Source: Phycicoccus sonneratiae (GTDB taxonomy: Bacteria; Actinomycetota; Actinomycetes; Actinomycetales; Dermatophilaceae). Taken from it: 64,000 nucleotides of DNA. Shown piece after piece: positions 1 to 64,000 of this stretch (positions are counted from its first letter, which is position 1; each line of letters starts with the position of its first letter). The stretch covers positions 62,001 through 126,000 of the forward strand of contig NZ_JAFDVD010000013.1 in NCBI RefSeq assembly GCF_016887965.1, given 5' to 3'. Position numbers and translations under genes: made by a program. Under the pieces are notes generated by a model. It worked only from the letters and a program-made list of their open reading frames with translations. It had not been told where the DNA came from and ran no database searches.

Positions 1-1
1 G

Positions 2-130
2 CCGAAGCGCTCGGGGCAGGGTCGTCCGGCCGGTCAGGGTCGTCCGGGTGGGGCACGCCAGGGTGGCGGGCGCTCCGGCGGTGGCGCGGCGGCGTTCTCG
101 GAGCGCGCCGGGGGTCGCCGCTCCCGCTGA
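2..130 (+). CDS. C-terminal tail of a DEAD/DEAH-box RNA helicase (partial)
   Basis: An open frame enters from the left edge and stops with TGA at 128-130. The 42 visible residues are almost only Gly, Arg, Gln, Ser and Ala, with GGRSGGGAAAFSERAGGR near the end. Basic Gly/Arg-rich tails of this kind are typical of actinobacterial DEAD-box RNA helicases, where they bind RNA. No helicase motif is visible, so the assignment rests on tail composition and on the strong terminators directly downstream. Another RGG-rich protein is possible. Confidence 0.45.
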   Translation, partial: PKRSGQGRPAGQGRPGGARQGGGRSGGGAAAFSERAGGRRSR

Positions 131-136
131 CCCCAC

Positions 137-162
137 GGGGCCCGCCCACCACCGCGGGCCCC
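137..162. terminator. Hairpin terminator after the partial helicase gene
   Basis: GGGGCCCGC and GCGGGCCCC form a perfect 9-bp stem with an 8-base loop, 6 bases after the helicase stop. There is no T-run, as is usual for intrinsic terminators in this GC range. Confidence 0.55.
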
Positions 163-206
163 ACGACGAGGCCCCCGGATCCGACCGGATCCGGGGGCCT
201 CGTCGT
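163..206. terminator. Long bidirectional hairpin terminator
   Basis: Two perfect 21-base inverted arms (ACGACGAGGCCCCCGGATCC plus one G, and its complement) are separated by only 2 bases. The hairpin lies between convergent genes and ends 8 bases from the nuclease stop at 214, so it can serve both strands. Confidence 0.7.
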
Positions 207-213
207 CAGCGGG

Positions 214-3200
214 TCAGCGCAGGCGCAGCGTCGACGTCGCGGTCTGCCCGGTCTCGGGCAGGGTGACCGTCAGCGCGTAGGTGCCCTTGGCGATCCCGGA
301 GGTCCGCAGGGCCCCGATCCACAGCGGTCCGACCGCGGTGAGCGACGTGCGCGCCACCTCGGTGCCACCGCGCGTCAGCGTGGCGACCGGGGCGGTGGTC
401 GACACGAACCGGCCGTCGCACTGGCGGACCGTCGCGAGTACCGGCACCGGCACGCCGCGCGGCAGGGTCAGCGTCGAGCCGGCCGTCGGCACCGTGTCGA
501 GGCGGTACTCGACGACGACGTCGGCGGTCGTCGTGACGACGTTGCCCCGGCTGTCGGTGACGGTGACCGTCGCGGTGTGCTTCCCGGCGGTGGCGTAGGT
601 GTGCCCGATGGTCCGCTCACCCGTGACGCCCTCGACCGTGGAGGTCGTCCCGTCGCCCCAGGCGACGCGCACCGTGGCGGTGTCACCCGGGTCGGTGACG
701 GTGACCCGCAGCTGCGCGTTGTCCCGACCGCAGCGGACCGAGCCGTCGACGAAGCCCGCGACGACCCGCGGCGGCCCGTCCGGCGACAGACCCACCTTGA
801 CCGGGTCGTGGTCCGAGACGCGGTACTGGTCGGGCGCGTAGAGCGAGTCGACCTGGCCCGCCGACTTGAACTCGGTGTTGTAGTCGAGGACCGACGGCTC
901 GTCCGCGTTGATGTGGTAGTCCGCGACCCCGGTCACCTGGCCGACAAGCGAGGGTGACCCGAGCGCGTGGTCGAGGTAGCCCCACTGCCCGTCGAACGCG
1001 TAGGAGTACGCGTCCTCGCCCTGGTACTTCTCGACGAGGTTGGTGAAGCCGCCCTCCTCGAGGGTCCGGATCGGGTCCTCCTTGGCGTAGGAGTTGTAGT
1101 CGCCGACGAGGAGGACGTCGTCGTCACCGGTGCCGGTCGGGTCGGTGCCGAGCCACTGGAGCAGCGCCTTGACCGAGTTGGTGCGGACGACGTTGCAGTT
1201 GCCCTGTCCGTCACCGGCATCGGGGACCTCGCACGCCGACCCCTTGGACTTCAGGTGGTTGACGTCGACGACGAAGACGCCGCCGGTGGCGTTCACCTTC
1301 CAGGCCTGGGCGAGGGAGGGGCGGGCCCGCGGGGCGGCGTCGCCGCCGTTGACGAACTCGGGGGTGTTGAGGACGGCGGTGTCGCCGACGGGCGTGACGA
1401 CCGACGGCTTGTAGACCATCGCGACCTTGATGGCGTCGGAGCCGAGGACGTCGGTGCCGCCGGTCCGCGCGTCGACGTCGAGGTACGCGTACGTCCCCGG
1501 CGCGGTCGCGGCGTTGAGCCGGCCGACGAGGTCGGCGAGCGCGCTCGTGTCGCCGTAGCCGTCGTTCTCGATCTCGTTGACGCCGAACACGTCCGCGTCG
1601 AGGGCCGTCATCGCGGCGACGGTCTTGGCCGCCTGCCGCTCGAACTCGGCCGCCGAGTTGGCGCCCCGGCAGTCGAGGGCGGCACCGGCCGTGCCGGCGG
1701 CGCACCCGGTGAAGGTGTTGAAGTAGTTGAGCAGGTTCATCCCGACGACCTGGACGTCACCGCCGACGTCCGGCGCCGAGGTCGGACGCGGGTTGGCGGC
1801 CTCGAACCGGATGCCGGTGCCCGACTGGTCGACCGGGCGCAGCCGGTAGGCGTTGCCGCTCGCGGCGTTGCCGGCCCAGGTGTAGGTCATCACGCCGGTG
1901 GCGCCGGTGACGGTGTCGCCGCCACGCAGGGTGTTCTCCGCCGACAGCGGCGCGCCACCACGACCCCAGATGATCGGGTCGGGGTTCTGGTTCTGCAGCG
2001 TGTCGTCGATGATCAGCCGGTTGAGGGTGTTGGCGGCCCGGAGCGCGGCGGCCTCGGGCCCGGGGGCGGCGACGCTCGTCGGCTGCCGGAGGCGGCCACC
2101 GGAGGAGACGACGACCAGGCCGAAGCGGCCGAGCTGGAAGTGCTCCGTGACCGACAGGGTCTGCGGGAACGCGACGAGCATCCCCTCGTATCGCTCGTAG
2201 GCGGCGGCGTCGGCCATCGGCAGCTCGACCTCGGTCGGCTCGACGCTGCCGGTGCCGCAGACCTCGACCGCCGAGGAGCTGACCTGGGTCTGGCCCTGGA
2301 ACTCGGAGACCTGGCCGGTGACCCGGACGACGTCGCCGCGGCGGACCTCGTTGCGGCCGTTGTCGAAGACGAAGACCGCGTCGGACGTGGCGGGGTCGCC
2401 GTCGCCCTCGAGGTCCTGGAGGTAGTAGCCGCGCAGGGCCGGGGCCGCACCCTCGTAGTCGGCGACGACGACGCCCTGCGTCGTGACGGTCTGGCCGGAC
2501 AGCGGCGAGGTGTCGGTGGTGCCCTGGATGGCCGAGGCCGACGTGAAGTCCGCCCCGCACTGGGTCGCGACGGTGAAGGTGGTGCTCACGTCGTCGGTCA
2601 TCGCGTCGGGCGGGTCGACCTCGTCGACGTCGGTGACCGCGTCGGCGTGGACGGTCAGGGTGCACGAGGCGCCGGCCGCGAGATCGGCCTCCGGGTCGAC
2701 GGTCCAGGTGCTCGGGCCACCGGTGACGGCGACGGGCACGTCCGCGCCGCCGCAGGCGAGGGTGAGCGCGCCGTCCGCGAGCGCGACCGGCTCGGTGAAG
2801 GTGACGGTGGGCGACTGCGCCGGGGTCGCGGTGGCACCGTCGGCCGGGCTCGTCGACGCCACCGCGGGGGAGTCGTCGACGACCGGGCCGCCGCAGGAGG
2901 CGGAGTGCGAGCCGAGGCCGTCGGTCGTGTTGTTCGCGAAGCCGGCCCACTGGACGGAGGGGTCGAAGGCGTCCGAGCCGTCGGGGTCGCCGGCGCACAC
3001 GGTGTCGAGGCGACGGAGCGTGTGGTCGAGGGTGCTGGTGGAGCCGCTGCCCCACTGCGTCCCGGGGTCGGTGCCGATCTGGCCGAAGACGTCGAGGAGG
3101 ACGCCGTCCTTGGCCAACGCGATCGCGTCGTCACCGTTCCAGTTGACGACGTTGCCGTCCTCGAGGTCGGCAACGTCGGTGATGCTGGCGTCGGCCGACG

Positions 3201-3507
3201 GGTTCGCCGCGACGAAGACGTCACCCGCCGCGATCGTGCCGGACAGCGCGACCGAGCGGCTGGGCGTCGCCGAACCGTTGCTGTAGAGGGCGAGCGTGTA
3301 GGCGCCGGCGGCGAGGTCGACGCTTGTTCCGGTCCCGTTGTAGATCTCGATGGCCTTGTTGCTGCTCGAGCCCTCGACGTACTCCGAGAAGAAGAGGTCG
3401 GTGGCGGCGGCCGACGCGGGGGTGGGCGTCAGCGCGACGGGCGCGGCGAGGGCGAGGGCACCGACGGCCACCCTCACCACGAGCCGACGCAACGGCATGC
3501 GGTTCAT
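214..3507 (-). CDS. Secreted ExeM/NucH-family nuclease with lamin-tail, Big_5 and PKD domains
   Basis: A predicted secreted extracellular DNase of 1097 residues. The start is ATG at 3507, preceded by AGGAGG; a further in-frame Met lies three codons on. A signal peptide ends near TPTPASAAA. In order: a lamin-tail domain (DLFFSEYVEGSSSNKAIEIYN), a bacterial Ig-like Big_5 segment, an OB-like NucH region (CGADFTSASAIQG), an endonuclease/exonuclease/phosphatase domain with FGVNEIEN, LLVGDYNS and SDHDPV, and a C-terminal PKD domain (VAWGDGTTSTV). The three catalytic motifs of the EEP fold are intact, so activity is likely. ExeM-type enzymes degrade extracellular or biofilm DNA and scavenge phosphate. 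No LPXTG signal or anchor is visible, so release is likely. Confidence 0.88.
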   Translation of the reverse strand: MNRMPLRRLVVRVAVGALALAAPVALTPTPASAAATDLFFSEYVEGSSSNKAIEIYNGTGTSVDLAAGAYTLALYSNGSATPSRSVALSGTIAAGDVFVAANPSADASITDVADLEDGNVVNWNGDDAIALAKDGVLLDVFGQIGTDPGTQWGSGSTSTLDHTLRRLDTVCAGDPDGSDAFDPSVQWAGFANNTTDGLGSHSASCGGPVVDDSPAVASTSPADGATATPAQSPTVTFTEPVALADGALTLACGGADVPVAVTGGPSTWTVDPEADLAAGASCTLTVHADAVTDVDEVDPPDAMTDDVSTTFTVATQCGADFTSASAIQGTTDTSPLSGQTVTTQGVVVADYEGAAPALRGYYLQDLEGDGDPATSDAVFVFDNGRNEVRRGDVVRVTGQVSEFQGQTQVSSSAVEVCGTGSVEPTEVELPMADAAAYERYEGMLVAFPQTLSVTEHFQLGRFGLVVVSSGGRLRQPTSVAAPGPEAAALRAANTLNRLIIDDTLQNQNPDPIIWGRGGAPLSAENTLRGGDTVTGATGVMTYTWAGNAASGNAYRLRPVDQSGTGIRFEAANPRPTSAPDVGGDVQVVGMNLLNYFNTFTGCAAGTAGAALDCRGANSAAEFERQAAKTVAAMTALDADVFGVNEIENDGYGDTSALADLVGRLNAATAPGTYAYLDVDARTGGTDVLGSDAIKVAMVYKPSVVTPVGDTAVLNTPEFVNGGDAAPRARPSLAQAWKVNATGGVFVVDVNHLKSKGSACEVPDAGDGQGNCNVVRTNSVKALLQWLGTDPTGTGDDDVLLVGDYNSYAKEDPIRTLEEGGFTNLVEKYQGEDAYSYAFDGQWGYLDHALGSPSLVGQVTGVADYHINADEPSVLDYNTEFKSAGQVDSLYAPDQYRVSDHDPVKVGLSPDGPPRVVAGFVDGSVRCGRDNAQLRVTVTDPGDTATVRVAWGDGTTSTVEGVTGERTIGHTYATAGKHTATVTVTDSRGNVVTTTADVVVEYRLDTVPTAGSTLTLPRGVPVPVLATVRQCDGRFVSTTAPVATLTRGGTEVARTSLTAVGPLWIGALRTSGIAKGTYALTVTLPETGQTATSTLRLR

Positions 3508-3739
3508 GCATCCTCCTGGGTCCTGCGGGGAGCGCCGACCTGTCCTCGACGGCTCGACCCGCTCACGTGCGTCGGGAACGTAGCACCGGGAGAGGACCCC
3601 GACCACTCGAGTGACGGGCGGATCCGTGAACGGTCGGCGAACGATGTCGCCGACCTTCGCCCGTCACTGCGGACCCTCCCGGCCCGCGCCGCGGTTACGG
3701 TCGTGACGACGCAGGTCAGCGCGAGGGAAGGACGCATCG

Positions 3740-3946
3740 GTGGGGTACAGGACGGGCGAGAAGGTCAGCTGGAACACATCGCAGGGCACGACCCACGGCA
3801 CGGTCACGGACAAGCGCACGAAGGAGTTCCAGCACGACGGACAGACCTTCAAGCCCACCGACGACGACCCGTACTACCTCGTCGAGTCCGACAAGACCGG
3901 GGCCACGGCGGCCCACAAGGAGTCGGCCCTGAGGAAGCGCTCGTGA
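3740..3946 (+). CDS. DUF2945 / HVA-type TUDOR-like small protein
   Basis: A 68-residue protein starting at GTG 3740 with GGAAGGA about 7 bases upstream. The line GYRTGEKVSWNTSQGTTHG followed by GTVTDKRT, FQHDGQTFKPTDDDPYYLV and HKESALRKRS matches the DUF2945 (hypervirulence-associated, TUDOR-like) family, a small beta-barrel whose biochemical role is not established. Its TGA overlaps the GTG of the next gene by 4 bases, so the two are translationally coupled. Confidence 0.8.
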   Translation: MGYRTGEKVSWNTSQGTTHGTVTDKRTKEFQHDGQTFKPTDDDPYYLVESDKTGATAAHKESALRKRS

Positions 3947-4260
3947 GCCCGGTCCCCCCGAAGGACGTCCAGCGCGCCGCGACACGGGCCGTCGGCTGGA
4001 TCGGCGAGGGCAGGGCCGGCCGCGGCTTCACCGACACCGGTCGGCGCCGGGCCAAGCAGCTGGCCGACGGTGACGACGTCAGCCGCGCCGTCGTGGGCCG
4101 GATGCGCGACTACTTCGCCCGCCACGACGTCGACAAGGACGCCGACGGCTTCCGGCGCGGCACCGAGGGCTACCCGAGCCCGGGCCGGGTCGCGTGGGAC
4201 GCCTGGGGCGGCGACGCCGGGCAGCGCTGGTCGAACAGCAAGGCGTTCACCGACGACTGA
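3943..4260 (+). CDS. Small conserved protein with a phage-type YPS-GR-AW-WGGDAG domain
   Basis: A 105-residue protein starting at GTG 3943 within the stop of the preceding gene. The C-terminal half contains YFARHDVDKDADGF, then GYPSPGRVAWDAWGGDAG and RWSNSKAF. I recognise this signature from proteins encoded by phages and prophages, sometimes attached to head or protease proteins; its function is unknown to me. The N-terminal half (RAATRAVGWIGEGRAGRGF) is basic and may bind nucleic acid. There is no other phage gene nearby. The gene ends directly at a palindromic repeat. Confidence 0.65.
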   Translation: MSPVPPKDVQRAATRAVGWIGEGRAGRGFTDTGRRRAKQLADGDDVSRAVVGRMRDYFARHDVDKDADGFRRGTEGYPSPGRVAWDAWGGDAGQRWSNSKAFTDD

Positions 4261-4347
4261 CCCTCCCCGACCTTGTGGGGGCAGGTCCGCCCGGATCGGC
4301 GTCTCCACGGCGTGTCGGCGGCTGCTGCCCCACACAGTCGGGAGGGG
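4261..4347. repeat. Class A palindromic element, copy 1 (A1)
   Basis: An 87-base imperfect palindrome between convergent genes. The left arm contains CCTCCCCGACCTTGTGGGG, the right arm CCCCACACAGTCGGGAGGGG. Between them is a core starting GTCCGCCCGGATCGGCGTC and ending CGGCGTGTCGGCGG. The same arms and core recur at 13671-13750, and a related core at 62744-62780. It begins directly after the stop of the upstream gene and could act as a bidirectional terminator. Confidence 0.75.
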
Positions 4348-4354
4348 CGGTGCG

Positions 4355-5536
4355 TCAGCCGAGGTGGCCGCGGACGCTCGCGTGCCCCTTGAGGAGGTTG
4401 CGGGCGATGGTCCGGCGCTGGATCTCGTCGGTCCCCTCGTAGATGCGCAGCAGCCGCAGCTCGCGGTACCAGCGCTCGAGCGGCAGCTCGCGGGTGTACC
4501 CCATCCCGCCGTGCACCTGGAGCATCCGGTCGACGATCTCGTTGGCCCGCACGCCGCCGAAGAGCTTGGCCATCGACTGCGCCTGCCGGCTGTCGCGCCC
4601 CGCGTCCACCTGCCAGGCCGCCGACAGCACGAGCCAGCGCAGCGCCTCGATGTCGACCGCCGAGTCGGCGACCATCCACTGGATGGCCTGCCGCTCGGCG
4701 ATCGGCTGCCCGAACGTCACCCGGTTGCGGGCCCACTCCATCCCCATCTCGACCATCCGCTCGCAGCCGCCGAGGGCACGGGCGGGCAGCAGGTAGCGGC
4801 CCTTGCCGATCCACTGCATCGCGAGCGCGAAGCCCTTCCCGACCTCGCCGAGCACCGCCGACTGCGGCACCCGCACCCCGTCGAAGGTCAGCGCGGCCGG
4901 ACCCCACTCGCCCATCGTGTCGATCGGGTGCGAGGTCCAGCCCCGCTCGCGGTCGACGAGGAAGCAGGTGACCGACTCGCCAGTGCGGCCCTCCCGGTGC
5001 GCCTCGGCGTCGGTGACCGCGAAGACCATGACGAAGTCCGCCTCGTGCCCACCGGTGATGAACGTCTTCTCGCCGGTGATGACCCAGTCGTCACCGTCGC
5101 GCTCGGCCTTGGTCCGGATGGCGCGGGCGTCCGACCCGGCACCCGGCTCGGTGATGGCGAAGCAGCTGCGCCGAGTGCCCTCGATGGTGGGCCGCAGGTA
5201 CTCCTCCTGCTGCGCCTCGGTCGCGTGGAAGAGGATGTTGTCGGCCTCGCCGGCGAACCGGAACGGGACGAACGAGCGGCCGAGCTCGACCTCGACGAGG
5301 GCGGCCATCACGGCCGACAGGCCCATGCCGCCGTGCTCCTCGGGGGTGAGGACGCCGAAGAAGCCCGCCTCCCGGGCGGTGTCCTGCAGCCGCTTCAGCT
5401 CCTCCGCCGGCAGGCCGCGCTCGTGGCGGCGCTCACGGGCGAGGACGTCCTGCTCGAGCGGCATGACCTCCTTCTCGACGAAGGTGCGCACCCACTGCCG
5501 GATGTCGCGCTCGTCCTCGGTCAGGTCCAGGTCCAT
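4355..5536 (-). CDS. Acyl-CoA dehydrogenase family flavoprotein
   Basis: A 393-residue cytoplasmic acyl-CoA dehydrogenase, full length for the family (about 380-400). It begins MDLDLTEDERDIRQWVRTF and has the FAD and substrate motifs CFAITEPGAGSDA (near 145) and VITGEKTFITGGHEAD. The C-terminal YEGTDEIQRRTIARNLL carries the Glu used as catalytic base in short/medium-chain members. It would oxidise an acyl-CoA to the enoyl-CoA and pass electrons to ETF; the substrate cannot be read from sequence. It appears monocistronic. The divergent gene on its 5' side is a BNR-repeat protein. Confidence 0.9.
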   Translation of the reverse strand: MDLDLTEDERDIRQWVRTFVEKEVMPLEQDVLARERRHERGLPAEELKRLQDTAREAGFFGVLTPEEHGGMGLSAVMAALVEVELGRSFVPFRFAGEADNILFHATEAQQEEYLRPTIEGTRRSCFAITEPGAGSDARAIRTKAERDGDDWVITGEKTFITGGHEADFVMVFAVTDAEAHREGRTGESVTCFLVDRERGWTSHPIDTMGEWGPAALTFDGVRVPQSAVLGEVGKGFALAMQWIGKGRYLLPARALGGCERMVEMGMEWARNRVTFGQPIAERQAIQWMVADSAVDIEALRWLVLSAAWQVDAGRDSRQAQSMAKLFGGVRANEIVDRMLQVHGGMGYTRELPLERWYRELRLLRIYEGTDEIQRRTIARNLLKGHASVRGHLG

Positions 5537-5783
5537 GCGGTGCGCTCCCGTCGCTCGGCGTGCCCCGGGACGTCGGTGGCCCGGGGCACCCCTCGATCAT
5601 CGCCCCCGACGCTGGGAGCCGGGGCGTCGCGGGCGCACCGATGAGTTCCGACGTCGACGGCGGTCGGTCCTCCACGAGGGGCGACCTGCGCGCGCCCGGC
5701 GCTTGCCGGTCCGCGCAGCCCTCGGGACACTGGACGACACCGCCCGCCGACCACCGCGGGCGGCCCGGCGGAAGGAACCGACC

Positions 5784-6941
5784 ATGGCCGACGCACCCAT
5801 CCACCTGCTCGTGGGGACCTCGAAGGGAGCCTTCGTCGTCGACGGCGACGCCGACCGCGGCGGGTGGGCCGTGCGCGGCCCCTACTGCGACGGCTGGCCG
5901 ATCAACCACGTCGTCGGCGACCCGGCGACGGGCACGATGTGGGCCGGTGGTGGTGGCGACTGGTCCGGCGCGGGGGTGTGGCGCTCCGACGACCGCGGCC
6001 ACACCTGGGAGCTCGTCAAGCTGAGCACCGGCGAGATGGACACCTGGGCCGCGAACGACCCCGGGTTCGCCGCGATGATCGGGTGGACCGAGGAGCCGGC
6101 GCCCTTCGGCGACGCCTTCTCGCAGGTCTGGTCGCTGCGCCGGGCCGGCGACCGCCTCTACGCCGGCACCAAGCCGGCGACCCTCCTCGTCAGTGACGAC
6201 GACGGCCGCACCTGGGCCGAAGTCAAGGGCCTCACCGACCACCCGACGCGTCCGGAGTGGAGCCCCGGCGGCGCGGGGCTGGTGCTGCACACCATCGTCG
6301 CCGACCCCGCCGACCCCGAGCGGCTCTGGGTGGGCATCTCCGCGGCCGGCGTCTTCGTGACGCGCGACGGCGGGGTCACCTGGGAGCAGGCGAACGACCT
6401 CGCGGACACCGAGGACGGGCAGGACGCCGGGCACCCGGCCGGTCCGTCCGACGGGCACACCGGCTTCTGCGTCCACCACCTCGAGCACGCCGGCGGCGAC
6501 GTGCTCTACCAGCAGAACCACTACGGCGTGTGGCGCTCCGCCGACGGCGGGGCCACGTGGAGCGACGTCACCGAGGGCCTGCCGTCGACCTTCGGATTCC
6601 CCCTGTGGTCCCACCCGCGCGACGACTCGACGATCTGGACCCTCCCGCTCAACGGCGACATGGCCGGCCGCTTCCCGCCGGATGCCGCTGCGGCCGTGTG
6701 GCGTTCGCGGGACGGCGGGTCGACGTGGGAGGCCCAGCGCACCGGGCTCCCCCAGGAGTCGTGCTTCTTCACCGTGCTGCGCCAGGCGATGTCCGGAGAC
6801 CGGCAGGAGCCCGCCGGCGTGTACTTCGGGACGAACAGCGGCTCGGTGTTCGCCAGCCGCGACGAGGGCGACACCTGGGACGAGGTGGCGCGCCACCTGC
6901 CGACGGTGCTCGCCGTCGAGGTGCTCGAACCGCGAGGATGA
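5784..6941 (+). CDS. BNR/Asp-box repeat beta-propeller protein
   Basis: A 385-residue protein starting at ATG 5784 with GGAAGGA about 8 bases upstream. Six Asp-box motifs of the sialidase type can be read: WRSDDRGHTW, LVSDDDGRTW, FVTRDGGVTW, WRSADGGATW, WRSRDGGSTW and FASRDEGDTW. They indicate a six- or seven-bladed propeller of the sortilin/photosynthesis-stability-factor superfamily. No signal peptide or sialidase Arg-triad is obvious, so it is best described as a cytoplasmic glycosidase-like propeller of unknown activity. The next gene starts 4 bases after its stop, suggesting an operon. Confidence 0.82.
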   Translation: MADAPIHLLVGTSKGAFVVDGDADRGGWAVRGPYCDGWPINHVVGDPATGTMWAGGGGDWSGAGVWRSDDRGHTWELVKLSTGEMDTWAANDPGFAAMIGWTEEPAPFGDAFSQVWSLRRAGDRLYAGTKPATLLVSDDDGRTWAEVKGLTDHPTRPEWSPGGAGLVLHTIVADPADPERLWVGISAAGVFVTRDGGVTWEQANDLADTEDGQDAGHPAGPSDGHTGFCVHHLEHAGGDVLYQQNHYGVWRSADGGATWSDVTEGLPSTFGFPLWSHPRDDSTIWTLPLNGDMAGRFPPDAAAAVWRSRDGGSTWEAQRTGLPQESCFFTVLRQAMSGDRQEPAGVYFGTNSGSVFASRDEGDTWDEVARHLPTVLAVEVLEPRG

Positions 6942-6945
6942 GCCG

Positions 6946-7476
6946 GTGAGCACCACCGCCCCGGCCACCGTGTCCTTCACCGCGACCCCCGAGACCGTCG
7001 GCGACGTCGTCCTCGTCCGGCTGCCCGCCGACGCCAGCGCGGCCCTCCCGTCGCGGGGTCAGGTGGCGGTCACCGGCACCCTCGACGACGAGCCCTTCGA
7101 CACCGTCGTCGAGCCCGACGGCCGGCGCGGCCACTGGATCCGGCTCTCCGGCAACGACATCGGGACGCAGCCGGTCGAGCTCGAGCTGGTCGTCGCCGAG
7201 GAGTGGCCGGAGCCCGAGGTCCCGGCCGACCTCGCGGGCGCCCTCGCCGACGCGCCCGCCCACATCCGCGAGGTCTGGGACGACATCACGCCGATGGCGC
7301 GCTGGGAGTGGGTGCGCTGGGTCGGCGCCACCCGCAGCGACGAGACGCGGGCCAAGCGGGTCGGCGTGAGCATCGACAAGATCGACCACGGCAAGCGCCG
7401 CCCGTGCTGCTTCGACCTCTCGTCGTGCACCGACCCCGACGTCGCCCGCAGCGGGAAGCTGCCCGAACCCTCCTGA
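6946..7476 (+). CDS. DUF1905 / YdeI-OmdA-like protein
   Basis: A 176-residue protein, GTG start at 6946, 4 bases after the BNR gene stop. The N-terminal half resembles the DUF1905 beta-barrel (VSFTATPETVGDVVLVRLP). The C-terminal half (PAHIREVWDDITPMARWEWV, ETRAKRVGVSIDKIDHGKRR) resembles the YdeI/OmdA bacteriocin-protection family. The biochemical role is unknown. In this lineage such proteins often sit beside metabolic genes rather than bacteriocins. Co-transcription with the propeller gene is likely from spacing. Confidence 0.72.
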   Translation: MSTTAPATVSFTATPETVGDVVLVRLPADASAALPSRGQVAVTGTLDDEPFDTVVEPDGRRGHWIRLSGNDIGTQPVELELVVAEEWPEPEVPADLAGALADAPAHIREVWDDITPMARWEWVRWVGATRSDETRAKRVGVSIDKIDHGKRRPCCFDLSSCTDPDVARSGKLPEPS

Positions 7477-7512
7477 CCCGCCGGCCGATCGACCGCTCCG
7501 ATCCGCGTGACC

Positions 7513-7550
7513 TGCGCGGGTCCGCGCGCCACCGCGTCCGGACCCGCGCA
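7513..7550. terminator. GC-rich hairpin between ydeI-like and ABC-F genes
   Basis: TGCGCGGGTCCG and CGGACCCGCGCA form a perfect 12-bp stem with a 14-base loop, 36 bases after the upstream stop and 35 bases before the ABC-F start. It may be a terminator or an attenuator-like leader element for the ABC-F gene; no poly-T follows. Confidence 0.5.
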
Positions 7551-7585
7551 CCTCGCACGAGGCGGGGCGACCCTACGATCGGGGG

Positions 7586-9244
7586 ATGAGCGCGGACCTC
7601 GTCGCCAAGGGCCTCGCCGGGGGGTACGCACACCGGACGCTGTTCGAGGCCCTCGACCTCACCGTCGCGCCGGGTGACGTCGTCGGTGTCGTCGGGGCCA
7701 ACGGGGCGGGCAAGACGACGCTGCTGCGGATCCTCGCAGGAGACCTCGCGCCGCTCGCCGGGTCGGTGAGCACCGCGCCGGCCGACGCCTTCGTCGGGTG
7801 GCTGCCCCAGGAGCACGAGCGGGTCCCTGGCGAGACCATCCGCGGGTACGTCGCCCGCCGCACGGGGGCCGCCGCGGCCACCGAGGCGATGGAGGCCGCC
7901 GCCGCGGCGATGGCCGCCCCGGACGCCGCATCCCGGGCCGGCGACGTCTTCGCCCGCGCCCTCGACCACTGGCAGGCCACGGGCGCCGCCGACCTCGACG
8001 AGCGGCTCGCCCCGACCCTCGCCGACCTCGGCCTCGATCTCGCCGCCGACACCCCGATGACCGCCCTCTCCGGGGGGCAGGCGGCCCGCGCGGCGCTGGC
8101 CGCCCTCCTGCTCAGCCGGTTCGACGTCGTCCTCCTCGACGAGCCGACCAACGACCTCGACCTCGCCGGCCTCGAGCGGCTCGAGCAGTTCGTCGGCGGC
8201 CTCCGGGCCGGTGTCGTCCTCGTCTCGCACGACCGCGAGTTCCTCTCACGCGTCGTGACCCGGGTCGTCGAGCTCGACCTCGCGCAGCACGCGGTCGCCG
8301 TGTTCGACGGCGGGTACGACGCGTACCTCGAGGAGCGGGCGGTCGCGCGCCGGCACGCGCGCGAGGCCTACGACGAGTACGCCGCCACCAAGGCCGACCT
8401 CGAGGGCCGCGCCCGCACCCAGCGCGAGTGGAGCTCGCAGGGCGTGCGGAACGCGATGCGCAAGAGCCCCGACAACGACAAGATCCGGCGTCGCGCGCAG
8501 GTCGACTCGGCGGAGAAGCAGGCCCGCAAGGTGCGCCAGATGGAGTCGCGCATCGCCCGGCTCGAGGAGGTCGAGGAGCCGCGCAAGGAGTGGCAGCTGC
8601 GGTTCACGATCGGCTCCGCCCCACGCTCCAGCTCGGTGGTCGCCACCCTCGACGCGGCCTCGGTGCGCCGCGGCGACTTCGTCCTCGGCCCGGTCTCGGT
8701 GCAGGTGGCCGCCCGCGAGCGGATCGGCGTCACCGGCCCGAACGGCGCGGGCAAGACGACGCTGCTGCGGCTGCTCACCGGCCGGCTCGCGCCCGACACC
8801 GGACGGGCCGGGCTCGGGGCGTCCGTGGCGCTCGGCGAGATCGACCAGGCCCGCACCGGGCTCGCCGAGGACCGTCCGCTCGCCGAGGCCTTCGAGGCGG
8901 CCGTCCCGACGATGACGGGCGCCGACGTGCGCACGCTCCTCGCGAAGTTCGGGCTGCGGGCCGACCAGGTGACCAGCCTCGTCGGCCGGCTCTCCCCGGG
9001 CGAGCGGACCCGCGCCGCGATGGCGCTGCTGCAGGCCCGCGGCGTCAACGTCCTCGTCCTCGACGAGCCGACGAACCACCTCGACCTGCCGGCCATCGAG
9101 CAGCTCGAGTCGGCCCTCGAGGCGTACGACGGGGCGTTGCTCCTCGTCACGCACGACCGGCGGCTGCTCGACACCGTGCGGCTCGACCAGCGCTGGGAGG
9201 TCGAGGACGGCCGGGTCGTCGTCACCCACGTCGGGGTCGCCTGA
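7586..9244 (+). CDS. ABC-F family ATPase (tandem ABC domains)
   Basis: A 552-residue soluble protein with two ATP-binding cassettes and no membrane segment. Walker A motifs are GANGAGKTT (residues 37-45) and GPNGAGKTT. The first signature is LSGGQ, the second is LSPGE. Walker B motifs are VVLLDEPTNDLD and VLVLDEPTNHLD. The inter-domain region (about 250-350) is charged and contains KSPDNDKIRRRAQVDSAEKQ, as in ribosome-binding ABC-F linkers. ABC-F proteins act on the ribosomal E site; some protect against macrolides or lincosamides, others are translation factors. Which applies here is not visible. The upstream hairpin could mark an antibiotic-responsive leader, but no leader peptide is evident. 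Confidence 0.9.
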   Translation: MSADLVAKGLAGGYAHRTLFEALDLTVAPGDVVGVVGANGAGKTTLLRILAGDLAPLAGSVSTAPADAFVGWLPQEHERVPGETIRGYVARRTGAAAATEAMEAAAAAMAAPDAASRAGDVFARALDHWQATGAADLDERLAPTLADLGLDLAADTPMTALSGGQAARAALAALLLSRFDVVLLDEPTNDLDLAGLERLEQFVGGLRAGVVLVSHDREFLSRVVTRVVELDLAQHAVAVFDGGYDAYLEERAVARRHAREAYDEYAATKADLEGRARTQREWSSQGVRNAMRKSPDNDKIRRRAQVDSAEKQARKVRQMESRIARLEEVEEPRKEWQLRFTIGSAPRSSSVVATLDAASVRRGDFVLGPVSVQVAARERIGVTGPNGAGKTTLLRLLTGRLAPDTGRAGLGASVALGEIDQARTGLAEDRPLAEAFEAAVPTMTGADVRTLLAKFGLRADQVTSLVGRLSPGERTRAAMALLQARGVNVLVLDEPTNHLDLPAIEQLESALEAYDGALLLVTHDRRLLDTVRLDQRWEVEDGRVVVTHVGVA

Positions 9245-9255
9245 CGGGCGGCGGC

Positions 9256-10092
9256 TCACCGCTGGCAGCCGGGGCACCAGAAGAGGTTGCGCCCGGCCAT
9301 CGTCTCCTTGACGACCGTTCCGCCGCAGCGCGGACAGGTCCGTCCGTGCCGCCGGTACACCGCGTACGCCGGTCGGACGCGCCCCGTGCCACCGTCCGCG
9401 AGCAGGGTCCGGGCCCGCTCGACGTCGTCGTCGGCGACGAGGATGCGGCCGGTGCGCACCCCGAGCGGCATGAGCCGGACGAGGTCGTCCCACAGCTCGT
9501 GGACGACCCGTTGCGGCACCTCACGCGCGGGCGTGTGCGGGTCGAGGCCGTGCCGGTGGAGGAGCTCGGCGCGGTAGACGTTGCCGACCCCGGCGACGAG
9601 GCCCTGGTCCATGAGGACGGCGCCCACGGCCCGACGGCTGCGCGCGAGGCGGGCCAGCACCGCGTCGGGCAGCCGCTCCTCGCGCAGCGGGTCGGCCCCG
9701 AGGCCGGACCGGACCTCCTCCCAGCCGTCGTCGGTGACGAGCTCGCAGACGATGGGGCCCCGGAGGTCCCCGACGTGGGTGCGGTTCACCATCCGCAGCC
9801 GGACCTGCCCGGTGAGCGGGAGGTCGGTCGGCGCCTCGCCCCGGTCGACCCGGCGGTGCCGGCGCACCGAGAAGCGCCCGAACAGCCCGAGGTGGACGTG
9901 GACGACCCGCGCGCCCTCGACGCGGATCGCGAGGTGCTTGCCGTGCGCCTCGGCGCCCTCGACCCGGGCCCCGTCCAGCGCGGCGGCGGACCCGGCGAAG
10001 CGGCCCTGCGGGGACGAGAACCGCACCGCCGTCCCCGCGAACGCGGCGTCGACCCGCCCGGCGAGCGCGTGGAGGGTGTGGCCTTCGGGCAT
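9256..10092 (-). CDS. Fpg/Nei-family DNA glycosylase (Nei2-like)
   Basis: A base-excision repair glycosylase/AP lyase of 278 residues. It starts MPEGHTLHALAGR: Pro2 and Glu3 are the catalytic pair, and MPEGH is typical of actinobacterial Nei2 rather than Fpg (MPELPE). The helix-two-turn-helix region contains DQGLVAGVGNVYRAELL. The C-terminal zinc finger is CPRCGG, then CPGC. It removes oxidised pyrimidines and related lesions. The stop lies 12 bases from the convergent ABC-F gene. Confidence 0.9.
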   Translation of the reverse strand: MPEGHTLHALAGRVDAAFAGTAVRFSSPQGRFAGSAAALDGARVEGAEAHGKHLAIRVEGARVVHVHLGLFGRFSVRRHRRVDRGEAPTDLPLTGQVRLRMVNRTHVGDLRGPIVCELVTDDGWEEVRSGLGADPLREERLPDAVLARLARSRRAVGAVLMDQGLVAGVGNVYRAELLHRHGLDPHTPAREVPQRVVHELWDDLVRLMPLGVRTGRILVADDDVERARTLLADGGTGRVRPAYAVYRRHGRTCPRCGGTVVKETMAGRNLFWCPGCQR

Positions 10093-10235
10093 GGACCCAT
10101 CCTCGGCGGCCGGCGCGTCCGGGTGGGCCGGCGCGGCGATGGCTCGACAGCCGCCGGGCCCGTGTCCCGCCGCGGCGCCTGCCGCGTCGCCCGCGGGGCT
10201 GGTGCGCCGGCCCGGCCGCGCCCTACCGTCGGAGC

Positions 10236-10661
10236 ATGCCCGACCACGGCGACCGCAGGACGACCCGCACCGACGCCGACGTCGAGGCCTTCGTGGCCTC
10301 GGTCGCCGACGAGCGTCGACGCCGTGACGCGCAGGCCGCCCTGGACCTGATGCGGCGCACCACCGGTGCCGAGCCCCGGATGTGGGGCGCCTCGACCGTC
10401 GGGTTCGGGTCGCAGCCCTACCGCACCGCCGACGGGAAGGACCGCGACTGGTTCGCCGTCGGCCTCGCCCCGCGGAAGGCGGCCCTGACCCTCTACGGGC
10501 TGACGTACGACGGCTCGAACGCGGACCTGCTCGCCCGGCTCGGTCCCCACACGACGGGCAAGGGGTGCCTCTACGTCACGCGCCTGGACGACCTCGACCA
10601 CGACGTCCTCGCCGAGCTCGTCGCCCGCTCCTGGGCGCGGAACCACCGGGAGGACGCGTGA
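10236..10661 (+). CDS. DUF1801 domain protein
   Basis: A 141-residue protein, ATG at 10236. TDADVEAFVASVADERRRRD, MRRTTGAEPRMWGASTVGFG and DWFAVGLAPRKAALTLYG match DUF1801, a small alpha/beta fold of unknown biochemical role. Its TGA overlaps the GTG of the next gene by 4 bases, so it is coupled with the DUF2461 gene. Confidence 0.85.
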   Translation: MPDHGDRRTTRTDADVEAFVASVADERRRRDAQAALDLMRRTTGAEPRMWGASTVGFGSQPYRTADGKDRDWFAVGLAPRKAALTLYGLTYDGSNADLLARLGPHTTGKGCLYVTRLDDLDHDVLAELVARSWARNHREDA

Positions 10662-11308
10662 GCGGAGGCATCCCGCTCGACGCGCTCGACTTCTTCGACG
10701 AGCTCTCGGTCGAGAACACCCGCGCCTGGTGGCAGGCGAACCGGGCGCGCTGGGAGGAGTCGGTGCGCGAGCCGATGGAGTGGCTCGCCGAGGCGCTCAC
10801 CGACGAGTTCGGCGCGGCCCGCTTGTACCGGCCGCACCGCGACGTCCGGTTCAGCGCCGACAAGTCCCCGTACAAGGACCACCAGGGGGCGCTGGCCGCG
10901 ACGGTCCCCGGGGTCGGCTTCTACGTCCAGGTCTCGGCCGCCGGTCTGCTGACCGGAGGCGGCTTCTACCCGACCGGTCCGGACCAGACGCCGAGGTACC
11001 GCGCCGCGGTCGACGCCCCGGCGTCCGGGGGCGCGCTGCAGACGGTGGTCGACCGGCTCGTGGCCGACGGCTTCGAGCTCGGGGGCGAGCGGGTGGCGAC
11101 CCGACCACGGGGGGTCGACGCCGACCATCCGCGCCTGGAGCTGATGCGGCACAAGCACCTCGTCGCCTCCCGGCAGCACGGCGCACCGTCGTGGCTGGAC
11201 ACCGAGGAGGTGGTCGACCGGGTGCGTGCGGACTGGCGCGCCGTGCGACCCCTCGTCGACTGGCTCACCGAGCACGTCGGCGCGAGCGAGGCACCACGCC
11301 GGAGGTGA
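10658..11308 (+). CDS. DUF2461 family protein
   Basis: A 216-residue protein starting at GTG 10658 inside the preceding stop. DFFDELSVENTRAWWQANRA, VRFSADKSPYKDHQGA and GGFYPTGPDQTPRYRAAVD match the DUF2461 family, whose function is not established. The pairing with DUF1801 suggests a shared but unknown role. Confidence 0.85.
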   Translation: MSGGIPLDALDFFDELSVENTRAWWQANRARWEESVREPMEWLAEALTDEFGAARLYRPHRDVRFSADKSPYKDHQGALAATVPGVGFYVQVSAAGLLTGGGFYPTGPDQTPRYRAAVDAPASGGALQTVVDRLVADGFELGGERVATRPRGVDADHPRLELMRHKHLVASRQHGAPSWLDTEEVVDRVRADWRAVRPLVDWLTEHVGASEAPRRR

Positions 11309-11320
11309 CGCGACGCGGGA

Positions 11321-11725
11321 TCAGCTCTCCCGCAACGGATCCGCGTGACGGTGGAACAGCTTCCACGCGCCGTCCTCGCGCCGGTAGAGCTCGGTGACCC
11401 GCAGGTCCATCGGGACGGGCTCGTCCTGCCCCTCGACGGACACGACCGAGCGCTGCACCCCGACCCACCACGCGAGGTCGCCCTCCTCGCCGCCGTGGAT
11501 CGTCTCGAGGTCGTTGCGCTCGGCCCCGGTGAAGCGCGCCGAACCCTCGGCGTTGGTGGCGTTGACGGACTCGGCGCCCTGCACGAGCGTGCCGGCCGGA
11601 CCGAGGATGGTCGCCGGGTCGGACGCGGTCGACACCTCGTGCAGAGGGGCGACGTCACCGGCCACGAAGGCGTCCGAGGCGGCCTTGCGGCGGGTCAGGT
11701 AGGCGGAGAAGATCTCGTCGGTCAT
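11321..11725 (-). CDS. NTF2/SnoaL-like small protein
   Basis: A protein of about 134 residues. MTDEIFSAYLTRRKAASDAF starts at ATG 11725; an in-frame ATG four codons upstream (11737) is an alternative. The cone-fold signature is seen in FVAGDVAPLHEVSTA, FTGAERNDLETIH and VTELYRREDGAWKLFHRHAD, matching DUF4440/SnoaL-like proteins often used as ketosteroid-isomerase-type or binding domains. The substrate is unknown. It is divergent from the helicase gene across a palindrome array. Confidence 0.75.
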   Translation of the reverse strand: MTDEIFSAYLTRRKAASDAFVAGDVAPLHEVSTASDPATILGPAGTLVQGAESVNATNAEGSARFTGAERNDLETIHGGEEGDLAWWVGVQRSVVSVEGQDEPVPMDLRVTELYRREDGAWKLFHRHADPLRES

Positions 11726-11786
11726 CGGTGCTCCCATCGGTTCCTTGCACGGTAGCCACGCGCTCCGACAAGGGGTCGCTCCGTGT

Positions 11787-11935
11787 CGAGGCCCGACCCC
11801 GGGAGGACACGTGGTCCACCGGAACTCCGTGCTCGAGGCAAGGGATCGATTGCCACGCGCAAGGGATCCCTTGCGCCAGGCAAGGGATCGATTGCCACGG
11901 GCAAGGAAGTGGGGACAGTGAGGTGTCGGGCCTCG
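11787..11935. repeat. Class D array: 21-base-period palindromic repeats in a divergent promoter region
   Basis: The segment 11838-11906 is built of 21-base units starting GCAAGG at 11838, 11859, 11880 and 11901. Units 1 and 3 read GCAAGGGATCGATTGCCACG; unit 2 with its neighbour bases is the perfect palindrome GCGCAAGGGATCCCTTGCGC (11857-11876). The array is flanked by the inverted pair CGAGGCCCGA (11787-11796) and TCGGGCCTCG (11926-11935). A 21-base period is two helical turns, so sites would lie on one DNA face. It sits between divergent genes and may be an operator array. Confidence 0.7.
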
Positions 11936-12012
11936 GGTCCCGGGTCCCGACGGGCGGCCCTCGCGCGGGCGGGGCGGCCCGCCGCTCGGGCGGTGGGGGA
12001 GAATCGGGCGCG

Positions 12013-14832
12013 ATGACGCTCACCGACCGCCTCACCGGCGCCGCTGCCGGGACCCCGGACGGCGGTGCCGACGCCGCCCTCGACGTGTTCGTCGAGTGGG
12101 CCGGCGAGCGCGGCTTCACCCTCTACCCGGCGCAGGAGGAGGCGGTGCTCGCCCTCGCCGGCGACGCCCACGTCGTCCTCGCGACGCCCACCGGGTCCGG
12201 CAAGTCCCTCGTCGCGGTCGCCGCGCACGCCCAGGCGCTGGCCACCGGTCGACGGTCCTGGTACACCGCGCCCATCAAGGCCCTCGTCTCCGAGAAGTTC
12301 TTCGCCCTCGTCGAGACCTTCGGGGCCGCGCAGGTCGGGATGCTCACCGGTGACGCCGCGGTCAACCCCGGGGCGTCGATCATCTGCGCCACGGCCGAGG
12401 TGCTGGCGAACCACGCCCTGCGCGAGCGCGACGCCTCCGACATCGGACTCGTCGTCATGGACGAGTTCCACTTCTACGGCGAGCGCGACCGGGGCTGGGC
12501 CTGGCAGGTGCCGCTGCTCCTCCTGCCCGACACCCAGCTGCTCCTCATGTCCGCGACGCTCGGCGACACCTCGGCCCTCGAGCGCGACCTGGCGCGGCGC
12601 AGCGAGCGCGAGGTCGTCGCGGTGACCGGGGCCGAGCGACCGGTCCCGCTCGAGCACGAGTGGGTGCTCACCGCCGTGCACGAGACCATCGAGCTGCTGC
12701 TGCGCGACGGCCGCGCGCCGGTGTACGTCGTCTCCTTCACGCAGGCCGGTGCCGTCGAGCAGGCGCAGGCGCTCGCCTCGGTCGAGGTGCTGTCCGCCGA
12801 GCGCAAGGCCGCCGTCAAGGAGGCGGTCGGCGGCTTCCGGTTCGGGAAGGGGTTCGGGCAGACGCTGCGCCGGCTCGTGCTGCACGGCATCGGGGTGCAC
12901 CACGCGGGGATGCTCCCGAAGTACCGGCGCCTCGTCGAGACCCTCGCCCAGGCCGGGCTGCTCGCGGTCATCTGCGGTACCGACACCCTCGGCGTCGGCA
13001 TCAACGTCCCCATCCGCACGGTGCTGCTCACCTCGCTGACGAAGTACGACGGCCGGACGCAGCGCCTGCTCCGGGCGCGGGAGTTCCACCAGATCGCGGG
13101 GCGCGCGGGCCGGGCCGGCTTCGACACGGTCGGGTACGTCGTCGTCCAGGCGCCCGAGCACGTCATCGAGAACAGCAAGGCCCTCGCCAAGGCCGGTGGC
13201 GACCCGAAGAAGGAGCGGCGCATCGTCCGGAAGAAGCCGCCCGAGGGCGCGCTCACCTGGACCGAGGCGAGCTACGACCGGCTCGTCGCCGCCGAGCCCG
13301 AGCCGCTCGCGTCGCGGATGCGCGTCACGCACGCGATGGTGCTCAACGTCCTCGACCAGTGGGAGGGCCAGCAGGACGCGCTGCACACCCTGTTGCTCGA
13401 CAACCACGAGACCGACGAGCGTCGCGAGCGCCTCGTCGAGCGGGCGGTGCAGGTGCTCGGGTCGCTCGTGCGCGCGGGGGTGGTCGAGCCCGACGACGGG
13501 TCCTTGGTCGCGGACTGGCTTCCTCCGGAGCCGGATCCGGAGGAGGGTGCATCCGTTCCGGAGGCGGCGCCCGAGCCCGACCCGACCCCGCAACCGGTCG
13601 ACGCCGGGTCGCTGGGGGCGCTCGGGGCGCTCGGCGAGGCGCTCGCCGCGGCCGGGCTGGCCCCCACGTCCCCCGACCTCGTGGGGGAGGGTCCGCCGGA
13701 CTCGCCGTCGGAACGGGGTGTCGGGCGGATGGACCCCCACAAGGTCGGGGAGGAGCGGGAGGTGACACCACTCGAGCGCTTCCTGCGCCGCGACGGCCGG
13801 CGCTTCGCCGAGGGTCCGTTCCAGGTGGCCATGGACCTGCACGAGGGCTTCGCGCTCAACCAGCCGCTGTCGGCCTTCGCCCTCGCGGCCCTCGAGCTGC
13901 TCGACCGCGAGTCGCCCGAGTACGCCCTCGACGTCGTCAGCGTCATCGAGGCCACCCTCGACGACCCGCGCCCGGTGCTCCTCGCCCAGCAGTTCGAGGC
14001 GCGTGGCGAGGCGGTCGCGGCGATGAAGGCCGACGGGCTCGAGTACGAGGAGCGGATGGACGCCCTCGAGGACGTCACCTGGCCCCGCCCGCTGGCGGAC
14101 CTGCTGGAGCAGTCGCTGCGCACGTACCGGCAGTCACACCCGTGGGTCGACCCGCGCGACCTCTCCCCGAAGTCGGTCGTCCGTGACCTGTTCGAGCGCG
14201 CGATGACGTTCGGGGAGTTCGTCGCCCACCACAAGCTGGCCCGCGCCGAGGGCGTCGTCCTGCGCTACCTCACCGACGCCTACCGGGCGCTGCGCTCGAC
14301 CGTGCCGGTGTCGGCACGCACCGAGGAGCTCGACGACCTCGTCGAGTGGCTCGGCGAGGTCGTGCGGCACACCGACTCCAGCCTCCTCGACGAGTGGGAG
14401 TCCCTGGCGCACCCGGACGGTGCCGACCCCGGCGCCGAGGTCCGGCCCTCCACCGAGGGGCGCGCACTCTCGGCCAACCCGCGGGCGTTGCGGGTCATGG
14501 TGCGGCAGAGCATGTTCCGGCGAGTCGAGCTGCTGGCGCTCGCGCGGTACGAGGCGCTGGCGGCGCTCGACGGCGGGCTGACCGCGGAGCAGTGGCAGGA
14601 CGCCGCCGCCGGGTACCTCGCCGAGTACGGGTCGTTCTCGACGGGTCCGTCGGCCCGCGGTCCGGCCCTGTTCACCGTCGAGGAGGGTGACGGCGCGTGG
14701 GTCGTCACGCAGGTCCTCGACGACGAGGACGGCGACCACGACTGGCGCATCACCGCCGAGCTCGACCTCGCCGCCACCGACGAGGCGGGCGAACCGGCCC
14801 TCGTCGTCACCGGGCTCGCGCCGCTGACCTGA
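12013..14832 (+). CDS. DEAD/DEAH-box helicase with DUF3516
   Basis: A 939-residue SF2 helicase of the Ski2/Mtr4-like type seen in actinobacteria. Motif I is ATPTGSGKS (about 60), motif II DEFH (VVMDEFHFYGERD), motif III SAT, and motif VI region HQIAGRAGRAGFD. The C-terminal half, after about residue 590, fits DUF3516 (FLRRDGRRFAEGPFQVAMDL onward). It probably unwinds RNA or DNA in RNA turnover or repair. A Pro/Glu/Asp-rich linker at about 500-585 separates helicase core and DUF3516 and contains a class A palindrome translated in frame. ATG 12013 is chosen because helicase homology begins soon after; an open frame continues upstream through the class D repeats but looks non-coding. Confidence 0.88.
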   Translation: MTLTDRLTGAAAGTPDGGADAALDVFVEWAGERGFTLYPAQEEAVLALAGDAHVVLATPTGSGKSLVAVAAHAQALATGRRSWYTAPIKALVSEKFFALVETFGAAQVGMLTGDAAVNPGASIICATAEVLANHALRERDASDIGLVVMDEFHFYGERDRGWAWQVPLLLLPDTQLLLMSATLGDTSALERDLARRSEREVVAVTGAERPVPLEHEWVLTAVHETIELLLRDGRAPVYVVSFTQAGAVEQAQALASVEVLSAERKAAVKEAVGGFRFGKGFGQTLRRLVLHGIGVHHAGMLPKYRRLVETLAQAGLLAVICGTDTLGVGINVPIRTVLLTSLTKYDGRTQRLLRAREFHQIAGRAGRAGFDTVGYVVVQAPEHVIENSKALAKAGGDPKKERRIVRKKPPEGALTWTEASYDRLVAAEPEPLASRMRVTHAMVLNVLDQWEGQQDALHTLLLDNHETDERRERLVERAVQVLGSLVRAGVVEPDDGSLVADWLPPEPDPEEGASVPEAAPEPDPTPQPVDAGSLGALGALGEALAAAGLAPTSPDLVGEGPPDSPSERGVGRMDPHKVGEEREVTPLERFLRRDGRRFAEGPFQVAMDLHEGFALNQPLSAFALAALELLDRESPEYALDVVSVIEATLDDPRPVLLAQQFEARGEAVAAMKADGLEYEERMDALEDVTWPRPLADLLEQSLRTYRQSHPWVDPRDLSPKSVVRDLFERAMTFGEFVAHHKLARAEGVVLRYLTDAYRALRSTVPVSARTEELDDLVEWLGEVVRHTDSSLLDEWESLAHPDGADPGAEVRPSTEGRALSANPRALRVMVRQSMFRRVELLALARYEALAALDGGLTAEQWQDAAAGYLAEYGSFSTGPSARGPALFTVEEGDGAWVVTQVLDDEDGDHDWRITAELDLAATDEAGEPALVVTGLAPLT
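13671..13750. repeat. Class A palindromic element, copy 2 (A2), inside the helicase gene
   Basis: An 80-base palindrome within the linker-coding part of the helicase gene. The left arm has CCCCGACCTCGTGGGGG, the right arm CCCCCACAAGGTCGGGG: a 17-bp stem with one mismatch, extended by GGTCC/GGACC. The core is GCCGGACTCGCCGTCGGAA followed by CGGGGTGTCGGGCGG. The reading frame is kept, giving roughly residues 553-580. Its arms match A1 and its core matches A3. Confidence 0.75.
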
Positions 14833-14885
14833 CGGCGCCGCTGTTACAGTCGCGACGCCGGGGGTCGGGAGGCGACGAGGTGACG

Positions 14886-16019
14886 ATGAGGGTCCGGGGC
14901 AGTGCCGACGCGCGCATCGCCGTCGTCGCGTCGTGGGCGGTCGTCCTCGTCGTCCTCGTCCAGGGCACGCTGTCGATGCTCACGCAGGTCTCCACCGAGC
15001 TCGGGCCGGTCCAGCGCGGGGTCGGGGTGGTCGGCGGGCTGGTCGGCGCCGGGTTCTTCCTCCTCGTCCAGCGCCGCACCCTGCGGGACGCCGCCGTCCC
15101 CGGCTGGGTGCCCTGGGTCACCGTCCTCGCCGCCGGCGCCGCGTTCGTCGCCGGGGCCTGGCTGGCGGCGGCGCTCGTGTTCGGCACCGTCGGCCTCCTG
15201 CTCTCGGGCCGGCGGCTGGCCGCCGCCGGGGTGGGCTTCACCGTCGCCCTCGGGGCCTTCATGCTCCGCGAGGGGGTCAACCCGTTCCTCGCCTCCTTCC
15301 TCCTCGTCGTCGTCGCGGCGATCGGCCTGCTGCTCTACGTGCTCACCCGGCTCGCGCTCGTCGTCGCCGAGCTCGCGCGGGCCCGCGAGACGGTCGCCCG
15401 GCTGCGGGTCGACGAGGAGCGGCACCGCATCTCGCGCGACCTCCACGACGTCCTCGGGCGCACGCTGGTCGCCGTCGGCCTGCGCGTGCAGACGGCCTCC
15501 CGGCTGCTCGACCGCGACCCCGCTCGGTGCCGCGAGCAGCTCGACGAGGTGACGCGGATGGTCGGCGAGGGACGCTCCCAGCTGCGCGGCCTGACCGGGG
15601 GCGGGTCCGTGACCGGGTTCCAGGACGAGCTCGACGCCGCGCGCGACATCCTCGAGCGGCTCGGCGTCCGCTGCTCGGTCGACACCGGAGCCGCCGCGGC
15701 CCCGGCGGCCCTCGACGGCCTCGGCGCCCGGGTGCTGCGCGAGTGCGTCACCAACGTCCTCAAGCACGCCCGCGCCTCGTGGGTCGAGGTCGGCGTCCAC
15801 GAGGAGGCCGGCGCCGTGGTCCTCGTCGTCGTCAACGACGGGGCGTCCGCGAGCGCGGGCCACCGGGGCACCGGGCTCGCCGACCTCGCGGCGCGGGCCT
15901 CCGCGGCCGGAGGCGCGCTCGAGGCCGGGCACGAGCCGTCCGGACGGTTCCGGGTCAGATGCCGCGTGCCGGCGTCGGTCCCGGCCCCCGCGCACGACGC
16001 CGCCGGGGCCCCGGCGTGA
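14886..16019 (+). CDS. DesK-type sensor histidine kinase (HisKA_3)
   Basis: A membrane sensor kinase of about 377 residues. The first 170 residues hold about five hydrophobic segments (for example WAVVLVVLVQGTLSML and FLASFLLVVVAAIGLLLYV). The H-box is RISRDLHDVLGRTLVAVGLR, with His as phosphorylation site. The N-box is ECVTNVLKHAR, and the G2-like GTGLADLAARA follows. The organisation is that of NarL-partner kinases such as DesK. ATG 14886 is chosen; an in-frame GTG six bases upstream is possible. It overlaps the response-regulator gene by 4 bases. The signal is unknown. Confidence 0.9.
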   Translation: MRVRGSADARIAVVASWAVVLVVLVQGTLSMLTQVSTELGPVQRGVGVVGGLVGAGFFLLVQRRTLRDAAVPGWVPWVTVLAAGAAFVAGAWLAAALVFGTVGLLLSGRRLAAAGVGFTVALGAFMLREGVNPFLASFLLVVVAAIGLLLYVLTRLALVVAELARARETVARLRVDEERHRISRDLHDVLGRTLVAVGLRVQTASRLLDRDPARCREQLDEVTRMVGEGRSQLRGLTGGGSVTGFQDELDAARDILERLGVRCSVDTGAAAAPAALDGLGARVLRECVTNVLKHARASWVEVGVHEEAGAVVLVVVNDGASASAGHRGTGLADLAARASAAGGALEAGHEPSGRFRVRCRVPASVPAPAHDAAGAPA

Positions 16020-16633
16020 ACGGCGCCGCGGCGCCGGAGCACCTGCGCATCCTCATCGCCGAGGACGTCGACCTCGTCGCCGAGGCCTTCGAGGCGCTCC
16101 TGGGCACCGAGCCGGGGTTCGAGGTGGTCGGCCGGGTGGCGCGGGGCGACGAGGTGCGCGCGGCCGTCGACCGCCTCCGGCCCGACGTCGCCGTGCTCGA
16201 CGTCGACCTCCCCGGCGCGACCGGCATCGAGGCCGCGGCCGAGGTCCGCGACTGCGCGGTCCTCCTCCTCACCGCCCTCGAGGGGCCGGGCCACCTCCAG
16301 CGGGCGCTCGCGGCGGGGGCCCGCGGCTACCTGCTCAAGACCACCACCGCGACCCGGCTCGTCGAGGCCATCCGCACCGTGGCCGCCGGGGGCACGGCCA
16401 TCGACCCGGACCTCGCCGTGGAGGCCCTGCGCAGCGGCCCGAGCCCGCTCACCGAGCGCGAGGTCGACGTCCTGCGGCTCGTGGGGCTCGGCCGCAGCAC
16501 CGAGGACATCGCCACGGAGCTGCACCTGTCGCGCGGGACGGTCCGCAACTACCTCAGCAACGCGATGACCCGGCTCGACGCCACCTCGCGCGCCCAGGCC
16601 TTCGCCGTGGCCGAACGCCGCGGCTGGCTCTGA
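16016..16633 (+). CDS. NarL/FixJ-type response regulator
   Basis: A 205-residue regulator with GTG start within the kinase stop codon. The receiver domain has the acidic pair AED, phospho-acceptor Asp in VAVLDVDLPG, the conserved Thr in LLTAL and Lys in LLKTT. The C-terminal LuxR-type HTH is LTEREVDVLRLVGLGRSTED followed by IATELHLSRGTVRNYLSNA. It is the partner of the kinase just upstream. The targets are not evident; the adjacent sugar transporter starts 149 bases downstream with its own leader and could be one. Confidence 0.9.
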   Translation: MNGAAAPEHLRILIAEDVDLVAEAFEALLGTEPGFEVVGRVARGDEVRAAVDRLRPDVAVLDVDLPGATGIEAAAEVRDCAVLLLTALEGPGHLQRALAAGARGYLLKTTTATRLVEAIRTVAAGGTAIDPDLAVEALRSGPSPLTEREVDVLRLVGLGRSTEDIATELHLSRGTVRNYLSNAMTRLDATSRAQAFAVAERRGWL

Positions 16634-16782
16634 CCGGGCCGGCGCTCCCGACCTTCGACAGCACGGGCAGCGCGGGGACCGGCCGACGGTTCGCCGGTGG
16701 CGTCGCCGGGTAGCGTCACCGGGTCCGTGGTCGAGAAGCGTGCCGCAGGCGTCCCCAGCCCCCACGCCACCACGGAGGCCCG

Positions 16783-18087
16783 ATGCCCCTCTCCCGACGC
16801 CAGCTCCTGACCGCCGCCGGAGCCGCGACGGCGCCCCTCGCCCTCGCCGCCTGCGGGGGCTTCTCCACCTCGGGCCGTGAGGAGGGGTCGGACGCGTCCG
16901 GCACCATCACCTTCACGACCTGGGGGACCGACGCCGAGCTGACCGGGCTCCGGGCCGCCATCACCAGCTTCCAGCAGGCCAACAGCGGAGTCACGGTGCG
17001 GCTGAACGCCGTTCCGTACGACCAGATGTTCACGACCATCGACGCCCAGCTCCAGGCCGGCCAGGCGCCGGACGTCTTCCGCGTCCCGTACTACACGTTC
17101 GGCAGCTACGCCGGTCGCGGTCAGCTGCTCGACCTCTCCGCGCACCTCGAGGGCGGGTTCTCGGACCGGTTCACCCCCCAGGCGTGGGCCGCGGTGCAGA
17201 ACGGCGGCAAGCCCTACGGCGTGCCGCACCACACCGACACCTCGGTCGTCCTCTACAACGTCGATCTGCTCGAGGCGGCCGGGGTCACCGACGTGCCCAC
17301 CCGCATCGAGGACGCCTGGACGTGGCAGGAGTTCGAGGCCGTCGCGAAGCGGTTGCGGCAGAACCTCCCCGACGACAAGTGGCCCTTCGCGTACAACTGG
17401 CAGGGCAACGGCGTCACCCGCTGGCTCAGCTGGCTCTTCGAGGCCGACGGCCGGTTCCTCGCCGACGACCTCACGACGCCGGCCATCGACTCCGACGCCG
17501 GCCGCGCGGCCGTCGAGTTCACCCAGGGCTTCTTCCGGGACGGCCTCGTGCCGCCGAACAGCTCGGTGAAGTCGTCGACGCTGGCCGCCGACCTCTGGTA
17601 CTCCGGCACGACCGCGATGAACTTCGGCGGGGCGTTCCTCGTCCCGGACGCGACGAGCACGGCCGACTTCGAGTGGGGCGTCACGTTCCCGCCGCGCAAC
17701 GCCCGCTCCGCCGGCGACTTCGGCGGCAACGCCCTCGTGGCCACGAAGGGCGCCAAGGACCCGGCACTCGTCGCCCGCTTCCTCACCCACGTCACCGAGA
17801 AGCAGCAGATGGAGGAGTTCTGCGCGGGCGCGTCGCTGCTCCCGACGCGTGCCGACCTCGTCGAGCAGGGCATCGAGTTCGCCGTGCGTCCCGAGCTCTC
17901 ACCGGTGTTCGTCGCGCAGGCCGGCGCCGTCCTGCCCCGCGACTCCGGGCAGGTGGCGTCGCCGTCGATGTCGGCGATCATCACCGTGCTCAAGGACCAG
18001 CTCGAGGAGGCGTTCGTCGGCGACCAGGACGCCGCGACCACCGTGCGCAACCTCGCCGACGGCATCGGCGCGGCCACGAAGCAGTGA
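16783..18087 (+). CDS. Sugar ABC transporter substrate-binding lipoprotein
   Basis: A 434-residue CUT1-type extracellular solute-binding protein. The N-terminus SRRQLLTAAGAATAPLALAA then C has a Tat-like SRRQLL motif and a lipobox LAAC, so it is exported and lipid-anchored. The mature part (TITFTTWGTDAELTGLRAAI, VPYDQMFTTIDAQLQAGQAP, YGVPHHTDTSVVLYNVDLL) matches the SBP family 1 fold for oligosaccharides. Two permease genes follow with 4-base overlaps. The ligand cannot be told. Confidence 0.9.
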   Translation: MPLSRRQLLTAAGAATAPLALAACGGFSTSGREEGSDASGTITFTTWGTDAELTGLRAAITSFQQANSGVTVRLNAVPYDQMFTTIDAQLQAGQAPDVFRVPYYTFGSYAGRGQLLDLSAHLEGGFSDRFTPQAWAAVQNGGKPYGVPHHTDTSVVLYNVDLLEAAGVTDVPTRIEDAWTWQEFEAVAKRLRQNLPDDKWPFAYNWQGNGVTRWLSWLFEADGRFLADDLTTPAIDSDAGRAAVEFTQGFFRDGLVPPNSSVKSSTLAADLWYSGTTAMNFGGAFLVPDATSTADFEWGVTFPPRNARSAGDFGGNALVATKGAKDPALVARFLTHVTEKQQMEEFCAGASLLPTRADLVEQGIEFAVRPELSPVFVAQAGAVLPRDSGQVASPSMSAIITVLKDQLEEAFVGDQDAATTVRNLADGIGAATKQ

Positions 18088-19058
18088 GCAGCACCGGCAC
18101 CTCCGCCCCGGCCCCGTCGACCTCGACGGGCGCGACGGTCGGTGCGGTCCCGCCTGCGCCGCACCGCGGCCCGCGCGCCCCGCGGCGGGGTGCGGTGACC
18201 GAGGCCCTGACCGCGTACGGCTTCCTCGCGCCGAGCCTGCTGCTCCTCGGGACCTTCGTCTTCGTGCCGTTGGCCGGTGCCGCGGCCCTGAGCCTGCAGC
18301 GCACCAACGGCTTCGGCGACGGCGTGTGGGTGGGGTTCGACAACTACGTCCGGCTCTTCGGCGACCCGGTGTTCTGGCGGGCGACGCTCAACACCGTGCT
18401 CTTCACGCTCGTCGTGACGCCGGGGTCGATGGCCCTCGGGCTGGGCGCCGCGGTGCTCCTCAACTCGGTGCTTCCCGCCCGCGGTCTCTTCCGCTCGGTG
18501 CTCGTCCTCCCGATGGCCGTGAGCGGCGTCGCGACCGCCCTCGTCGGGGTGCTCGTGTTCGACGAGAACAGCGGGTTCGCCAACTCGGTGCTCCGGGCGC
18601 TGGGGCTCCCGGCCGTCAGCTGGCAGTCCGGAGGCACGGCGGCCTTCGTCACCGTCGTGCTCGTGACCCTTTGGTGGAGAACCGGTTTCAACATGCTCAT
18701 CTACCTCGCGGGCCTCCAGGGCATCAACCGCGAGCTCCTCGAGGCCGCCACCCTCGACGGTGCCGGGCCCTGGCAGCGGTTCCGGCACGTCGTCGTCCCG
18801 ATGCTCGGGCCCTCGTCGTTCTTCCTCGTCGTCATGAACGTCGTGTACTCGTTCCAGGTGTTCGACATCGTCTTCGTCCTCACCGGCGGCGGGCCACGCA
18901 ACGCGACGACGGTGCTCGTCACCTACGCGTACGACAACGGCTTCGTCGTCCGCGACCAGGGGTACGCGGCGACCATCGGCGTCTTCCTCCTCGTCGTCAG
19001 CCTCGCCTTCACGTGGTTGCGCTGGCGATCGAGCCGCACGAGGGACCTCGTCGGATGA
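18084..19058 (+). CDS. CUT1 sugar ABC transporter permease (MalF-like)
   Basis: A 324-residue inner-membrane permease starting at GTG 18084 in a GTGA overlap. A 40-residue Pro/Ala-rich cytoplasmic leader precedes six hydrophobic segments (first: AYGFLAPSLLLLGTFVFVPL). The EAA loop that contacts the ATPase is EAATLDGAGPWQRFRHVVVP. GGGPRNATTVLVTYAY is typical of the MalF/UgpA group. It pairs with the next gene. Confidence 0.92.
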   Translation: MSSTGTSAPAPSTSTGATVGAVPPAPHRGPRAPRRGAVTEALTAYGFLAPSLLLLGTFVFVPLAGAAALSLQRTNGFGDGVWVGFDNYVRLFGDPVFWRATLNTVLFTLVVTPGSMALGLGAAVLLNSVLPARGLFRSVLVLPMAVSGVATALVGVLVFDENSGFANSVLRALGLPAVSWQSGGTAAFVTVVLVTLWWRTGFNMLIYLAGLQGINRELLEAATLDGAGPWQRFRHVVVPMLGPSSFFLVVMNVVYSFQVFDIVFVLTGGGPRNATTVLVTYAYDNGFVVRDQGYAATIGVFLLVVSLAFTWLRWRSSRTRDLVG

Positions 19059-19909
19059 GTGCCGTCGGTTCCCCTGTGCCGCAGCGACGTCGGCGTCGCG
19101 ACCGGTGGCTGCCCGCCCGCCTGGCGGCCGCCGTCGTCATCGCGCTCGTCACGCTCTTCCCGCTGTACTGGATGGTCGTCGTCGCGTTCTCCTCGCGCTC
19201 CGAGCTGCTCGGGGGAACCCTGCGCCTCGTGCCCCGCGAGCTGACCCTGGAGAACGTCCGGCGCGTGCTCGACGCCTTCCCGGTCGCCGCGTGGGTCGGC
19301 AACTCGGTCGCCATCTCCCTCACGGTGGCGGTGCTGTCGGTGACCGTGAGCATGCTCGCCGGGTACGCGTTCGCCCAGCTGCGCTTCCCCGGGTCGACGG
19401 CGCTGTTCCTGCTGACCGTGGCGACGGTGATGATCCCGCTGCAGGTGATCATGGTGCCGCTGTTCCGGATCGTCACCTCCATGGGCCTCTTCGGCAGCTA
19501 CTGGGCGGTCATCCTCCCCACGGCGGCCAGCGGTTTCGGCGCCTTCCTCGCCCGGCAGTTCGTCCTCGCGATCCCGCGCGAGCTCCTCGACGCGGCCCGG
19601 GTCGACGGCGCCGGGCACCTCCGGATCTTCCGGTCGATCGTCCTGCCGCTCAGCCGGCCGCTCCTCGCGGTGCTGTTCTTCATGACGCTGCTGGCGTCGT
19701 GGAACGACCTCGCCTGGCCGCTCGTCGCCCTGCAGGACAACGCCCTCTACACCCTGCCCATCGGGCTGCTGTACCTGCAGGGGCAGCTCGGGTCGGACTA
19801 CGGCGGGACGATGGCCTTCGCCCTCATCACGGTCGCGCCGATGGTGCTGCTCTTCCTGCTCGCCCAGCGGTACTTCGTCGAGGGGTTCTCGCGCACCGGC
19901 ATCCGCTGA
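19055..19909 (+). CDS. CUT1 sugar ABC transporter permease (MalG-like)
   Basis: A 284-residue permease, ATG at 19055 within the previous stop. Six hydrophobic segments are visible and the EAA-loop equivalent is DAARVDGAGHLRIFRSIVLP. SWNDLAWPLVAL is characteristic of the MalG/UgpE group. No ATPase gene follows: a GC hairpin at 19953 and an opposite-strand gene close the operon. A shared MsiK-like ATPase encoded elsewhere is the likely energiser. Confidence 0.92.
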   Translation: MSAVGSPVPQRRRRRDRWLPARLAAAVVIALVTLFPLYWMVVVAFSSRSELLGGTLRLVPRELTLENVRRVLDAFPVAAWVGNSVAISLTVAVLSVTVSMLAGYAFAQLRFPGSTALFLLTVATVMIPLQVIMVPLFRIVTSMGLFGSYWAVILPTAASGFGAFLARQFVLAIPRELLDAARVDGAGHLRIFRSIVLPLSRPLLAVLFFMTLLASWNDLAWPLVALQDNALYTLPIGLLYLQGQLGSDYGGTMAFALITVAPMVLLFLLAQRYFVEGFSRTGIR

Positions 19910-19952
19910 TCCCGGTCGCGCGCCCGGCAGACGCCGCGGGGTCGTGTCCCGG

Positions 19953-19980
19953 GGCGGCGCGCCCCCTCCGACGCGCCGCC
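19953..19980. terminator. Hairpin terminator closing the sugar transporter operon
   Basis: GGCGGCGCG and CGCGCCGCC form a 9-bp stem with a 10-base loop between two convergent genes; flanking CCCGGGG and CCCGGGGG add partial pairing. Confidence 0.55.
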
Positions 19981-19991
19981 GCCCGGGGGTC

Positions 19992-20618
19992 TCAGGCGCT
20001 GGGCTCGACGGCGGGACGGACGGCGTCGAGGGCCATGACCCCGAGCATCACGAGGCCGGTGAGGACGGCCGCGAGGGCAGCGGCGCCGGCCCCGAGCGCG
20101 AGCCCGAGGAGGAGGCCGGCGAAGCCGACGGCGGCGAGGGTCCACCCGAGGACGCCGAACACCGGCGCCCGGAAGGCCCGCGCGAAGGGGACGAAGTGCA
20201 GGCCCACCGCGACGACGACGACGGCGGGCATGAGCCCGGGGTGCCCGGCGGCCTCGAGGAGCACCCGGCCGGCCGCGAAGCCGGCGAGCATCCCCGCGAC
20301 CGACACGACGTACACGACGCCGGCGCCGGGGCGGGCCGGGGCGATCGGCGGGAGGTGCCGGGGGCGCAGGAGGACGGTCCACGCCCAGCCGGCGAGGGCG
20401 ACCAGCCACGCGAGCAGCGCCACGGTCGGCCACGGGTCGGGGAGCGCGCCCCGGTTGGCGAGCACGAAGGCGGTGCCACCCGACGCGCCCACGAGAGCAC
20501 CGATCACCTGGGGGTGCAGGGGCGACCACAGGCCGCGTGAGCGCTCCTCGGGCCGAGGGTGGCCCCCGGGGTCGACCTCGGGGTCGGCCGGGGGCGACGC
20601 CGGGCGCGTGCTCGTCAT
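19992..20618 (-). CDS. Multi-pass membrane protein of unknown function
   Basis: A 208-residue protein starting at ATG 20618, preceded by GAGAGGA. A polar, Pro-rich N-terminus of about 35 residues is followed by about six hydrophobic segments, such as VIGALVGASGGTAFVLANRG, VVYVVSVAGMLAGFAAGRVL and GVLGWTLAAVGFAGLLLGLA. I do not recognise the family with certainty; small permease-like or DUF-type actinobacterial membrane proteins look like this. It is divergent from egtB with a 217-base gap. Confidence 0.65.
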   Translation of the reverse strand: MTSTRPASPPADPEVDPGGHPRPEERSRGLWSPLHPQVIGALVGASGGTAFVLANRGALPDPWPTVALLAWLVALAGWAWTVLLRPRHLPPIAPARPGAGVVYVVSVAGMLAGFAAGRVLLEAAGHPGLMPAVVVVAVGLHFVPFARAFRAPVFGVLGWTLAAVGFAGLLLGLALGAGAAALAAVLTGLVMLGVMALDAVRPAVEPSA

Positions 20619-20835
20619 CGGGGCGGTCCTCTCTGCAGGGGTCAGACCCACCCTCCGCGACGGGCGGGGGCCCGCGGCAGGGGCGAGCGTCACCGGGAGG
20701 GCGTGACAGGTGTCATCCCGGTGACGGACGGGTGACGATCCTCGGATCCGACCGGTACTCGCGGCCCGCCTGTCGGTGGTGTGGGTGAGGATGGACGGCA
20801 CGTCCGACCGGCACCGACCGAGAGGAGCACCGACC

Positions 20836-22152
20836 ATGTCCACCTCGACATGGGACGCCCCCAGCCTGACCACCCGCTTCGACGAGGTGCGCGCCCACAC
20901 CGAGCGCCTCGCCGCCCCGCTCTCCCCCGAGGACCAGACCGTCCAGTCGATGCCCGACGTCTCCCCGACGAAGTGGCACCGAGCGCACGTCACGTGGTTC
21001 TTCGAGACCTTCGTCCTCGACGGCAACGAGCCCGGCTTCCGGCCCTTCCAGGACCGGTACTGGTTCCTCTTCAACAGCTACTACGAGAGCGTCGGGCCGC
21101 GCTACTCCCGCCCCGACCGCGGCCTCGTCACCCGGCCGGGCGCGCACGACGTCGGGCTCTACCGGGGCAACGTCGACGAGCGCGTCCGCGAGCTCGTCGC
21201 CACCCTCGACGAGGGCGCCCTCGAGAAGCTGACGGCCACCATCGAGCTCGGCTTCCACCACGAGCAGCAGCACCAGGAGCTGCTCCTTATGGACATCAAG
21301 CACGTACTGTCCCGCAACCCCCTCGAGCCGGTCTACGCCGGGCGGCCGCACGAGCCGGTCGAGCCCGACCCGATGGGCTGGGTCGAGGTCGAGGGCGGGC
21401 TGGTCGAGGTCGGCCACGAGGGCGCCGGCTTCTCGTTCGACAACGAGCTCCCCCGCCACCGGCAGTGGCTCGAGCCCTACCGGCTCGCCGACCGGCTCGT
21501 CACCAACGCCGAGTGGCTCGAGTTCATGGCCGACGGCGGGTACGAGCGCCCCGAGCTGTGGCTCTCCGACGGCATCGCCCGGGTGCGGGCCGAGGGCTGG
21601 CGCTCGCCCCTGTACTGGGTCGAGCACGACGGCGTCTGGCTCGAGCACACCCTCCACGGCACCTGGCCGGTCAACCCCGGCCTGCCGGTCGGCCACGTCA
21701 GCTTCTACGAGGCCGAGGCCTTCGCCACCTGGGCAGGCAAGCGGCTGCCCACCGAGGGCGAGTGGGAGCACGCCGTCGTCGCCGACGGGCAGGCCGACGC
21801 CGCCCACTCCGGCGGCAACCTCGCCGACCTCGAGCACTACCACCCCGGGCCCGCGGGGCCCGCCTGCGACGGCCACCGGCTGCGCCAGGTCTACGGCGAC
21901 TGCTGGGAGTGGACGGCCTCGGCCTACCACCCCTACCCCGGCTTCCACCCGCCGGCGGGCGCCATCGGCGAGTACAACGGGAAGTTCATGTCCAACCAGA
22001 TGGTCCTGCGCGGCGGCTGCGCGCTCACTTCGCCGGCCCACGCCCGGCTCACGTACCGCAACTTCTTCCCGCACGGCTCGCGGTGGGCCCTCACCGGGGT
22101 GCGGCTCGCCGACGGCGGAGCCCCGCGTCCCACGCCGGGGGAGGTCGCGTGA
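20836..22152 (+). CDS. egtB: Ergothioneine biosynthesis sulfoxide synthase EgtB
   Basis: A 438-residue iron-dependent sulfoxide synthase joining a cysteine donor to hercynine. The N-terminal DinB-like domain supplies the three-His iron site: His51 in HRAHVTWFFETF and the pair His142/His146 in HHEQQHQELLLMD. The C-terminal FGE-sulfatase domain contains FMSNQMVLRGGCAL and RLTYRNFFPHGSRWALTGVR. ATG 20836 is preceded by GAGGAG. The next gene, egtD, overlaps by 4 bases. Type I enzymes use gamma-glutamylcysteine; no egtA or egtC is present here, so the donor is uncertain. Confidence 0.93.
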   Translation: MSTSTWDAPSLTTRFDEVRAHTERLAAPLSPEDQTVQSMPDVSPTKWHRAHVTWFFETFVLDGNEPGFRPFQDRYWFLFNSYYESVGPRYSRPDRGLVTRPGAHDVGLYRGNVDERVRELVATLDEGALEKLTATIELGFHHEQQHQELLLMDIKHVLSRNPLEPVYAGRPHEPVEPDPMGWVEVEGGLVEVGHEGAGFSFDNELPRHRQWLEPYRLADRLVTNAEWLEFMADGGYERPELWLSDGIARVRAEGWRSPLYWVEHDGVWLEHTLHGTWPVNPGLPVGHVSFYEAEAFATWAGKRLPTEGEWEHAVVADGQADAAHSGGNLADLEHYHPGPAGPACDGHRLRQVYGDCWEWTASAYHPYPGFHPPAGAIGEYNGKFMSNQMVLRGGCALTSPAHARLTYRNFFPHGSRWALTGVRLADGGAPRPTPGEVA

Positions 22153-23141
22153 GCGGCGCGCTCGAGCCCCGGGTCACCGTCCTCCTCGACCCCGACTGGG
22201 CCAGCGGGTCGCTCGTCGACGACGTCCGCCGAGGGCTCGGCGGGCGGCCGCGCCGGCTCCCCCCGAAGTGGCTCTACGACGACGTCGGCGCCCGGCTCTT
22301 CGACGAGATCACGCGGTTGCCGGAGTACTACCCCACCGAGGCCGAGCGGGCCATCCTCGCGGCGCACGCCGACGAGATCGCCGCGGCCTGCGACGCCGCC
22401 ACCCTCGTCGAGCTCGGCAGCGGCACGAGCGACAAGACCCGCACCCTCCTCGACGCCTTCCGCTCCGCGGAGCGCCCGCACGGCCCGCTGCGGCGGTTCG
22501 TCCCCGTCGACGTCTCCGACGCCACCCTGCGGCAGGCGGCGGTCATGCTCAGCGAGCGCTACCCCGGGATGGCCGTCGAGGCGGTCGTCGGCGACTTCAC
22601 CCTGCACCTCGGGCACCTGCCGCGCGGGGACCGGCGGCTCGTCGCGTTCCTCGGCAGCACGATCGGCAACTTCTACGTCGAGGAGCGGCGGGCCTTCCTC
22701 GGGGCCCTCGCCGACTCCCTCGACCCCGGCGAGTGGCTGCTGCTCGGCACCGACCTCGTCAAGGACGTCGACCGGCTCGTCGCGGCCTACGACGACTCGG
22801 CCGGCGTCACCGAGGCGTTCATCCGCAACTGCCTCACGGTCGTCAACCGCGAGCTGGGTGCCGACTTCGACCCGGGCGCCTTCAGCTACGCCCCGCTCTG
22901 GGATGCGCGGATGGAGCGCATCGACATGCGGCTGCGGGCCGAGGAGCCGTCGGTCGTCCGGGTGCCCGGCGCCGACCTCGTCGTCGAGCTGGCCACCGGC
23001 GAGGAGCTGTGCGTCGAGATCTCCACGAAGTTCCGGCCCGAGGGCATCGCCGCCGAGCTCGCCGACGCCGGGTTCGGGGTCACGCACACCTGGACCGACC
23101 CGGCCGGCGACTTCGCGCTCACCCTCGCGCGGAGGACCTGA
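22149..23141 (+). CDS. egtD: L-histidine N-alpha-methyltransferase EgtD
   Basis: A 330-residue SAM-dependent enzyme that trimethylates histidine to hercynine, the first step of ergothioneine synthesis. The start is GTG 22149 in a GTGA overlap. PPKWLYDDVGARLFDEIT, LVELGSGTSDKTRTLLDA (SAM-binding) and FLGSTIGNFYVEERRAFL are family hallmarks. The length equals that of mycobacterial EgtD. Its product feeds EgtB, encoded just upstream. Confidence 0.94.
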   Translation: MSGALEPRVTVLLDPDWASGSLVDDVRRGLGGRPRRLPPKWLYDDVGARLFDEITRLPEYYPTEAERAILAAHADEIAAACDAATLVELGSGTSDKTRTLLDAFRSAERPHGPLRRFVPVDVSDATLRQAAVMLSERYPGMAVEAVVGDFTLHLGHLPRGDRRLVAFLGSTIGNFYVEERRAFLGALADSLDPGEWLLLGTDLVKDVDRLVAAYDDSAGVTEAFIRNCLTVVNRELGADFDPGAFSYAPLWDARMERIDMRLRAEEPSVVRVPGADLVVELATGEELCVEISTKFRPEGIAAELADAGFGVTHTWTDPAGDFALTLARRT

Positions 23142-23148
23142 GCGCGGG

Positions 23149-24345
23149 TCAGCGCGCCGGCTCGAGGAGGTGGGCGTCGAGCCGGTGCGCGGTCGTGCCG
23201 AGGACCTCCCGGGCCATCACCCCGGAGGCCGCCAGCCCCCGGAGGAAGGCGTCACGCACGACCCGGCCGACCGGTCCGGGCATCTTCGCGCTCGTCGTCC
23301 GCGCGCCGGCCCGCACGATGCCCTCGACCCGGCGGCGACGCCCGGCCTCGTACGCCGGGAGCCCCGCGAGGCCCCGGTGGCGCAGCAGGTCGACGAGCAC
23401 GGCGGCGTCCTCGAGGGCCATCGCGGCGCCCTGGCCGCTGCTCGGCGCCGGGGCGTGCACCGCGTCGCCGACGAGCACGCTCGCCGGGCCGTGCCAGGTC
23501 GGCACGCGGGCGAGGTCGTGGGTGTTGTCGCCGGCCAGCTCGAGGCGCCCGGCGGCGACGAGCTCGGCGGCCGGCCCCACGTCGGCCGAGGCCAGGTCCG
23601 CGAGGTGGTCGCGCCACCGCGCCTCCGAGGTCGCCGCCCGCTCGTCCGCCGTGACCTGCGGACGCGGCTCGTTGACGAACCAGACGACCCGCCCGTCGGT
23701 CAGCGGGAAGGCCCCGGTGAAGCAGTGCCGGCCGAAGACGAAGTGCCAGGCCCCGGGCGCGAGGCGCTCACTCCAGTCGGTGTCGGCCGTGACGCCCCCG
23801 AAGTTCACCATCCCGACGTAGCGCGGAGCGGGCGCCCCGGGGTCGAGGGCGCGCCGGACCCGCGACCACACGCCGTCGGCCCCGACGAGGACGTCACCGG
23901 TCGGCCGCGACCCGTCGGCGAGCACCGCGGCCGGTGTCCCGCCACCGGTGCCCACCTCGACCGACGCGGCCGCCGCCCCGAGCCGCAGGTCGGCGCCGGC
24001 GGCCACCGCGGCGTCGACGAGCAGGGCCGAGAGGGCCGACCGCTTCATCGTCAGGGCGACCGAGCCGCCGGCCAGCGGGGTGCCCAACGGGACCTCGCCG
24101 AGCACCCGCCCTCCGGAGGCGAGCAGCCGGTTCGTGTGGCCGGGCCATCCCACCGCCCGGGCGGCGTCGAGCACACCGAGCCGGTCGAGGACGTCGAGTC
24201 CGTTGGGCGCGAGCGTGATCCACGAGCCCGCGTCCCGGTCGACCGCCGCACGCCGCTCGAGCACGGTGACGTCGAGCCCCACCCGCCGGGCGGCGAGCGC
24301 GGTGGCCGCCCCGGCGACCCCTCCTCCGACGACGAGTAGCCTCAT
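23149..24345 (-). CDS. FAD-dependent monooxygenase (PHBH fold)
   Basis: A 398-residue flavoprotein hydroxylase. It starts MRLLVVGGGVAGAATALAAR with the GxGxxG FAD motif, then LERR, and has the second FAD motif VLVGDAVHAPAPSSGQGAAM near residue 290 (GD motif). A DG-like motif appears as VLVGADGVWSRVR. No membrane segment is evident. Related proteins hydroxylate aromatics or inactivate antibiotics such as rifampicin or tetracycline; the substrate here is unknown. The divergent MarR regulator 57 bases away probably controls it. Confidence 0.87.
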   Translation of the reverse strand: MRLLVVGGGVAGAATALAARRVGLDVTVLERRAAVDRDAGSWITLAPNGLDVLDRLGVLDAARAVGWPGHTNRLLASGGRVLGEVPLGTPLAGGSVALTMKRSALSALLVDAAVAAGADLRLGAAAASVEVGTGGGTPAAVLADGSRPTGDVLVGADGVWSRVRRALDPGAPAPRYVGMVNFGGVTADTDWSERLAPGAWHFVFGRHCFTGAFPLTDGRVVWFVNEPRPQVTADERAATSEARWRDHLADLASADVGPAAELVAAGRLELAGDNTHDLARVPTWHGPASVLVGDAVHAPAPSSGQGAAMALEDAAVLVDLLRHRGLAGLPAYEAGRRRRVEGIVRAGARTTSAKMPGPVGRVVRDAFLRGLAASGVMAREVLGTTAHRLDAHLLEPAR

Positions 24346-24377
24346 CCCGACACCCCTTCCGTACGATGATCAAATAG

Positions 24378-24390
24378 TTCGATATTCGAA
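24378..24390. promoter_or_regulatory. Probable MarR operator
   Basis: TTCGA-TAT-TCGAA is a perfect inverted repeat in an AT-rich island (AAATAGTTCGATATTCGAAA) in the 56-base gap between the divergent monooxygenase and marR-family genes. It sits 12 bases before the regulator start, so a bound MarR dimer could block both promoters. Confidence 0.6.
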
Positions 24391-24401
24391 AGAGTAGGTC
24401 G

Positions 24402-24857
24402 GTGGACGCACGCAGTCAACTCGTCGCCGCGCTCGGTGACGCGATGCAGCGCTACCAGCGCAGCGTCCAGGCCTACGACGACGCGGTCGGTCGGGCCCTC
24501 GACCTCGGCCCGGCCGACCTGCGGTGCCTCGACTGGCTCGTCGACGGCCCGAAGACCGCCGGCACGCTGGCGACCGCCACGGGGCTGCGACCCGCCGCGA
24601 CCACGGCCCTCATCGACCGCCTCGAGGCGCGCGGGCTCGTCGAGCGGGTGCGCGACGAGTCCGACCGCCGCCGGGTCCTCGTCCGGATGACCGACGAGGG
24701 CTCGCGCTCGACCTACGCGATGTACGCCCCGCTGGTCGCGGAGGGCCAGGAGCTGTTCGACGGCGTCACCGACGCCCAGCTGCGGGTGATGGCCGGGCTC
24801 CTCGAGCGGATGCGGGAGATGACCGAGCGGCACGCCGAGCGGCTCCGCACCACCTGA
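24402..24857 (+). CDS. MarR family transcriptional regulator
   Basis: A 151-residue winged-helix regulator starting at GTG 24402. The recognition-helix region is LATATGLRPAATTALIDRLE and the wing is VRDESDRRRVLVRMTDEG, both classic MarR features. The C-terminal helix (GLLERMREMTERHAERL) forms the dimer region. Divergent orientation with the FAD monooxygenase, and a palindrome between them, suggest ligand-relieved repression of that gene and itself. Confidence 0.9.
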   Translation: MDARSQLVAALGDAMQRYQRSVQAYDDAVGRALDLGPADLRCLDWLVDGPKTAGTLATATGLRPAATTALIDRLEARGLVERVRDESDRRRVLVRMTDEGSRSTYAMYAPLVAEGQELFDGVTDAQLRVMAGLLERMREMTERHAERLRTT

Positions 24858-24864
24858 CCCGGGA

Positions 24865-24911
24865 CGCGACGAGGGCCCGTCCGGTGCGGACGGGCCCTCG
24901 GGGTGTCGCGA
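24865..24911. terminator. Bidirectional terminator between marR and bfr
   Basis: GAGGGCCCGTCC (24871-24882) pairs perfectly with GGACGGGCCCTC (24888-24899) around a 5-base loop, and CGCGAC/GTCGCG extends the pairing outside. The two flanking genes converge. Confidence 0.75.
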
Positions 24912-24913
24912 CC

Positions 24914-25408
24914 TCACTCGGGGGTGGGGCCGGTGCCCGCCTCCATGTGCTGGGCGAGGTACTGCTGGATGCTGATCCGCTCGATGGCCTCGAGCTGGGA
25001 CTCGAAGAAGTCGGCGTGCCGCTCCTCGTCGCGGACCATCTCCTCGAAGATCGAGGCCGAGCCGTGGTCACCGAGGTCGTGGCACTCCTTGGCCGCCGCG
25101 TTGAACTGCGCGACGGCGGCGAGCTCGCTGGCGTGCGCGAGCCGCAGCATCTCCTCGGCGCTCTCGCCGACGGTGATCGCCCCGAGCTTCTGGACGTTCG
25201 GGTGGCCCTCGAAGAAGAGGATCCGGTTGATGAGGGCGTCGGCGTCGCGCATCTCGTCGATGGACAGGTCGTAGAAGACCTTGCCGAGCCTGGTGAAGCC
25301 CCAGTTGTCGAGCATCCGGGCGTGGAGGAAGTACGTGTTCGTGACGGTGAGCTCGAAGGTCAGGGCCTCGTTGAAGAGCTCGACGACACGGCGGTCAACT
25401 GGCTGCAC
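24914..25408 (-). CDS. bfr: Bacterioferritin
   Basis: A 164-residue ferritin-like subunit that stores iron in a 24-mer; GTG start at 25408 with GAGGAG 7 bases upstream, inside the end of bfd. Compared with E. coli Bfr (offset +1), ferroxidase ligands Glu19, Glu52, Glu95, Glu128 and His131 are present, as is the haem-binding Met53 in SIDEMRDADALINRI. The ligand equivalent to E. coli His54 is Asp55, which is unusual. LQ-type C-terminal motif SIQQYLAQHM is retained. It is co-transcribed with bfd and probably under IdeR/DtxR control. Confidence 0.92.
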   Translation of the reverse strand: MQPVDRRVVELFNEALTFELTVTNTYFLHARMLDNWGFTRLGKVFYDLSIDEMRDADALINRILFFEGHPNVQKLGAITVGESAEEMLRLAHASELAAVAQFNAAAKECHDLGDHGSASIFEEMVRDEERHADFFESQLEAIERISIQQYLAQHMEAGTGPTPE

Positions 25409-25628
25409 GGATGGTCTCCTCGTCGACGGTCAGGGTCCGCAGGTCGTCCATCGTGCGGGCCCGGCTGACGTCATGCTCGCAGACGAGGGCCTTGACCGTG
25501 AAGACGCAGCCGCCGCAGTCGGTGCCGGCGCCGGTGGCCCGGCAGACCTCGGCGAGGGTCGTGGCGCCGTCGTCGACCGCGCGCGTGATCGCGGCGTCGT
25601 TGACGACCTTGCAGTGGCAGACGATCAC
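25395..25628 (-). CDS. bfd: Bacterioferritin-associated [2Fe-2S] ferredoxin (Bfd-like)
   Basis: A 77-residue (2Fe-2S)-binding protein that donates electrons to bacterioferritin for iron release. GTG start at 25628, with AGGAGG 6 bases upstream. Cluster ligands are Cys4 and Cys6 (VCHC) and Cys38 and Cys41 (CGGC); EVCRATGAGTDCGGCVF is typical of the BFD domain. Its 3' end overlaps the bfr start by 14 bases. An iron-box lies about 70 bases upstream of the start. Confidence 0.9.
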   Translation of the reverse strand: MIVCHCKVVNDAAITRAVDDGATTLAEVCRATGAGTDCGGCVFTVKALVCEHDVSRARTMDDLRTLTVDEETIRAAS

Positions 25629-25698
25629 GGTCGACCTCCTCCCGGGGCACGGCCCTCCGCACGCCGGTCGCGCGGTGGTGAGGGCCACCTAACCACAG

Positions 25699-25717
25699 GT
25701 AGGTGAGGCTCACCTAA
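25699..25717. promoter_or_regulatory. IdeR/DtxR-type iron box upstream of bfd-bfr
   Basis: GTAGGTGAGGCTCACCTAA matches the IdeR/DtxR consensus TTAGGTTAGGCTAACCTAA at 16 of 19 positions and is nearly palindromic. It is 71 bases upstream of bfd and overlaps the TAG stop of dinB (25714-25716). A further half-site (CCACCTAA) lies at 25685-25692. IdeR is known to activate bacterioferritin genes in mycobacteria under iron sufficiency; the same is inferred here. Confidence 0.78.
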
Positions 25718-27126
25718 TAATCGTCCGTGATGTGGTCGTCCTGAGCGGGCCACCGTGGGGGGTCGGTGGCGACGAGGTCGGGGTCGTCGTCGGCGAAGGT
25801 CCGGACGCGGCCGACCGGGGTGCCCGGCCCCTCGAAGCGGACGGTGACCCGCCCGACCCCACTGCCCTGCACCCATCCCCTCCCGTGCTCGGCGTGCTGT
25901 ACGTCCTGGCCCGGGCGCCACGTCGGGCGACCGGTCGGGGGACCGGAGGTGTCGACGAGCTCGACGTCAGGGCTCGGGTCGGGGTCGTCCGCGCCCCCGG
26001 CGTCCGGGCGGTCGAAGTCCTCGGCCGTCGTCCGCACGGGCGCGAGGGTCTCGTCGAGGAGGCCGTCGAGCAGGTCCGGCTGGGTGTAGAGCGAGAGCCC
26101 GGACACGCCGACCCCGATGAGCCGCAACCCGTTCGAGACGTCGAGGCCCGCGAGGAGGCGCTCGGCGTGACGGACGACGGCGGCGTCGTCGTCGGTCGGC
26201 TGGTCGAGGGTCGTCGACCGGGTGAGGGTGCTGAAGTCGTGACGGCGGACCTTGAGGACGACGGTGCGGCCGGAGAGCCCGTCGGCGCGCAGGCGCCGCC
26301 CGACCCGGGCCGTCAGCTCGCGCACGTGCCGGCCGAGGGTGACCCGGTCGGTGACGTCGGTGGGGAAGGTCGTCTCGGCGGAGACCGACTTGGCCGCGCG
26401 CTCGGTGACGACCTCACGGTCGTCGACGCCGTGGGCGAAGGCGTGCAGCTGCGTGCCGTGCGCCTTCCCGAGGAGGGCCACCGCCTCGCCGAGGTCGAGC
26501 GCCGCGAGCCGGCCGACCGTCCCGACACCGTGCGCCGTGAGCCGGGCCGCGGTTGCCGGACCGACCCCGGGGATGGCCCGGACCGACATCGGGGCCAGGC
26601 GCTCGGCCTCCGTGCCGGGCGGGACGACGAGCAGGCCGTCGGGCTTGGCGAGGTCGGAGTGGATCTTCGCGACGAGCTTGCTCGTGCCGGCGCCGACGGA
26701 CGCGGTGAGCCCGGTCGCGGCGTGGATGCCGGCGCGCAGGTCCTCGACGAGGGCCGTGACGGACTCGACCGTGGCGTCCGGATGGGCCGGGGTGAGGTCG
26801 AGGTACGCCTCGTCGATGGAGACCTGCTCGAGCAGGGGGGTCACGGCGCGGGCGAGGTCCATGACGCGTACCGAGGCGTCCCGGTAGGCCTCGAAGCGCG
26901 GGCTGAGGTAGGCGGCGTGGGGGCAGCGGCGGCGGGCCTCGGCCGTGGGCATCGCGGAGTGGACGCCGAACGCGCGGGCCTCGTACGAGGCGGTGGAGAC
27001 GACCCCTCGGCCGCCGACCCCGCCGACGACGACGGGCTTGCCGCGCAGCGACGGCTTGTGCAGCTGCTCGACGGCGGTGAAGAAGGCGTCGAGGTCCAGG
27101 TGGAGGATCACCGGCCGCGAGCGCAC
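25714..27126 (-). CDS. dinB: DNA polymerase IV (Y-family)
   Basis: A 470-residue translesion polymerase. GTG start at 27126 is chosen because the conserved N-terminus (RPVILHLDLDAFFTAVEQ) follows at once. Metal-binding Asp is in HLDLDAFF and the catalytic pair in QVSIDEAYLDL. Helix-hairpin-helix motif IPGVGPATAARLTAHGVGTV and the little-finger domain follow. The last 90 residues (after DVELVDTSGPPTG) form an acidic, Pro-rich extension with HGRGWVQGSGVGRVTVRFEG, common in actinobacterial DinB. No LexA box was recognised. The 5' side opens onto the class C repeat array. Confidence 0.93.
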   Translation of the reverse strand: MRSRPVILHLDLDAFFTAVEQLHKPSLRGKPVVVGGVGGRGVVSTASYEARAFGVHSAMPTAEARRRCPHAAYLSPRFEAYRDASVRVMDLARAVTPLLEQVSIDEAYLDLTPAHPDATVESVTALVEDLRAGIHAATGLTASVGAGTSKLVAKIHSDLAKPDGLLVVPPGTEAERLAPMSVRAIPGVGPATAARLTAHGVGTVGRLAALDLGEAVALLGKAHGTQLHAFAHGVDDREVVTERAAKSVSAETTFPTDVTDRVTLGRHVRELTARVGRRLRADGLSGRTVVLKVRRHDFSTLTRSTTLDQPTDDDAAVVRHAERLLAGLDVSNGLRLIGVGVSGLSLYTQPDLLDGLLDETLAPVRTTAEDFDRPDAGGADDPDPSPDVELVDTSGPPTGRPTWRPGQDVQHAEHGRGWVQGSGVGRVTVRFEGPGTPVGRVRTFADDDPDLVATDPPRWPAQDDHITDDY

Positions 27127-27264
27127 GGATCCAGTCTGCCTCCGGGAGCCGACGGGGCGGGCGGGGTGGCAGGCGGGGGCGCGGCCGGAGCACGAGCGCG
27201 GCGATGGGCCGGGCGGTCGCCGAGGTCCTGCACGGGTCGACCAGGAGGTGTGGGTCTCCGACTG

Positions 27265-27489
27265 CTCTCGGTTGCACCACATCCCGGGGCAACCGAGAGT
27301 CCCGGGCCGACACTCCTCTCACATCCCCTCTCGGTTGCTTCACATCCCGGGGCAACCGAGAGTCCCGGGCCGACACTCCTCTCACGTCCCCTCTCGGTTG
27401 CTTCACATCCCGGGGCAACCGAGAGTCCCGGGCCGACACTCCTCTCAGATCCCCTCTCGGTTGCACCACATCTCGACTCAACCGAGAGG
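27265..27489. repeat. Class C array: four 63-base tandem hairpin repeats
   Basis: CTCTCGGTTGC begins units at 27265, 27328, 27391 and 27454, an exact 63-base period. In units 1-3 it is followed by a 13-base loop (ACCACATCCCGGG or TTCACATCCCGGG) and GCAACCGAGAG, giving an 11-bp perfect stem; unit 4 has a diverged loop ending in CTCAACCGAGAG. The spacer is TCCCGGGCCGACACTCCTCT plus CACRTCCC-like bases with single changes. The array fills the divergent gap between dinB and the HdeD-lipase gene. The remaining parts of 27127-27610 are Pro/Gly-rich coding-like shadow sequence with no feature I can support. Confidence 0.85.
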
Positions 27490-27610
27490 ACTCGACACAC
27501 CCCCTGGCCCGAGCCCCCGAGCCCCCGGAACCCTCCGGGCCCTCCACCCCCGCCGGCCGCCCACGGCGAGCGCTCTGGTCACCGACCCCCGCAGTCCCTA
27601 CCCTCGGACC

Positions 27611-29353
27611 ATGGGCGACGCTCCCGCCTCCTCCGCTTCGCGCACGTCGGGACCTCCGCGGGCCGTCGTCGCCGTCGTCGGGGTCCTCGCCGTGCTCGTC
27701 GGAGGCTGGCTCGCGACCCGCCCCTTCACCTCCCTCGCGCTGCTGCTCCTCCTGCTCCTCGCCGGCTTCGTCGTCGCCGCCGTCTCCGAGCTCGTCGACC
27801 TCCCGGAGGGGCCGACGCTGCGCCGCTTCGCCGTCGCCCGCGCCGGCGTCTACGCGCTCGGCGCCCTCGCCCTGGTCCTCTGGACGGGCGCCGGGGTCAG
27901 GGCCGTCATCGTCGTCGTCGGCCTCACCCTCCTGATCGGCGGCGTCCTCGAGGTGTGGGGGGCCCGCCGCGAACGGGGCGTCGAGCGCTGGAACGCCCTC
28001 CTCGGCGGAGCGTCCTCCACGCTCTTCGGCCTCCTCGCCCTGGCCTGGCCGGACGTCAGCGTCGTCGTCATCGGCGTCCTCGTCGGCGTGCGGCTCGTGC
28101 TCCTCGGCGCCCGCCTCGTCTGGCGGGCCGTGCGCCCGGTGCGCGCGACCACGACGGGACGGTGGGGTCCGTGGGTCCGGCTGCTGGGCAACGCGATCGC
28201 CGCCGTCGTCGCCGTGCTGCTCGTCCTCGTGAGCCTCTCGCTCAACCGCGCCGCCCCCACCCCGGACGCCTTCTACACCGCACCCTCGTCCGTGCCGTCG
28301 GAGCCCGGCCGCCTGCTGCGCAGCGAGCCGTACACGACGAAGATCCCCGACGACGCCCAGGCCTGGCGCATCCTCTACACGACCACCCGCGACGAGGGCG
28401 TCCCGGCCCTCGCGAGCGGCCTCGTCGTCGTGCCGCGACAGCGCAGCGGCCCGATCCCCGTCATCGCCTGGGCGCACGGGACCACCGGAGCAGCACCCGG
28501 GTGCGCACCCACCGTCATCGACCCGTTCGAGGCCGGCGCCTTCTTCACCCTCGACAAGGTCCTCGCCAACGGATGGGGATTCGTCGGCACGGACTACGTC
28601 GGCCTCGGGACGACGGGCCCGCACCCGTACCTCATCGGGCAGGGCGAGGGCCGCTCGGTGCTCGACGCGATCCGTGCCGCCCACCAGCTGACCGACGCCG
28701 GCCTCGGTGAGCAGACGGTCGTCTGGGGTCACAGCCAGGGCGGCCACGCGGCCCTGTGGACCGGGGTGCTCGCGCCGACCTACGCCCCCGAGCTCGACAT
28801 CGAGGGCGTCGCAGCCCTCGCTCCGGCGAGCAACCTGCCCGCCCTCGTCGACCACCTGCCCGACGTCACCGGCGGCGAGCTGTTCGCCTCCTACGTCGTC
28901 GACGCCTACACGAGGCGGTACGACGACGTCACCTACCGCGAGTACGTCCGACCCGGCGCGCAGCCGATCGTCCGCGAGATGGCCCAGCGCTGCCTCGCCG
29001 AGCCGAGCACCCTCGTGTCGGTCGCGACGGCCCTCTCGCTCGACAAGCCGATCTGGGCCGGCGACCCGAACCGGGGCGCCTTCGCGACGCGGCTGCGCGA
29101 GAACATCCCGACGGGGCGCATCGAGGCCCCGCTGCTCATCGGCCAGGGCGCCGACGACTCCCTCGTCGTGCGCAGCGCACAGGATGCCTACGTCGAGGGC
29201 CGGTGCGCGGCCGGGCAGCAGGTCGACTACCGCGTCTACGGCGGTCGCGACCACGTGCCGCTCGTCGAGCCGGACTCCCCGGCCATCCCCGAGCTCCTCG
29301 AGTGGACGACGCAGCGCCTCGCCGGCGAGGCCCCGACCGACACCTGCGGCTGA
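27611..29353 (+). CDS. HdeD-like membrane domain fused to a secretory-lipase-type alpha/beta hydrolase
   Basis: A 580-residue protein, ATG at 27611. The first 215 residues contain six hydrophobic segments in HdeD/DUF308 style (VVAVVGVLAVLVGGWLATRP, LALLLLLLLAGFVVAAVSEL, IVVVGLTLLIGGVLEVWGAR, STLFGLLALAWPDVSVVVIG). A last segment (AIAAVVAVLLVLVSLSLN) leads into a LIP-family lipase domain with nucleophile GHSQGG, Asp in IGQGADDSLV and His in GGRDHVPLV. The hydrolase should face outside. It probably hydrolyses lipid or ester substrates at the cell surface. Each domain is known alone; the fusion is notable. Confidence 0.85.
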   Translation: MGDAPASSASRTSGPPRAVVAVVGVLAVLVGGWLATRPFTSLALLLLLLLAGFVVAAVSELVDLPEGPTLRRFAVARAGVYALGALALVLWTGAGVRAVIVVVGLTLLIGGVLEVWGARRERGVERWNALLGGASSTLFGLLALAWPDVSVVVIGVLVGVRLVLLGARLVWRAVRPVRATTTGRWGPWVRLLGNAIAAVVAVLLVLVSLSLNRAAPTPDAFYTAPSSVPSEPGRLLRSEPYTTKIPDDAQAWRILYTTTRDEGVPALASGLVVVPRQRSGPIPVIAWAHGTTGAAPGCAPTVIDPFEAGAFFTLDKVLANGWGFVGTDYVGLGTTGPHPYLIGQGEGRSVLDAIRAAHQLTDAGLGEQTVVWGHSQGGHAALWTGVLAPTYAPELDIEGVAALAPASNLPALVDHLPDVTGGELFASYVVDAYTRRYDDVTYREYVRPGAQPIVREMAQRCLAEPSTLVSVATALSLDKPIWAGDPNRGAFATRLRENIPTGRIEAPLLIGQGADDSLVVRSAQDAYVEGRCAAGQQVDYRVYGGRDHVPLVEPDSPAIPELLEWTTQRLAGEAPTDTCG

Positions 29354-29407
29354 GGCGCCGTTCACATCGGCGGGCAGGACGGGTTACCCGCGGGTAAGGT
29401 GCCGCGG

Positions 29408-30604
<1,197 letters not shown>

Positions 30605-30661
30605 CCCGGACCCGGCTCGTTCCTCGCCGCTCCTCCCACGTCCCACCTGTCCATCGAACGT

Positions 30662-30697
30662 GAACGACCCCGACGGACAAGCGTGTCGGGGTCGTTC
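30662..30697. terminator. Bidirectional hairpin terminator between hydroxylase and tRNA-Leu
   Basis: GAACGACCCCGAC and GTCGGGGTCGTTC form a perfect 13-bp stem with a 10-base loop. It ends 9 bases from the tRNA-Leu 3' end and 58 bases from the hydroxylase stop, serving both strands. Confidence 0.8.
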
Positions 30698-30705
30698 GCG
30701 TTCAG

Positions 30706-30788
30706 TGCGCAAGGGGGGATTTGAACCCCCACGCCCGTAAGGACACTGCCACCTGAAGACAGCGCGTCTGCCGTTCCGCCACTTGCGC
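30706..30788 (-). tRNA. tRNA-Leu (anticodon CAG)
   Basis: On the minus strand GCGCAAG starts the acceptor stem and CTTGCGC closes it, followed by discriminator A. The anticodon arm is CTGTC-TTCAGGT-GGCAG, giving CAG for CUG codons. The T-arm reads GTGGGGGTTCAAATCCCCCC. The long variable arm typical of Leu is present, total 83 bases. CCA is not encoded. Confidence 0.95.
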
Positions 30789-30860
30789 GTGGTGCTCGAT
30801 GAGCCGTCCCAGTGTGCCCGATGCACCCCGCTTCGGACAAAACGCCCGGCCCCACCCCGC

Positions 30861-30908
30861 GGTTCGAGGTGAAAGACGACCACCTCCCGGTCGGGTTTCA
30901 CCTCGACC
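30861..30908. repeat. Class B palindromic element, copy 1 (B1)
   Basis: A 48-base hairpin: GGTTCGAGGTGAAA pairs with TTTCACCTCGACC, and inner GACGACC faces GGTCGGG with partial pairing. Two more copies lie at 48314-48362 and 48379-48425. It sits between tRNA-Leu and the pirin gene, 15 bases past the pirin stop. Confidence 0.8.
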
Positions 30909-30923
30909 GAGCGGTCGGGGCCG

Positions 30924-31907
30924 TCAGGACAGCGGGGGCGCCTCGACGACCGGTGTCGCCGACCCGTCCCCGCGCCGACGGTTGCCCCGCGACCGCAGCC
31001 GCACGCCGGGCAGGGCCGGCGCCGGGATGCGCGCCACCGGCCCCACGTACCCCTCGACCCGCCCGAACGCACCGGCCACCCCGCCGGCCGCCCCGGACTC
31101 CCACTCCTCCCGGGCGGCCAGCACCTCCTCGTGCGAGCGGCCGATGAAGTTCCACCACATGACGACCTCCTCGCGGAACGGCTCGCCGCCGAGGAGCAGC
31201 ACCCGCGCCCCCTCGCCCCCGGCCTCGACCACCACGGAGGTCACGCCCGCCTCGAGCACCGCGAGCGCAGCCGGCTCGACGTCCTGCCCGTCCACGCGCA
31301 CCGACCCCGAGTCGACGAGCACCCCCAGCTCGAACCCGTCCGGCACCGGCACCGCCACGGACGCAGCACCCGCCAGCACCACCTCGACCCCGAGCAGCGG
31401 CGTCTCGACGCGCACCGGCGACGACGACCCCCACAGCGACCCGACGAACACCCGCGCCTCCACCCCGGGCGCCGGGCGCACCACCGCCGGCACGTGGTGC
31501 TCGAAGCGCGGCTCGGCCCCCGCCGCGGACGACGGCAGCACGACCCACAGCTGCGCGCCGTGCAGCACCGACGTCGCCGGCGTCGACACCTCCGAGTGCG
31601 AGATGCCCCGCCCGGCGGTCATGAGGTTGACCTCGCCCGGTCGCACCACGGCCACCGTCCCCAGCGAGTCGCGGTGCTCGACCTCGCCGCTGAACAGCCA
31701 CGACACCGTCGCGAGGCCGCAGTGCGGGTGCGGCGCGACGTCCATCCCGCCGCTCGTCGCGACGTCGTCGGGCCCGTAGTGGTCGGCGAAGCACCAGGCC
31801 CCGACGAACGAGCGCTCGCGGGCCGGCAGCGTGCGCCGCACGGTCATCGCGCGGGGCCCGCCGAGGGGCACCTCCCGGGGACGCAGCACCTGCACCGAGG
31901 CCACCAT
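30924..31907 (-). CDS. Pirin family protein
   Basis: A bicupin protein of 327 residues, start MVASVQVLRPREV at ATG 31907. The N-terminal cupin holds the metal-binding region HPHCGLATVSWLFSGEVEHR, and VNLMTAGRGISHSE supplies later ligands, as in pirins. The C-terminal cupin contains VMWWNFIGRSHEE. Bacterial pirins include quercetin dioxygenases and proteins modulating central metabolism; the role here is open. The last 40 residues are basic and Pro-rich. Confidence 0.9.
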   Translation of the reverse strand: MVASVQVLRPREVPLGGPRAMTVRRTLPARERSFVGAWCFADHYGPDDVATSGGMDVAPHPHCGLATVSWLFSGEVEHRDSLGTVAVVRPGEVNLMTAGRGISHSEVSTPATSVLHGAQLWVVLPSSAAGAEPRFEHHVPAVVRPAPGVEARVFVGSLWGSSSPVRVETPLLGVEVVLAGAASVAVPVPDGFELGVLVDSGSVRVDGQDVEPAALAVLEAGVTSVVVEAGGEGARVLLLGGEPFREEVVMWWNFIGRSHEEVLAAREEWESGAAGGVAGAFGRVEGYVGPVARIPAPALPGVRLRSRGNRRRGDGSATPVVEAPPLS

Positions 31908-32063
31908 CCCCCCACGGTACGCACCGGCGCGCGCCCCCCACCTCCGACGCGACCCCTCCACGAGACCGCCACACGTCCCGCGCACGCCCTTCAGGGCTCA
32001 CCCAGTGTCGGCAGATACGCTGGGCGGACGTCTGTGACCCGCGACCGACGAGGGAGGTGCGCC

Positions 32064-32909
32064 GTGGGCCTGCTCGACCGCCTCGAGGCGGGCATCGAGC
32101 GTGCCGTGCAGGGCACCTTCGCCCGGCACCTGCGCTCGGCCGTCCACCCCGTCGAGATCGCGAGCAACATCCGCCGCGCGATGGACGACCGCGCCGTCAC
32201 CTCCTCGGGGCGCGCGATCGTCCCCAACGTCTTCGTCATCGAGCTGAGCCCGGGCGACTTCGACCGCCTCCAGCCCGACCTCAAGAACGTCGAGGACGAC
32301 CTCGTCGCGGCCGCCGAGGAGCACTGCGAGGGCCAGCACTACCAGCCGGCCGGCCCCATCGACATCGTCTTCGAGGAGCACGACGACCTCGAGACCGGCG
32401 TCTTCCGGCTGCGACCGAGCAAGGCCAGCCGCCCGCGGGCCACCGGCCTCACCGGCCAGCAGCGTCCCGTCCGCCCGCAGCCCTCGCCCGGTCCCGCGCA
32501 GGCCGTCGCCGCTGCTGCCGCCGCCCACGACGAGGCCGACGCCGACGACGGCCCGACCCGCCCGAACCAGCAGCAGGCCGCCCCGCCGGCCCGCCCGCGC
32601 CGGGTCAACCCCGCCGACCGGCCGTGGCTCGACGTCGACGGCGAGCGCTACCCGCTCATGGGCGCGATGACCATCCTCGGCCGCGACGACAGCGCCGACA
32701 TCATCCTCGACGACCCCGGCATCTCCCGCCGGCACAGCGAGCTGCGGGTCACCACCGACGGCCCGCACTTCGTCACCACCGCCCGCGACCTCGGCTCGAC
32801 CAACGGCACCTTCGTCAACGGCGAGCGCATCACGAGCACGCACCTCGAGGACGGCGACCGCATCACCGTCGGCCGCACCTCCATCACCTTCCGCGCCGGG
32901 CGGAGGTGA
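32064..32909 (+). CDS. fhaA: FhaA: DUF3662 and FHA domain protein
   Basis: A 281-residue protein, GTG start at 32064 with GGGAGG about 8 bases upstream. The N-terminal DUF3662 (GLLDRLEAGIERAVQGTFAR) is followed by an Ala/Pro/Gln-rich linker and a C-terminal FHA domain with GRDDSADIILDDPGISRRHS and LGSTNGTFVNGERI. In mycobacteria FhaA binds phosphorylated partners such as the MurJ-associated domain and regulates peptidoglycan synthesis. It is first in an operon of six genes ending with pknB. TACGCT about 45 bases upstream may be a -10 element. Confidence 0.92.
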   Translation: MGLLDRLEAGIERAVQGTFARHLRSAVHPVEIASNIRRAMDDRAVTSSGRAIVPNVFVIELSPGDFDRLQPDLKNVEDDLVAAAEEHCEGQHYQPAGPIDIVFEEHDDLETGVFRLRPSKASRPRATGLTGQQRPVRPQPSPGPAQAVAAAAAAHDEADADDGPTRPNQQQAAPPARPRRVNPADRPWLDVDGERYPLMGAMTILGRDDSADIILDDPGISRRHSELRVTTDGPHFVTTARDLGSTNGTFVNGERITSTHLEDGDRITVGRTSITFRAGRR

Positions 32910-32916
32910 CCTCGCG

Positions 32917-33426
32917 ATGATGAGCGAGCTGACCCTCACCGTGCTCCGGCTCGGGCTGCTCGTCGGGCTGTGGGCGTTCGTCTTCGCGGTCGTCGGCGTG
33001 CTGCGCGGCGACCTCTACGGCACCCGGGTCAACAAGCGCGCCGCCGCGTCCCCCAACCGTCCGTCCACCCCGCCGCAGGGCATCGAGGGCCGGCGCGGCA
33101 AGGGCGCGAAGCCGGCCAGACCCTCGAAGAAGGGCCCGACCCGGCTCGTCGTCACCGCCGGACCGCTCTCGGGCACCACGCTGCCGCTGCGCCCGGCCGG
33201 CACGCTCATCGGCCGCAGCCCCGAGTGCGCCCTCGTCCTCGACGACGACTACGCCTCGGGCCGGCACGCGCGCATCTTCCAGGACGACCGGGGCACCTGG
33301 CTCGTCGAGGACCTCCGGTCGACCAACGGCACCTACCTCGGGGCGACGCGGCTCACCGAGCCGCGTGAGGTGGCCGCGGGCAGCGTCCTGCGGATCGGGC
33401 AGACGATGCTCGAGCTCCAGAGGTAG
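32917..33426 (+). CDS. fhaB: FhaB (FipA-like) membrane FHA protein
   Basis: A 169-residue protein with one N-terminal membrane segment (LTVLRLGLLVGLWAFVFAVV) then a cytoplasmic linker and a C-terminal FHA domain (GRSPECALVLDDDYASGRHA, LRSTNGTYLGATRL). FhaB orthologues link Ser/Thr kinase signalling to division, binding FtsZ/FtsQ in mycobacteria. The gene starts 7 bases after fhaA and ends 3 bases before pstP. Confidence 0.92.
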   Translation: MMSELTLTVLRLGLLVGLWAFVFAVVGVLRGDLYGTRVNKRAAASPNRPSTPPQGIEGRRGKGAKPARPSKKGPTRLVVTAGPLSGTTLPLRPAGTLIGRSPECALVLDDDYASGRHARIFQDDRGTWLVEDLRSTNGTYLGATRLTEPREVAAGSVLRIGQTMLELQR

Positions 33427-33429
33427 CCG

Positions 33430-34833
33430 ATGCCCTTCGCCTTCCACTACGCAGCGCGCTCCGACGTCGGCATGGTCCGGTCCAACAACGAGGACTCGGG
33501 CTACGCCGGCCCCCACCTGCTCGCGATGGCCGACGGGATGGGCGGGCACGCCGGGGGCGACGTCGCGAGCTCGACCGTCGTCGCGGCCCTCGTCGGCCTC
33601 GACGGCGAGTCGCTCTCCGGGCGCGACGCCGGCCAGGCCCTCCTCGACCGCATCCACGCCGCGAACAGCGAGATCGGCGACCGGGTCCACGAGGACCCCA
33701 AGCTCGACGGGATGGGCACGACGCTCATCGCGATGCTGCGCACCGGCGACCGCATCGTCCTCGCCCACATCGGCGACTCGCGGGCCTTCCTCGTCCGCGA
33801 CGGCGAGGTCACCCAGGTGACCAAGGACCACTCGTTCGTCCAGAACCTCGTCGACGAGGGCCGCATCACGCCCGAGGAGGCGACCACCCACCCGCAGCGC
33901 TCCCTCGTCACCCGCGTCCTCACCGGGGCCGACGACGACGAGCCCGACCTCGTCGTGCGCCAGGGCAAGGCCGGCGACCGGTACCTCATCGCCTCCGACG
34001 GCCTCACCGACTACGTCGCGCGCGACACCGTCGAGGGCGTCCTCACCGGCACCGCCGACCCCGGCGAGTGCGCGGACCGGCTCGTCGCCCTCGCCCTGCG
34101 GGCCGGCGCCCCGGACAACGTCACCGTCGTCGTCGGCGACCTCGTCGACATCTCCCGCCGGGAGGCCCCGCCCACCCAGCCGCAGGTCGTCGGAGCCGCC
34201 GCGGCCCGCCGCTCCGGCACCCGGCCCATCCCCGTGACGCCCGCGGCCAAGGCGGCGGCCCTCACCCAGGAGGCCACCGGCAGCGGCGACCACGACGAGG
34301 GCGTCACGCTCGCCGAGGAGGGTCCCCGCACCCGGGGCGGTCTCGCGCTGCGGGTCGCCGCGGCGCTCGTCGTCGCCGTCGTCGTCCTCGCCGGCGGCTC
34401 GTACGCGGCCTACGCCTGGTCGCAGCGCCAGTACTACCTCGCCGACCAGGACGGCATCGTCACCGTGTTCCGCGGCGTCGACCAGGACCTCGGCCCGATC
34501 TCGTTGTCCGCCACCGAGTACTCGACGACCATCTCGGTCGACGACCTCCCCGCGTCCTACCAGGAGAGCATCCGCCGCGGCATCGACGTCGGCAGCCGCA
34601 GCGAGGCCGACGAGCGGGTGGCCGACCTGCGCCTCCAGGCCGCCGCCTGCCGCTACGCCCAGAGCCAGGACGAGCCCTGCCGCACCGTCCCCAGCACCTG
34701 GGCCCAGCCGACCCCGACGCCCACGCCGTCCGCCTCGGTGACGGCCTCGGTCTCGCCCGGTGCCACGGCGACGGTCCCCGCGCTCCCGAACGACCTGCCC
34801 TCGTCCAGCCCGACCACCCCTCCGCCGTCGTGA
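33430..34833 (+). CDS. pstP: PstP: PP2C Ser/Thr protein phosphatase
   Basis: A 467-residue membrane phosphatase opposing PknB. The PP2C domain (1-235) has metal-binding motifs RSNNEDSGY, MADGMGGHAGGD, IGDSRAFLV and the late APDNVTVVV. A cytoplasmic linker leads to one membrane segment (about 305-325, LRVAAALVVAVVVLAGGSYA) and an extracellular part ending in a Ser/Thr/Pro-rich tail. The architecture equals mycobacterial PstP. Its stop overlaps the rodA start by 4 bases. Confidence 0.93.
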   Translation: MPFAFHYAARSDVGMVRSNNEDSGYAGPHLLAMADGMGGHAGGDVASSTVVAALVGLDGESLSGRDAGQALLDRIHAANSEIGDRVHEDPKLDGMGTTLIAMLRTGDRIVLAHIGDSRAFLVRDGEVTQVTKDHSFVQNLVDEGRITPEEATTHPQRSLVTRVLTGADDDEPDLVVRQGKAGDRYLIASDGLTDYVARDTVEGVLTGTADPGECADRLVALALRAGAPDNVTVVVGDLVDISRREAPPTQPQVVGAAAARRSGTRPIPVTPAAKAAALTQEATGSGDHDEGVTLAEEGPRTRGGLALRVAAALVVAVVVLAGGSYAAYAWSQRQYYLADQDGIVTVFRGVDQDLGPISLSATEYSTTISVDDLPASYQESIRRGIDVGSRSEADERVADLRLQAAACRYAQSQDEPCRTVPSTWAQPTPTPTPSASVTASVSPGATATVPALPNDLPSSSPTTPPPS

Positions 34834-36212
34834 GCGTCGTCTCCTCCGTCGCCCCCCGGTCCGGGCGCACCACCGAGCTCGTCCTCACGTTGGACGCGGT
34901 GGCCATCGTCGGGCTCGCGTACGTGAACCTCGGTCTCGCGACGACCGGTTCGGTGCCCCCGGGCCTGGCCGCGCTCGGCCTCGGCTACCTCGGCGTCGCC
35001 CTGGCCTTCCACGTCGTCCTGCGCTGGCGGGCCTCGTACGCCGACCCGCTCATCCTCCCCATCGTCACGCTGCTCAACGGCCTCGGTCTCGTGATGATCC
35101 ACCGCGTCGACATCGCCGAGGGACGCGACATCTCCGACGGCGTCGCGCTGCGCCAGCTGATGTGGAGCACGCTCGCGGTCGCCATCGCCGCCGCGGTGCT
35201 CGTCGTCGTCCGCGACCACCGGCTGCTGCGGCGGTACACCTTCCTCGCGGGTGCGGTCGGCTTCGCCCTGCTCCTGCTGCCGCTCGTCCCGGGAATCGGC
35301 AACCAGCAGTTCGGTGCCCGCATCTGGATCCGGGTGGGGTCGTTCTCCTTCCAGCCCGGTGAGATCGCCAAGCTGGCGCTGGCCGTGTTCTTCGCCGGCT
35401 ACCTCGTGCAGACCCGTGACGCCCTGTCGGTCGCCGGCCGCAAGGTGCTCGGGATGACCTTCCCGCGAGCCCGCGACCTGCTGCCGATCCTCATCGCCTG
35501 GCTGGCCAGCCTCGGCGTGCTCGTCTTCGAGAAGGACCTCGGGTCCTCGCTGCTGTTCTTCGGCCTCTTCGTCGCGATGCTCTACGTCGCCACCGAGCGG
35601 GTGTCGTGGATCGCGATCGGCCTGGGGCTCTTCGGGGCCGGCGCGTACGTCGCGTACCTGATCTTCGGACACGTCCAGACGCGGGTGCTGCTGTGGCTGC
35701 ACACCTTCAGCCCGGAAGCGCTCGACACCTCCGACCAGCTCGCCAAGGGCCTCATGGGGATGGCCGCGGGCGGGATGTTCGGCACCGGCCTCGGCCGCGG
35801 CCGGCCCGACCTCACCTACCTCGCCGAGTCCGACTTCATCATCCCGAGCTTCGGCGAGGAGCTCGGCATGATCGGGCTGTTCGCGATCCTCGTGCTCTAC
35901 GCGCTGCTCGTCGAGCGCGGGCTGCGCACGTCCCTCGGCACGCGCGACGGCTTCGGCAAGCTGCTCGCCGCCGGTCTGTCGTTCTCGCTGGCCCTCCAGT
36001 GCTTCGTCGTCGTCGGCGGGGTCACCCGCGTCATCCCGCTGACCGGCCTCACCGCGCCGTTCCTCTCCTCGGGCGGCTCCTCGCTGCTCGCGAACTGGAC
36101 CCTCGTCGCGATCCTCCTGCGCATCTCCGACCACGCCCGCCGCCCGCTGCCCGACCCGGCGGCCGGCAGCGCCGTGGCCGAGGCCCGCACCGAGGTGGTG
36201 AAGCTGCCGTGA
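34830..36212 (+). CDS. rodA: FtsW/RodA/SpoVE-family peptidoglycan polymerase
   Basis: A 460-residue SEDS-family glycosyltransferase with about ten membrane segments; GTG start in a GTGA overlap. Signatures include WIRVGSFSFQPGEIAKLALA, FEKDLGSSLLFFGLF, LAESDFIIPSFGEELGMIGL and TAPFLSSGGSSLLANW. Position beside a class B PBP and kinase genes favours the RodA role (cell elongation or septal side-wall growth). The next gene, pbpA, overlaps by 4 bases and would be its transpeptidase partner. Confidence 0.93.
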   Translation: MSVVSSVAPRSGRTTELVLTLDAVAIVGLAYVNLGLATTGSVPPGLAALGLGYLGVALAFHVVLRWRASYADPLILPIVTLLNGLGLVMIHRVDIAEGRDISDGVALRQLMWSTLAVAIAAAVLVVVRDHRLLRRYTFLAGAVGFALLLLPLVPGIGNQQFGARIWIRVGSFSFQPGEIAKLALAVFFAGYLVQTRDALSVAGRKVLGMTFPRARDLLPILIAWLASLGVLVFEKDLGSSLLFFGLFVAMLYVATERVSWIAIGLGLFGAGAYVAYLIFGHVQTRVLLWLHTFSPEALDTSDQLAKGLMGMAAGGMFGTGLGRGRPDLTYLAESDFIIPSFGEELGMIGLFAILVLYALLVERGLRTSLGTRDGFGKLLAAGLSFSLALQCFVVVGGVTRVIPLTGLTAPFLSSGGSSLLANWTLVAILLRISDHARRPLPDPAAGSAVAEARTEVVKLP

Positions 36213-37660
36213 ACACCCCCGTCCGCCGCCTCTCCTTCCTCGTCGCCGCGCTCTTCGCCGCGCTGCTCGTCTCGACGACCCTCATCCAGTACGTGTTCGC
36301 GTCCGACCTCAACGGCCGCCCGGACAACCGCCGCACGCTGCTCGCCACGTACGCCCGCGAGCGCGGCGAGATCCTCGTCGGGCAGAACCCGGTCGCCAAG
36401 TCGGTCCCCACCGACGACGAGTTCAAGTACCAGCGCACCTACGACGACCCCGAGCTCTACGCCCACGTCACCGGCTTCTACTCGTTCTTCGGAGCGGTCG
36501 GCGGCCTCGAGCAGTCCGAGAACTCGCTGCTGTCGGGCGCCAGCGACAAGCTCTTCTACCGCCGCGTCTCCGACCTCTTCACGGGTCGCCGGCCCTCGGG
36601 CGCCACGCTCGAGACGACCCTCGACCCCGCCGTCCAGAAGGCCGCGGCCGACGGGCTGGGCGACGCCCGCGGTGCCGCCGTCGCCCTCGACCCGAAGACC
36701 GGTGCGATCCTCGCGATGGTCAGCAACCCGAGCTTCGACCCGAACACGGTGGCCGGCCACGACCTCGGCACGGTCGACAAGAACTACCAGGCGCTGACCA
36801 AGGAGAGCGACCGCCCGCTCGTCAACCGGGCGATCGGCGGCGACCTCTACCCGCCGGGCTCGGTGTTCAAGGTCGTCACGGCTGCCGCCGCCCTGTCCAG
36901 CGGCGACTACGCCGCCGACTCCGAGCTGCCCGGCCCCGCCGAGCTCGACCTGCCCCTCACCGACACGACCCTGCCGAACCACGACGGCGGCGCGTGCAGC
37001 CCCAGCGGGAAGGTCAGCCTCGAGCAGGCCCTCGTCGTCTCGTGCAACACCGCCTTCGGCGACCTCGGCATGAAGCTCGGCGCCGACGCGCTGCGCGAGC
37101 AGGCCGCGAAGTTCGGTTTCGGCGACGCCCCGAGCGTGCCGATGCGGGTCACCCCGAGCAGCGTCCCGGCCGAGCTCGACCAGCCGCAGCTCGCGCAGTC
37201 GGCCATCGGGCAGTACGACGTCCGGGTCACCCCGATGCAGATGGCGATGGTCGCCGCCGGCGTCGCGAACCAGGGCGTCGTCATGCAGCCCTACCTCGTG
37301 CAGTCGGTCATCGGCTCCGACCTCTCGGTCATCGAGAGCGCCGAGCCGACCGAGCTGTCCGAGGCCGTGACGCCCGAGGTGGCCTCGACCCTCACGGACA
37401 TGATGGTCGCCGTCGTCGACGACGGCACCGGCCGGCGCGCGCAGATCAGCGGCACGAAGGTCGCCGGCAAGACCGGTACCGCCGAGCACGGCAAGGGACG
37501 CCGGGCGCACGCCTGGTTCATCTCCTTCGCGCCGGCGGACGACCCGAAGATCGCGGTCGCGGTCGTCGTCGAGGACGGCGGCACGGCCGGCAGCGAGACG
37601 AGCGGTGGTGCGGTCGCCGCGCCCATCGCGAAGCAGATGATGGAAGCGCGGTTGAAGTGA
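36209..37660 (+). CDS. pbpA: PbpA: class B penicillin-binding protein
   Basis: A 483-residue transpeptidase with one N-terminal membrane anchor (LSFLVAALFAALLVSTTLIQ). Active-site motifs: SxxK in YPPGSVFKVV, SCN in LVVSCNTAFG, and KTGT in VAGKTGTAEHG. The dimerisation-type N-terminal domain contains NRRTLLATYARERGEILV. It crosslinks peptidoglycan with the SEDS protein encoded upstream. The pknB gene follows after 15 bases, with GAGGAG in the gap. Confidence 0.93.
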   Translation: MNTPVRRLSFLVAALFAALLVSTTLIQYVFASDLNGRPDNRRTLLATYARERGEILVGQNPVAKSVPTDDEFKYQRTYDDPELYAHVTGFYSFFGAVGGLEQSENSLLSGASDKLFYRRVSDLFTGRRPSGATLETTLDPAVQKAAADGLGDARGAAVALDPKTGAILAMVSNPSFDPNTVAGHDLGTVDKNYQALTKESDRPLVNRAIGGDLYPPGSVFKVVTAAAALSSGDYAADSELPGPAELDLPLTDTTLPNHDGGACSPSGKVSLEQALVVSCNTAFGDLGMKLGADALREQAAKFGFGDAPSVPMRVTPSSVPAELDQPQLAQSAIGQYDVRVTPMQMAMVAAGVANQGVVMQPYLVQSVIGSDLSVIESAEPTELSEAVTPEVASTLTDMMVAVVDDGTGRRAQISGTKVAGKTGTAEHGKGRRAHAWFISFAPADDPKIAVAVVVEDGGTAGSETSGGAVAAPIAKQMMEARLK

Positions 37661-37675
37661 TGAGGAGTGCACGAC

Positions 37676-39559
<1,884 letters not shown>

Positions 39560-39560
39560 G

Positions 39561-39581
39561 CCCCCTCCGGGCCGGGGAGGG
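39561..39581. terminator. Short GC hairpin between pknB and pabA-type genes
   Basis: CCCCTCC and GGGGAGGG around a GGGCC loop, in the 24-base gap between convergent stops; probably the operon terminator. Confidence 0.5.
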
Positions 39582-39583
39582 CG

Positions 39584-40240
39584 TCAGCCGGCAGCGACCA
39601 TCCGGGCCACGCCCGCGGCGTCGTGCACGAGCGGCGAGAGTCCGTCGGCACGGCGCACCGCGTCGGCGTCGCCGGCGACCGCGAGCCAGTTCGCGAGCAT
39701 GAGGTGGCCGCCCTCGGTGAGCACCGACTCGGGGTGGAACTGCACGCCGTGCAGCGGCAGCGTCGCGTGCCGGACGGCCATGACGATGCCCGACGCCGTG
39801 CGCCCGTTGGGGACCAGCTCGTCCGGGATGGTCGCCGGGTCGATGGTCAGCGAGTGGTAGCGCGTCGCGGTGAACGGGTCGGGGACGCCGGCCAGCACGC
39901 CGGTGCCGTCGTGCACGACCCGGGAGGTCTTGCCGTGCAGCAGCTCGGGTGCCCGGCCCACGGTCGCGCCCATGACGACACCGAGCGCCTGGTGCCCGAG
40001 GCACACCCCGAGCATCGGCTGCGACCGCTCGGCGCAGGCCTCGATCATCGCCATCGACACCCCGGCCTCCTCCGGCGTGCCGGGGCCGGGGGAGACGAGC
40101 ACGGCGTCGAAGTCGGCGCCGTCGGCCGGTGCGACGGCGTCGTTGCGGACGACCTCGCACTCGGCGCCGAGCTGCTCGAGGTAGCCGACGATCGTGAAGA
40201 CGAAGCTGTCGTAGTTGTCGACGACGAGGACCCGGGTCAT
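39584..40240 (-). CDS. pabA: Glutamine amidotransferase of anthranilate/aminodeoxychorismate synthase
   Basis: A 218-residue class I glutamine amidotransferase. Start MTRVLVVDNYDSFVFTIVGY at ATG 40240 (ATG 40249 also possible). The nucleophile Cys is in MLGVCLGHQALG, with His/Glu in VQFHPESVLTEGG; LVSPGPGTPEEAG is the oxyanion region. It supplies ammonia to a PabB or TrpE partner for folate or tryptophan synthesis. A location between pknB and a class E sortase, away from trp genes, is the usual actinobacterial place of the pabA-type gene. Confidence 0.9.
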   Translation of the reverse strand: MTRVLVVDNYDSFVFTIVGYLEQLGAECEVVRNDAVAPADGADFDAVLVSPGPGTPEEAGVSMAMIEACAERSQPMLGVCLGHQALGVVMGATVGRAPELLHGKTSRVVHDGTGVLAGVPDPFTATRYHSLTIDPATIPDELVPNGRTASGIVMAVRHATLPLHGVQFHPESVLTEGGHLMLANWLAVAGDADAVRRADGLSPLVHDAAGVARMVAAG

Positions 40241-40287
40241 GGGGTCCATGGTGCACCGTCGCGGGCTGCGCCCACCCGGCCGTCCCG

Positions 40288-40443
40288 TCAGCCGACGGTG
40301 TTGTCGTTGAAGGGCACGAGGTCGGCGACCGCGGGGAAGACCCACTGGAAGAGGACGGCGACGACGGCGACGACGAGGGCCAGACACTGGATCGCCTTGG
40401 CCCACACCGGTCCCGGCAGGACGCGCCAGAGTGCTGCGTACAT
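40288..40443 (-). CDS. Small single-pass membrane protein
   Basis: A 51-residue protein, ATG at 40443, stop at 40288, starting MYAALWRVLPGPVWAKAIQC. One strong hydrophobic segment (CLALVVAVVAVLFQWVFPAV) precedes a short polar tail DLVPFNDNTVG. Small proteins of this sort are found between pabA and sortase genes in related actinobacteria; the function is unknown. The gene begins 3 bases after the sortase stop, so it is in the DUF881-sortase operon. Confidence 0.75.
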   Translation of the reverse strand: MYAALWRVLPGPVWAKAIQCLALVVAVVAVLFQWVFPAVADLVPFNDNTVG

Positions 40444-40445
40444 CG

Positions 40446-41120
40446 CTACCCCTTCACCGTGGACCAGTCGGCGTACCGCCAGTCGGCGCGCGGCACGGAG
40501 TCGACGAGCGTGCCGTGGGTGACGTACCGGTACGTGGCGCTGTACTTCGGGTGGCACGACGTCATCGTCAGCAGGGCCGCGGTGGGGGCCTTGCCGGGCT
40601 CGTCGGGGACGGGCGCGATGACCTCGGTCTGCCACGGGCGGACGATCTCGTGGCCGGTGATCTCGTAGACGAAGACCGTCGGCTTGGTCTCGATGATGAC
40701 GCGGTCACCGGCCCTCAGCGTGTCGATGGTGTGGAACGGCCGGCCGTAGGTGATGCGGTGCCCGGCGACCGAGAAGTTGCCGACCTCGCCGGGAGCGACG
40801 GTGCCGTCGTAGTGCCCGACACCGAGGGCCAGGACCGGCCGGGCGGTCCCCTCGATGACCGGGCGCGCGTAGTCCTTCCCGAAGCGCGGCACCCGGATGA
40901 TGGCGAAGGCGCGGTCCTGGCCGAGGTCGGGGAACGCGTCGCTGCCGACCGTGCCGTCGCTGCCGTTGAGGAAGTCCTCGCTCAGCGCCTCGACGATCTG
41001 CTGCTGCTGCCGGTCCGCGACGACGTCGGTCCACCAGAGCTGCCAGGCGACGAAGAGCAGCACGAGGACGCCCGCGGTGATGAGCAGCTCGCCGACGCCG
41101 CCGACGACGCGTCGGATCAC
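40446..41120 (-). CDS. Class E sortase
   Basis: A 224-residue membrane-anchored transpeptidase; GTG start 41120 overlapping the DUF881 stop. One N-terminal membrane segment (LLITAGVLVLLFVAWQLWW), then the sortase barrel with catalytic His in VAGHRITYG, Cys in LTMTSCHPKYS and Arg in YRYVTHG context. Class E enzymes anchor pilins or surface proteins, often with LAXTG-type signals. No substrate gene is visible in the window. Confidence 0.9.
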   Translation of the reverse strand: MIRRVVGGVGELLITAGVLVLLFVAWQLWWTDVVADRQQQQIVEALSEDFLNGSDGTVGSDAFPDLGQDRAFAIIRVPRFGKDYARPVIEGTARPVLALGVGHYDGTVAPGEVGNFSVAGHRITYGRPFHTIDTLRAGDRVIIETKPTVFVYEITGHEIVRPWQTEVIAPVPDEPGKAPTAALLTMTSCHPKYSATYRYVTHGTLVDSVPRADWRYADWSTVKG

Positions 41121-41869
41121 GAGTCCGTGACCTCGGCGTGCGACGGGGTGATGCTGCCGGAGTAGGCGGGGAAGCGCTGGGTGCCCACGTCCTTGACGTC
41201 GTACCCGAGGCCGACGGCCACGGACCAGTCGCGGAGCAGGCCGACGTCACCGTCGCCGTCGAGCGAGCGGCGCATCGCGTCGCGGTCGCCGATGGCCGTG
41301 ATGACGTACGGCGGGGAGTAGACCCGGCCCTGGAGGATGAGGGTGTTGCCGACGCACCGGACCGCGCTCGTCGAGACGACCCGCTGGTCCTGGAGCATCA
41401 TCGCCTCGGCGCCGCCGGCCCAGAGGGCGTTGACGACGGCCTGCACGTCCTGCTGGTGGATGACGTAGTCGTCGGGGTCGGCCCCGGGCGGCACCTCGCC
41501 GCCGACGAGCTTGGCGTCGTCGAGGCTGACCCGCAGCGCCGGCCCCTCGACGGCCGTGCGGCCCGCCGCCCCGGCGATTCCGGCGGCCTGCTGCTGGAGC
41601 TGCTGGGTGCGCTGGTCGTCCGGGGCGAGCGCGTTCGTGGCCTCGTCGACCCGGGCGCGCAGGTCGTCGACCTCCCCCGCCCGGTCGGCGTTGACCCGCG
41701 TCTGCTCGCGGATGAGGTCGGGGAGGCGGGCGGAGTCGGCGCGCAGGTCCTCGCCCTGCGAGGCGCGCACGCTCGAGGCGAAGAGGGCGCCGGCGACGAG
41801 GGCGGCCACGGGCACCAGCCACGGCCAGGGCGAGGGTCGGTCGACCCGGCCCGCGTGCGTGCCCGCCAC
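41117..41869 (-). CDS. DUF881 family membrane-anchored protein
   Basis: A 250-residue protein, GTG start 41869 with AGAGGGG upstream. One N-terminal membrane segment (PWPWLVPVAALVAGALFASS), a coiled-coil (RVNADRAGEVDDLRARVDEA) and a conserved extracytoplasmic domain (VIHQQDVQAVVNALWAGGAE, VSTSAVRCVGNTLILQGRVY) define DUF881. Members sit near crgA and sortase genes in division-linked clusters. The function is unknown. Confidence 0.9.
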   Translation of the reverse strand: MAGTHAGRVDRPSPWPWLVPVAALVAGALFASSVRASQGEDLRADSARLPDLIREQTRVNADRAGEVDDLRARVDEATNALAPDDQRTQQLQQQAAGIAGAAGRTAVEGPALRVSLDDAKLVGGEVPPGADPDDYVIHQQDVQAVVNALWAGGAEAMMLQDQRVVSTSAVRCVGNTLILQGRVYSPPYVITAIGDRDAMRRSLDGDGDVGLLRDWSVAVGLGYDVKDVGTQRFPAYSGSITPSHAEVTDS

Positions 41870-41939
41870 CCTCGTTCCCCTCTCTCTCGGACTCGGCCTC
41901 TACGCTAGGGCACCAGTCTGAACGAACCGGAGGAGCACC

Positions 41940-42194
41940 GTGCCCGAGTCCAAGGGTCGCAAGAAGTCCACGTACACGCCGCCGCGCACCGCCGGGGCGG
42001 CCGCGCAGGGGCCCAACCCCCGCTGGTTCGTGCCGGTGATGCTCACCCTCATGGTGCTCGGGCTGCTGTGGGTCGTCACGTTCTACATCTCGGGCGTGCA
42101 CCAGTACCCGGTGCCCCAGATCGGCCGCTGGAACCTCGGGGCCGGCTTCGGCCTCATGCTCGCGGGGTTCCTCATGACGACCCGCTGGCGCTGA
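41940..42194 (+). CDS. crgA: Cell division protein CrgA
   Basis: An 84-residue protein, GTG start 41940 with GGAGGA about 8 bases upstream. A basic N-terminus (MPESKGRKKSTYTPP) and two membrane segments (WFVPVMLTLMVLGLLWVVTF, GAGFGLMLAGFLMTTRW) match CrgA, which recruits and stabilises divisome proteins FtsI and CwsA in actinobacteria. TACGCT at 41901-41906 may be its -10 element. It is divergent from DUF881. Confidence 0.93.
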   Translation: MPESKGRKKSTYTPPRTAGAAAQGPNPRWFVPVMLTLMVLGLLWVVTFYISGVHQYPVPQIGRWNLGAGFGLMLAGFLMTTRWR

Positions 42195-42219
42195 CCGCTC
42201 CGGCGGCCCGGTGACGAGG

Positions 42220-42292
42220 TTGTCCACAGGGTCATCCCCAGCTGGGGACGAATGACAGCCGTGTAATCCACAGGGGGACGGCCTGTGGACAG
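42220..42292. promoter_or_regulatory. Cluster of DnaA-box-like sites
   Basis: TTGTCCACA (42220-42228) is identical to the DnaA box preferred in high-GC actinobacteria. TAATCCACA (42264-42272) and, on the other strand, CTGTCCACA (42284-42292) each resemble it closely. The palindrome TCCCCAGCTGGGGA and TCATCCCCA lie between them. All fall in the 102-base gap between convergent crgA and rhomboid genes, so they are not tied to a promoter. Confidence 0.6.
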
Positions 42293-42296
42293 CCGG

Positions 42297-43193
42297 TCAG
42301 GCGGTGGAGTACCGCGCGACGGCCAGGAGGACGAGGACGATGCCGACGGCCGCCAGCGCGGCCCAGTGGATGCGGCGGTCCCCGGGCTGCATCGGACCCT
42401 TCGCCCGCCCGAGGTAGCCGATGGCCGCCGCGCACGCGGCCCCGGTGACCAGGCCACCGAGGTGCGCCTGCCACGCGATGCCCGGGATGACGAAGCCGAT
42501 GACGGCGTTGATGCCGATGATCACGTACATCCCCGCCGCCGAGCGGCCGAGCCGGCGCTGGAGGACGAGGAAGGCGCCGAAGAGCCCGAAGACCGCGCCC
42601 GAGGCCCCGACCGCGCTCGTGTACCAGGACCCCGGCCCGTTGAGCAGGGCGTCCTGATAGCTCTGCGGCGTCGACATCAGGAGGTAGACGACCGAGCCGC
42701 CGACGGCGCTGAGGACGTAGAGCGCGACGAACCGGGCCCGGCCGAGCAGCGGTTCGAGGTACTGGCCCATGATCCACAGCGCGTACATGTTGAACGCGAT
42801 GTGGTAGATCGGGCCGTGGGCGAAGCCCGAGGTGAGGAAGCGCCAGGGCTCGGTGTCGGCGAGGGCCGGGACGAAGGCGATGCGGTTGGTCAGCCCGGGG
42901 ACGACCTGCTGGAGCAGGTACACGGCGACGCAGATGCCGATGATCGTCATCGTCACGAGCGGGCGGCCGTCGGTGGCCGAGCCACCGAAGACCGTGCGGC
43001 CCTGGCGGACGGTGCGCGCGCCCTCGCGGACGCAGTCGACGCACTGGATGCCGACCGCGGCCGGCCGCTGGCACTCGGGACAGGTCGGCCGGCCGCAGCG
43101 CTGGCAGCGCACGTAGGACTCCCGGTCCGGGTGCCGCGGGCAGACCGGCACCTGGTCGGTCGGCGGCGGGGGGATCGGCGGTTGCTCCGTCAC
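42297..43193 (-). CDS. Rhomboid family intramembrane serine protease with zinc-finger N-terminus
   Basis: A 298-residue membrane protease. The N-terminus carries a Cys/His-rich B-box-like motif (CPRHPDRESYVRCQRC, CPEC, CVDC). Six hydrophobic segments follow. The catalytic Ser is in VGASGAVFGLFG and His in WQAHLGGLVTG; FLTSGFAHGPIYHIAFNMYA is the usual rhomboid L1/H2 region. It cleaves membrane proteins; targets are unknown. GTG start at 43193. Confidence 0.92.
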   Translation of the reverse strand: MTEQPPIPPPPTDQVPVCPRHPDRESYVRCQRCGRPTCPECQRPAAVGIQCVDCVREGARTVRQGRTVFGGSATDGRPLVTMTIIGICVAVYLLQQVVPGLTNRIAFVPALADTEPWRFLTSGFAHGPIYHIAFNMYALWIMGQYLEPLLGRARFVALYVLSAVGGSVVYLLMSTPQSYQDALLNGPGSWYTSAVGASGAVFGLFGAFLVLQRRLGRSAAGMYVIIGINAVIGFVIPGIAWQAHLGGLVTGAACAAAIGYLGRAKGPMQPGDRRIHWAALAAVGIVLVLLAVARYSTA

Positions 43194-43225
43194 GTCGGTC
43201 TCCCGGGAGTCTCGGTCAGGTGGGG

Positions 43226-43744
43226 TCAGTCCTCGATCTCGACGCGCTCGATGACGACGTCGTCGACCGGGCGGTCGTTGGCCCCGGTGCGGACGTTGCC
43301 GAGCGCGTCGACGACCTCACGGCTGGCGGCGTCGGCGACCTCGCCGAAGATCGTGTGCTTGCCGTTGAGCCACGTCGTGGGGACGGTGGTGATGAAGAAC
43401 TGCGAGCCGTTCGTGCCCTTGCCCATCCGCTTGCCGGCGTTGGCCATCGCGAGGAGGTAGGGGCGGTCGAACTGCTTGTCGGGGTGGATCTCGTCGTCGA
43501 ACGTGTAGCCGGGGCCACCCATCCCCTGGCCGAGCGGGCAGCCGCCCTGGATCATGAAGTTGGGGATGATCCGGTGGAAGACCAGACCGTCGTAGAACGG
43601 GGTGGGGCTGGTGCGGCCGGCGTCGTCCTTGTACTCCTGCTCGCCCGTCGCGAGGCCGACGAAGTTCTTGACCGTCTTGGGCGCCTCGTTCGGGAAGAGC
43701 TCGACGACGATCGGACCGTGGTTGGTGTGCAGCGTTGCCTTCAT
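43226..43744 (-). CDS. ppiA: Cyclophilin-type peptidyl-prolyl cis-trans isomerase
   Basis: A 172-residue cytoplasmic cyclophilin, start MKATLHTNHGPIVVELFPNE at ATG 43744. FHRIIPNFMIQGGCPLGQG contains the catalytic Arg, and MANAGKRMGKGTNGSQFFIT and HTIFGEV complete the active site. It catalyses proline isomerisation in protein folding. There is no signal peptide. Its location near gyrA and tRNA-Ile/Ala is conserved in actinobacteria. Confidence 0.93.
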   Translation of the reverse strand: MKATLHTNHGPIVVELFPNEAPKTVKNFVGLATGEQEYKDDAGRTSPTPFYDGLVFHRIIPNFMIQGGCPLGQGMGGPGYTFDDEIHPDKQFDRPYLLAMANAGKRMGKGTNGSQFFITTVPTTWLNGKHTIFGEVADAASREVVDALGNVRTGANDRPVDDVVIERVEIED

Positions 43745-43902
43745 GCCGCCGATCCTCTCACGCGCTCCCGGACGCGGGCAGGGCGCGGGCTGGGTGTCGC
43801 CGGGGCGTGGCCGCGCCCACACCATCGACCCGGCCCTGATGTGCCCCGAACAGGGGAAAGAGGGCAGGATGGGCACAGATCGTCCAACACCGAGGAGGAC
43901 CC

Positions 43903-44961
43903 GTGTTCCGCAGCAAGAGCAGGACCGACCAGGCGAGGGACGCCGTGGCCGACGCCGCCGACCAGGTGAGCGGACGCGCCCAGGACGCCGCCGAGCGCGC
44001 GGCCGAGGCCGCCCACGACCTGCGGAAGAAGTCGTCGTCCGAGCTCAAGGACCTCCGCAAGGCCTCGAAGTCCGAGCTCAAGGACCTCAAGAAGGCGTCG
44101 AAGAAGGCGTCCAAGGAGGCGACGGCGCAGTACGAGTCGGCCCGCGACCGGGCCCACGACTACGCCGAGAAGGCGCACGACTACGCCGACGCCGTCGGGC
44201 CCAAGGTCCGCGAGGGCCGCGAGCGCGCCCAGGACGCCGCCGAGATCGCCCGCGAGAAGGCCGAGGCCGCCCGCGAGCGCGCCGAGGAGGCCTACGAGGC
44301 GCTGGCCCCGCGCGTCGAGCACGCCCGCGAGACCTTCACCGACGACGTCCTCCCCAAGGTGATGGCGGCCCTCACCGCCATCGCCGCGAGCGCGGCCGCC
44401 GCCAAGGACCAGGCCGCCGAGGCCGCCGAGCGCGCCCCCGACGCCTACGCCGTTCTCAAGGGCGACGCCAGGGCCAAGAAGAAGAGCAAGGGCCGCTGGG
44501 TCCTGCTCCTCGGCGCCGTCGCCGCCGGTGCGGCCGTCATGGCCTACCGCAAGAGCACCGAGCGCCCCGACCCGTGGGCCAGTGCCGGGTCGTACACCCC
44601 GCCGAAGTCCGCCTCCGTGCGGGCCGAGGACGCGGTCGGCTCCGCGAAGGCCTCCGCGGGCGAGGTGCGCGAGAAGCTCGCCGAGGCCTCGAGCAGCGCC
44701 TCGGCCAAGGCCACCGAGCTCAAGGAGAAGGCCGCCGTCAAGGCCGCCGAGGCCAAGGACGCCGCGGCCGCCAAGGTCGAGGAGGCCAAGGCCGCCGTCG
44801 GTGCCGAGGCCGACAAGGGCACCGCGACGTGGAACGACGCCGGCGCCGGAGACTCCGAGGTGCCGTCGACGACCGGCACGTCCGAGGGCTCCGACCTCTC
44901 GACGCCGCACCTCGACGAGGGCTCCGAGCTGGGGTCGGACAAGGGGTCCGACAAGGGCTGA
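43903..44961 (+). CDS. Ala/Lys/Glu-rich coiled-coil protein with a central membrane segment
   Basis: A 352-residue low-complexity protein, GTG start 43903 preceded by GAGGAGG-like sequence. The first 190 residues are predicted helix with repeats such as SELKDLRKASK and SELKDLKKASK. One hydrophobic segment (WVLLLGAVAAGAAVMAY, about residues 199-215) follows. Then another Ala/Glu/Lys helical stretch and an acidic Gly/Ser tail ending in GSDKGSDKG. The pattern resembles LEA/YtxH-like proteins linked with desiccation and envelope stress. No enzymatic motif exists. Confidence 0.72.
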   Translation: MFRSKSRTDQARDAVADAADQVSGRAQDAAERAAEAAHDLRKKSSSELKDLRKASKSELKDLKKASKKASKEATAQYESARDRAHDYAEKAHDYADAVGPKVREGRERAQDAAEIAREKAEAARERAEEAYEALAPRVEHARETFTDDVLPKVMAALTAIAASAAAAKDQAAEAAERAPDAYAVLKGDARAKKKSKGRWVLLLGAVAAGAAVMAYRKSTERPDPWASAGSYTPPKSASVRAEDAVGSAKASAGEVREKLAEASSSASAKATELKEKAAVKAAEAKDAAAAKVEEAKAAVGAEADKGTATWNDAGAGDSEVPSTTGTSEGSDLSTPHLDEGSELGSDKGSDKG

Positions 44962-44969
44962 GGCGCACC

Positions 44970-45040
44970 GGTCCCCGCGTCGACGGGGACCCCCCGGACG
45001 ACAGGACGCCGGCCGCTCCCCGTGTGGGGGCGGCCGGCGT
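44970..45040 (+). terminator. Double hairpin terminator after the coiled-coil gene
   Basis: GGTCCCCG/CGGGGACC (44970-44991) and the stronger ACGCCGGCCGC/GCGGCCGGCGT (45006-45040, inner TCCCC/GGGG) follow the stop by 9 and 45 bases. Confidence 0.75.
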
Positions 45041-45326
45041 CGTGGTCGGTGGGTCCGGCCCCCTGCTGGCCGGACCGACCGTGGTGGCGCGGCGCGGAGT
45101 CGCCGTGCGTTCTGAGTTGACTGGGGGACGTCCCGGGTTGCGTGGAGGGGTGGCGCGGTCATGCGCGGCCGCGCCGTGGGCGACCCGGGGCGTCTGCCCT
45201 GTCAGCTCCTCTCTGTGAACCCCTGCCGGAGTGACACGCGCAGATTAGCCCCGCCCTGCCCGCCGCGGAATGGCCCGATCGGGCCATCTGTCGAAGGTTG
45301 CCGTCCGGCTGCTCCGACGCCGCAGG
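45041..45326. other. Intergenic stretch with an 18-base perfect palindrome
   Basis: This gap between convergent genes shows no convincing coding frame. It contains ATGGCCCGATCGGGCCAT (45270-45287), a perfect 18-base palindrome, 40 bases from the VWA gene stop, which could serve as a protein-binding site or a weak terminator. Nothing else is recognised. Confidence 0.5.
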
Positions 45327-46859
45327 TCAGGCGGTCGTCCGCTCGACGAGGTCGACGAGCTCGGCCACGTCGCGGTCGCCGTCGAGGCGGTCGGGGAGGG
45401 AGCGCGCGGCCTCCCGGAGGGTGCTCGGGTCGACCCGCTCCGACCAGGGGCCGTCGGTGAGGTGGTCGGTGAGCATCGCGACGACGAGGTCCTGCTGGAG
45501 GCGGGGTGAGGCCTCGTCGAGGTCGGTGACGCAGTCGTCGCCGGTGAGTGCGGCGCGGCGCTCGACGGCCTCGCCGCTCGCCTCCTGGTAGCGGACCGTG
45601 GCGGAGACGAACTTGCCTCTGCCGGAACCCTCCCGGAGCTCGACGTCGTACAGGGCGGTGGTCGCGTGACCGGCGAACACCTCTCCGCCGTCGACCGAGT
45701 CGTCGCGGAAGTCGTCGTCGGCGACGGCGCGGTTCTCGTAGCCGACGAGCCGGTAGCCGGCGACGAGCTCGGGGTCGAACTCGACCTGGGCCTTGGCGTC
45801 CTTGGCGGTGAGGACGAGACTGTTCGTCAGGCCGGTGGCGAAGACGCGCTCGGCCTCGGCCTCGGTGTCGACGTAGACGTGCCAGCCGTCGCCGCGGTCG
45901 GCGAGCTGCTCGAGGAGCTCGTCGTCGTAGTCGGCGATGCCGACGCCGACGCTCACGAGGTTGATGCCGTTCCGGGTCTCGGTGCCGATCCGCTCGAGGA
46001 TGCCGCCGGTGCTCGTCGGGCCGACGTTGGCGACACCGTCGCTCACGAGGACGACGCGGGTCATCCGGTGCTCGTTCTCGGAGTCGGCGCGCATCCGGGC
46101 GGCGACGTCGTAGCCGAGGCTGAGGCCGGCGGCGGCGTTGGTGCTGGCCTGGGGGCTGAGCTCGTGGATGGCGTCCTCGAGGGCCTGGCGGTCCGAGGCC
46201 GGAGTGGGCTCGAGCAGGAGGTCGGCCTCGGTCGAGTAGCAGACCATCGCGACGGTGTCGGTGGGTCGGAGGTTGGCGGCGAGGGTGCGCAGCGCGGCCT
46301 TGGTCGTCTCCATCTTGCCGGCCTCGTCCATCGAGCCCGAGCAGTCGACGACGAGGACGAGGTTGGCGTCGAGGCGGTCGCGGTCGGCGACGTCGGCGCT
46401 GCGGATGCCGACGCGGACGAGCCGGTGGCCGGGCGCGAAGGGGAGCGTGGCGGCGTCGATGCTCACACCGAGTCCGTCGCGCGGTGCGTCGTAGTCCTGC
46501 TCGAAGTAGTTGACGAACTCCTCGGTGCGGATCTCGTTCCGCGGGAGGCTCGTTCCGTTGCGGACGGCGTCGCGGAAGCGGGTGTAGGAGCCGGTGTCGA
46601 TGTCGAGGGCGAAGGTGGACTGCGCGTCCTCGGAGGGGTCGGTGAGCGCCTGGTGGCGGTTCGGGGTGTAGCCGCGGTCGCCGCCGTTGTCGTTCGTGTC
46701 GCGCTGGCCGTTGGGGGCGGCGCCGTTGGGACCGGGCTGGTACTCGCCTGCGCTGGAACCGTTTCCGTCATGACTGCCGGCACTGCACCCCGCGGCCAGG
46801 ATGGTGGTGGCGAGCGCTGCGGCTGCCCAGGCGGTCCGGCTGCGGTGGTGCATCGTCAT
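45327..46859 (-). CDS. VWA-domain lipoprotein (DUF3520 type)
   Basis: A 510-residue lipoprotein, start MTMHHRSRTAW at ATG 46859 (ATG 46853 possible). Signal peptide and lipobox: AAAALATTILAAGC. After a Gly/Asn-rich spacer comes a VWF_A_N-like region (FALDIDTGSYTRFRDAVRNG), then the VWA domain with MIDAS motif DCSGSMDEAG near residue 190 and VLVSDGVANVGP. The C-terminal third (RRAALTGDDCVTDLDEASPR) fits DUF3520. Such YfbK-like proteins bind metal and partner proteins at the surface; the role is unknown. No operon partner is seen. Confidence 0.88.
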   Translation of the reverse strand: MTMHHRSRTAWAAAALATTILAAGCSAGSHDGNGSSAGEYQPGPNGAAPNGQRDTNDNGGDRGYTPNRHQALTDPSEDAQSTFALDIDTGSYTRFRDAVRNGTSLPRNEIRTEEFVNYFEQDYDAPRDGLGVSIDAATLPFAPGHRLVRVGIRSADVADRDRLDANLVLVVDCSGSMDEAGKMETTKAALRTLAANLRPTDTVAMVCYSTEADLLLEPTPASDRQALEDAIHELSPQASTNAAAGLSLGYDVAARMRADSENEHRMTRVVLVSDGVANVGPTSTGGILERIGTETRNGINLVSVGVGIADYDDELLEQLADRGDGWHVYVDTEAEAERVFATGLTNSLVLTAKDAKAQVEFDPELVAGYRLVGYENRAVADDDFRDDSVDGGEVFAGHATTALYDVELREGSGRGKFVSATVRYQEASGEAVERRAALTGDDCVTDLDEASPRLQQDLVVAMLTDHLTDGPWSERVDPSTLREAARSLPDRLDGDRDVAELVDLVERTTA

Positions 46860-47035
46860 GGTGGGTCCCCTACCGTCGGCGTCGTTGCTGCTGGTGGGAG
46901 GGACGCTAGGGCGCGATGGTTCCCGACCCGTGCCGTCGTGATGAGGACGTGACCGGACCGACGCCGGCTCGTTGCCGTCGAGACCGTTCCGTGTCCGGCC
47001 CGTGCCTCTCCCGTTGCCGGTGGCACGATGTCGGG

Positions 47036-47215
47036 ATGGACGACCGAGGGGCCGAGTTCGGCGGAGTGCGCATCGGCCGTGCGGCGACCGGGGCGTTGAT
47101 GGACGCCGGCCACCGCAGTCTCGCCGACCTGCCCGACGACCTGGACACACTGCTCGCCCTCCACGGCGTCGGCCCGAAGGCCGTCCGCCTCATCGCCGCC
47201 GCCCGCTCAGCCTGA
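47036..47215 (+). CDS. Small helix-hairpin-helix protein
   Basis: A 59-residue protein, ATG 47036, stop 47215. It contains IGRAATGALMDAGHRSLADL and the HhH motif LLALHGVGPKAVRLIAAA, like the tandem HhH of DNA-repair or pathogenicity-locus type small proteins. It probably binds DNA without base specificity. It is divergent from the VWA gene. No RBS of strength is seen. Confidence 0.6.
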   Translation: MDDRGAEFGGVRIGRAATGALMDAGHRSLADLPDDLDTLLALHGVGPKAVRLIAAARSA

Positions 47216-47222
47216 TATCGGC

Positions 47223-47776
47223 TCAGGACAGGGTCAGTCGCCCGTACCCGAAGACGTGACACGTCAGCACGTCGACCTCGCGCCGCGGGTCGTCGAAGAA
47301 GGCTCCCATGCGGTGGGTGACGCGGACGAAGGGGCGCTCCCGCGGTCTCCCGTCCTCCGCCAGTTCGAGTTCGGCACGATGAGGAACAGGTGCTGCACGT
47401 CGGCGGCGATGTCCTCCTTCCAGATGTCCTTGAGGTCGTGGTTGTTGGTCACCGTGCCGCCGCGCTCGACCTCCGCGATGACCCCCTGCCCCGGTCCGAG
47501 CCGGTGGAAGAAGTCCGGTCGCGGCTTGGAGACCAGGCCGTCGTCGGGGCTCAGCAACTGCTCCTCGCGGAATCCGAGGCGGTCCTTGAGGATCGACGAG
47601 ACGATCGACTGCACCGCGGCGCTCGAGGCCCCGTGCACGTGGGCCACGTCGATGGCGACCGACTCGGCCTCCAGGGCCCGGCGCAGTTCGTCGGCGAGGC
47701 GGTCGACTGCAGCGAGGGACTCCGCGTGACGGTCCTCCAGGACCGATCGCTGCAGCCGCCGGTACTCGATCCCCAC
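47223..47776 (-). pseudogene. Nuclease-like hypothetical gene broken by a frameshift
   Basis: From GTG 47776 a plausible protein runs for about 140 residues (GIEYRRLQRSVLEDRHAE, then KPRPDFFHRLG, GVIAEVERGGTVTNNHDLKD, IWKEDIAADVQHLFLIVPNS). Near 47365 the sensible frame shifts by -1, and RERPFVRVTHRMGAFFDDPR, then EVDVLTCHVFGYG continues in another frame to TGA at 47223. Staying in frame gives a shadow-like Ser/Thr/Arg tail to 47264. PDFF...AEVE resembles a PD-(D/E)xK-type nuclease core, though the Lys is not in the usual place. It could be a pseudogene, a sequencing error or programmed frameshifting. Confidence 0.5.
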
Positions 47777-47870
47777 TCGGGCAGCTTGTCAGGACGTACG
47801 TCACGCCGTGGGTGAACCGCAGAACCGGATGAGACCGGCTGGCGCCGGTCCCATCAGTCGTTCATTCGCG

Positions 47871-47943
47871 TGGAGCCAAGGGGACTCGAACCCCTAACCC
47901 CCTGCTTGCAAAGCAGGTGCGCTACCAATTGCGCCATGGCCCC
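47871..47943 (-). tRNA. tRNA-Ala (anticodon TGC)
   Basis: On the minus strand GGGGCCA begins and TGGCTCC plus discriminator A ends the 73-base gene. The anticodon arm is CCTGC-TTTGCAA-GCAGG, anticodon TGC; the T-loop is GTTCGAGTC. No CCA is encoded. Confidence 0.96.
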
Positions 47944-47975
47944 CGGGATGCCGCCGCGGCGGCGAGGGAAAGCGG

Positions 47976-48098
47976 TCAGCCCTTGGGGGAGTCGGTGGCC
48001 TCGGCCCAGAGCCGGTTCTCGGCCTGCTTGTCCTTGATCTGCTTCGAGATCGCGAACGCGCCCGCTGCGGACGCGAGGAGGACGAGGAGCTTCTTCAC
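47976..48098 (-). CDS. DLW-39 family small protein
   Basis: A 40-residue protein, GTG 48098, stop 47976, with AGGTGG 7 bases upstream. It starts MKKLLVLLASAAGAFAISKQ, a short membrane-like segment, and continues KDKQAENRLWAEATDSPKG, the hallmark of the DLW-39 family of actinobacteria (here RLW in place of DLW). Its position between tRNA-Ile and tRNA-Ala, downstream of gyrA, is typical. The function is unknown; a membrane-tethered peptide is inferred. Confidence 0.85.
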   Translation of the reverse strand: MKKLLVLLASAAGAFAISKQIKDKQAENRLWAEATDSPKG

Positions 48099-48135
48099 GA
48101 GAACACCACCTGGGGGCCGGGGAAGGTGTCGGTGG

Positions 48136-48209
48136 TGGGCCTAACAGGACTTGAACCTGTGGCCTCTTCCTTATCAGGGAAGCGCTCTAACCGTCTGAGC
48201 TATAGGCCC
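48136..48209 (-). tRNA. tRNA-Ile (anticodon GAT)
   Basis: On the minus strand GGGCCTA begins and TAGGCCC plus A ends the 74-base gene. The anticodon arm is CTTCC-CTGATAA-GGAAG, anticodon GAT; T-arm ACAGGTTCAAGTCCTGT. Its position downstream of gyrA and DUF3566 is the usual one. Confidence 0.96.
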
Positions 48210-48313
48210 GTCGCCGACCGGCGTGCGCCCCCGTGCAGGGGGCGCGGTGCACGAGGTTACCCGATGCCCCGCCACCGCCCCAAAACGAGGGCGACCGGCC
48301 GCCGGACCTCGCT

Positions 48314-48362
48314 GGTTCGAGGTGAAACACCACCCTGGGACGGTCGTGCAATACCTCGAACC
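48314..48362. repeat. Class B palindromic element, copy 2 (B2)
   Basis: A 49-base hairpin starting GGTTCGAGGTGAAACACCAC and ending GGTCGTGCAATACCTCGAACC minus one base; the outer 10-bp stem GGTTCGAGGT/ACCTCGAACC is perfect. It shares its first 14 bases with B1. It lies 105 bases upstream of tRNA-Ile. Confidence 0.8.
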
Positions 48363-48378
48363 GAGGCGGGACGCGGCC

Positions 48379-48425
48379 GGTCGAGGTGACGGACGACCAG
48401 CAGCGGGTCGGGTATCACCTCGACC
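48379..48425. repeat. Class B palindromic element, copy 3 (B3)
   Basis: A 47-base hairpin with outer stem GGTCGAGGTGA/TCACCTCGACC (11 bp, perfect) and inner GGACGACC facing GGGTCGGG as in B1. It follows B2 after 16 bases, making a tandem pair, and ends 18 bases before the DUF3566 stop. Confidence 0.8.
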
Positions 48426-48443
48426 CGCGGGCGCCGGCCCGGC

Positions 48444-49034
48444 TCAGTCGTCGGTCAGCGTCAGCTGCACGCCGCCGACGAGCGCGGCGGAGACGTTGTA
48501 GAGGAACGCCCCGAGCGTGGCGATGGCCGTGAAGAGGATGACGTCGACGACCCCGATGACGATCGAGAGCGACACCACGCGGGTGAAGCCGATGAAGTCG
48601 AGGATGTCGAACTTCGAGCCGCCGTCCTGGACGACCTGGCCGATGACGCCGTTGACCTGGTCGAACACGCCCATCGCGTCGAGGACGGTCCACAGCACGA
48701 CCGTCGCGATGACGAGCGCGATGCCGAGGGCCACCGACAGGAGGAACGAGATCTTCATCGCCGACCAGGGGTCGATGCGCGAGACGGTGAGCCGCACGCG
48801 GCGCGAGGACGGGCGCGGGGCGCCCCCGGACTGCGACACGGGACGCTCACCTCCGGTGCGGGCCTCGCCGGTGCGGCCGGCGGGCGCGGGTCGGGTGGGG
48901 GCGGCCTCGCGGCCGGTGGGGACCGGGCGGGTGGGCGTGCCGGTGTCGGCGATCCGCCGCAGCGCACCACCCTCACCCCGGCGGGCCGGGGTCGAGGAGC
49001 GCACGGGGCGCCCCGCGCTGTCTGCGGTGCTCAC
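48444..49034 (-). CDS. DUF3566 transmembrane protein
   Basis: A 196-residue protein, ATG 49034 overlapping the gyrA stop by 4 bases. A long polar Pro/Thr/Gly/Arg-rich N-terminus (about 85 residues) is followed by [20 protein letters not shown] and two membrane segments ([40 protein letters not shown]) of DUF3566. The family is almost always encoded directly after gyrA in actinobacteria; the function is unknown. Confidence 0.93.
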
Positions 49035-51688
49035 TCGCGGCCTCCTCGGTCGTCCTCGCCGGCGTCGCCGGACTCGTCGCTGTCGTCACCCGACGGTACG
49101 GCATCGGCGGTCGCGTCTGCGACTCCCGCTCCGTCGGCGTCCACGGCCGGCACGGGTGCGTCGGCCCCCGGAGCACCGCCGTCGACGGACCCCTCGGCCG
49201 CCTCGATGGCCTCCTCGACCGCCTCCTCGACCTCCTTCTCGGGGTTGCGGGTGACGGCGACGATCGCGTCGTTCTTGCCGGGCTTGGCGAACTGCACACC
49301 CATCGTGTTGCGGCCGGTGAGGCGCACCTCGTCGACGCGCGAGCGGACGATGTTGCCCTTCTCGAAGACGACGAGCACCTCGTCGCCCTCGTCGACGGTC
49401 AGCGCCCCGACGAGGTCACCGCCCTTGTCGGACAGCTTGGCCACGGCGACACCGAGGATGGCCCGGCCCTTGACGTTCCACTCCGAGACCTTCGAGCGCT
49501 TGGCCAGGCCCGACTCGAAGACGACGAACACGTCCGGGTCCTCGCCCTCGCGCACGACCGACATCGAGAGCAGCTCGTCGCCGTCGCGGAACTTCATCCC
49601 GGTCACGCCGGAGGTGGAGCGACCCATCGGGCGCAGCGTGGCGTCGTCGGCGTGGAAGCGCACCGACTGCCCCTTGCGGGAGACGAGCAGCAGGTCGTCG
49701 CGCTCGTCGACCAGCCCGACCCCGACCAGCTCGTCGGCGTCGCGCAGGTTGATGGCGATGAGGCCGCCGGTGCGCGGGCTGTCGTACTCGCCGAGCCGGG
49801 TCTTCTTGACCAGGCCGGCGCGCGTGGCGAGCAGCAGGTACGCGGCGTCGTCGTAGGAGCGGATGGCCAGCACCTGGGCGATCTCCTCGCCGGGCTGGAA
49901 GGCCATGACGTTCGCGACGTGCTGGCCCTTGCCGTCGCGCCCGGCGTCCGGCAGCTCGTAGGCCTTTGCGCGGTAGACCCGGCCGAGGTTGGTGAAGAAC
50001 AGCAGCCAGTGGTGCGAGGTGGTCGTGAAGAAGTGGTCGACCATGTCCTCGCCGCGCAGCGCCGCCCCGCGCACGCCCTTGCCGCCGCGCCGCTGCGAGC
50101 GGTACGCGTCGACCCGGGTGCGCTTGGCGTAGCCGCCGCGCGTGATGGTGACGACGACGTCCTCCTCGGGGATGAGGTCCTCCATCGACATGTCGCCGTC
50201 GGTGGGCATGATCGTCGTGCGGCGGTCGTCGCCGAACTTGTCGACGATGCCGGCGAGCTCGTCGGAGACGATGTCGCGCTGGCGGCCGGGCGTCGCGAGG
50301 ATGTCCTTGAAGTCCTCGATCTGCGCCTGCAGCTTGTCGTGGTCGTCGATGATCTTCTGCCGCTCCAGGGCCGCGAGCCGGCGCAGCTGGAGGTCGAGGA
50401 TGGCCCGGGCCTGGATCTCGTCGATCTCGAGCAGCTCGATGAGGCCGTTGCGCGCCTCCTCGACGGTCGGGCTGCGGCGGATCAGCGCGATGACCTCGTC
50501 GAGCATGTCGAGGGCCTTGAGGTAGCCGCGGAGGATGTGGATCTCCTCCTCGGCCTTGCGCAGCCGGTAGGCCGTGCGCCGCTGGATGACGTCGATCTGG
50601 TGCTCGCACCAGTACCGGATGAACGCGTCGATCGGCAGCGTGCGCGGCACGCCGTCGACGAGGGCAAGCATGTTCGCGCCGAACGTCGTCTGCAGCTGGG
50701 TGTGCTTGTAGAGGTTGTTGAGCACGACCTTGGCGATGGCGTCGCGCTTGAGGACGATGACGAGGCGCTGGCCGGTGCGGCCCGAGGTCTCGTCGCGGAT
50801 GTCGGCGATGCCCGAGAGCCGGCCGTCCTTGACGTGCTCGGCGATCTTCTGGGCGAGGGAGTCGGGGTTGACCTGGTACGGCAGCTCGGTGACGACGAGG
50901 CACTGCCGGCCCTGGATCTCCTCGACCTCGACGACCGCCCGCATGATCACCGACCCGCGGCCGGTGCGGTAGGCGTCGTCGATGCCCTTGTGCCCCATGA
51001 TGAGCGCGCCCGTGGGGAAGTCGGGGCCCGGGATCTCGCGCATGACGGCGGCCAGCGCCTCCTCGCGAGAGGCGTCGGGGTTGCGGAGCATCCACTCGGC
51101 GGCGGCCGCGACCTCGCGCAGGTTGTGCGGCGGGACCTGGGTGGCCATGCCGACCGCGATGCCGGCCGAGCCGTTGACGAGCAGGTTCGGGAAGCGGGAG
51201 GGGAGGACCTCGGGCTCGAGGGTCTTGCCGTCGTAGTTCGGCTTGAAGTCGACGGTCTCCTGCTCGATGTCGCGCACCATCTCCATCGACAGCGGCGCCA
51301 TCCGGCATTCGGTGTACCGCGGGGCGGCGGCGGGGTCGTCGCCCGGGGAGCCGAAGTTGCCCTGGCCCTGGACGAGCGGGTAGCGCAGCGACCAGTCCTG
51401 GACGAGCCGGACGAGGGCGTCGTAGATCGCGCCGTCACCGTGCGGGTGGTACTGGCCCATGACGTCGCCGACGACGCGGCTGCACTTGTTGAAGCCGCGG
51501 TCGGGGCGGTAGCCGCCGTCGTACATCGCGTAGAGCACGCGGCGGTGCACCGGCTTGAGGCCGTCGCGGACGTCGGGGAGCGCGCGCGAGACGATGACGG
51601 ACATCGCGTACTCGATGTACGAGCGCTGCATCTCGGCGTTGAGGTCGATCGGCTCCGTGCGGTCGGTCTCGACGGGCTGGTCGGTCAT
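49031..51688 (-). CDS. gyrA: DNA gyrase subunit A
   Basis: An 885-residue gyrase A subunit. ATG 51688 with AAGGA upstream. The catalytic Tyr is Tyr125 in [10 protein letters not shown]. The quinolone-determining region reads [16 protein letters not shown]: Gly86 sits where E. coli has Ser83 and M. tuberculosis Ala90, and Asp90 matches E. coli Asp87. The C-terminal pinwheel repeats include GRNTMGVQF, the GyrA-box-like region being [10 protein letters not shown] near residue 530. An acidic tail ends in [14 protein letters not shown]. It introduces negative supercoils with GyrB, encoded upstream. Confidence 0.97.
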
Positions 51689-51732
51689 GGAGGTCCTTCG
51701 TCAGGGTCGTGCGTGGAGGGTGTGCTCGGCGT

Positions 51733-51794
51733 GCTGCCGGAAGCTTCAGTCGCCGGCCGGTTGCAACCGGCCGGTCGCTGAAGGTTCCGGCAGC
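51733..51794. repeat. Long palindrome between gyrB and gyrA (class E)
   Basis: A 62-base inverted repeat centred on TTGCAA: arms start GCTGCCGGAA and end TTCCGGCAGC, 27 of 31 positions pairing (CTTCAG/CTGAAG and CCGGCCGGTTG/CAACCGGCCGG inside). It lies in the 125-base gap after gyrB (stop at 51814) and before gyrA (start at 51688), on the transcribed path. In RNA it would be a very stable hairpin. Confidence 0.85.
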
Positions 51795-51813
51795 CGGAGA
51801 GAAAGGTGGGACA

Positions 51814-54254
<2,441 letters not shown>

Positions 54255-54932
54255 ATGGGGAGGATGCTCCGCCGGGCCGCCGGCACCGCGCTCGTGGCCG
54301 CCCTCGCCACCGGGGTCGCGGGGTGCGCTGCTGGGGGTGACCCAGCCATCCCGGACGACGGCTCAAGGACCTCGGCGAGGCCGTCGGCCTCCGGGTCCCC
54401 GACGTCCGCACCGAGCGCCCCGCCCGGCACGGTGCTCGTGCGCGCCGAGCGGAGCGGGCTGCGCTTCGCCGTGCCGGAGGCCTGGGAGGTCGCCGACGTC
54501 GCGACGGTCCTCGAGGCGGGCGTCGACGAGGACCTCGCGGCGATGGCGGAGCGGATGAACGTCCCCGCGAGCCAGCTCCGGGCGGCCGCGCGGACCATCG
54601 ACGTCTCCGCCTTCGGTCCGTCCGTGGACGGCTTCGCGCCGAACGTCAACGTCCAGGGACTGCCCGTCGAGGAGGTGCCGAGCGCCGCCCAGCTGCGGCT
54701 CGTGACCTCGATGATCGGCGGCACGGTCGAGTCCGTCGACGACGTGCCGACCCCGGTCGGTCCGGGCCGGGTCTCGCGCTACCGCGCCGAGATCGGCGGC
54801 CGGAGCGTCGTCGGGCGGCAGCTGGGGATCGAGGGTCCGAGCGGCGTCGTGCTCGTGACCGTCACGGCCACCACGGCCGCCGGCGCCGACGACGTCCTCG
54901 CGCTCCTGCAGCGCACCCTGACGACGACCTGA
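54255..54932 (+). CDS. Putative lipoprotein
   Basis: A 225-residue protein, ATG 54255 (ATG 54264 possible). Signal peptide and lipobox: RAAGTALVAALATGVAGC, followed by a Ser/Pro/Ala spacer. The mature domain (GLRFAVPEAWEVADVATVLE, FAPNVNVQGLPVEEVPSAAQ, VVLVTVTATTAAGADDVLAL) resembles the LpqN/PsbP-like fold of actinobacterial lipoproteins. Function unknown. It converges on the HSP90-like gene with a 6-base gap. Confidence 0.72.
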   Translation: MGRMLRRAAGTALVAALATGVAGCAAGGDPAIPDDGSRTSARPSASGSPTSAPSAPPGTVLVRAERSGLRFAVPEAWEVADVATVLEAGVDEDLAAMAERMNVPASQLRAAARTIDVSAFGPSVDGFAPNVNVQGLPVEEVPSAAQLRLVTSMIGGTVESVDDVPTPVGPGRVSRYRAEIGGRSVVGRQLGIEGPSGVVLVTVTATTAAGADDVLALLQRTLTTT

Positions 54933-54938
54933 CGTCGG

Positions 54939-56300
54939 TCAGGAGGCGGCGCCGAGCACGACGAGGTCCCCGCCGCGCAGCCGGGCGAACCGGTCCATCC
55001 CGTCGAGGAGCGCCGCGACGTGCGGCACCGTGGCGTCGACGACCAGGACGCCGTCGGCGGCCGCCTTGTCGCGCACCGCCTCCCACGTGCGGGGGTCGTC
55101 GGTGAACGGGACGACCCCGACGACGTCGGTGAGGGCGTCGATGGTGCGGGGGCCGAGCGTGGTCGGCACGGGCACGGTCGAGCGGACGAGGTCGAGCAGG
55201 TCGCGGCTCTCGCCGGCCTGCCGGAGCAGGGCGTCGCCGTGGAGGGTGACGAGCTCGCCGAAGAGGTCGGGGTGCTCGGCACCGAGGAGGATGAGCCGCG
55301 CGAGCAGCGCACGCCCGATCCGCTCGCCGACCTCGGCGTCGTCGTGGGCCGGGTCGGTGAGGATGTCGCGGCCGTCGTCGACGACGACCTGGCAGAAGGA
55401 GGCCCAGCCGGGGACGAGGTCGCTGCGGCCCTCACCGACGAGCATCCCGCCGACGTAGTGGCGGTGGGCGCTGCGGTGGCCGGGGGTCGTCCGGAAGGCC
55501 GGCACGGCGGCGACGGCGCGGACGCGGCCGACCGAGGTCTCGAGCGGGAGGACGAGCAGCGGGTCGATGCCGACGCGCTGGCGGAACCACTCGACCTGCT
55601 CGTCGGCGCCGCGGTCCCAGAGCGTCGTGCCGCCGGACACCTCGACCCCGTCGACCTCGACGGCGAACGGCAGCTGGTCGGCGACGTCGAGCACCTGCTC
55701 GAGCGTCGTCTCCGGGGTGCACCACGAGCGGGTCGCCGCGCGGGGGTGCAGGCGGATCTCGGTGCCGGGGGTGTCGAGCGCTTCGTCGGCGAGCGTGACG
55801 CGGACGGTGCCGTCGGCGAGGCCGACCCAGCGCATCGTCGGCGCTCCGGGCACGAGGGCCGAGCGGGTGCGCAGCTCGACGACGTCGGCGACCTGGAAGC
55901 TCGCGAGGATCGCGACCTCGTAGCGGCGCATCCCCTCGCGGACCGGGCCGTGGTGGTGCTGGTCCGGGGTCGCGGCGATCCACCGGACCTCCTGGGCGGT
56001 GAACCCGATGCCGTCGTCGCGGACGACGAGCGGTCCGCCGCCGGTGGCCGAGGTGACGCGGACCCGGCCGACGTGCCGGGGGTCGACGCGGCGCCGGGCC
56101 TCGATGCCGACGAGGGCGCTGGCGAGGAGCTCGCGGACGTGGACCCGGGGTCCGCTGCCGAGCGGCGGCGCGGTCAGGCGCGGGACGCGGTGGGGGGCGG
56201 TGTCGTTCGAGGCCGCCCCGGGGGTCGCGGGGGTGGCGGCCCGTCGGTCGGACGGGTCGGAGGGGCTGCCGGTCGGGGGACCGGGCACGGGGCTGCGCAC
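54939..56300 (-). CDS. HSP90-like (GHKL) protein with degenerate N-box
   Basis: A protein of about 453 residues; the GTG start at 56300 is uncertain because the open frame extends upstream. PRVHVRELLASALVGIEARR aligns with the HSP90 N-box (catalytic Glu kept as Glu57, Mg-binding Asn replaced by Ser61, and the Asp of the NAxDA pattern by Val64). VVRDDGIGFTAQEV keeps the DxGxG motif. The middle part (EQVEWFRQRVGIDPLLVLPL, DILTDPAHDDAEVG) resembles actinobacterial HSP90-family proteins. It is far shorter than HtpG (above 600) and lacks the full C-terminal dimer domain. ATPase activity is doubtful. Confidence 0.7.
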   Translation of the reverse strand: MRSPVPGPPTGSPSDPSDRRAATPATPGAASNDTAPHRVPRLTAPPLGSGPRVHVRELLASALVGIEARRRVDPRHVGRVRVTSATGGGPLVVRDDGIGFTAQEVRWIAATPDQHHHGPVREGMRRYEVAILASFQVADVVELRTRSALVPGAPTMRWVGLADGTVRVTLADEALDTPGTEIRLHPRAATRSWCTPETTLEQVLDVADQLPFAVEVDGVEVSGGTTLWDRGADEQVEWFRQRVGIDPLLVLPLETSVGRVRAVAAVPAFRTTPGHRSAHRHYVGGMLVGEGRSDLVPGWASFCQVVVDDGRDILTDPAHDDAEVGERIGRALLARLILLGAEHPDLFGELVTLHGDALLRQAGESRDLLDLVRSTVPVPTTLGPRTIDALTDVVGVVPFTDDPRTWEAVRDKAAADGVLVVDATVPHVAALLDGMDRFARLRGGDLVVLGAAS

Positions 56301-56533
56301 CGGGGCTGGCTCCGTTCGGGTGGGGCGGGCCGGGTCACGGCCCGGCGGGGGTGCTGGATCCCTTGCAGGGTGCCCGCCGCGACGCCGATTCCGTGCACCA
56401 CGGGACGTCCACTCCACTCCTCGGCGCAGGAGACGGTCCGAATGGGCGATGCCCGCTCCCCACCGTCCGTCGGCCGCCGACGCGACGGCGGAGGGGGCCG
56501 CGGGCATCCCCCGCGGCCGCCCGCGCCGCCGGG

Positions 56534-57988
56534 TCAGGCGGTGTCGCCCCCGCGCAGGGTGCGTTCGAGGAGGTCGCGGACGTCGTCGGTGAGCACCGGC
56601 TCGGGGACGGTGACATCGACCTCGGGCACCGCGCAGCGCACGCCGTAGCAGTAGGCGTCCGGGTAGTCGCGGTCGGCGGCGGCGGCCAGGCCCTGGAGCC
56701 GGTCGGTCTGCAGGAGCGAGCGCCACGCCGCGCCGTCCTCCTCCGGCAGCTCCCCGAGGACGACCGTGCGCTCGCGGGTACGCCCCGCGAACCCGCCGGT
56801 GCGGCGGACGGCGACCTCGGTGCCCGGGGCGGGGGCCGGCGCGTCCGGCGAGGGAGGGGTGCCGGGGTCGGCGGGCGTGCTGCCCCCGGTCGTGGAGCCG
56901 TCGCCGCTGCCGGACCCGGTGGTGCCGGCGGGCGTGACGCCGACCCCGGCCCACGCGGTGGCGACCGCCTCCGCCTCGCGCGACCCCTCGCCGTGGCGGG
57001 CCGTGGCGGCGGCGAGGGTGAGCGCGGCGAAGGTCGCGAAGTCGCAGTCGGCGGCGATGTCGCCGGTCAGGGCGTCGTACCAGATCCGTCCCGGGGCCTC
57101 CCACGCGTTGCCGCCGAGGGCGACGGCGAGGTCGTGGAAGGCCTTGTTCGGGATGCCGGAGTTGATGTGGACGCCGCCGTTGTCGTCGGCGGTGTCGACG
57201 TAGTGGTCCATGTGCGCCGGCTGCGGGTCGGTGCCGAGGCGGGGGTCGTCGTAGGCGGTGCCGGGCGCGGCCATCGAGCGCAGGGCGACGCCCTGGACGC
57301 CGGGGGCGAGGAGCTCGGCGCCGATGAGCCAGTCGGCGTCGGTGGCCGCCTGCCCGAGGGAATGCTGCTTGACGAGGACGCCGAAGACGTCGGAGACCGA
57401 CTCGTTGAGGGCCCCGGACTGGTCCTGGTAGTTGAGGCCGGCGGTGTACTGGGTGACGCCGTGGGCGAGCTCGTGGCCGATGACGTCGAGGCTGCGGGTG
57501 AAGCCGAGGAAGACGACGCCGTCGCCGTCTCCGAAGACCATCTGGGTGCCGTCCCAGAAGGCGTTGTCGTAGTCGGTGCCGTAGTGGACGGTCGCCACGA
57601 GCGGAAGACCCTTGCCGTCCAACGAGTTCCGCGCGTAAGCATCCATCCACAGCTGCCACGTGGCGCCGAGCCCGTCGTACGCCTGGGTGACCGCCTCGTC
57701 GGCGGTGGGGGGCTCGCCCTCGCTGCGGACGGTCGTGCCGGGAAGGGTCGTGCCGTGCTCGGCGTCGTGCACCGTGCGCTGCGGGCCGGAGGCGTCACCC
57801 GGCGTGGCCGAGGGACGCGCGGTGCGCCCACCGGGCCGCGCCTCGGCGGTGACCCGCCCGCGCCGCAGGGTCTCGTCGTACACCAGGGCCGCCTCGGCCC
57901 GTTCCGCGAGCAGCGGGTCGCCCGAGGCCACGAGGGCCCGCAGCAGGTACGGCGGGACGATGGAGCAGCACGCGGGGGAGGTCGTCAT
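56534..57988 (-). CDS. Protealysin-like M4 metalloprotease with C-terminal emfourin-like inhibitor domain
   Basis: A 484-residue protein, ATG 57988, without signal peptide. Residues 1-90 contain a short protealysin-type propeptide (CCSIVPPYLLRALVASGDPL). The zinc site is His172-Glu-x-x-His176 in VIGHELAHGVTQYTAG with third ligand Glu196 in ALNESVSDVFG; NSGIPNKAFHDLAVALGG holds the transition-state His. A Gly/Ser/Thr/Pro linker (about 350-388) leads to VAVRRTGGFAGRTRERTVVL, then LPEEDGAAWRSLL and TDDVRDLLERTLRG, which resembles emfourin, the protein inhibitor of protealysin-like proteases. A self-inhibited or co-secreted protease is inferred. Confidence 0.82.
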   Translation of the reverse strand: MTTSPACCSIVPPYLLRALVASGDPLLAERAEAALVYDETLRRGRVTAEARPGGRTARPSATPGDASGPQRTVHDAEHGTTLPGTTVRSEGEPPTADEAVTQAYDGLGATWQLWMDAYARNSLDGKGLPLVATVHYGTDYDNAFWDGTQMVFGDGDGVVFLGFTRSLDVIGHELAHGVTQYTAGLNYQDQSGALNESVSDVFGVLVKQHSLGQAATDADWLIGAELLAPGVQGVALRSMAAPGTAYDDPRLGTDPQPAHMDHYVDTADDNGGVHINSGIPNKAFHDLAVALGGNAWEAPGRIWYDALTGDIAADCDFATFAALTLAAATARHGEGSREAEAVATAWAGVGVTPAGTTGSGSGDGSTTGGSTPADPGTPPSPDAPAPAPGTEVAVRRTGGFAGRTRERTVVLGELPEEDGAAWRSLLQTDRLQGLAAAADRDYPDAYCYGVRCAVPEVDVTVPEPVLTDDVRDLLERTLRGGDTA

Positions 57989-58050
57989 CCCTCCACGATG
58001 CCCCCGCCCGCCGACAGCCGCGAGTGGTGCGGCCCCCGGGACGGACGCGG

Positions 58051-60543
58051 TCAGCGGGTCGAGCGCGAGGGCAGCCGCACCGGCGTCGACGGGCGTCGGG
58101 GCGGGGTCGGCCGGTAGACGGTGAAGGGCACGGTCCGCTGGGTGGCCGCGCCACTGGGGTCGGTGACCCGGACGGTGACGTGGTGGGTGCCGGGGCGCAG
58201 GGTCCCCGGCCGCCAGCTCGGGCCGCACGGGGCGGGCGCGGCTCCGTCGAGCGCGCAGGTGGTCCGCAGGCCGCCGGGGGCGTCGTCGGGGTCGGAGACC
58301 GCGATCGCCACGGTCGGGGTCGGCGTGGTCGCCCGCGGGAGCGTCACCCGCAGCGTCGGCGCGGACGACACGGGGTCGAACCACGCGACGCTCCGGCTCG
58401 TGGGGATGTCGCGCAGCTTGCGGGGCGCACCCGTCAGGTCCCAGAGCTCGCCGGTTCCCGTGGTCATCCAGGCCGGGGAGCCGACGGCGATCATCGTCCC
58501 GGAGGTGTTCCACGCGAACTCCCGGCCCCAGACGTAGATCGACGTCGGTGTCCGCGTCCCGCCGGCCAGCGGCATCGTCTCGATCGTGAAGCCACCGGGC
58601 CCGACGACGGCCAGCCGTCCGGTGCGGGACACCCGGGCGCCCGTGACGTCCTCGGCGCCGCGGACGCCGGTCGTGCGGCCGGTCGCCGGGTCCATCCGGT
58701 ACAGACCTCCCGCCGCACCGACGACGAGGAGGTCACGGCCGTCGGGCGTCCAGTCGGCCAGAGCCCACGTGGACGAGCCGGGGACCTCGGTGACCGTCCC
58801 GGTCGCCCTGTCCTGCAGGAGGATCGCCGGCGGGTACGTGGTGCCGTCCGGCGCCCGGGCCGGCCGCTGGACGGCGAGGACGGCGCCGTCCGGGCGGAAG
58901 CGCGGCGTCGCCCACATGGCGTCAGGTCGCACGAGCCGGGTGATCGTCGACGACGAGAAGAACCAGGCGGCGGGCCGGTAGCGGTCGGTGCCGACGGACT
59001 CCGCGCGGGTGGGGGACGAGGCGAGGGCGACCGCCGTCATCGTCCGGCCGCCCTCCCACTCGCCGACCTGCCGGCCCTCGACGAGGTCGGGGCCGGTCCC
59101 CGCGGCGATGGCCCGCACCCCGGTGCCGCTGTCACCGAGGATCCACTCCTCGGGGACGACGACGGTCCGCGGCGCCGACGTGTACACCCGGCCGTCGGTG
59201 AGCGTGGCGCGCACGCGCAGGGTGTGCGCCCCGGGGAAGAGGGTGACCCCGGCGGTGGTGGAGGACAGGCTCGTCGCCCGGACGGTCCCGGACTCGTCGA
59301 GGACGCTGAACTGCATCGCCACGTCCTGCGCCGTGCCCGTCCGCCACGTCAGGGCGGTGAGTCCCGGTCGCCCGGTCGCGACCAGGTCCTGGGGCGCGGC
59401 GAGCTCGACCCGGTCGGTGCCCACGGCCGTGCCGACCGTCCACTCACCGTCGTCGGTCGCGAGCACGACCCGGGCCGTGTACTCCGTGTCGGCGGTGGCG
59501 CCGGACGGACGGTCCTCGCGCAGGCGCAGCGTGCACGAGGCACCCGGTGCGAGGACTCCGGTGCACGACCCCGTGCCGACGGAGAGGACGCCGGTGGGGT
59601 CGGCGCCGCTCGTCGTCCCGGGGACGCCCGAGGGCAGGAGTCGCACCCCACGGACCGTCTGCGGTCGCTGCCCGGTGTTCCGCACCACGTGGTCGAGGAC
59701 CGTGCCGGTCCCCGGAGCGGCGGCGAGGGCGGCCACGACGTCGCCCTCGATCGCGGTGACCGGTTCCGGGGTCGCCAGGCGACCGCTGGCCCGGACGCGG
59801 GACCCGTCGGGACAGCCCAGGTCCGCGTCGAGCGTGACCGCCGCCCACCACGAGCTCCGGCTGGGCGTGGCGTGCGCGACCGTGAGGCGGCCCGACGTGG
59901 CGGCGCAGGTCCCCACCGCACCCTCCACGCCGACGGGCACCTCGTCGGTGCCGGTGCCGACCGGGTACGCCCCGTCCGCGATCGGCCACGGGACGGTGAA
60001 CCGCGGGCCGCTGCCCGAGTAGTTCGCCCGGGTCACGGCCACACCCCCGGCGACCGGGGTGGCCTCGAGTGCCGGACCGACGAGAGTGGCCCCGCGGTGC
60101 GTTGCGTCCTCGTGGTCCCACACGACGACGAGGGCGTCGCGGGCGGGCTCGAACGGGCGGGCGTCGACGGCCCGCGACCCGACGGCCGGGTCGCTCACCG
60201 GGCCCTCGACGCCTGCGGCCGTGGCGGCCACGGTGTAGTGCGCCTCGACGCCGGCGCCGAGCTCGTCGTCGTCGAGCTGCCACGGGTACCGGCCGAGGGG
60301 CAGTGTCCAGGTGCGCTCGCCGGCCGCGCTCGTGCGACGGACCACCCACCCGGTGGGGAGGGGTCGGCCCGGGGCGGTGCCGGGGGCCTGCCAGGAGACG
60401 CGGACGCCCTCGATGGTCGACAGCGCCGTCACCGCGGACGGGGTGCCCGGTGGCTCGGCTGCGTGAACGGGGGACGCGGGGGCCAGCAGGAGCAGGGCCG
60501 CGGACGCCGACGTCGCGATCCGGCGCAGCACGGGTGCGAGCAC
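58051..60543 (-). CDS. Large secreted protein with FN3-like and beta-propeller regions
   Basis: An 830-residue secreted protein; GTG 60543 with GGAGGGG 5 bases upstream. The signal peptide is VLRRIATSASAALLLLAPAS then PVHA. An FN3-like domain (TPSAVTALSTIEGVRVSWQA) is followed by unassigned beta-rich regions and a WD40/TolB-like propeller (MWATPRFRPDGAVLAVQRPA, LADWTPDGRDLLVVGAAGGL, RVSRTGRLAVVG, FAWNTSGTMIAVGSP). An Ig-like end (HHVTVRVTDPSGAATQRTVP) and a basic tail close it. No catalytic motif is seen; the function is unknown. Confidence 0.78.
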   Translation of the reverse strand: MLAPVLRRIATSASAALLLLAPASPVHAAEPPGTPSAVTALSTIEGVRVSWQAPGTAPGRPLPTGWVVRRTSAAGERTWTLPLGRYPWQLDDDELGAGVEAHYTVAATAAGVEGPVSDPAVGSRAVDARPFEPARDALVVVWDHEDATHRGATLVGPALEATPVAGGVAVTRANYSGSGPRFTVPWPIADGAYPVGTGTDEVPVGVEGAVGTCAATSGRLTVAHATPSRSSWWAAVTLDADLGCPDGSRVRASGRLATPEPVTAIEGDVVAALAAAPGTGTVLDHVVRNTGQRPQTVRGVRLLPSGVPGTTSGADPTGVLSVGTGSCTGVLAPGASCTLRLREDRPSGATADTEYTARVVLATDDGEWTVGTAVGTDRVELAAPQDLVATGRPGLTALTWRTGTAQDVAMQFSVLDESGTVRATSLSSTTAGVTLFPGAHTLRVRATLTDGRVYTSAPRTVVVPEEWILGDSGTGVRAIAAGTGPDLVEGRQVGEWEGGRTMTAVALASSPTRAESVGTDRYRPAAWFFSSSTITRLVRPDAMWATPRFRPDGAVLAVQRPARAPDGTTYPPAILLQDRATGTVTEVPGSSTWALADWTPDGRDLLVVGAAGGLYRMDPATGRTTGVRGAEDVTGARVSRTGRLAVVGPGGFTIETMPLAGGTRTPTSIYVWGREFAWNTSGTMIAVGSPAWMTTGTGELWDLTGAPRKLRDIPTSRSVAWFDPVSSAPTLRVTLPRATTPTPTVAIAVSDPDDAPGGLRTTCALDGAAPAPCGPSWRPGTLRPGTHHVTVRVTDPSGAATQRTVPFTVYRPTPPRRPSTPVRLPSRSTR

Positions 60544-60656
60544 GATCCCCTCCGTGGCCGATGGTCGCGGGGACGGGGCTCGGCCGCACCCCGACCGCAG
60601 CGTAGGGCCACGGGCGGCGGCGCGCGGCACCCCGACGGGCAGGTCTGGCCGAACGG

Positions 60657-61412
60657 TCAGCGGCGCAGAGCGGCGGCCATCCGTTCCTGCGCGAGCGGGG
60701 ACCCGAAGAGCTCACCGGACAGCCGGGCCATCTCCTCGCCGTCGCGGTCGAAGGAGGCGAGCAGGTCGGTGGCGAGGAGCCGCTTGGCGGCGACCAGGCC
60801 CTGGCGGGCGCCGGCGCGCAGGTCGTCGAGGACGGCGGCGACGGCGGTGTCCATCCCGGCCTCGTCGGCGACGCGGGAGACGAGCCCGGAGGCCGCCGCC
60901 TCGTGCGCCGGGAACGTCCGCCCGGTGAGTGACCAGTCGGAGAGGGATCGCCCGGTGACCCTGTGCCGCAGCGGAATCGAGATGATCGCCGCGGCCAGCC
61001 CGAGCCGGACCTCGGTGAGCGCGAACGACACGTCGTCGCGGCAGACGACGAGGTCGGCGGCCGCGACGAGCCCGAGGCCGCCGGCGCGCACCGGACCGTC
61101 GAGGCGGACGACGACGGGGACGGGCAGGGCCGCCACCCGGCGCTGGAGGGCGACGATGCCGCGGGCCGACTCGGTCATGTCGACGGTCGCGGCCTCGGTG
61201 AGGTCCGCTCCGGCGCAGAAGACGCGGTGGCTCGAGCGCAGGAGCACGCCGTGGAGCGAGTCGTCGGCGGCGAGGCCGTCGAGGTGGTCGGTGAGCTCGG
61301 CGACCATCCGGCGCGAGAGGGCGTTGCGGTTGGCGGGGGAGTCGAGCGTGACGACGGCGATGCGGTCCTCGTCGGACCGGGTGACCAGGGGGGCGTCGGC
61401 GTCGGCATCCAC
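60657..61412 (-). CDS. Enoyl-CoA hydratase/isomerase (crotonase) family protein
   Basis: A 251-residue crotonase-fold protein starting MDADADAPLVTRSDEDRIAV. The oxyanion-hole motif FCAGADLTEA is present, as is the second glycine motif AGGLGLVAAADLVV. The Glu equivalent to rat hydratase Glu144 (in GGGxEL) is Gly here, while the other acidic position survives in FALTEVRLGL. The reaction may therefore differ from simple hydration. It probably belongs with lipid or xenobiotic degradation. Confidence 0.87.
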   Translation of the reverse strand: MDADADAPLVTRSDEDRIAVVTLDSPANRNALSRRMVAELTDHLDGLAADDSLHGVLLRSSHRVFCAGADLTEAATVDMTESARGIVALQRRVAALPVPVVVRLDGPVRAGGLGLVAAADLVVCRDDVSFALTEVRLGLAAAIISIPLRHRVTGRSLSDWSLTGRTFPAHEAAASGLVSRVADEAGMDTAVAAVLDDLRAGARQGLVAAKRLLATDLLASFDRDGEEMARLSGELFGSPLAQERMAAALRR

Positions 61413-61433
61413 GGGCCCGACCCTAGCCGCCGG

Positions 61434-61907
61434 TCACGCCGCGGCCGCCACCCGGAAGACGGGGAAGCCGGGGGCGGCGGCGGCGAGCTCGGCGTCGGTG
61501 GAGTCCTTGGTCAGGCCCTCGACGAAGCGGCCGACCTCCCAGCCCCAGCGCTCCAGGTACACCCGGATGACGGCCGGCCGCTCCGCGACGGGCACCTCGA
61601 CGAGCCGCACCCGCTCGACCCGGCGGCCGACCCGCAGCTCCGCCTCGCCGGCGGCGCGGACGTTGCGGACCCACTCGGTGTTGCCGCGGGGGGCGACGAG
61701 GAAGCGCTCGTCGCCCCGGGTCAGGAGGTTGACCGGCGTGCTGCGGGGCAGGCCCGAGCGCCGGCCGCGCACGGTGAGCACCCGCGACCCGAGGAGGCTG
61801 ACGCCGTGCTCGGTGAGCCAGCGCACCGCGGCGTTGAACCAGGCGTCCATCCGGTCGGTGGGGCGGACGTAACGGGCGGCGGGGTCGGGGGTCGTCGGCT
61901 GGGTCAT
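61434..61907 (-). CDS. Deazaflavin (F420)-dependent nitroreductase family protein
   Basis: A 157-residue Ddn-like protein, ATG 61907 with GAGAGA upstream. DRMDAWFNAAVRWLTEHG, LTVRGRRSGLPRSTPVNLLT and FLVAPRGNTEWVRNVRAAGE are hallmarks of the F420-binding split-barrel family, which reduces quinones, nitro compounds or fatty acids. It is divergent from a tetR gene across two matching palindromes and is the likely regulated target. Confidence 0.88.
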   Translation of the reverse strand: MTQPTTPDPAARYVRPTDRMDAWFNAAVRWLTEHGVSLLGSRVLTVRGRRSGLPRSTPVNLLTRGDERFLVAPRGNTEWVRNVRAAGEAELRVGRRVERVRLVEVPVAERPAVIRVYLERWGWEVGRFVEGLTKDSTDAELAAAAPGFPVFRVAAAA

Positions 61908-61928
61908 CGGTCTCTCCTCGCAAAGTGT

Positions 61929-61939
61929 GAGCACTGCTC
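61929..61939. promoter_or_regulatory. TetR operator 1
   Basis: GAGCACTGCTC, an inverted repeat (GAGCA-C-TGCTC) 22 bases upstream of the reductase start, in the divergent gap. Confidence 0.65.
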
Positions 61940-61979
61940 TCGTCGTGGACGAGTGTGCGCGTCCGGGGTCGCGTTGTCA

Positions 61980-61992
61980 AGAGCACTGCTCT
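61980..61992. promoter_or_regulatory. TetR operator 2
   Basis: AGAGCACTGCTCT (AGAGCA-C-TGCTCT), a second copy of the palindrome 51 bases away and 22 bases before the tetR start. Both copies are followed by TCG-GTCGTGG-like sequence. Placed to cover both divergent promoters. Confidence 0.68.
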
Positions 61993-62013
61993 CGGTCGTG
62001 GTTGGATGGGGCC

Positions 62014-62709
62014 ATGCCGTCCCGTGCCGAGCACCGCCGCGCCGTCGAGGCCCGCATCGTCGAGATCGGGCGCCGTCACCTCGCCGCGGAGGGAGCGGCC
62101 GGGCTGTCGCTGCGCGCGGTGACCCGCGACCTCGGGATGGTGTCGTCGGCGGTGTACCGGTACGTCGCCAACCGCGACGAGCTGCTGACCCTCCTCCTCG
62201 TCGACGCCTACACCGAGGTCGCCGACGCCGTCGACGCGGCGGTGGCCGAGGCGGGCGACCGGCCGTGGTCCGAGCGGGTCGTCGTCGCCGGGAGGGCGTT
62301 CCGGCGGTGGGCGGTCGACGACCCCTCGCGGTACGCGCTGCTCTACGGCAGCCCGGTGCCGGGGTACGAGGCACCGGCCGAGCGCACCGTCGAGCCGGGG
62401 ACCCGGGTCGTCATCACCCTCGCGCGGCTCGTCGACGAGGGGGTGCGGGCCGGCGAGGTGACGCCGGCCGGACCCGTGGCGACGCGCGACGAGGACCTGC
62501 TCGCCGACCTCGTGCGCGTGGGTGAGGAGGTCGGCCTGGCCGCCGGGGCCGACGTGCTCGCCCGGGCGCTCACCCTCTGGGCCGTGCTCGTCGGGGGGAC
62601 GAGCCTCGAGGTCTTCGGGCAGTACGGGCGGGACACCTTCCGGGACGCCGGAGCGCTGCTCGAGCAGCAGCTGCGCCTCGTCCTCTCGCTCCTGCGCGCG
62701 GACCCCTGA
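62014..62709 (+). CDS. TetR family transcriptional regulator
   Basis: A 231-residue regulator, ATG 62014. The N-terminal HTH is LAAEGAAGLSLRAVTRDLGM followed by VSSAVYRYVANRDELLTLLL, typical of TetR. The C-terminal ligand domain contains VVAGRAFRRWAVDDPSRYAL and YGSPVPGYEAP, as in the TetR_C_13/WHG-like actinobacterial class. It probably represses itself and the divergent F420-type reductase gene through the two palindromes. Confidence 0.9.
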   Translation: MPSRAEHRRAVEARIVEIGRRHLAAEGAAGLSLRAVTRDLGMVSSAVYRYVANRDELLTLLLVDAYTEVADAVDAAVAEAGDRPWSERVVVAGRAFRRWAVDDPSRYALLYGSPVPGYEAPAERTVEPGTRVVITLARLVDEGVRAGEVTPAGPVATRDEDLLADLVRVGEEVGLAAGADVLARALTLWAVLVGGTSLEVFGQYGRDTFRDAGALLEQQLRLVLSLLRADP

Positions 62710-62813
62710 CCTCCTCGATCAACCCACACTTGTTGCGAGTTCGGCCGCTGGACGCGCCCTCATTCGGGGTGTCGGGCGGTCGAACTCGCAACAAGTCGAA
62801 GGGGGTGAGGTCA
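62707..62813. repeat. Class A palindromic element, copy 3 (A3)
   Basis: Perfect 16-bp arms ACTTGTTGCGAGTTCG (62728-62743) and CGAACTCGCAACAAGT (62781-62796) enclose a core starting GCCGCTGGACGCGCC and ending CGGGGTGTCGGGCGG. The outer ends TGACCTC and GAGGTCA include the stop codons of the convergent tetR and dciA-like genes. The last 15 core bases are identical to those of A2, but the arms are a different sequence. Confidence 0.78.
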
Positions 62814-63479
62814 GCCGTAGGTGTCGCGGGGGCCACGGCCGTCCTGCACCCGGTGCCGCCCGCGCGACCACGTCGGCGCGCTCGGGCCGACGACCCGCAG
62901 CTCGGCGACCGTCCCCTCGCCGACGTCCTCGGCGAGGCGGGCCATCAGCGACGACTCGAGCAGGCGCAGCTGGGTGGCCCAGGCGGTGGAGTCGGCGCGG
63001 ACGGTGAGGACGCCGTCGACGAAGTCGGTGGGATGGCAGTGGGCGGCGACCTCGTCGCCGACGATGACCGGCCAGCGCCCGATGACCGAGCCGACGGCCA
63101 CGTCGGCGCCCCAGCCGCGGTCGACGACGAACCGGTCGATCTGGTCGCCGAGCAGCTGCGGGTCGCGGCCGGCGTCACCGCGCCGGCCCCCCGGCACGTC
63201 CTTGGCGCGGCGGCGGGGCTTCAGGCCCGGGCGCAGGCCCTTGGCGCGCGCTCGGGCCCGGGCCCTTGCGAGCGCCTCGGCCGTCGCGAGCCCGGCGTCG
63301 CCGACCTCGTCCTCACGTGCCTCCTCGGCGAGGTCCGGGCCGGTGTCGGAGGCCCCGGCACCGCTCTTCCCCCGGGAAGCACCCTCTTCCGCGGGGAACG
63401 GTTCCGGGGTGGAGCGCGGCGGTATCGGGTCACCCGATACGCGTGGGTCATCCGGGGCCGCCGGGGGGTCAGGCGTCAT
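62811..63479 (-). CDS. DUF721 / DciA-like replication-associated protein
   Basis: A 222-residue protein starting [20 protein letters not shown], its start overlapping the end of recF by 11 bases. A 110-residue polar and basic N-terminus ([20 protein letters not shown]) precedes the DUF721 domain ([40 protein letters not shown]). DUF721 includes DciA, the loader-like partner of replicative helicase in many bacteria. Its position after recF is conserved; gyrB, normally next, is displaced by about 8.9 kb. Confidence 0.88.
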
Positions 63480-64000
63480 CGGCCGGCTCCTCGGGGTCGA
63501 GCGCCGGTGCGGTGTCGCCCCCTCCGCCGTCGGTCGTGGGGGAGGAGGACTCGACCGAGCCGAGGGTCACCCGGTGGGTCCGGCCGGCGAGCGCGGCCGG
63601 CACGTCCTCGGGCACGGCGGCCGTCACGAGCACCTGCTCGGCGTCGGCGACCATCGCGGCCAGCCGCTCGCGCCGGCCCGAGTCGAGCTCGGCGAAGACG
63701 TCGTCGAGGACGAGCACCGGGTCGTCCCCGAGGTCGGTGCGCAGCAGCTGGAAGGCCGCGAGCCGCAGCCCGAGCGCGAACGACCACGACTCCCCGTGGC
63801 TCGCGTACCCCTTGGCCGGCAGCTCGCCGAGCGAGAGGACCAGGTCGTCGCGGTGCGGGCCGACGAGGCACACCCCGCGCTCGACCTCCTGGTCACGGAC
63901 CTCGGCGAGCGAGGCGAGGACCTCGTCGTGCAGCTCGGCGACCTCGGGCACCTCACCGGCCGCGATGCGTGCCGCGGTCGCCTCCCGCAGCGAGGACCGG
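63469..64000 (-). CDS. recF: DNA replication and repair protein RecF (C-terminal part)
   Basis: The gene enters from the right edge; about 177 C-terminal residues are visible. [40 protein letters not shown] (signature motif region) and [20 protein letters not shown], then [12 protein letters not shown] (Walker B and D-loop) identify the RecF ATPase C-terminus. An acidic tail follows. RecF loads RecA at gapped DNA. dnaN and dnaA should lie beyond the edge. Confidence 0.93.

Follow-up and report, generated by a model that had tools for sequence, protein, structure and literature searches.

A genus-level family of long palindromic repeats in Phycicoccus, located mostly behind stop codons and carrying lineage-specific arm dialects

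Results

Three palindromic elements and their gene surroundings

The window, that is, the whole stretch of 64,000 nucleotides analyzed here, lies within contig C30 of the Phycicoccus sonneratiae genome (NCBI family Intrasporangiaceae; hereafter G000; 4.11 Mb in 33 contigs) and carries three palindromic elements, two with one type of arm (A) and one with another (B). The elements and two of the genes at their sites are as follows.

4265..4343, no strand assigned: copy 1, type A, with arms at 4265-4280 and 4328-4343 and an inner core at 4286-4321 around a 6-base loop
11728..14832, plus strand: host gene of copy 2, a DEAD-box helicase with a C-terminal DUF3516 (open reading frame and Pfam domains)
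13671..13750, no strand assigned: copy 2, type A, with arms at 13671-13686 and 13735-13750 and the core word GTGTCGGGCGG at 13718-13728
62724..62800, no strand assigned: copy 3, type B, with arms at 62728-62742 and 62782-62796 and the core word at 62769-62779
62811..63479, minus strand: dciA, the 3′ end of which adjoins copy 3, with a B copy at the same site in two other species

All three elements named in the initial annotation are present and fold far better than shuffled sequences, with DNA fold z-scores of -4.25, -3.86, and -9.01 for copies 1, 2, and 3, respectively, and none of the 200 shuffles of each element folding as well as the native sequence. Their common 3′ core and their division into two types of arm likewise agree with that annotation. 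The claim that two copies sit between convergent stops applies to copies 1 and 3. Copy 1 is flanked by a stop at 4258-4260 (plus strand) and by that of an acyl-CoA dehydrogenase gene at 4355-5536 (minus strand; the stops were checked, and the right-hand gene was assigned by Pfam). Copy 3 lies between the stop of a TetR-family gene at 62707-62709 (plus strand) and that of dciA, about 5 kb from dnaA, with recF, dnaN, and dnaA beyond dciA. Copy 2 sits inside the helicase open reading frame, the true start of which is probably downstream of 11728 (the codon-usage gene caller starts at 12013). A mosaic of GGCAAGGGATCGATTGCC-type palindromic repeats was observed at the start of this frame (11826-11907), and a repeat resembling it, GCAAGGGATCCCTTGC, occurs in another genome (G002, L271:7077-7129). 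The arms of copy 3 are indeed unlike those of copies 1 and 2, but they mark a second subfamily, type B, with copies of its own. Their pairing is perfect, as had been reported, whereas the other copies pair well rather than perfectly; over the whole structure, 76.0% of cells are paired among the own-genome copies of type A and 79.3% among those of type B.

Geometry and range of the family

A genome-wide scan, which the initial annotation had proposed, revealed further copies in the own genome and in relatives of the genus. The 31 own-genome copies used (19 of type A and 12 of type B) have a near-fixed length. The consensus plan of type A consists of CCCCGACCTTGTGGGG, five free bases, TCCGCCCGACACGCCG, a six-base loop, and then the mirror image, and that of type B consists of CCCGACTTSTTGCGAGTTCNGCCGCTCGACACGCCG, a loop, and then the mirror image. 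From one arm start to the next, the 12 aligned B copies measure 53 and the 16 aligned copies of type A measure 63 or 64; these alignments were reduced from 15 B rows by dropping three second registers of the same element, and from 21 A rows by dropping three overlapping rows in poly-G junk and two poor rows. As matched, including short margins, type B elements are mostly 77 bp long, and those of type A and of a further type D (see below) 86-89 bp. Four genomes (G000, G003, G008, and G011) are rich in elements, with 20-41 copies used from each, and 121 of their 123 elements measure 77-89 bp, the remaining two being 64 and 65 bp.

With at most two mismatches allowed, the arm patterns matched 27 times for type B and 49 times for type A in the own genome, where one whole element scores twice, and the reversed patterns matched three times each. 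The core word alone was rejected as a family marker: GTGTCGGGCGG with at most one mismatch was seen 14 times in the window against 11.8 expected, which is the chance level, and only four of nine exact GGTGTCGGGCGG matches in the own genome lie within elements, the other five being without such arms. The evidence for a family thus comes from the core together with the arms.

Covariance models R1 (type A) and R2 (type B), trained on G000 alone, matched nine and seven of 39 genomes, respectively, all within the own genus (12 genomes in the comparison) except for one weak case (G032). The R2 model reached 91.3 bits in G003 (E 1e-19). The window copies, each of them part of the training set of its model, scored 72.9 bits (copy 1, R1; L254:2062-2148), 87.2 bits (copy 2, R1), and 73.8 bits (copy 3, R2; L256:2025-2101). 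Matches in G004 were weak, and those inspected were other palindromes. Copy number is patchy across the 12 genus genomes; the numbers from the model search are lower bounds, with only about 113-122 candidates scored per genome, and the pattern search, which has no such ceiling, yielded 76 arm matches for G000 and 50 for G008. One A-type arm was seen 12 bases from the end of G000 contig C12, and another runs into poly-G junk at C15:78926; this suggests that the palindromes interrupt the assembly and that the number of copies may be underestimated.

Beyond these genomes, the arm pattern was found in 16 stretches of named genomes: ten in Phycicoccus jejuensis, two in Salinibacterium soli, and one each in a Kiritimatiellia MAG, a Pelagicoccus MAG, a Planctomycetota MAG, and Streptococcus sanguinis, the last four with a different arm spacing. 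Salinibacterium soli WY-16 (L109 and L113), which belongs to a different genus, carries a palindrome family of its own (CGAGTTGCGAGTTCCGCACCTTCG...) with GTTGCGAGTTC in common with type B, and the better of these palindromes score 21-35 bits against R2. Among viral contigs the arm pattern matched twice, at the same stretch both times and with the core absent. An Rfam search of ten sources including the window detected three tRNAs and no other family above its gathering score, and a literature search, which was not exhaustive, found no description of this Phycicoccus palindrome family.

Elements lie mostly behind stop codons

The 123 elements of the four rich genomes were distributed over 62 convergent, 46 codirectional, and 10 divergent gaps, with five inside called genes, whereas element-free gaps of at least 60 nt at the same loci comprised 19 convergent, 125 codirectional, and 78 divergent ones (chi-square p 7e-20). 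Among the codirectional copies, 36 of 46 are closer to the stop than to the start, and the nearest stop of the 108 convergent and codirectional copies lies at a median of 10.5 nt and within 30 nt in 82. Genes were called for this count by a codon-usage script rather than taken from curated annotation, and the count covers matches above about 41 bits (leaving out eight in G008 loci and six in G003 loci) and omits the copies of G005, G010, and Salinibacterium. The proposal of a lineage-specific family at 3′ ends, often between convergent stops, is supported.

The sites of copies 1 and 3 were compared across relatives. Behind dciA, B copies are also present in G008 and G003, other hairpins or a palindrome in G010 and G005, and no comparable long palindrome could be recognized by eye in G006, G007, and G009. 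Behind the acyl-CoA dehydrogenase gene, the orthologue of which is present in only 3 of the 11 fetched regions, G003 and G008 carry an 87-bp palindrome of a different class (class F, see below) and G010 carries two other hairpins. The presence of these other hairpins at the copy 1 site is compatible with a hairpin function at gene ends. The elements share with terminators the position of a G+C-rich hairpin shortly behind a stop codon. However, the initial suggestion of a terminator is not supported in its canonical form: a T run of at least three, corresponding to a U-tract behind the hairpin, was present in 1 of 170 downstream flanks, and the mean was 1.65 T of 12 against a background of 1.59. 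The elements may still act as terminators.

Intragenic copies

The host protein of copy 2 has a linker joining its helicase part to DUF3516, and the element is translated in frame as part of this linker. No A or B copy was found there in 11 orthologues from the genus. The nearest relative, G010, gave an R1 match in the linker (19 bits, E 0.02) that proved on reading to be another palindrome, GTCGAGTGCGG...CCGCACTCGAC (L139:2172-2235); a longer relative of this GTCGAGTGCGG-arm palindrome was seen in G003 (L273:8189-8240). A second A copy of G000 lies in coaBC, where it forms part of the linker that connects the CoaC domain to CoaB (L311:2032-2118). In coaBC of G011, a type D copy occupies the identical codon position and reading frame (R1, 37.6 bits; L314:2185-2271). 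Seven other aligned coaBC orthologues have a shorter linker without the element. A single insertion passed on by simple inheritance was rejected for this pair, since an unrooted tree of three proteins (1129 columns, supports 73-100) groups G000 with G010 and G011 with G005/G006 and does not join the two carriers. The pair could have arisen by two gains, by transfer, or by one gain followed by several losses. Three of the five copies scored as inside called genes represent one orthologous B site in three species (L153:3238-3314, L207:2030-2106, and L236:1123-1199), where the element takes up about 26 codons toward the end of an open reading frame and itself scores poorly as coding sequence. The start of this frame is AbiEi_4-like in the G008 copy.

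Arms are conserved as base sequence

Matches with both flanks were used to pick by hand 25 pairs of orthologous elements in G003 and G008, of which the 22 ungapped ones were analyzed, and eight pairs of own-genome B elements with G003. In addition, four own-genome A elements stand at sites where G011 has type D elements, and a further D site of G011 corresponds to a B site of G003 and G008. In the 22 pairs, identity was 86.8% over the whole stem, 55.2% in the loop, and 45.3% in the flanks. The 36 positions conserved among the 12 B copies of G000, a set chosen independently of these pairs, were 94.3% identical, compared with 79.8% for the other 30 inner stem positions. A set of 49 block positions was 96.1% identical (mean of 1000 re-pairings, 91.2%; maximum, 94.1%), although these positions were chosen from the same pairs and the value is hence flattering. 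Orthologous pairing exceeded all 1000 re-pairings for the blocks, the variable positions, the loop, and the flanks, and stem identity was 0.868 for orthologues against 0.814-0.826 for non-orthologues. Vertical descent is thus visible, and homogenization alone does not explain the conservation of the arms. The near-invariant words are ACT, TTGCGAGTT, GCCG, CGAC, and CGC, with short free positions between them, and they are mirrored on the other arm.

The initial annotation had proposed that the arms change while their pairing is kept, as selection on a folded structure would produce, and had named covariation as the test. Within the own genome this was not supported: pairs changed on both sides were rarer than in shuffles (5 versus 11.3 for type A; 3 versus 6.9 for type B). 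Between orthologues, 6 of 28 double changes in the 22 G003-G008 pairs keep pairing in both species, and 22 leave at least one species unpaired. A fold-based count had indicated an excess of double changes for G003-G008 (41 versus 16 expected, 27 paired) and for G000-G003 (17 versus 7.5 expected, 7 paired), each pair being counted in both directions, and also across dialects (58 versus 36.5 expected, 37 paired). For G003-G008, the stricter fixed-structure count gave the 6 paired changes in 28, so no compensation is claimed inside type B. In the two species compared for type B, the arms are conserved as base sequence and are not driven by pairing; arms held in this way are conserved as a half-site read by a protein would be. 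When codirectional copies are read on the transcribed strand, mismatches of the G.T kind slightly outnumber those of the A.C kind (58 versus 41), a weak hint pointing to RNA.

Lineage dialects and related palindromes

Between lineages, the idea of a constant core with changing but still pairing arms stands. The CCCCGAC ends and mostly the core GACACGCCG persist, and the mid-arm is replaced on both sides in a way that still pairs. Type D was read in 20 copies of G011 (mid-arm TTTTCATGC), type E in two copies of G005 (mid-arm CTCGTGCGAGTTACACAC), and type K in one copy from each of two genomes of another genus of the family (mid-arm CTTCGTCTGT). Types D, E, and K have ends identical or close to CCCCGAC, and the core GACACGCCG or a close form of it is found in types A, B, D, and K but not in E. 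Across 11 hand-picked sequences of types A, D, K, and E, 75.5% of mid-arm cells pair; shuffling the partners 2000 times lowered this figure to 57.3%, with 67.8% as the highest value reached.

Several other palindromes touch on this family. The core-only pattern occurs in 42 of 186 genomes and 18 of 53 genera of the bacterial family, where matches to the reversed pattern are rare; among 30 such loci that were read, several represent a class of shorter palindromes in which ACACGCCGG-N6-CCGGCGTGT is enclosed by different arms, and others consist of the core alone, with no long arms. A type C palindrome (CCGACTTSTTGCGCATCCGCCACCTC...) shares its outer ends with type B and stands beside B copies in G008 (L150:2042-2118, L155:2082-2158, and L159:2320-2396), where the two form mosaic clusters with spacings of 193-250 bp, at which neighboring B copies are 93-96% identical. 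In the 87-bp class F, each arm is itself a palindrome (CGCGTATCGGGTGACCCGATACG; L272:3651-3737 and L273:4691-4777), and 42 copies of its motif are found all round the G008 chromosome. A single class F motif lies in the window at the 5′ end of dciA (63423-63439). A further class with the arms TCGAGGTGA and TCACCTCGA was noticed at 30847-30923 and 48365-48439 of the window and at about L163:2255-2300 in G008.

Chromosomal distribution of type B in G008

In the single-contig genome G008, which has dnaA at about 837 kb, 48 of 50 exact TTGCGAGTTC matches lie between 3.5 Mb, over zero, and 1.6 Mb, with none for the reversed control; the other two matches are not elements according to R2 (L262 and L263). 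For circle tests, 31 B loci and 26 class F loci were picked by hand. The largest empty arc of the B loci covered 46.8% of the chromosome (reached in 0 of 200000 uniform simulations), and the largest gap of class F covered 15% (81981 of 200000). The origin half of this one genome holds 25 of the 31 B loci (p 0.0009; contrast with class F, p 0.083). The empty arc holds for type B only, as two weak matches of another palindrome with the GACACGCCG core lie inside it. This palindrome, CCCGTCGAGYGAACAGGACACGCCG..., was observed at 3.10 Mb (L186:4216-4293; 31.5 bits) and at 2.98 Mb (L315:1379-1465; 21.4 bits). Type B would show this distribution also if it had spread locally from a source, and REPs have been described to accumulate near the transposase gene (PMC2817692).

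Discussion

Our data show that the elements form a genus-level family of long palindromic repeats that lie mostly behind stop codons, with dialects in the mid-arm and with intragenic copies. Published accounts describe REP/BIME sequences as palindromic, located behind genes, arranged in mosaic clusters, lineage-specific around constant features, and sometimes found inside open reading frames (PMC3733652, PMC2817692). On this description, the Phycicoccus elements resemble REP/BIME sequences, which go with RAYT (Y1) transposases, in palindromic form, gene-end position (118 of 123 outside called genes), mosaic clusters, lineage-specific sequence, and some copies inside reading frames. They differ from these 20-40-bp units in being mostly 77-89 bp long and in having constant ends and a constant core with a variable block between them. 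Tens of copies were counted per rich genome, the model counts being lower bounds, whereas REPs usually exceed 100. No GTAG tag was found in any of the 123 elements when each end was scanned from 4 nt beyond it to about 8 nt within, and a Y1 transposase (PF01797) was found in none of the 12 genus genomes, with the control matching in 5 of 14. The initial label of a REP/MITE-like unit fits in kind, but not in the REP/RAYT features of tag, transposase, and unit length.

ERIC elements, about 127 bp long, belong to a comparable size class. ERIC/MITE-type repeats are portrayed as imperfect palindromes that are intergenic and without coding capacity (PMC3733652), and the Phycicoccus elements, as far as that description goes, are likewise intergenic and have no coding capacity of their own. 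The terminal inverted repeats of a MITE have their counterpart in an element that is palindromic throughout. Unlike ERIC/MITE, which was compared by description rather than by sequence in the case of ERIC, the family shows a dialect structure and no clear target duplication: in tests of lengths 2-9 at offsets 0-3 with 200 shuffles each, flank identity stayed at the shuffle level in 27 of 28, and the one exception (length 5, offset 0) gave 0.272 against a shuffle maximum of 0.270. Neisseriaceae DNA uptake sequences also have species-specific dialects around a constant core, with inverted pairs associated with terminators (PMC3630211), and the lineage dialects here are similar to that extent; those sequences are 10-mers or a little longer in thousands of copies, unlike elements of about 80 bp with 20-41 used per rich genome. 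A partial likeness also exists to the nucleoid-occlusion sites of SlmA and Noc, which are dispersed and bound by protein. SlmA sites are described as more abundant near the origin (PMC4117426), and the present elements are dispersed, with type B in G008 avoiding the arc away from the origin, but they are much longer, and the bias was seen for one type in one single-contig genome.

The sequence-based results can be explained in several ways. That the elements are chance hairpins of a 74% G+C genome would agree with a bare core word no commoner than chance; this explanation is already refuted by the reversed-pattern controls (3 and 3 against 27 and 49 arm matches), by the scores of G000-trained models in other species, and by the retention of elements at orthologous sites, and its probability is negligible. 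A bidirectional RNA hairpin at gene ends, acting as a terminator or as a protector of mRNA 3′ ends, copied around the genome and serving both convergent genes, is unlikely though by no means far-fetched. It would account for the 108 of 123 copies between convergent or codirectional genes, for their short distance from stops and the enrichment of convergent gaps, for the replacement of the element by other palindromes behind acyl-CoA dehydrogenase (G003, G008, and G010) and dciA (G010 and G005), and for the G.T excess. It does not sit well with the near absence of T runs, the absence of compensatory changes, arm words that are fixed where a stem alone would be free, the three genomes with no comparable long palindrome seen by eye behind dciA, and the copies inside genes.

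A purely selfish REP/MITE-like repeat is a serious contender, to which we give somewhat less than an even chance. The element would then be a non-autonomous palindrome moved by a putative transposase, with its position and conservation resulting from insertion tolerance and copying. This agrees with the preferred explanation, given below, on the spread of copies and differs from it by denying a kept function. The helicase linker, with a copy that has no A or B counterpart in 11 orthologues, the A and D copies at one coaBC codon with seven other aligned orthologues lacking an element, the mosaic B/C clusters, and the patchy copy number all speak for such a repeat. Many sites, however, are common to sister species, and the arms are strongly conserved against diverged loops and flanks; moreover, there was no clear target duplication, no Y1 transposase, and no known parent insertion sequence, the search having covered Y1_Tnp only. 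The distribution in G008 raises a further scenario in which type B and its dialect relatives are sites of an undescribed Actinomycetota protein that organizes the chromosome or coordinates division. The dialect of the sites would then shift from lineage to lineage in step with the protein that reads them; we consider this scenario improbable.

The explanation we prefer, while judging the case for and against it to be evenly balanced, is that these are REP/ERIC-like palindromic repeats that settled behind stop codons and have been kept as sequence-specific sites with lineage dialects. Copies would have spread by a putative copying mechanism, to which copies inside genes of single lineages and clusters of near-identical neighbors point; we infer the copying, since neither an empty site with exact boundaries nor a clear target duplication nor a Y1 transposase could be found. 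The copies that persisted would mostly be those just behind stop codons, and these would then be held by sequence-specific selection of the kind visible in type B between two species. Most likely, each arm would represent a half-site read in its base sequence by a putative protein, either as duplex DNA or as an extruded hairpin. The same words would then be required in both arms, and a change in one arm would call for no compensating change in the other. A shift of recognition in a lineage could change the mid-arm of both halves across copies, so that constant ends and, except in E, a constant core would frame the different mid-arms of A, B, D, E, and K. Both the reading protein and the copying mechanism are inferred. 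Some points argue against the half-site reading. A length of 77 bp would be long for a site recognized by a dimer, and a function at the RNA level would also place elements behind stop codons. Furthermore, three element sites of G000 (dciA, acyl-CoA dehydrogenase, and the helicase linker) hold other palindromes in relatives, which would be expected if any palindrome sufficed or if insertion sites were shared.

Palindromic repeats behind genes are usually filed either as REPs with a RAYT transposase or as terminators. The Actinomycetota family described here has neither the REP tag and transposase nor the terminator U-tract, and it combines a constant frame with a mid-arm that differs on both sides by lineage, even at the same coaBC codon in G000 and G011. 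The family thus offers a handle for finding a sequence-specific protein or a mobilizer, as well as for studying how dispersed sites change dialect in concert.
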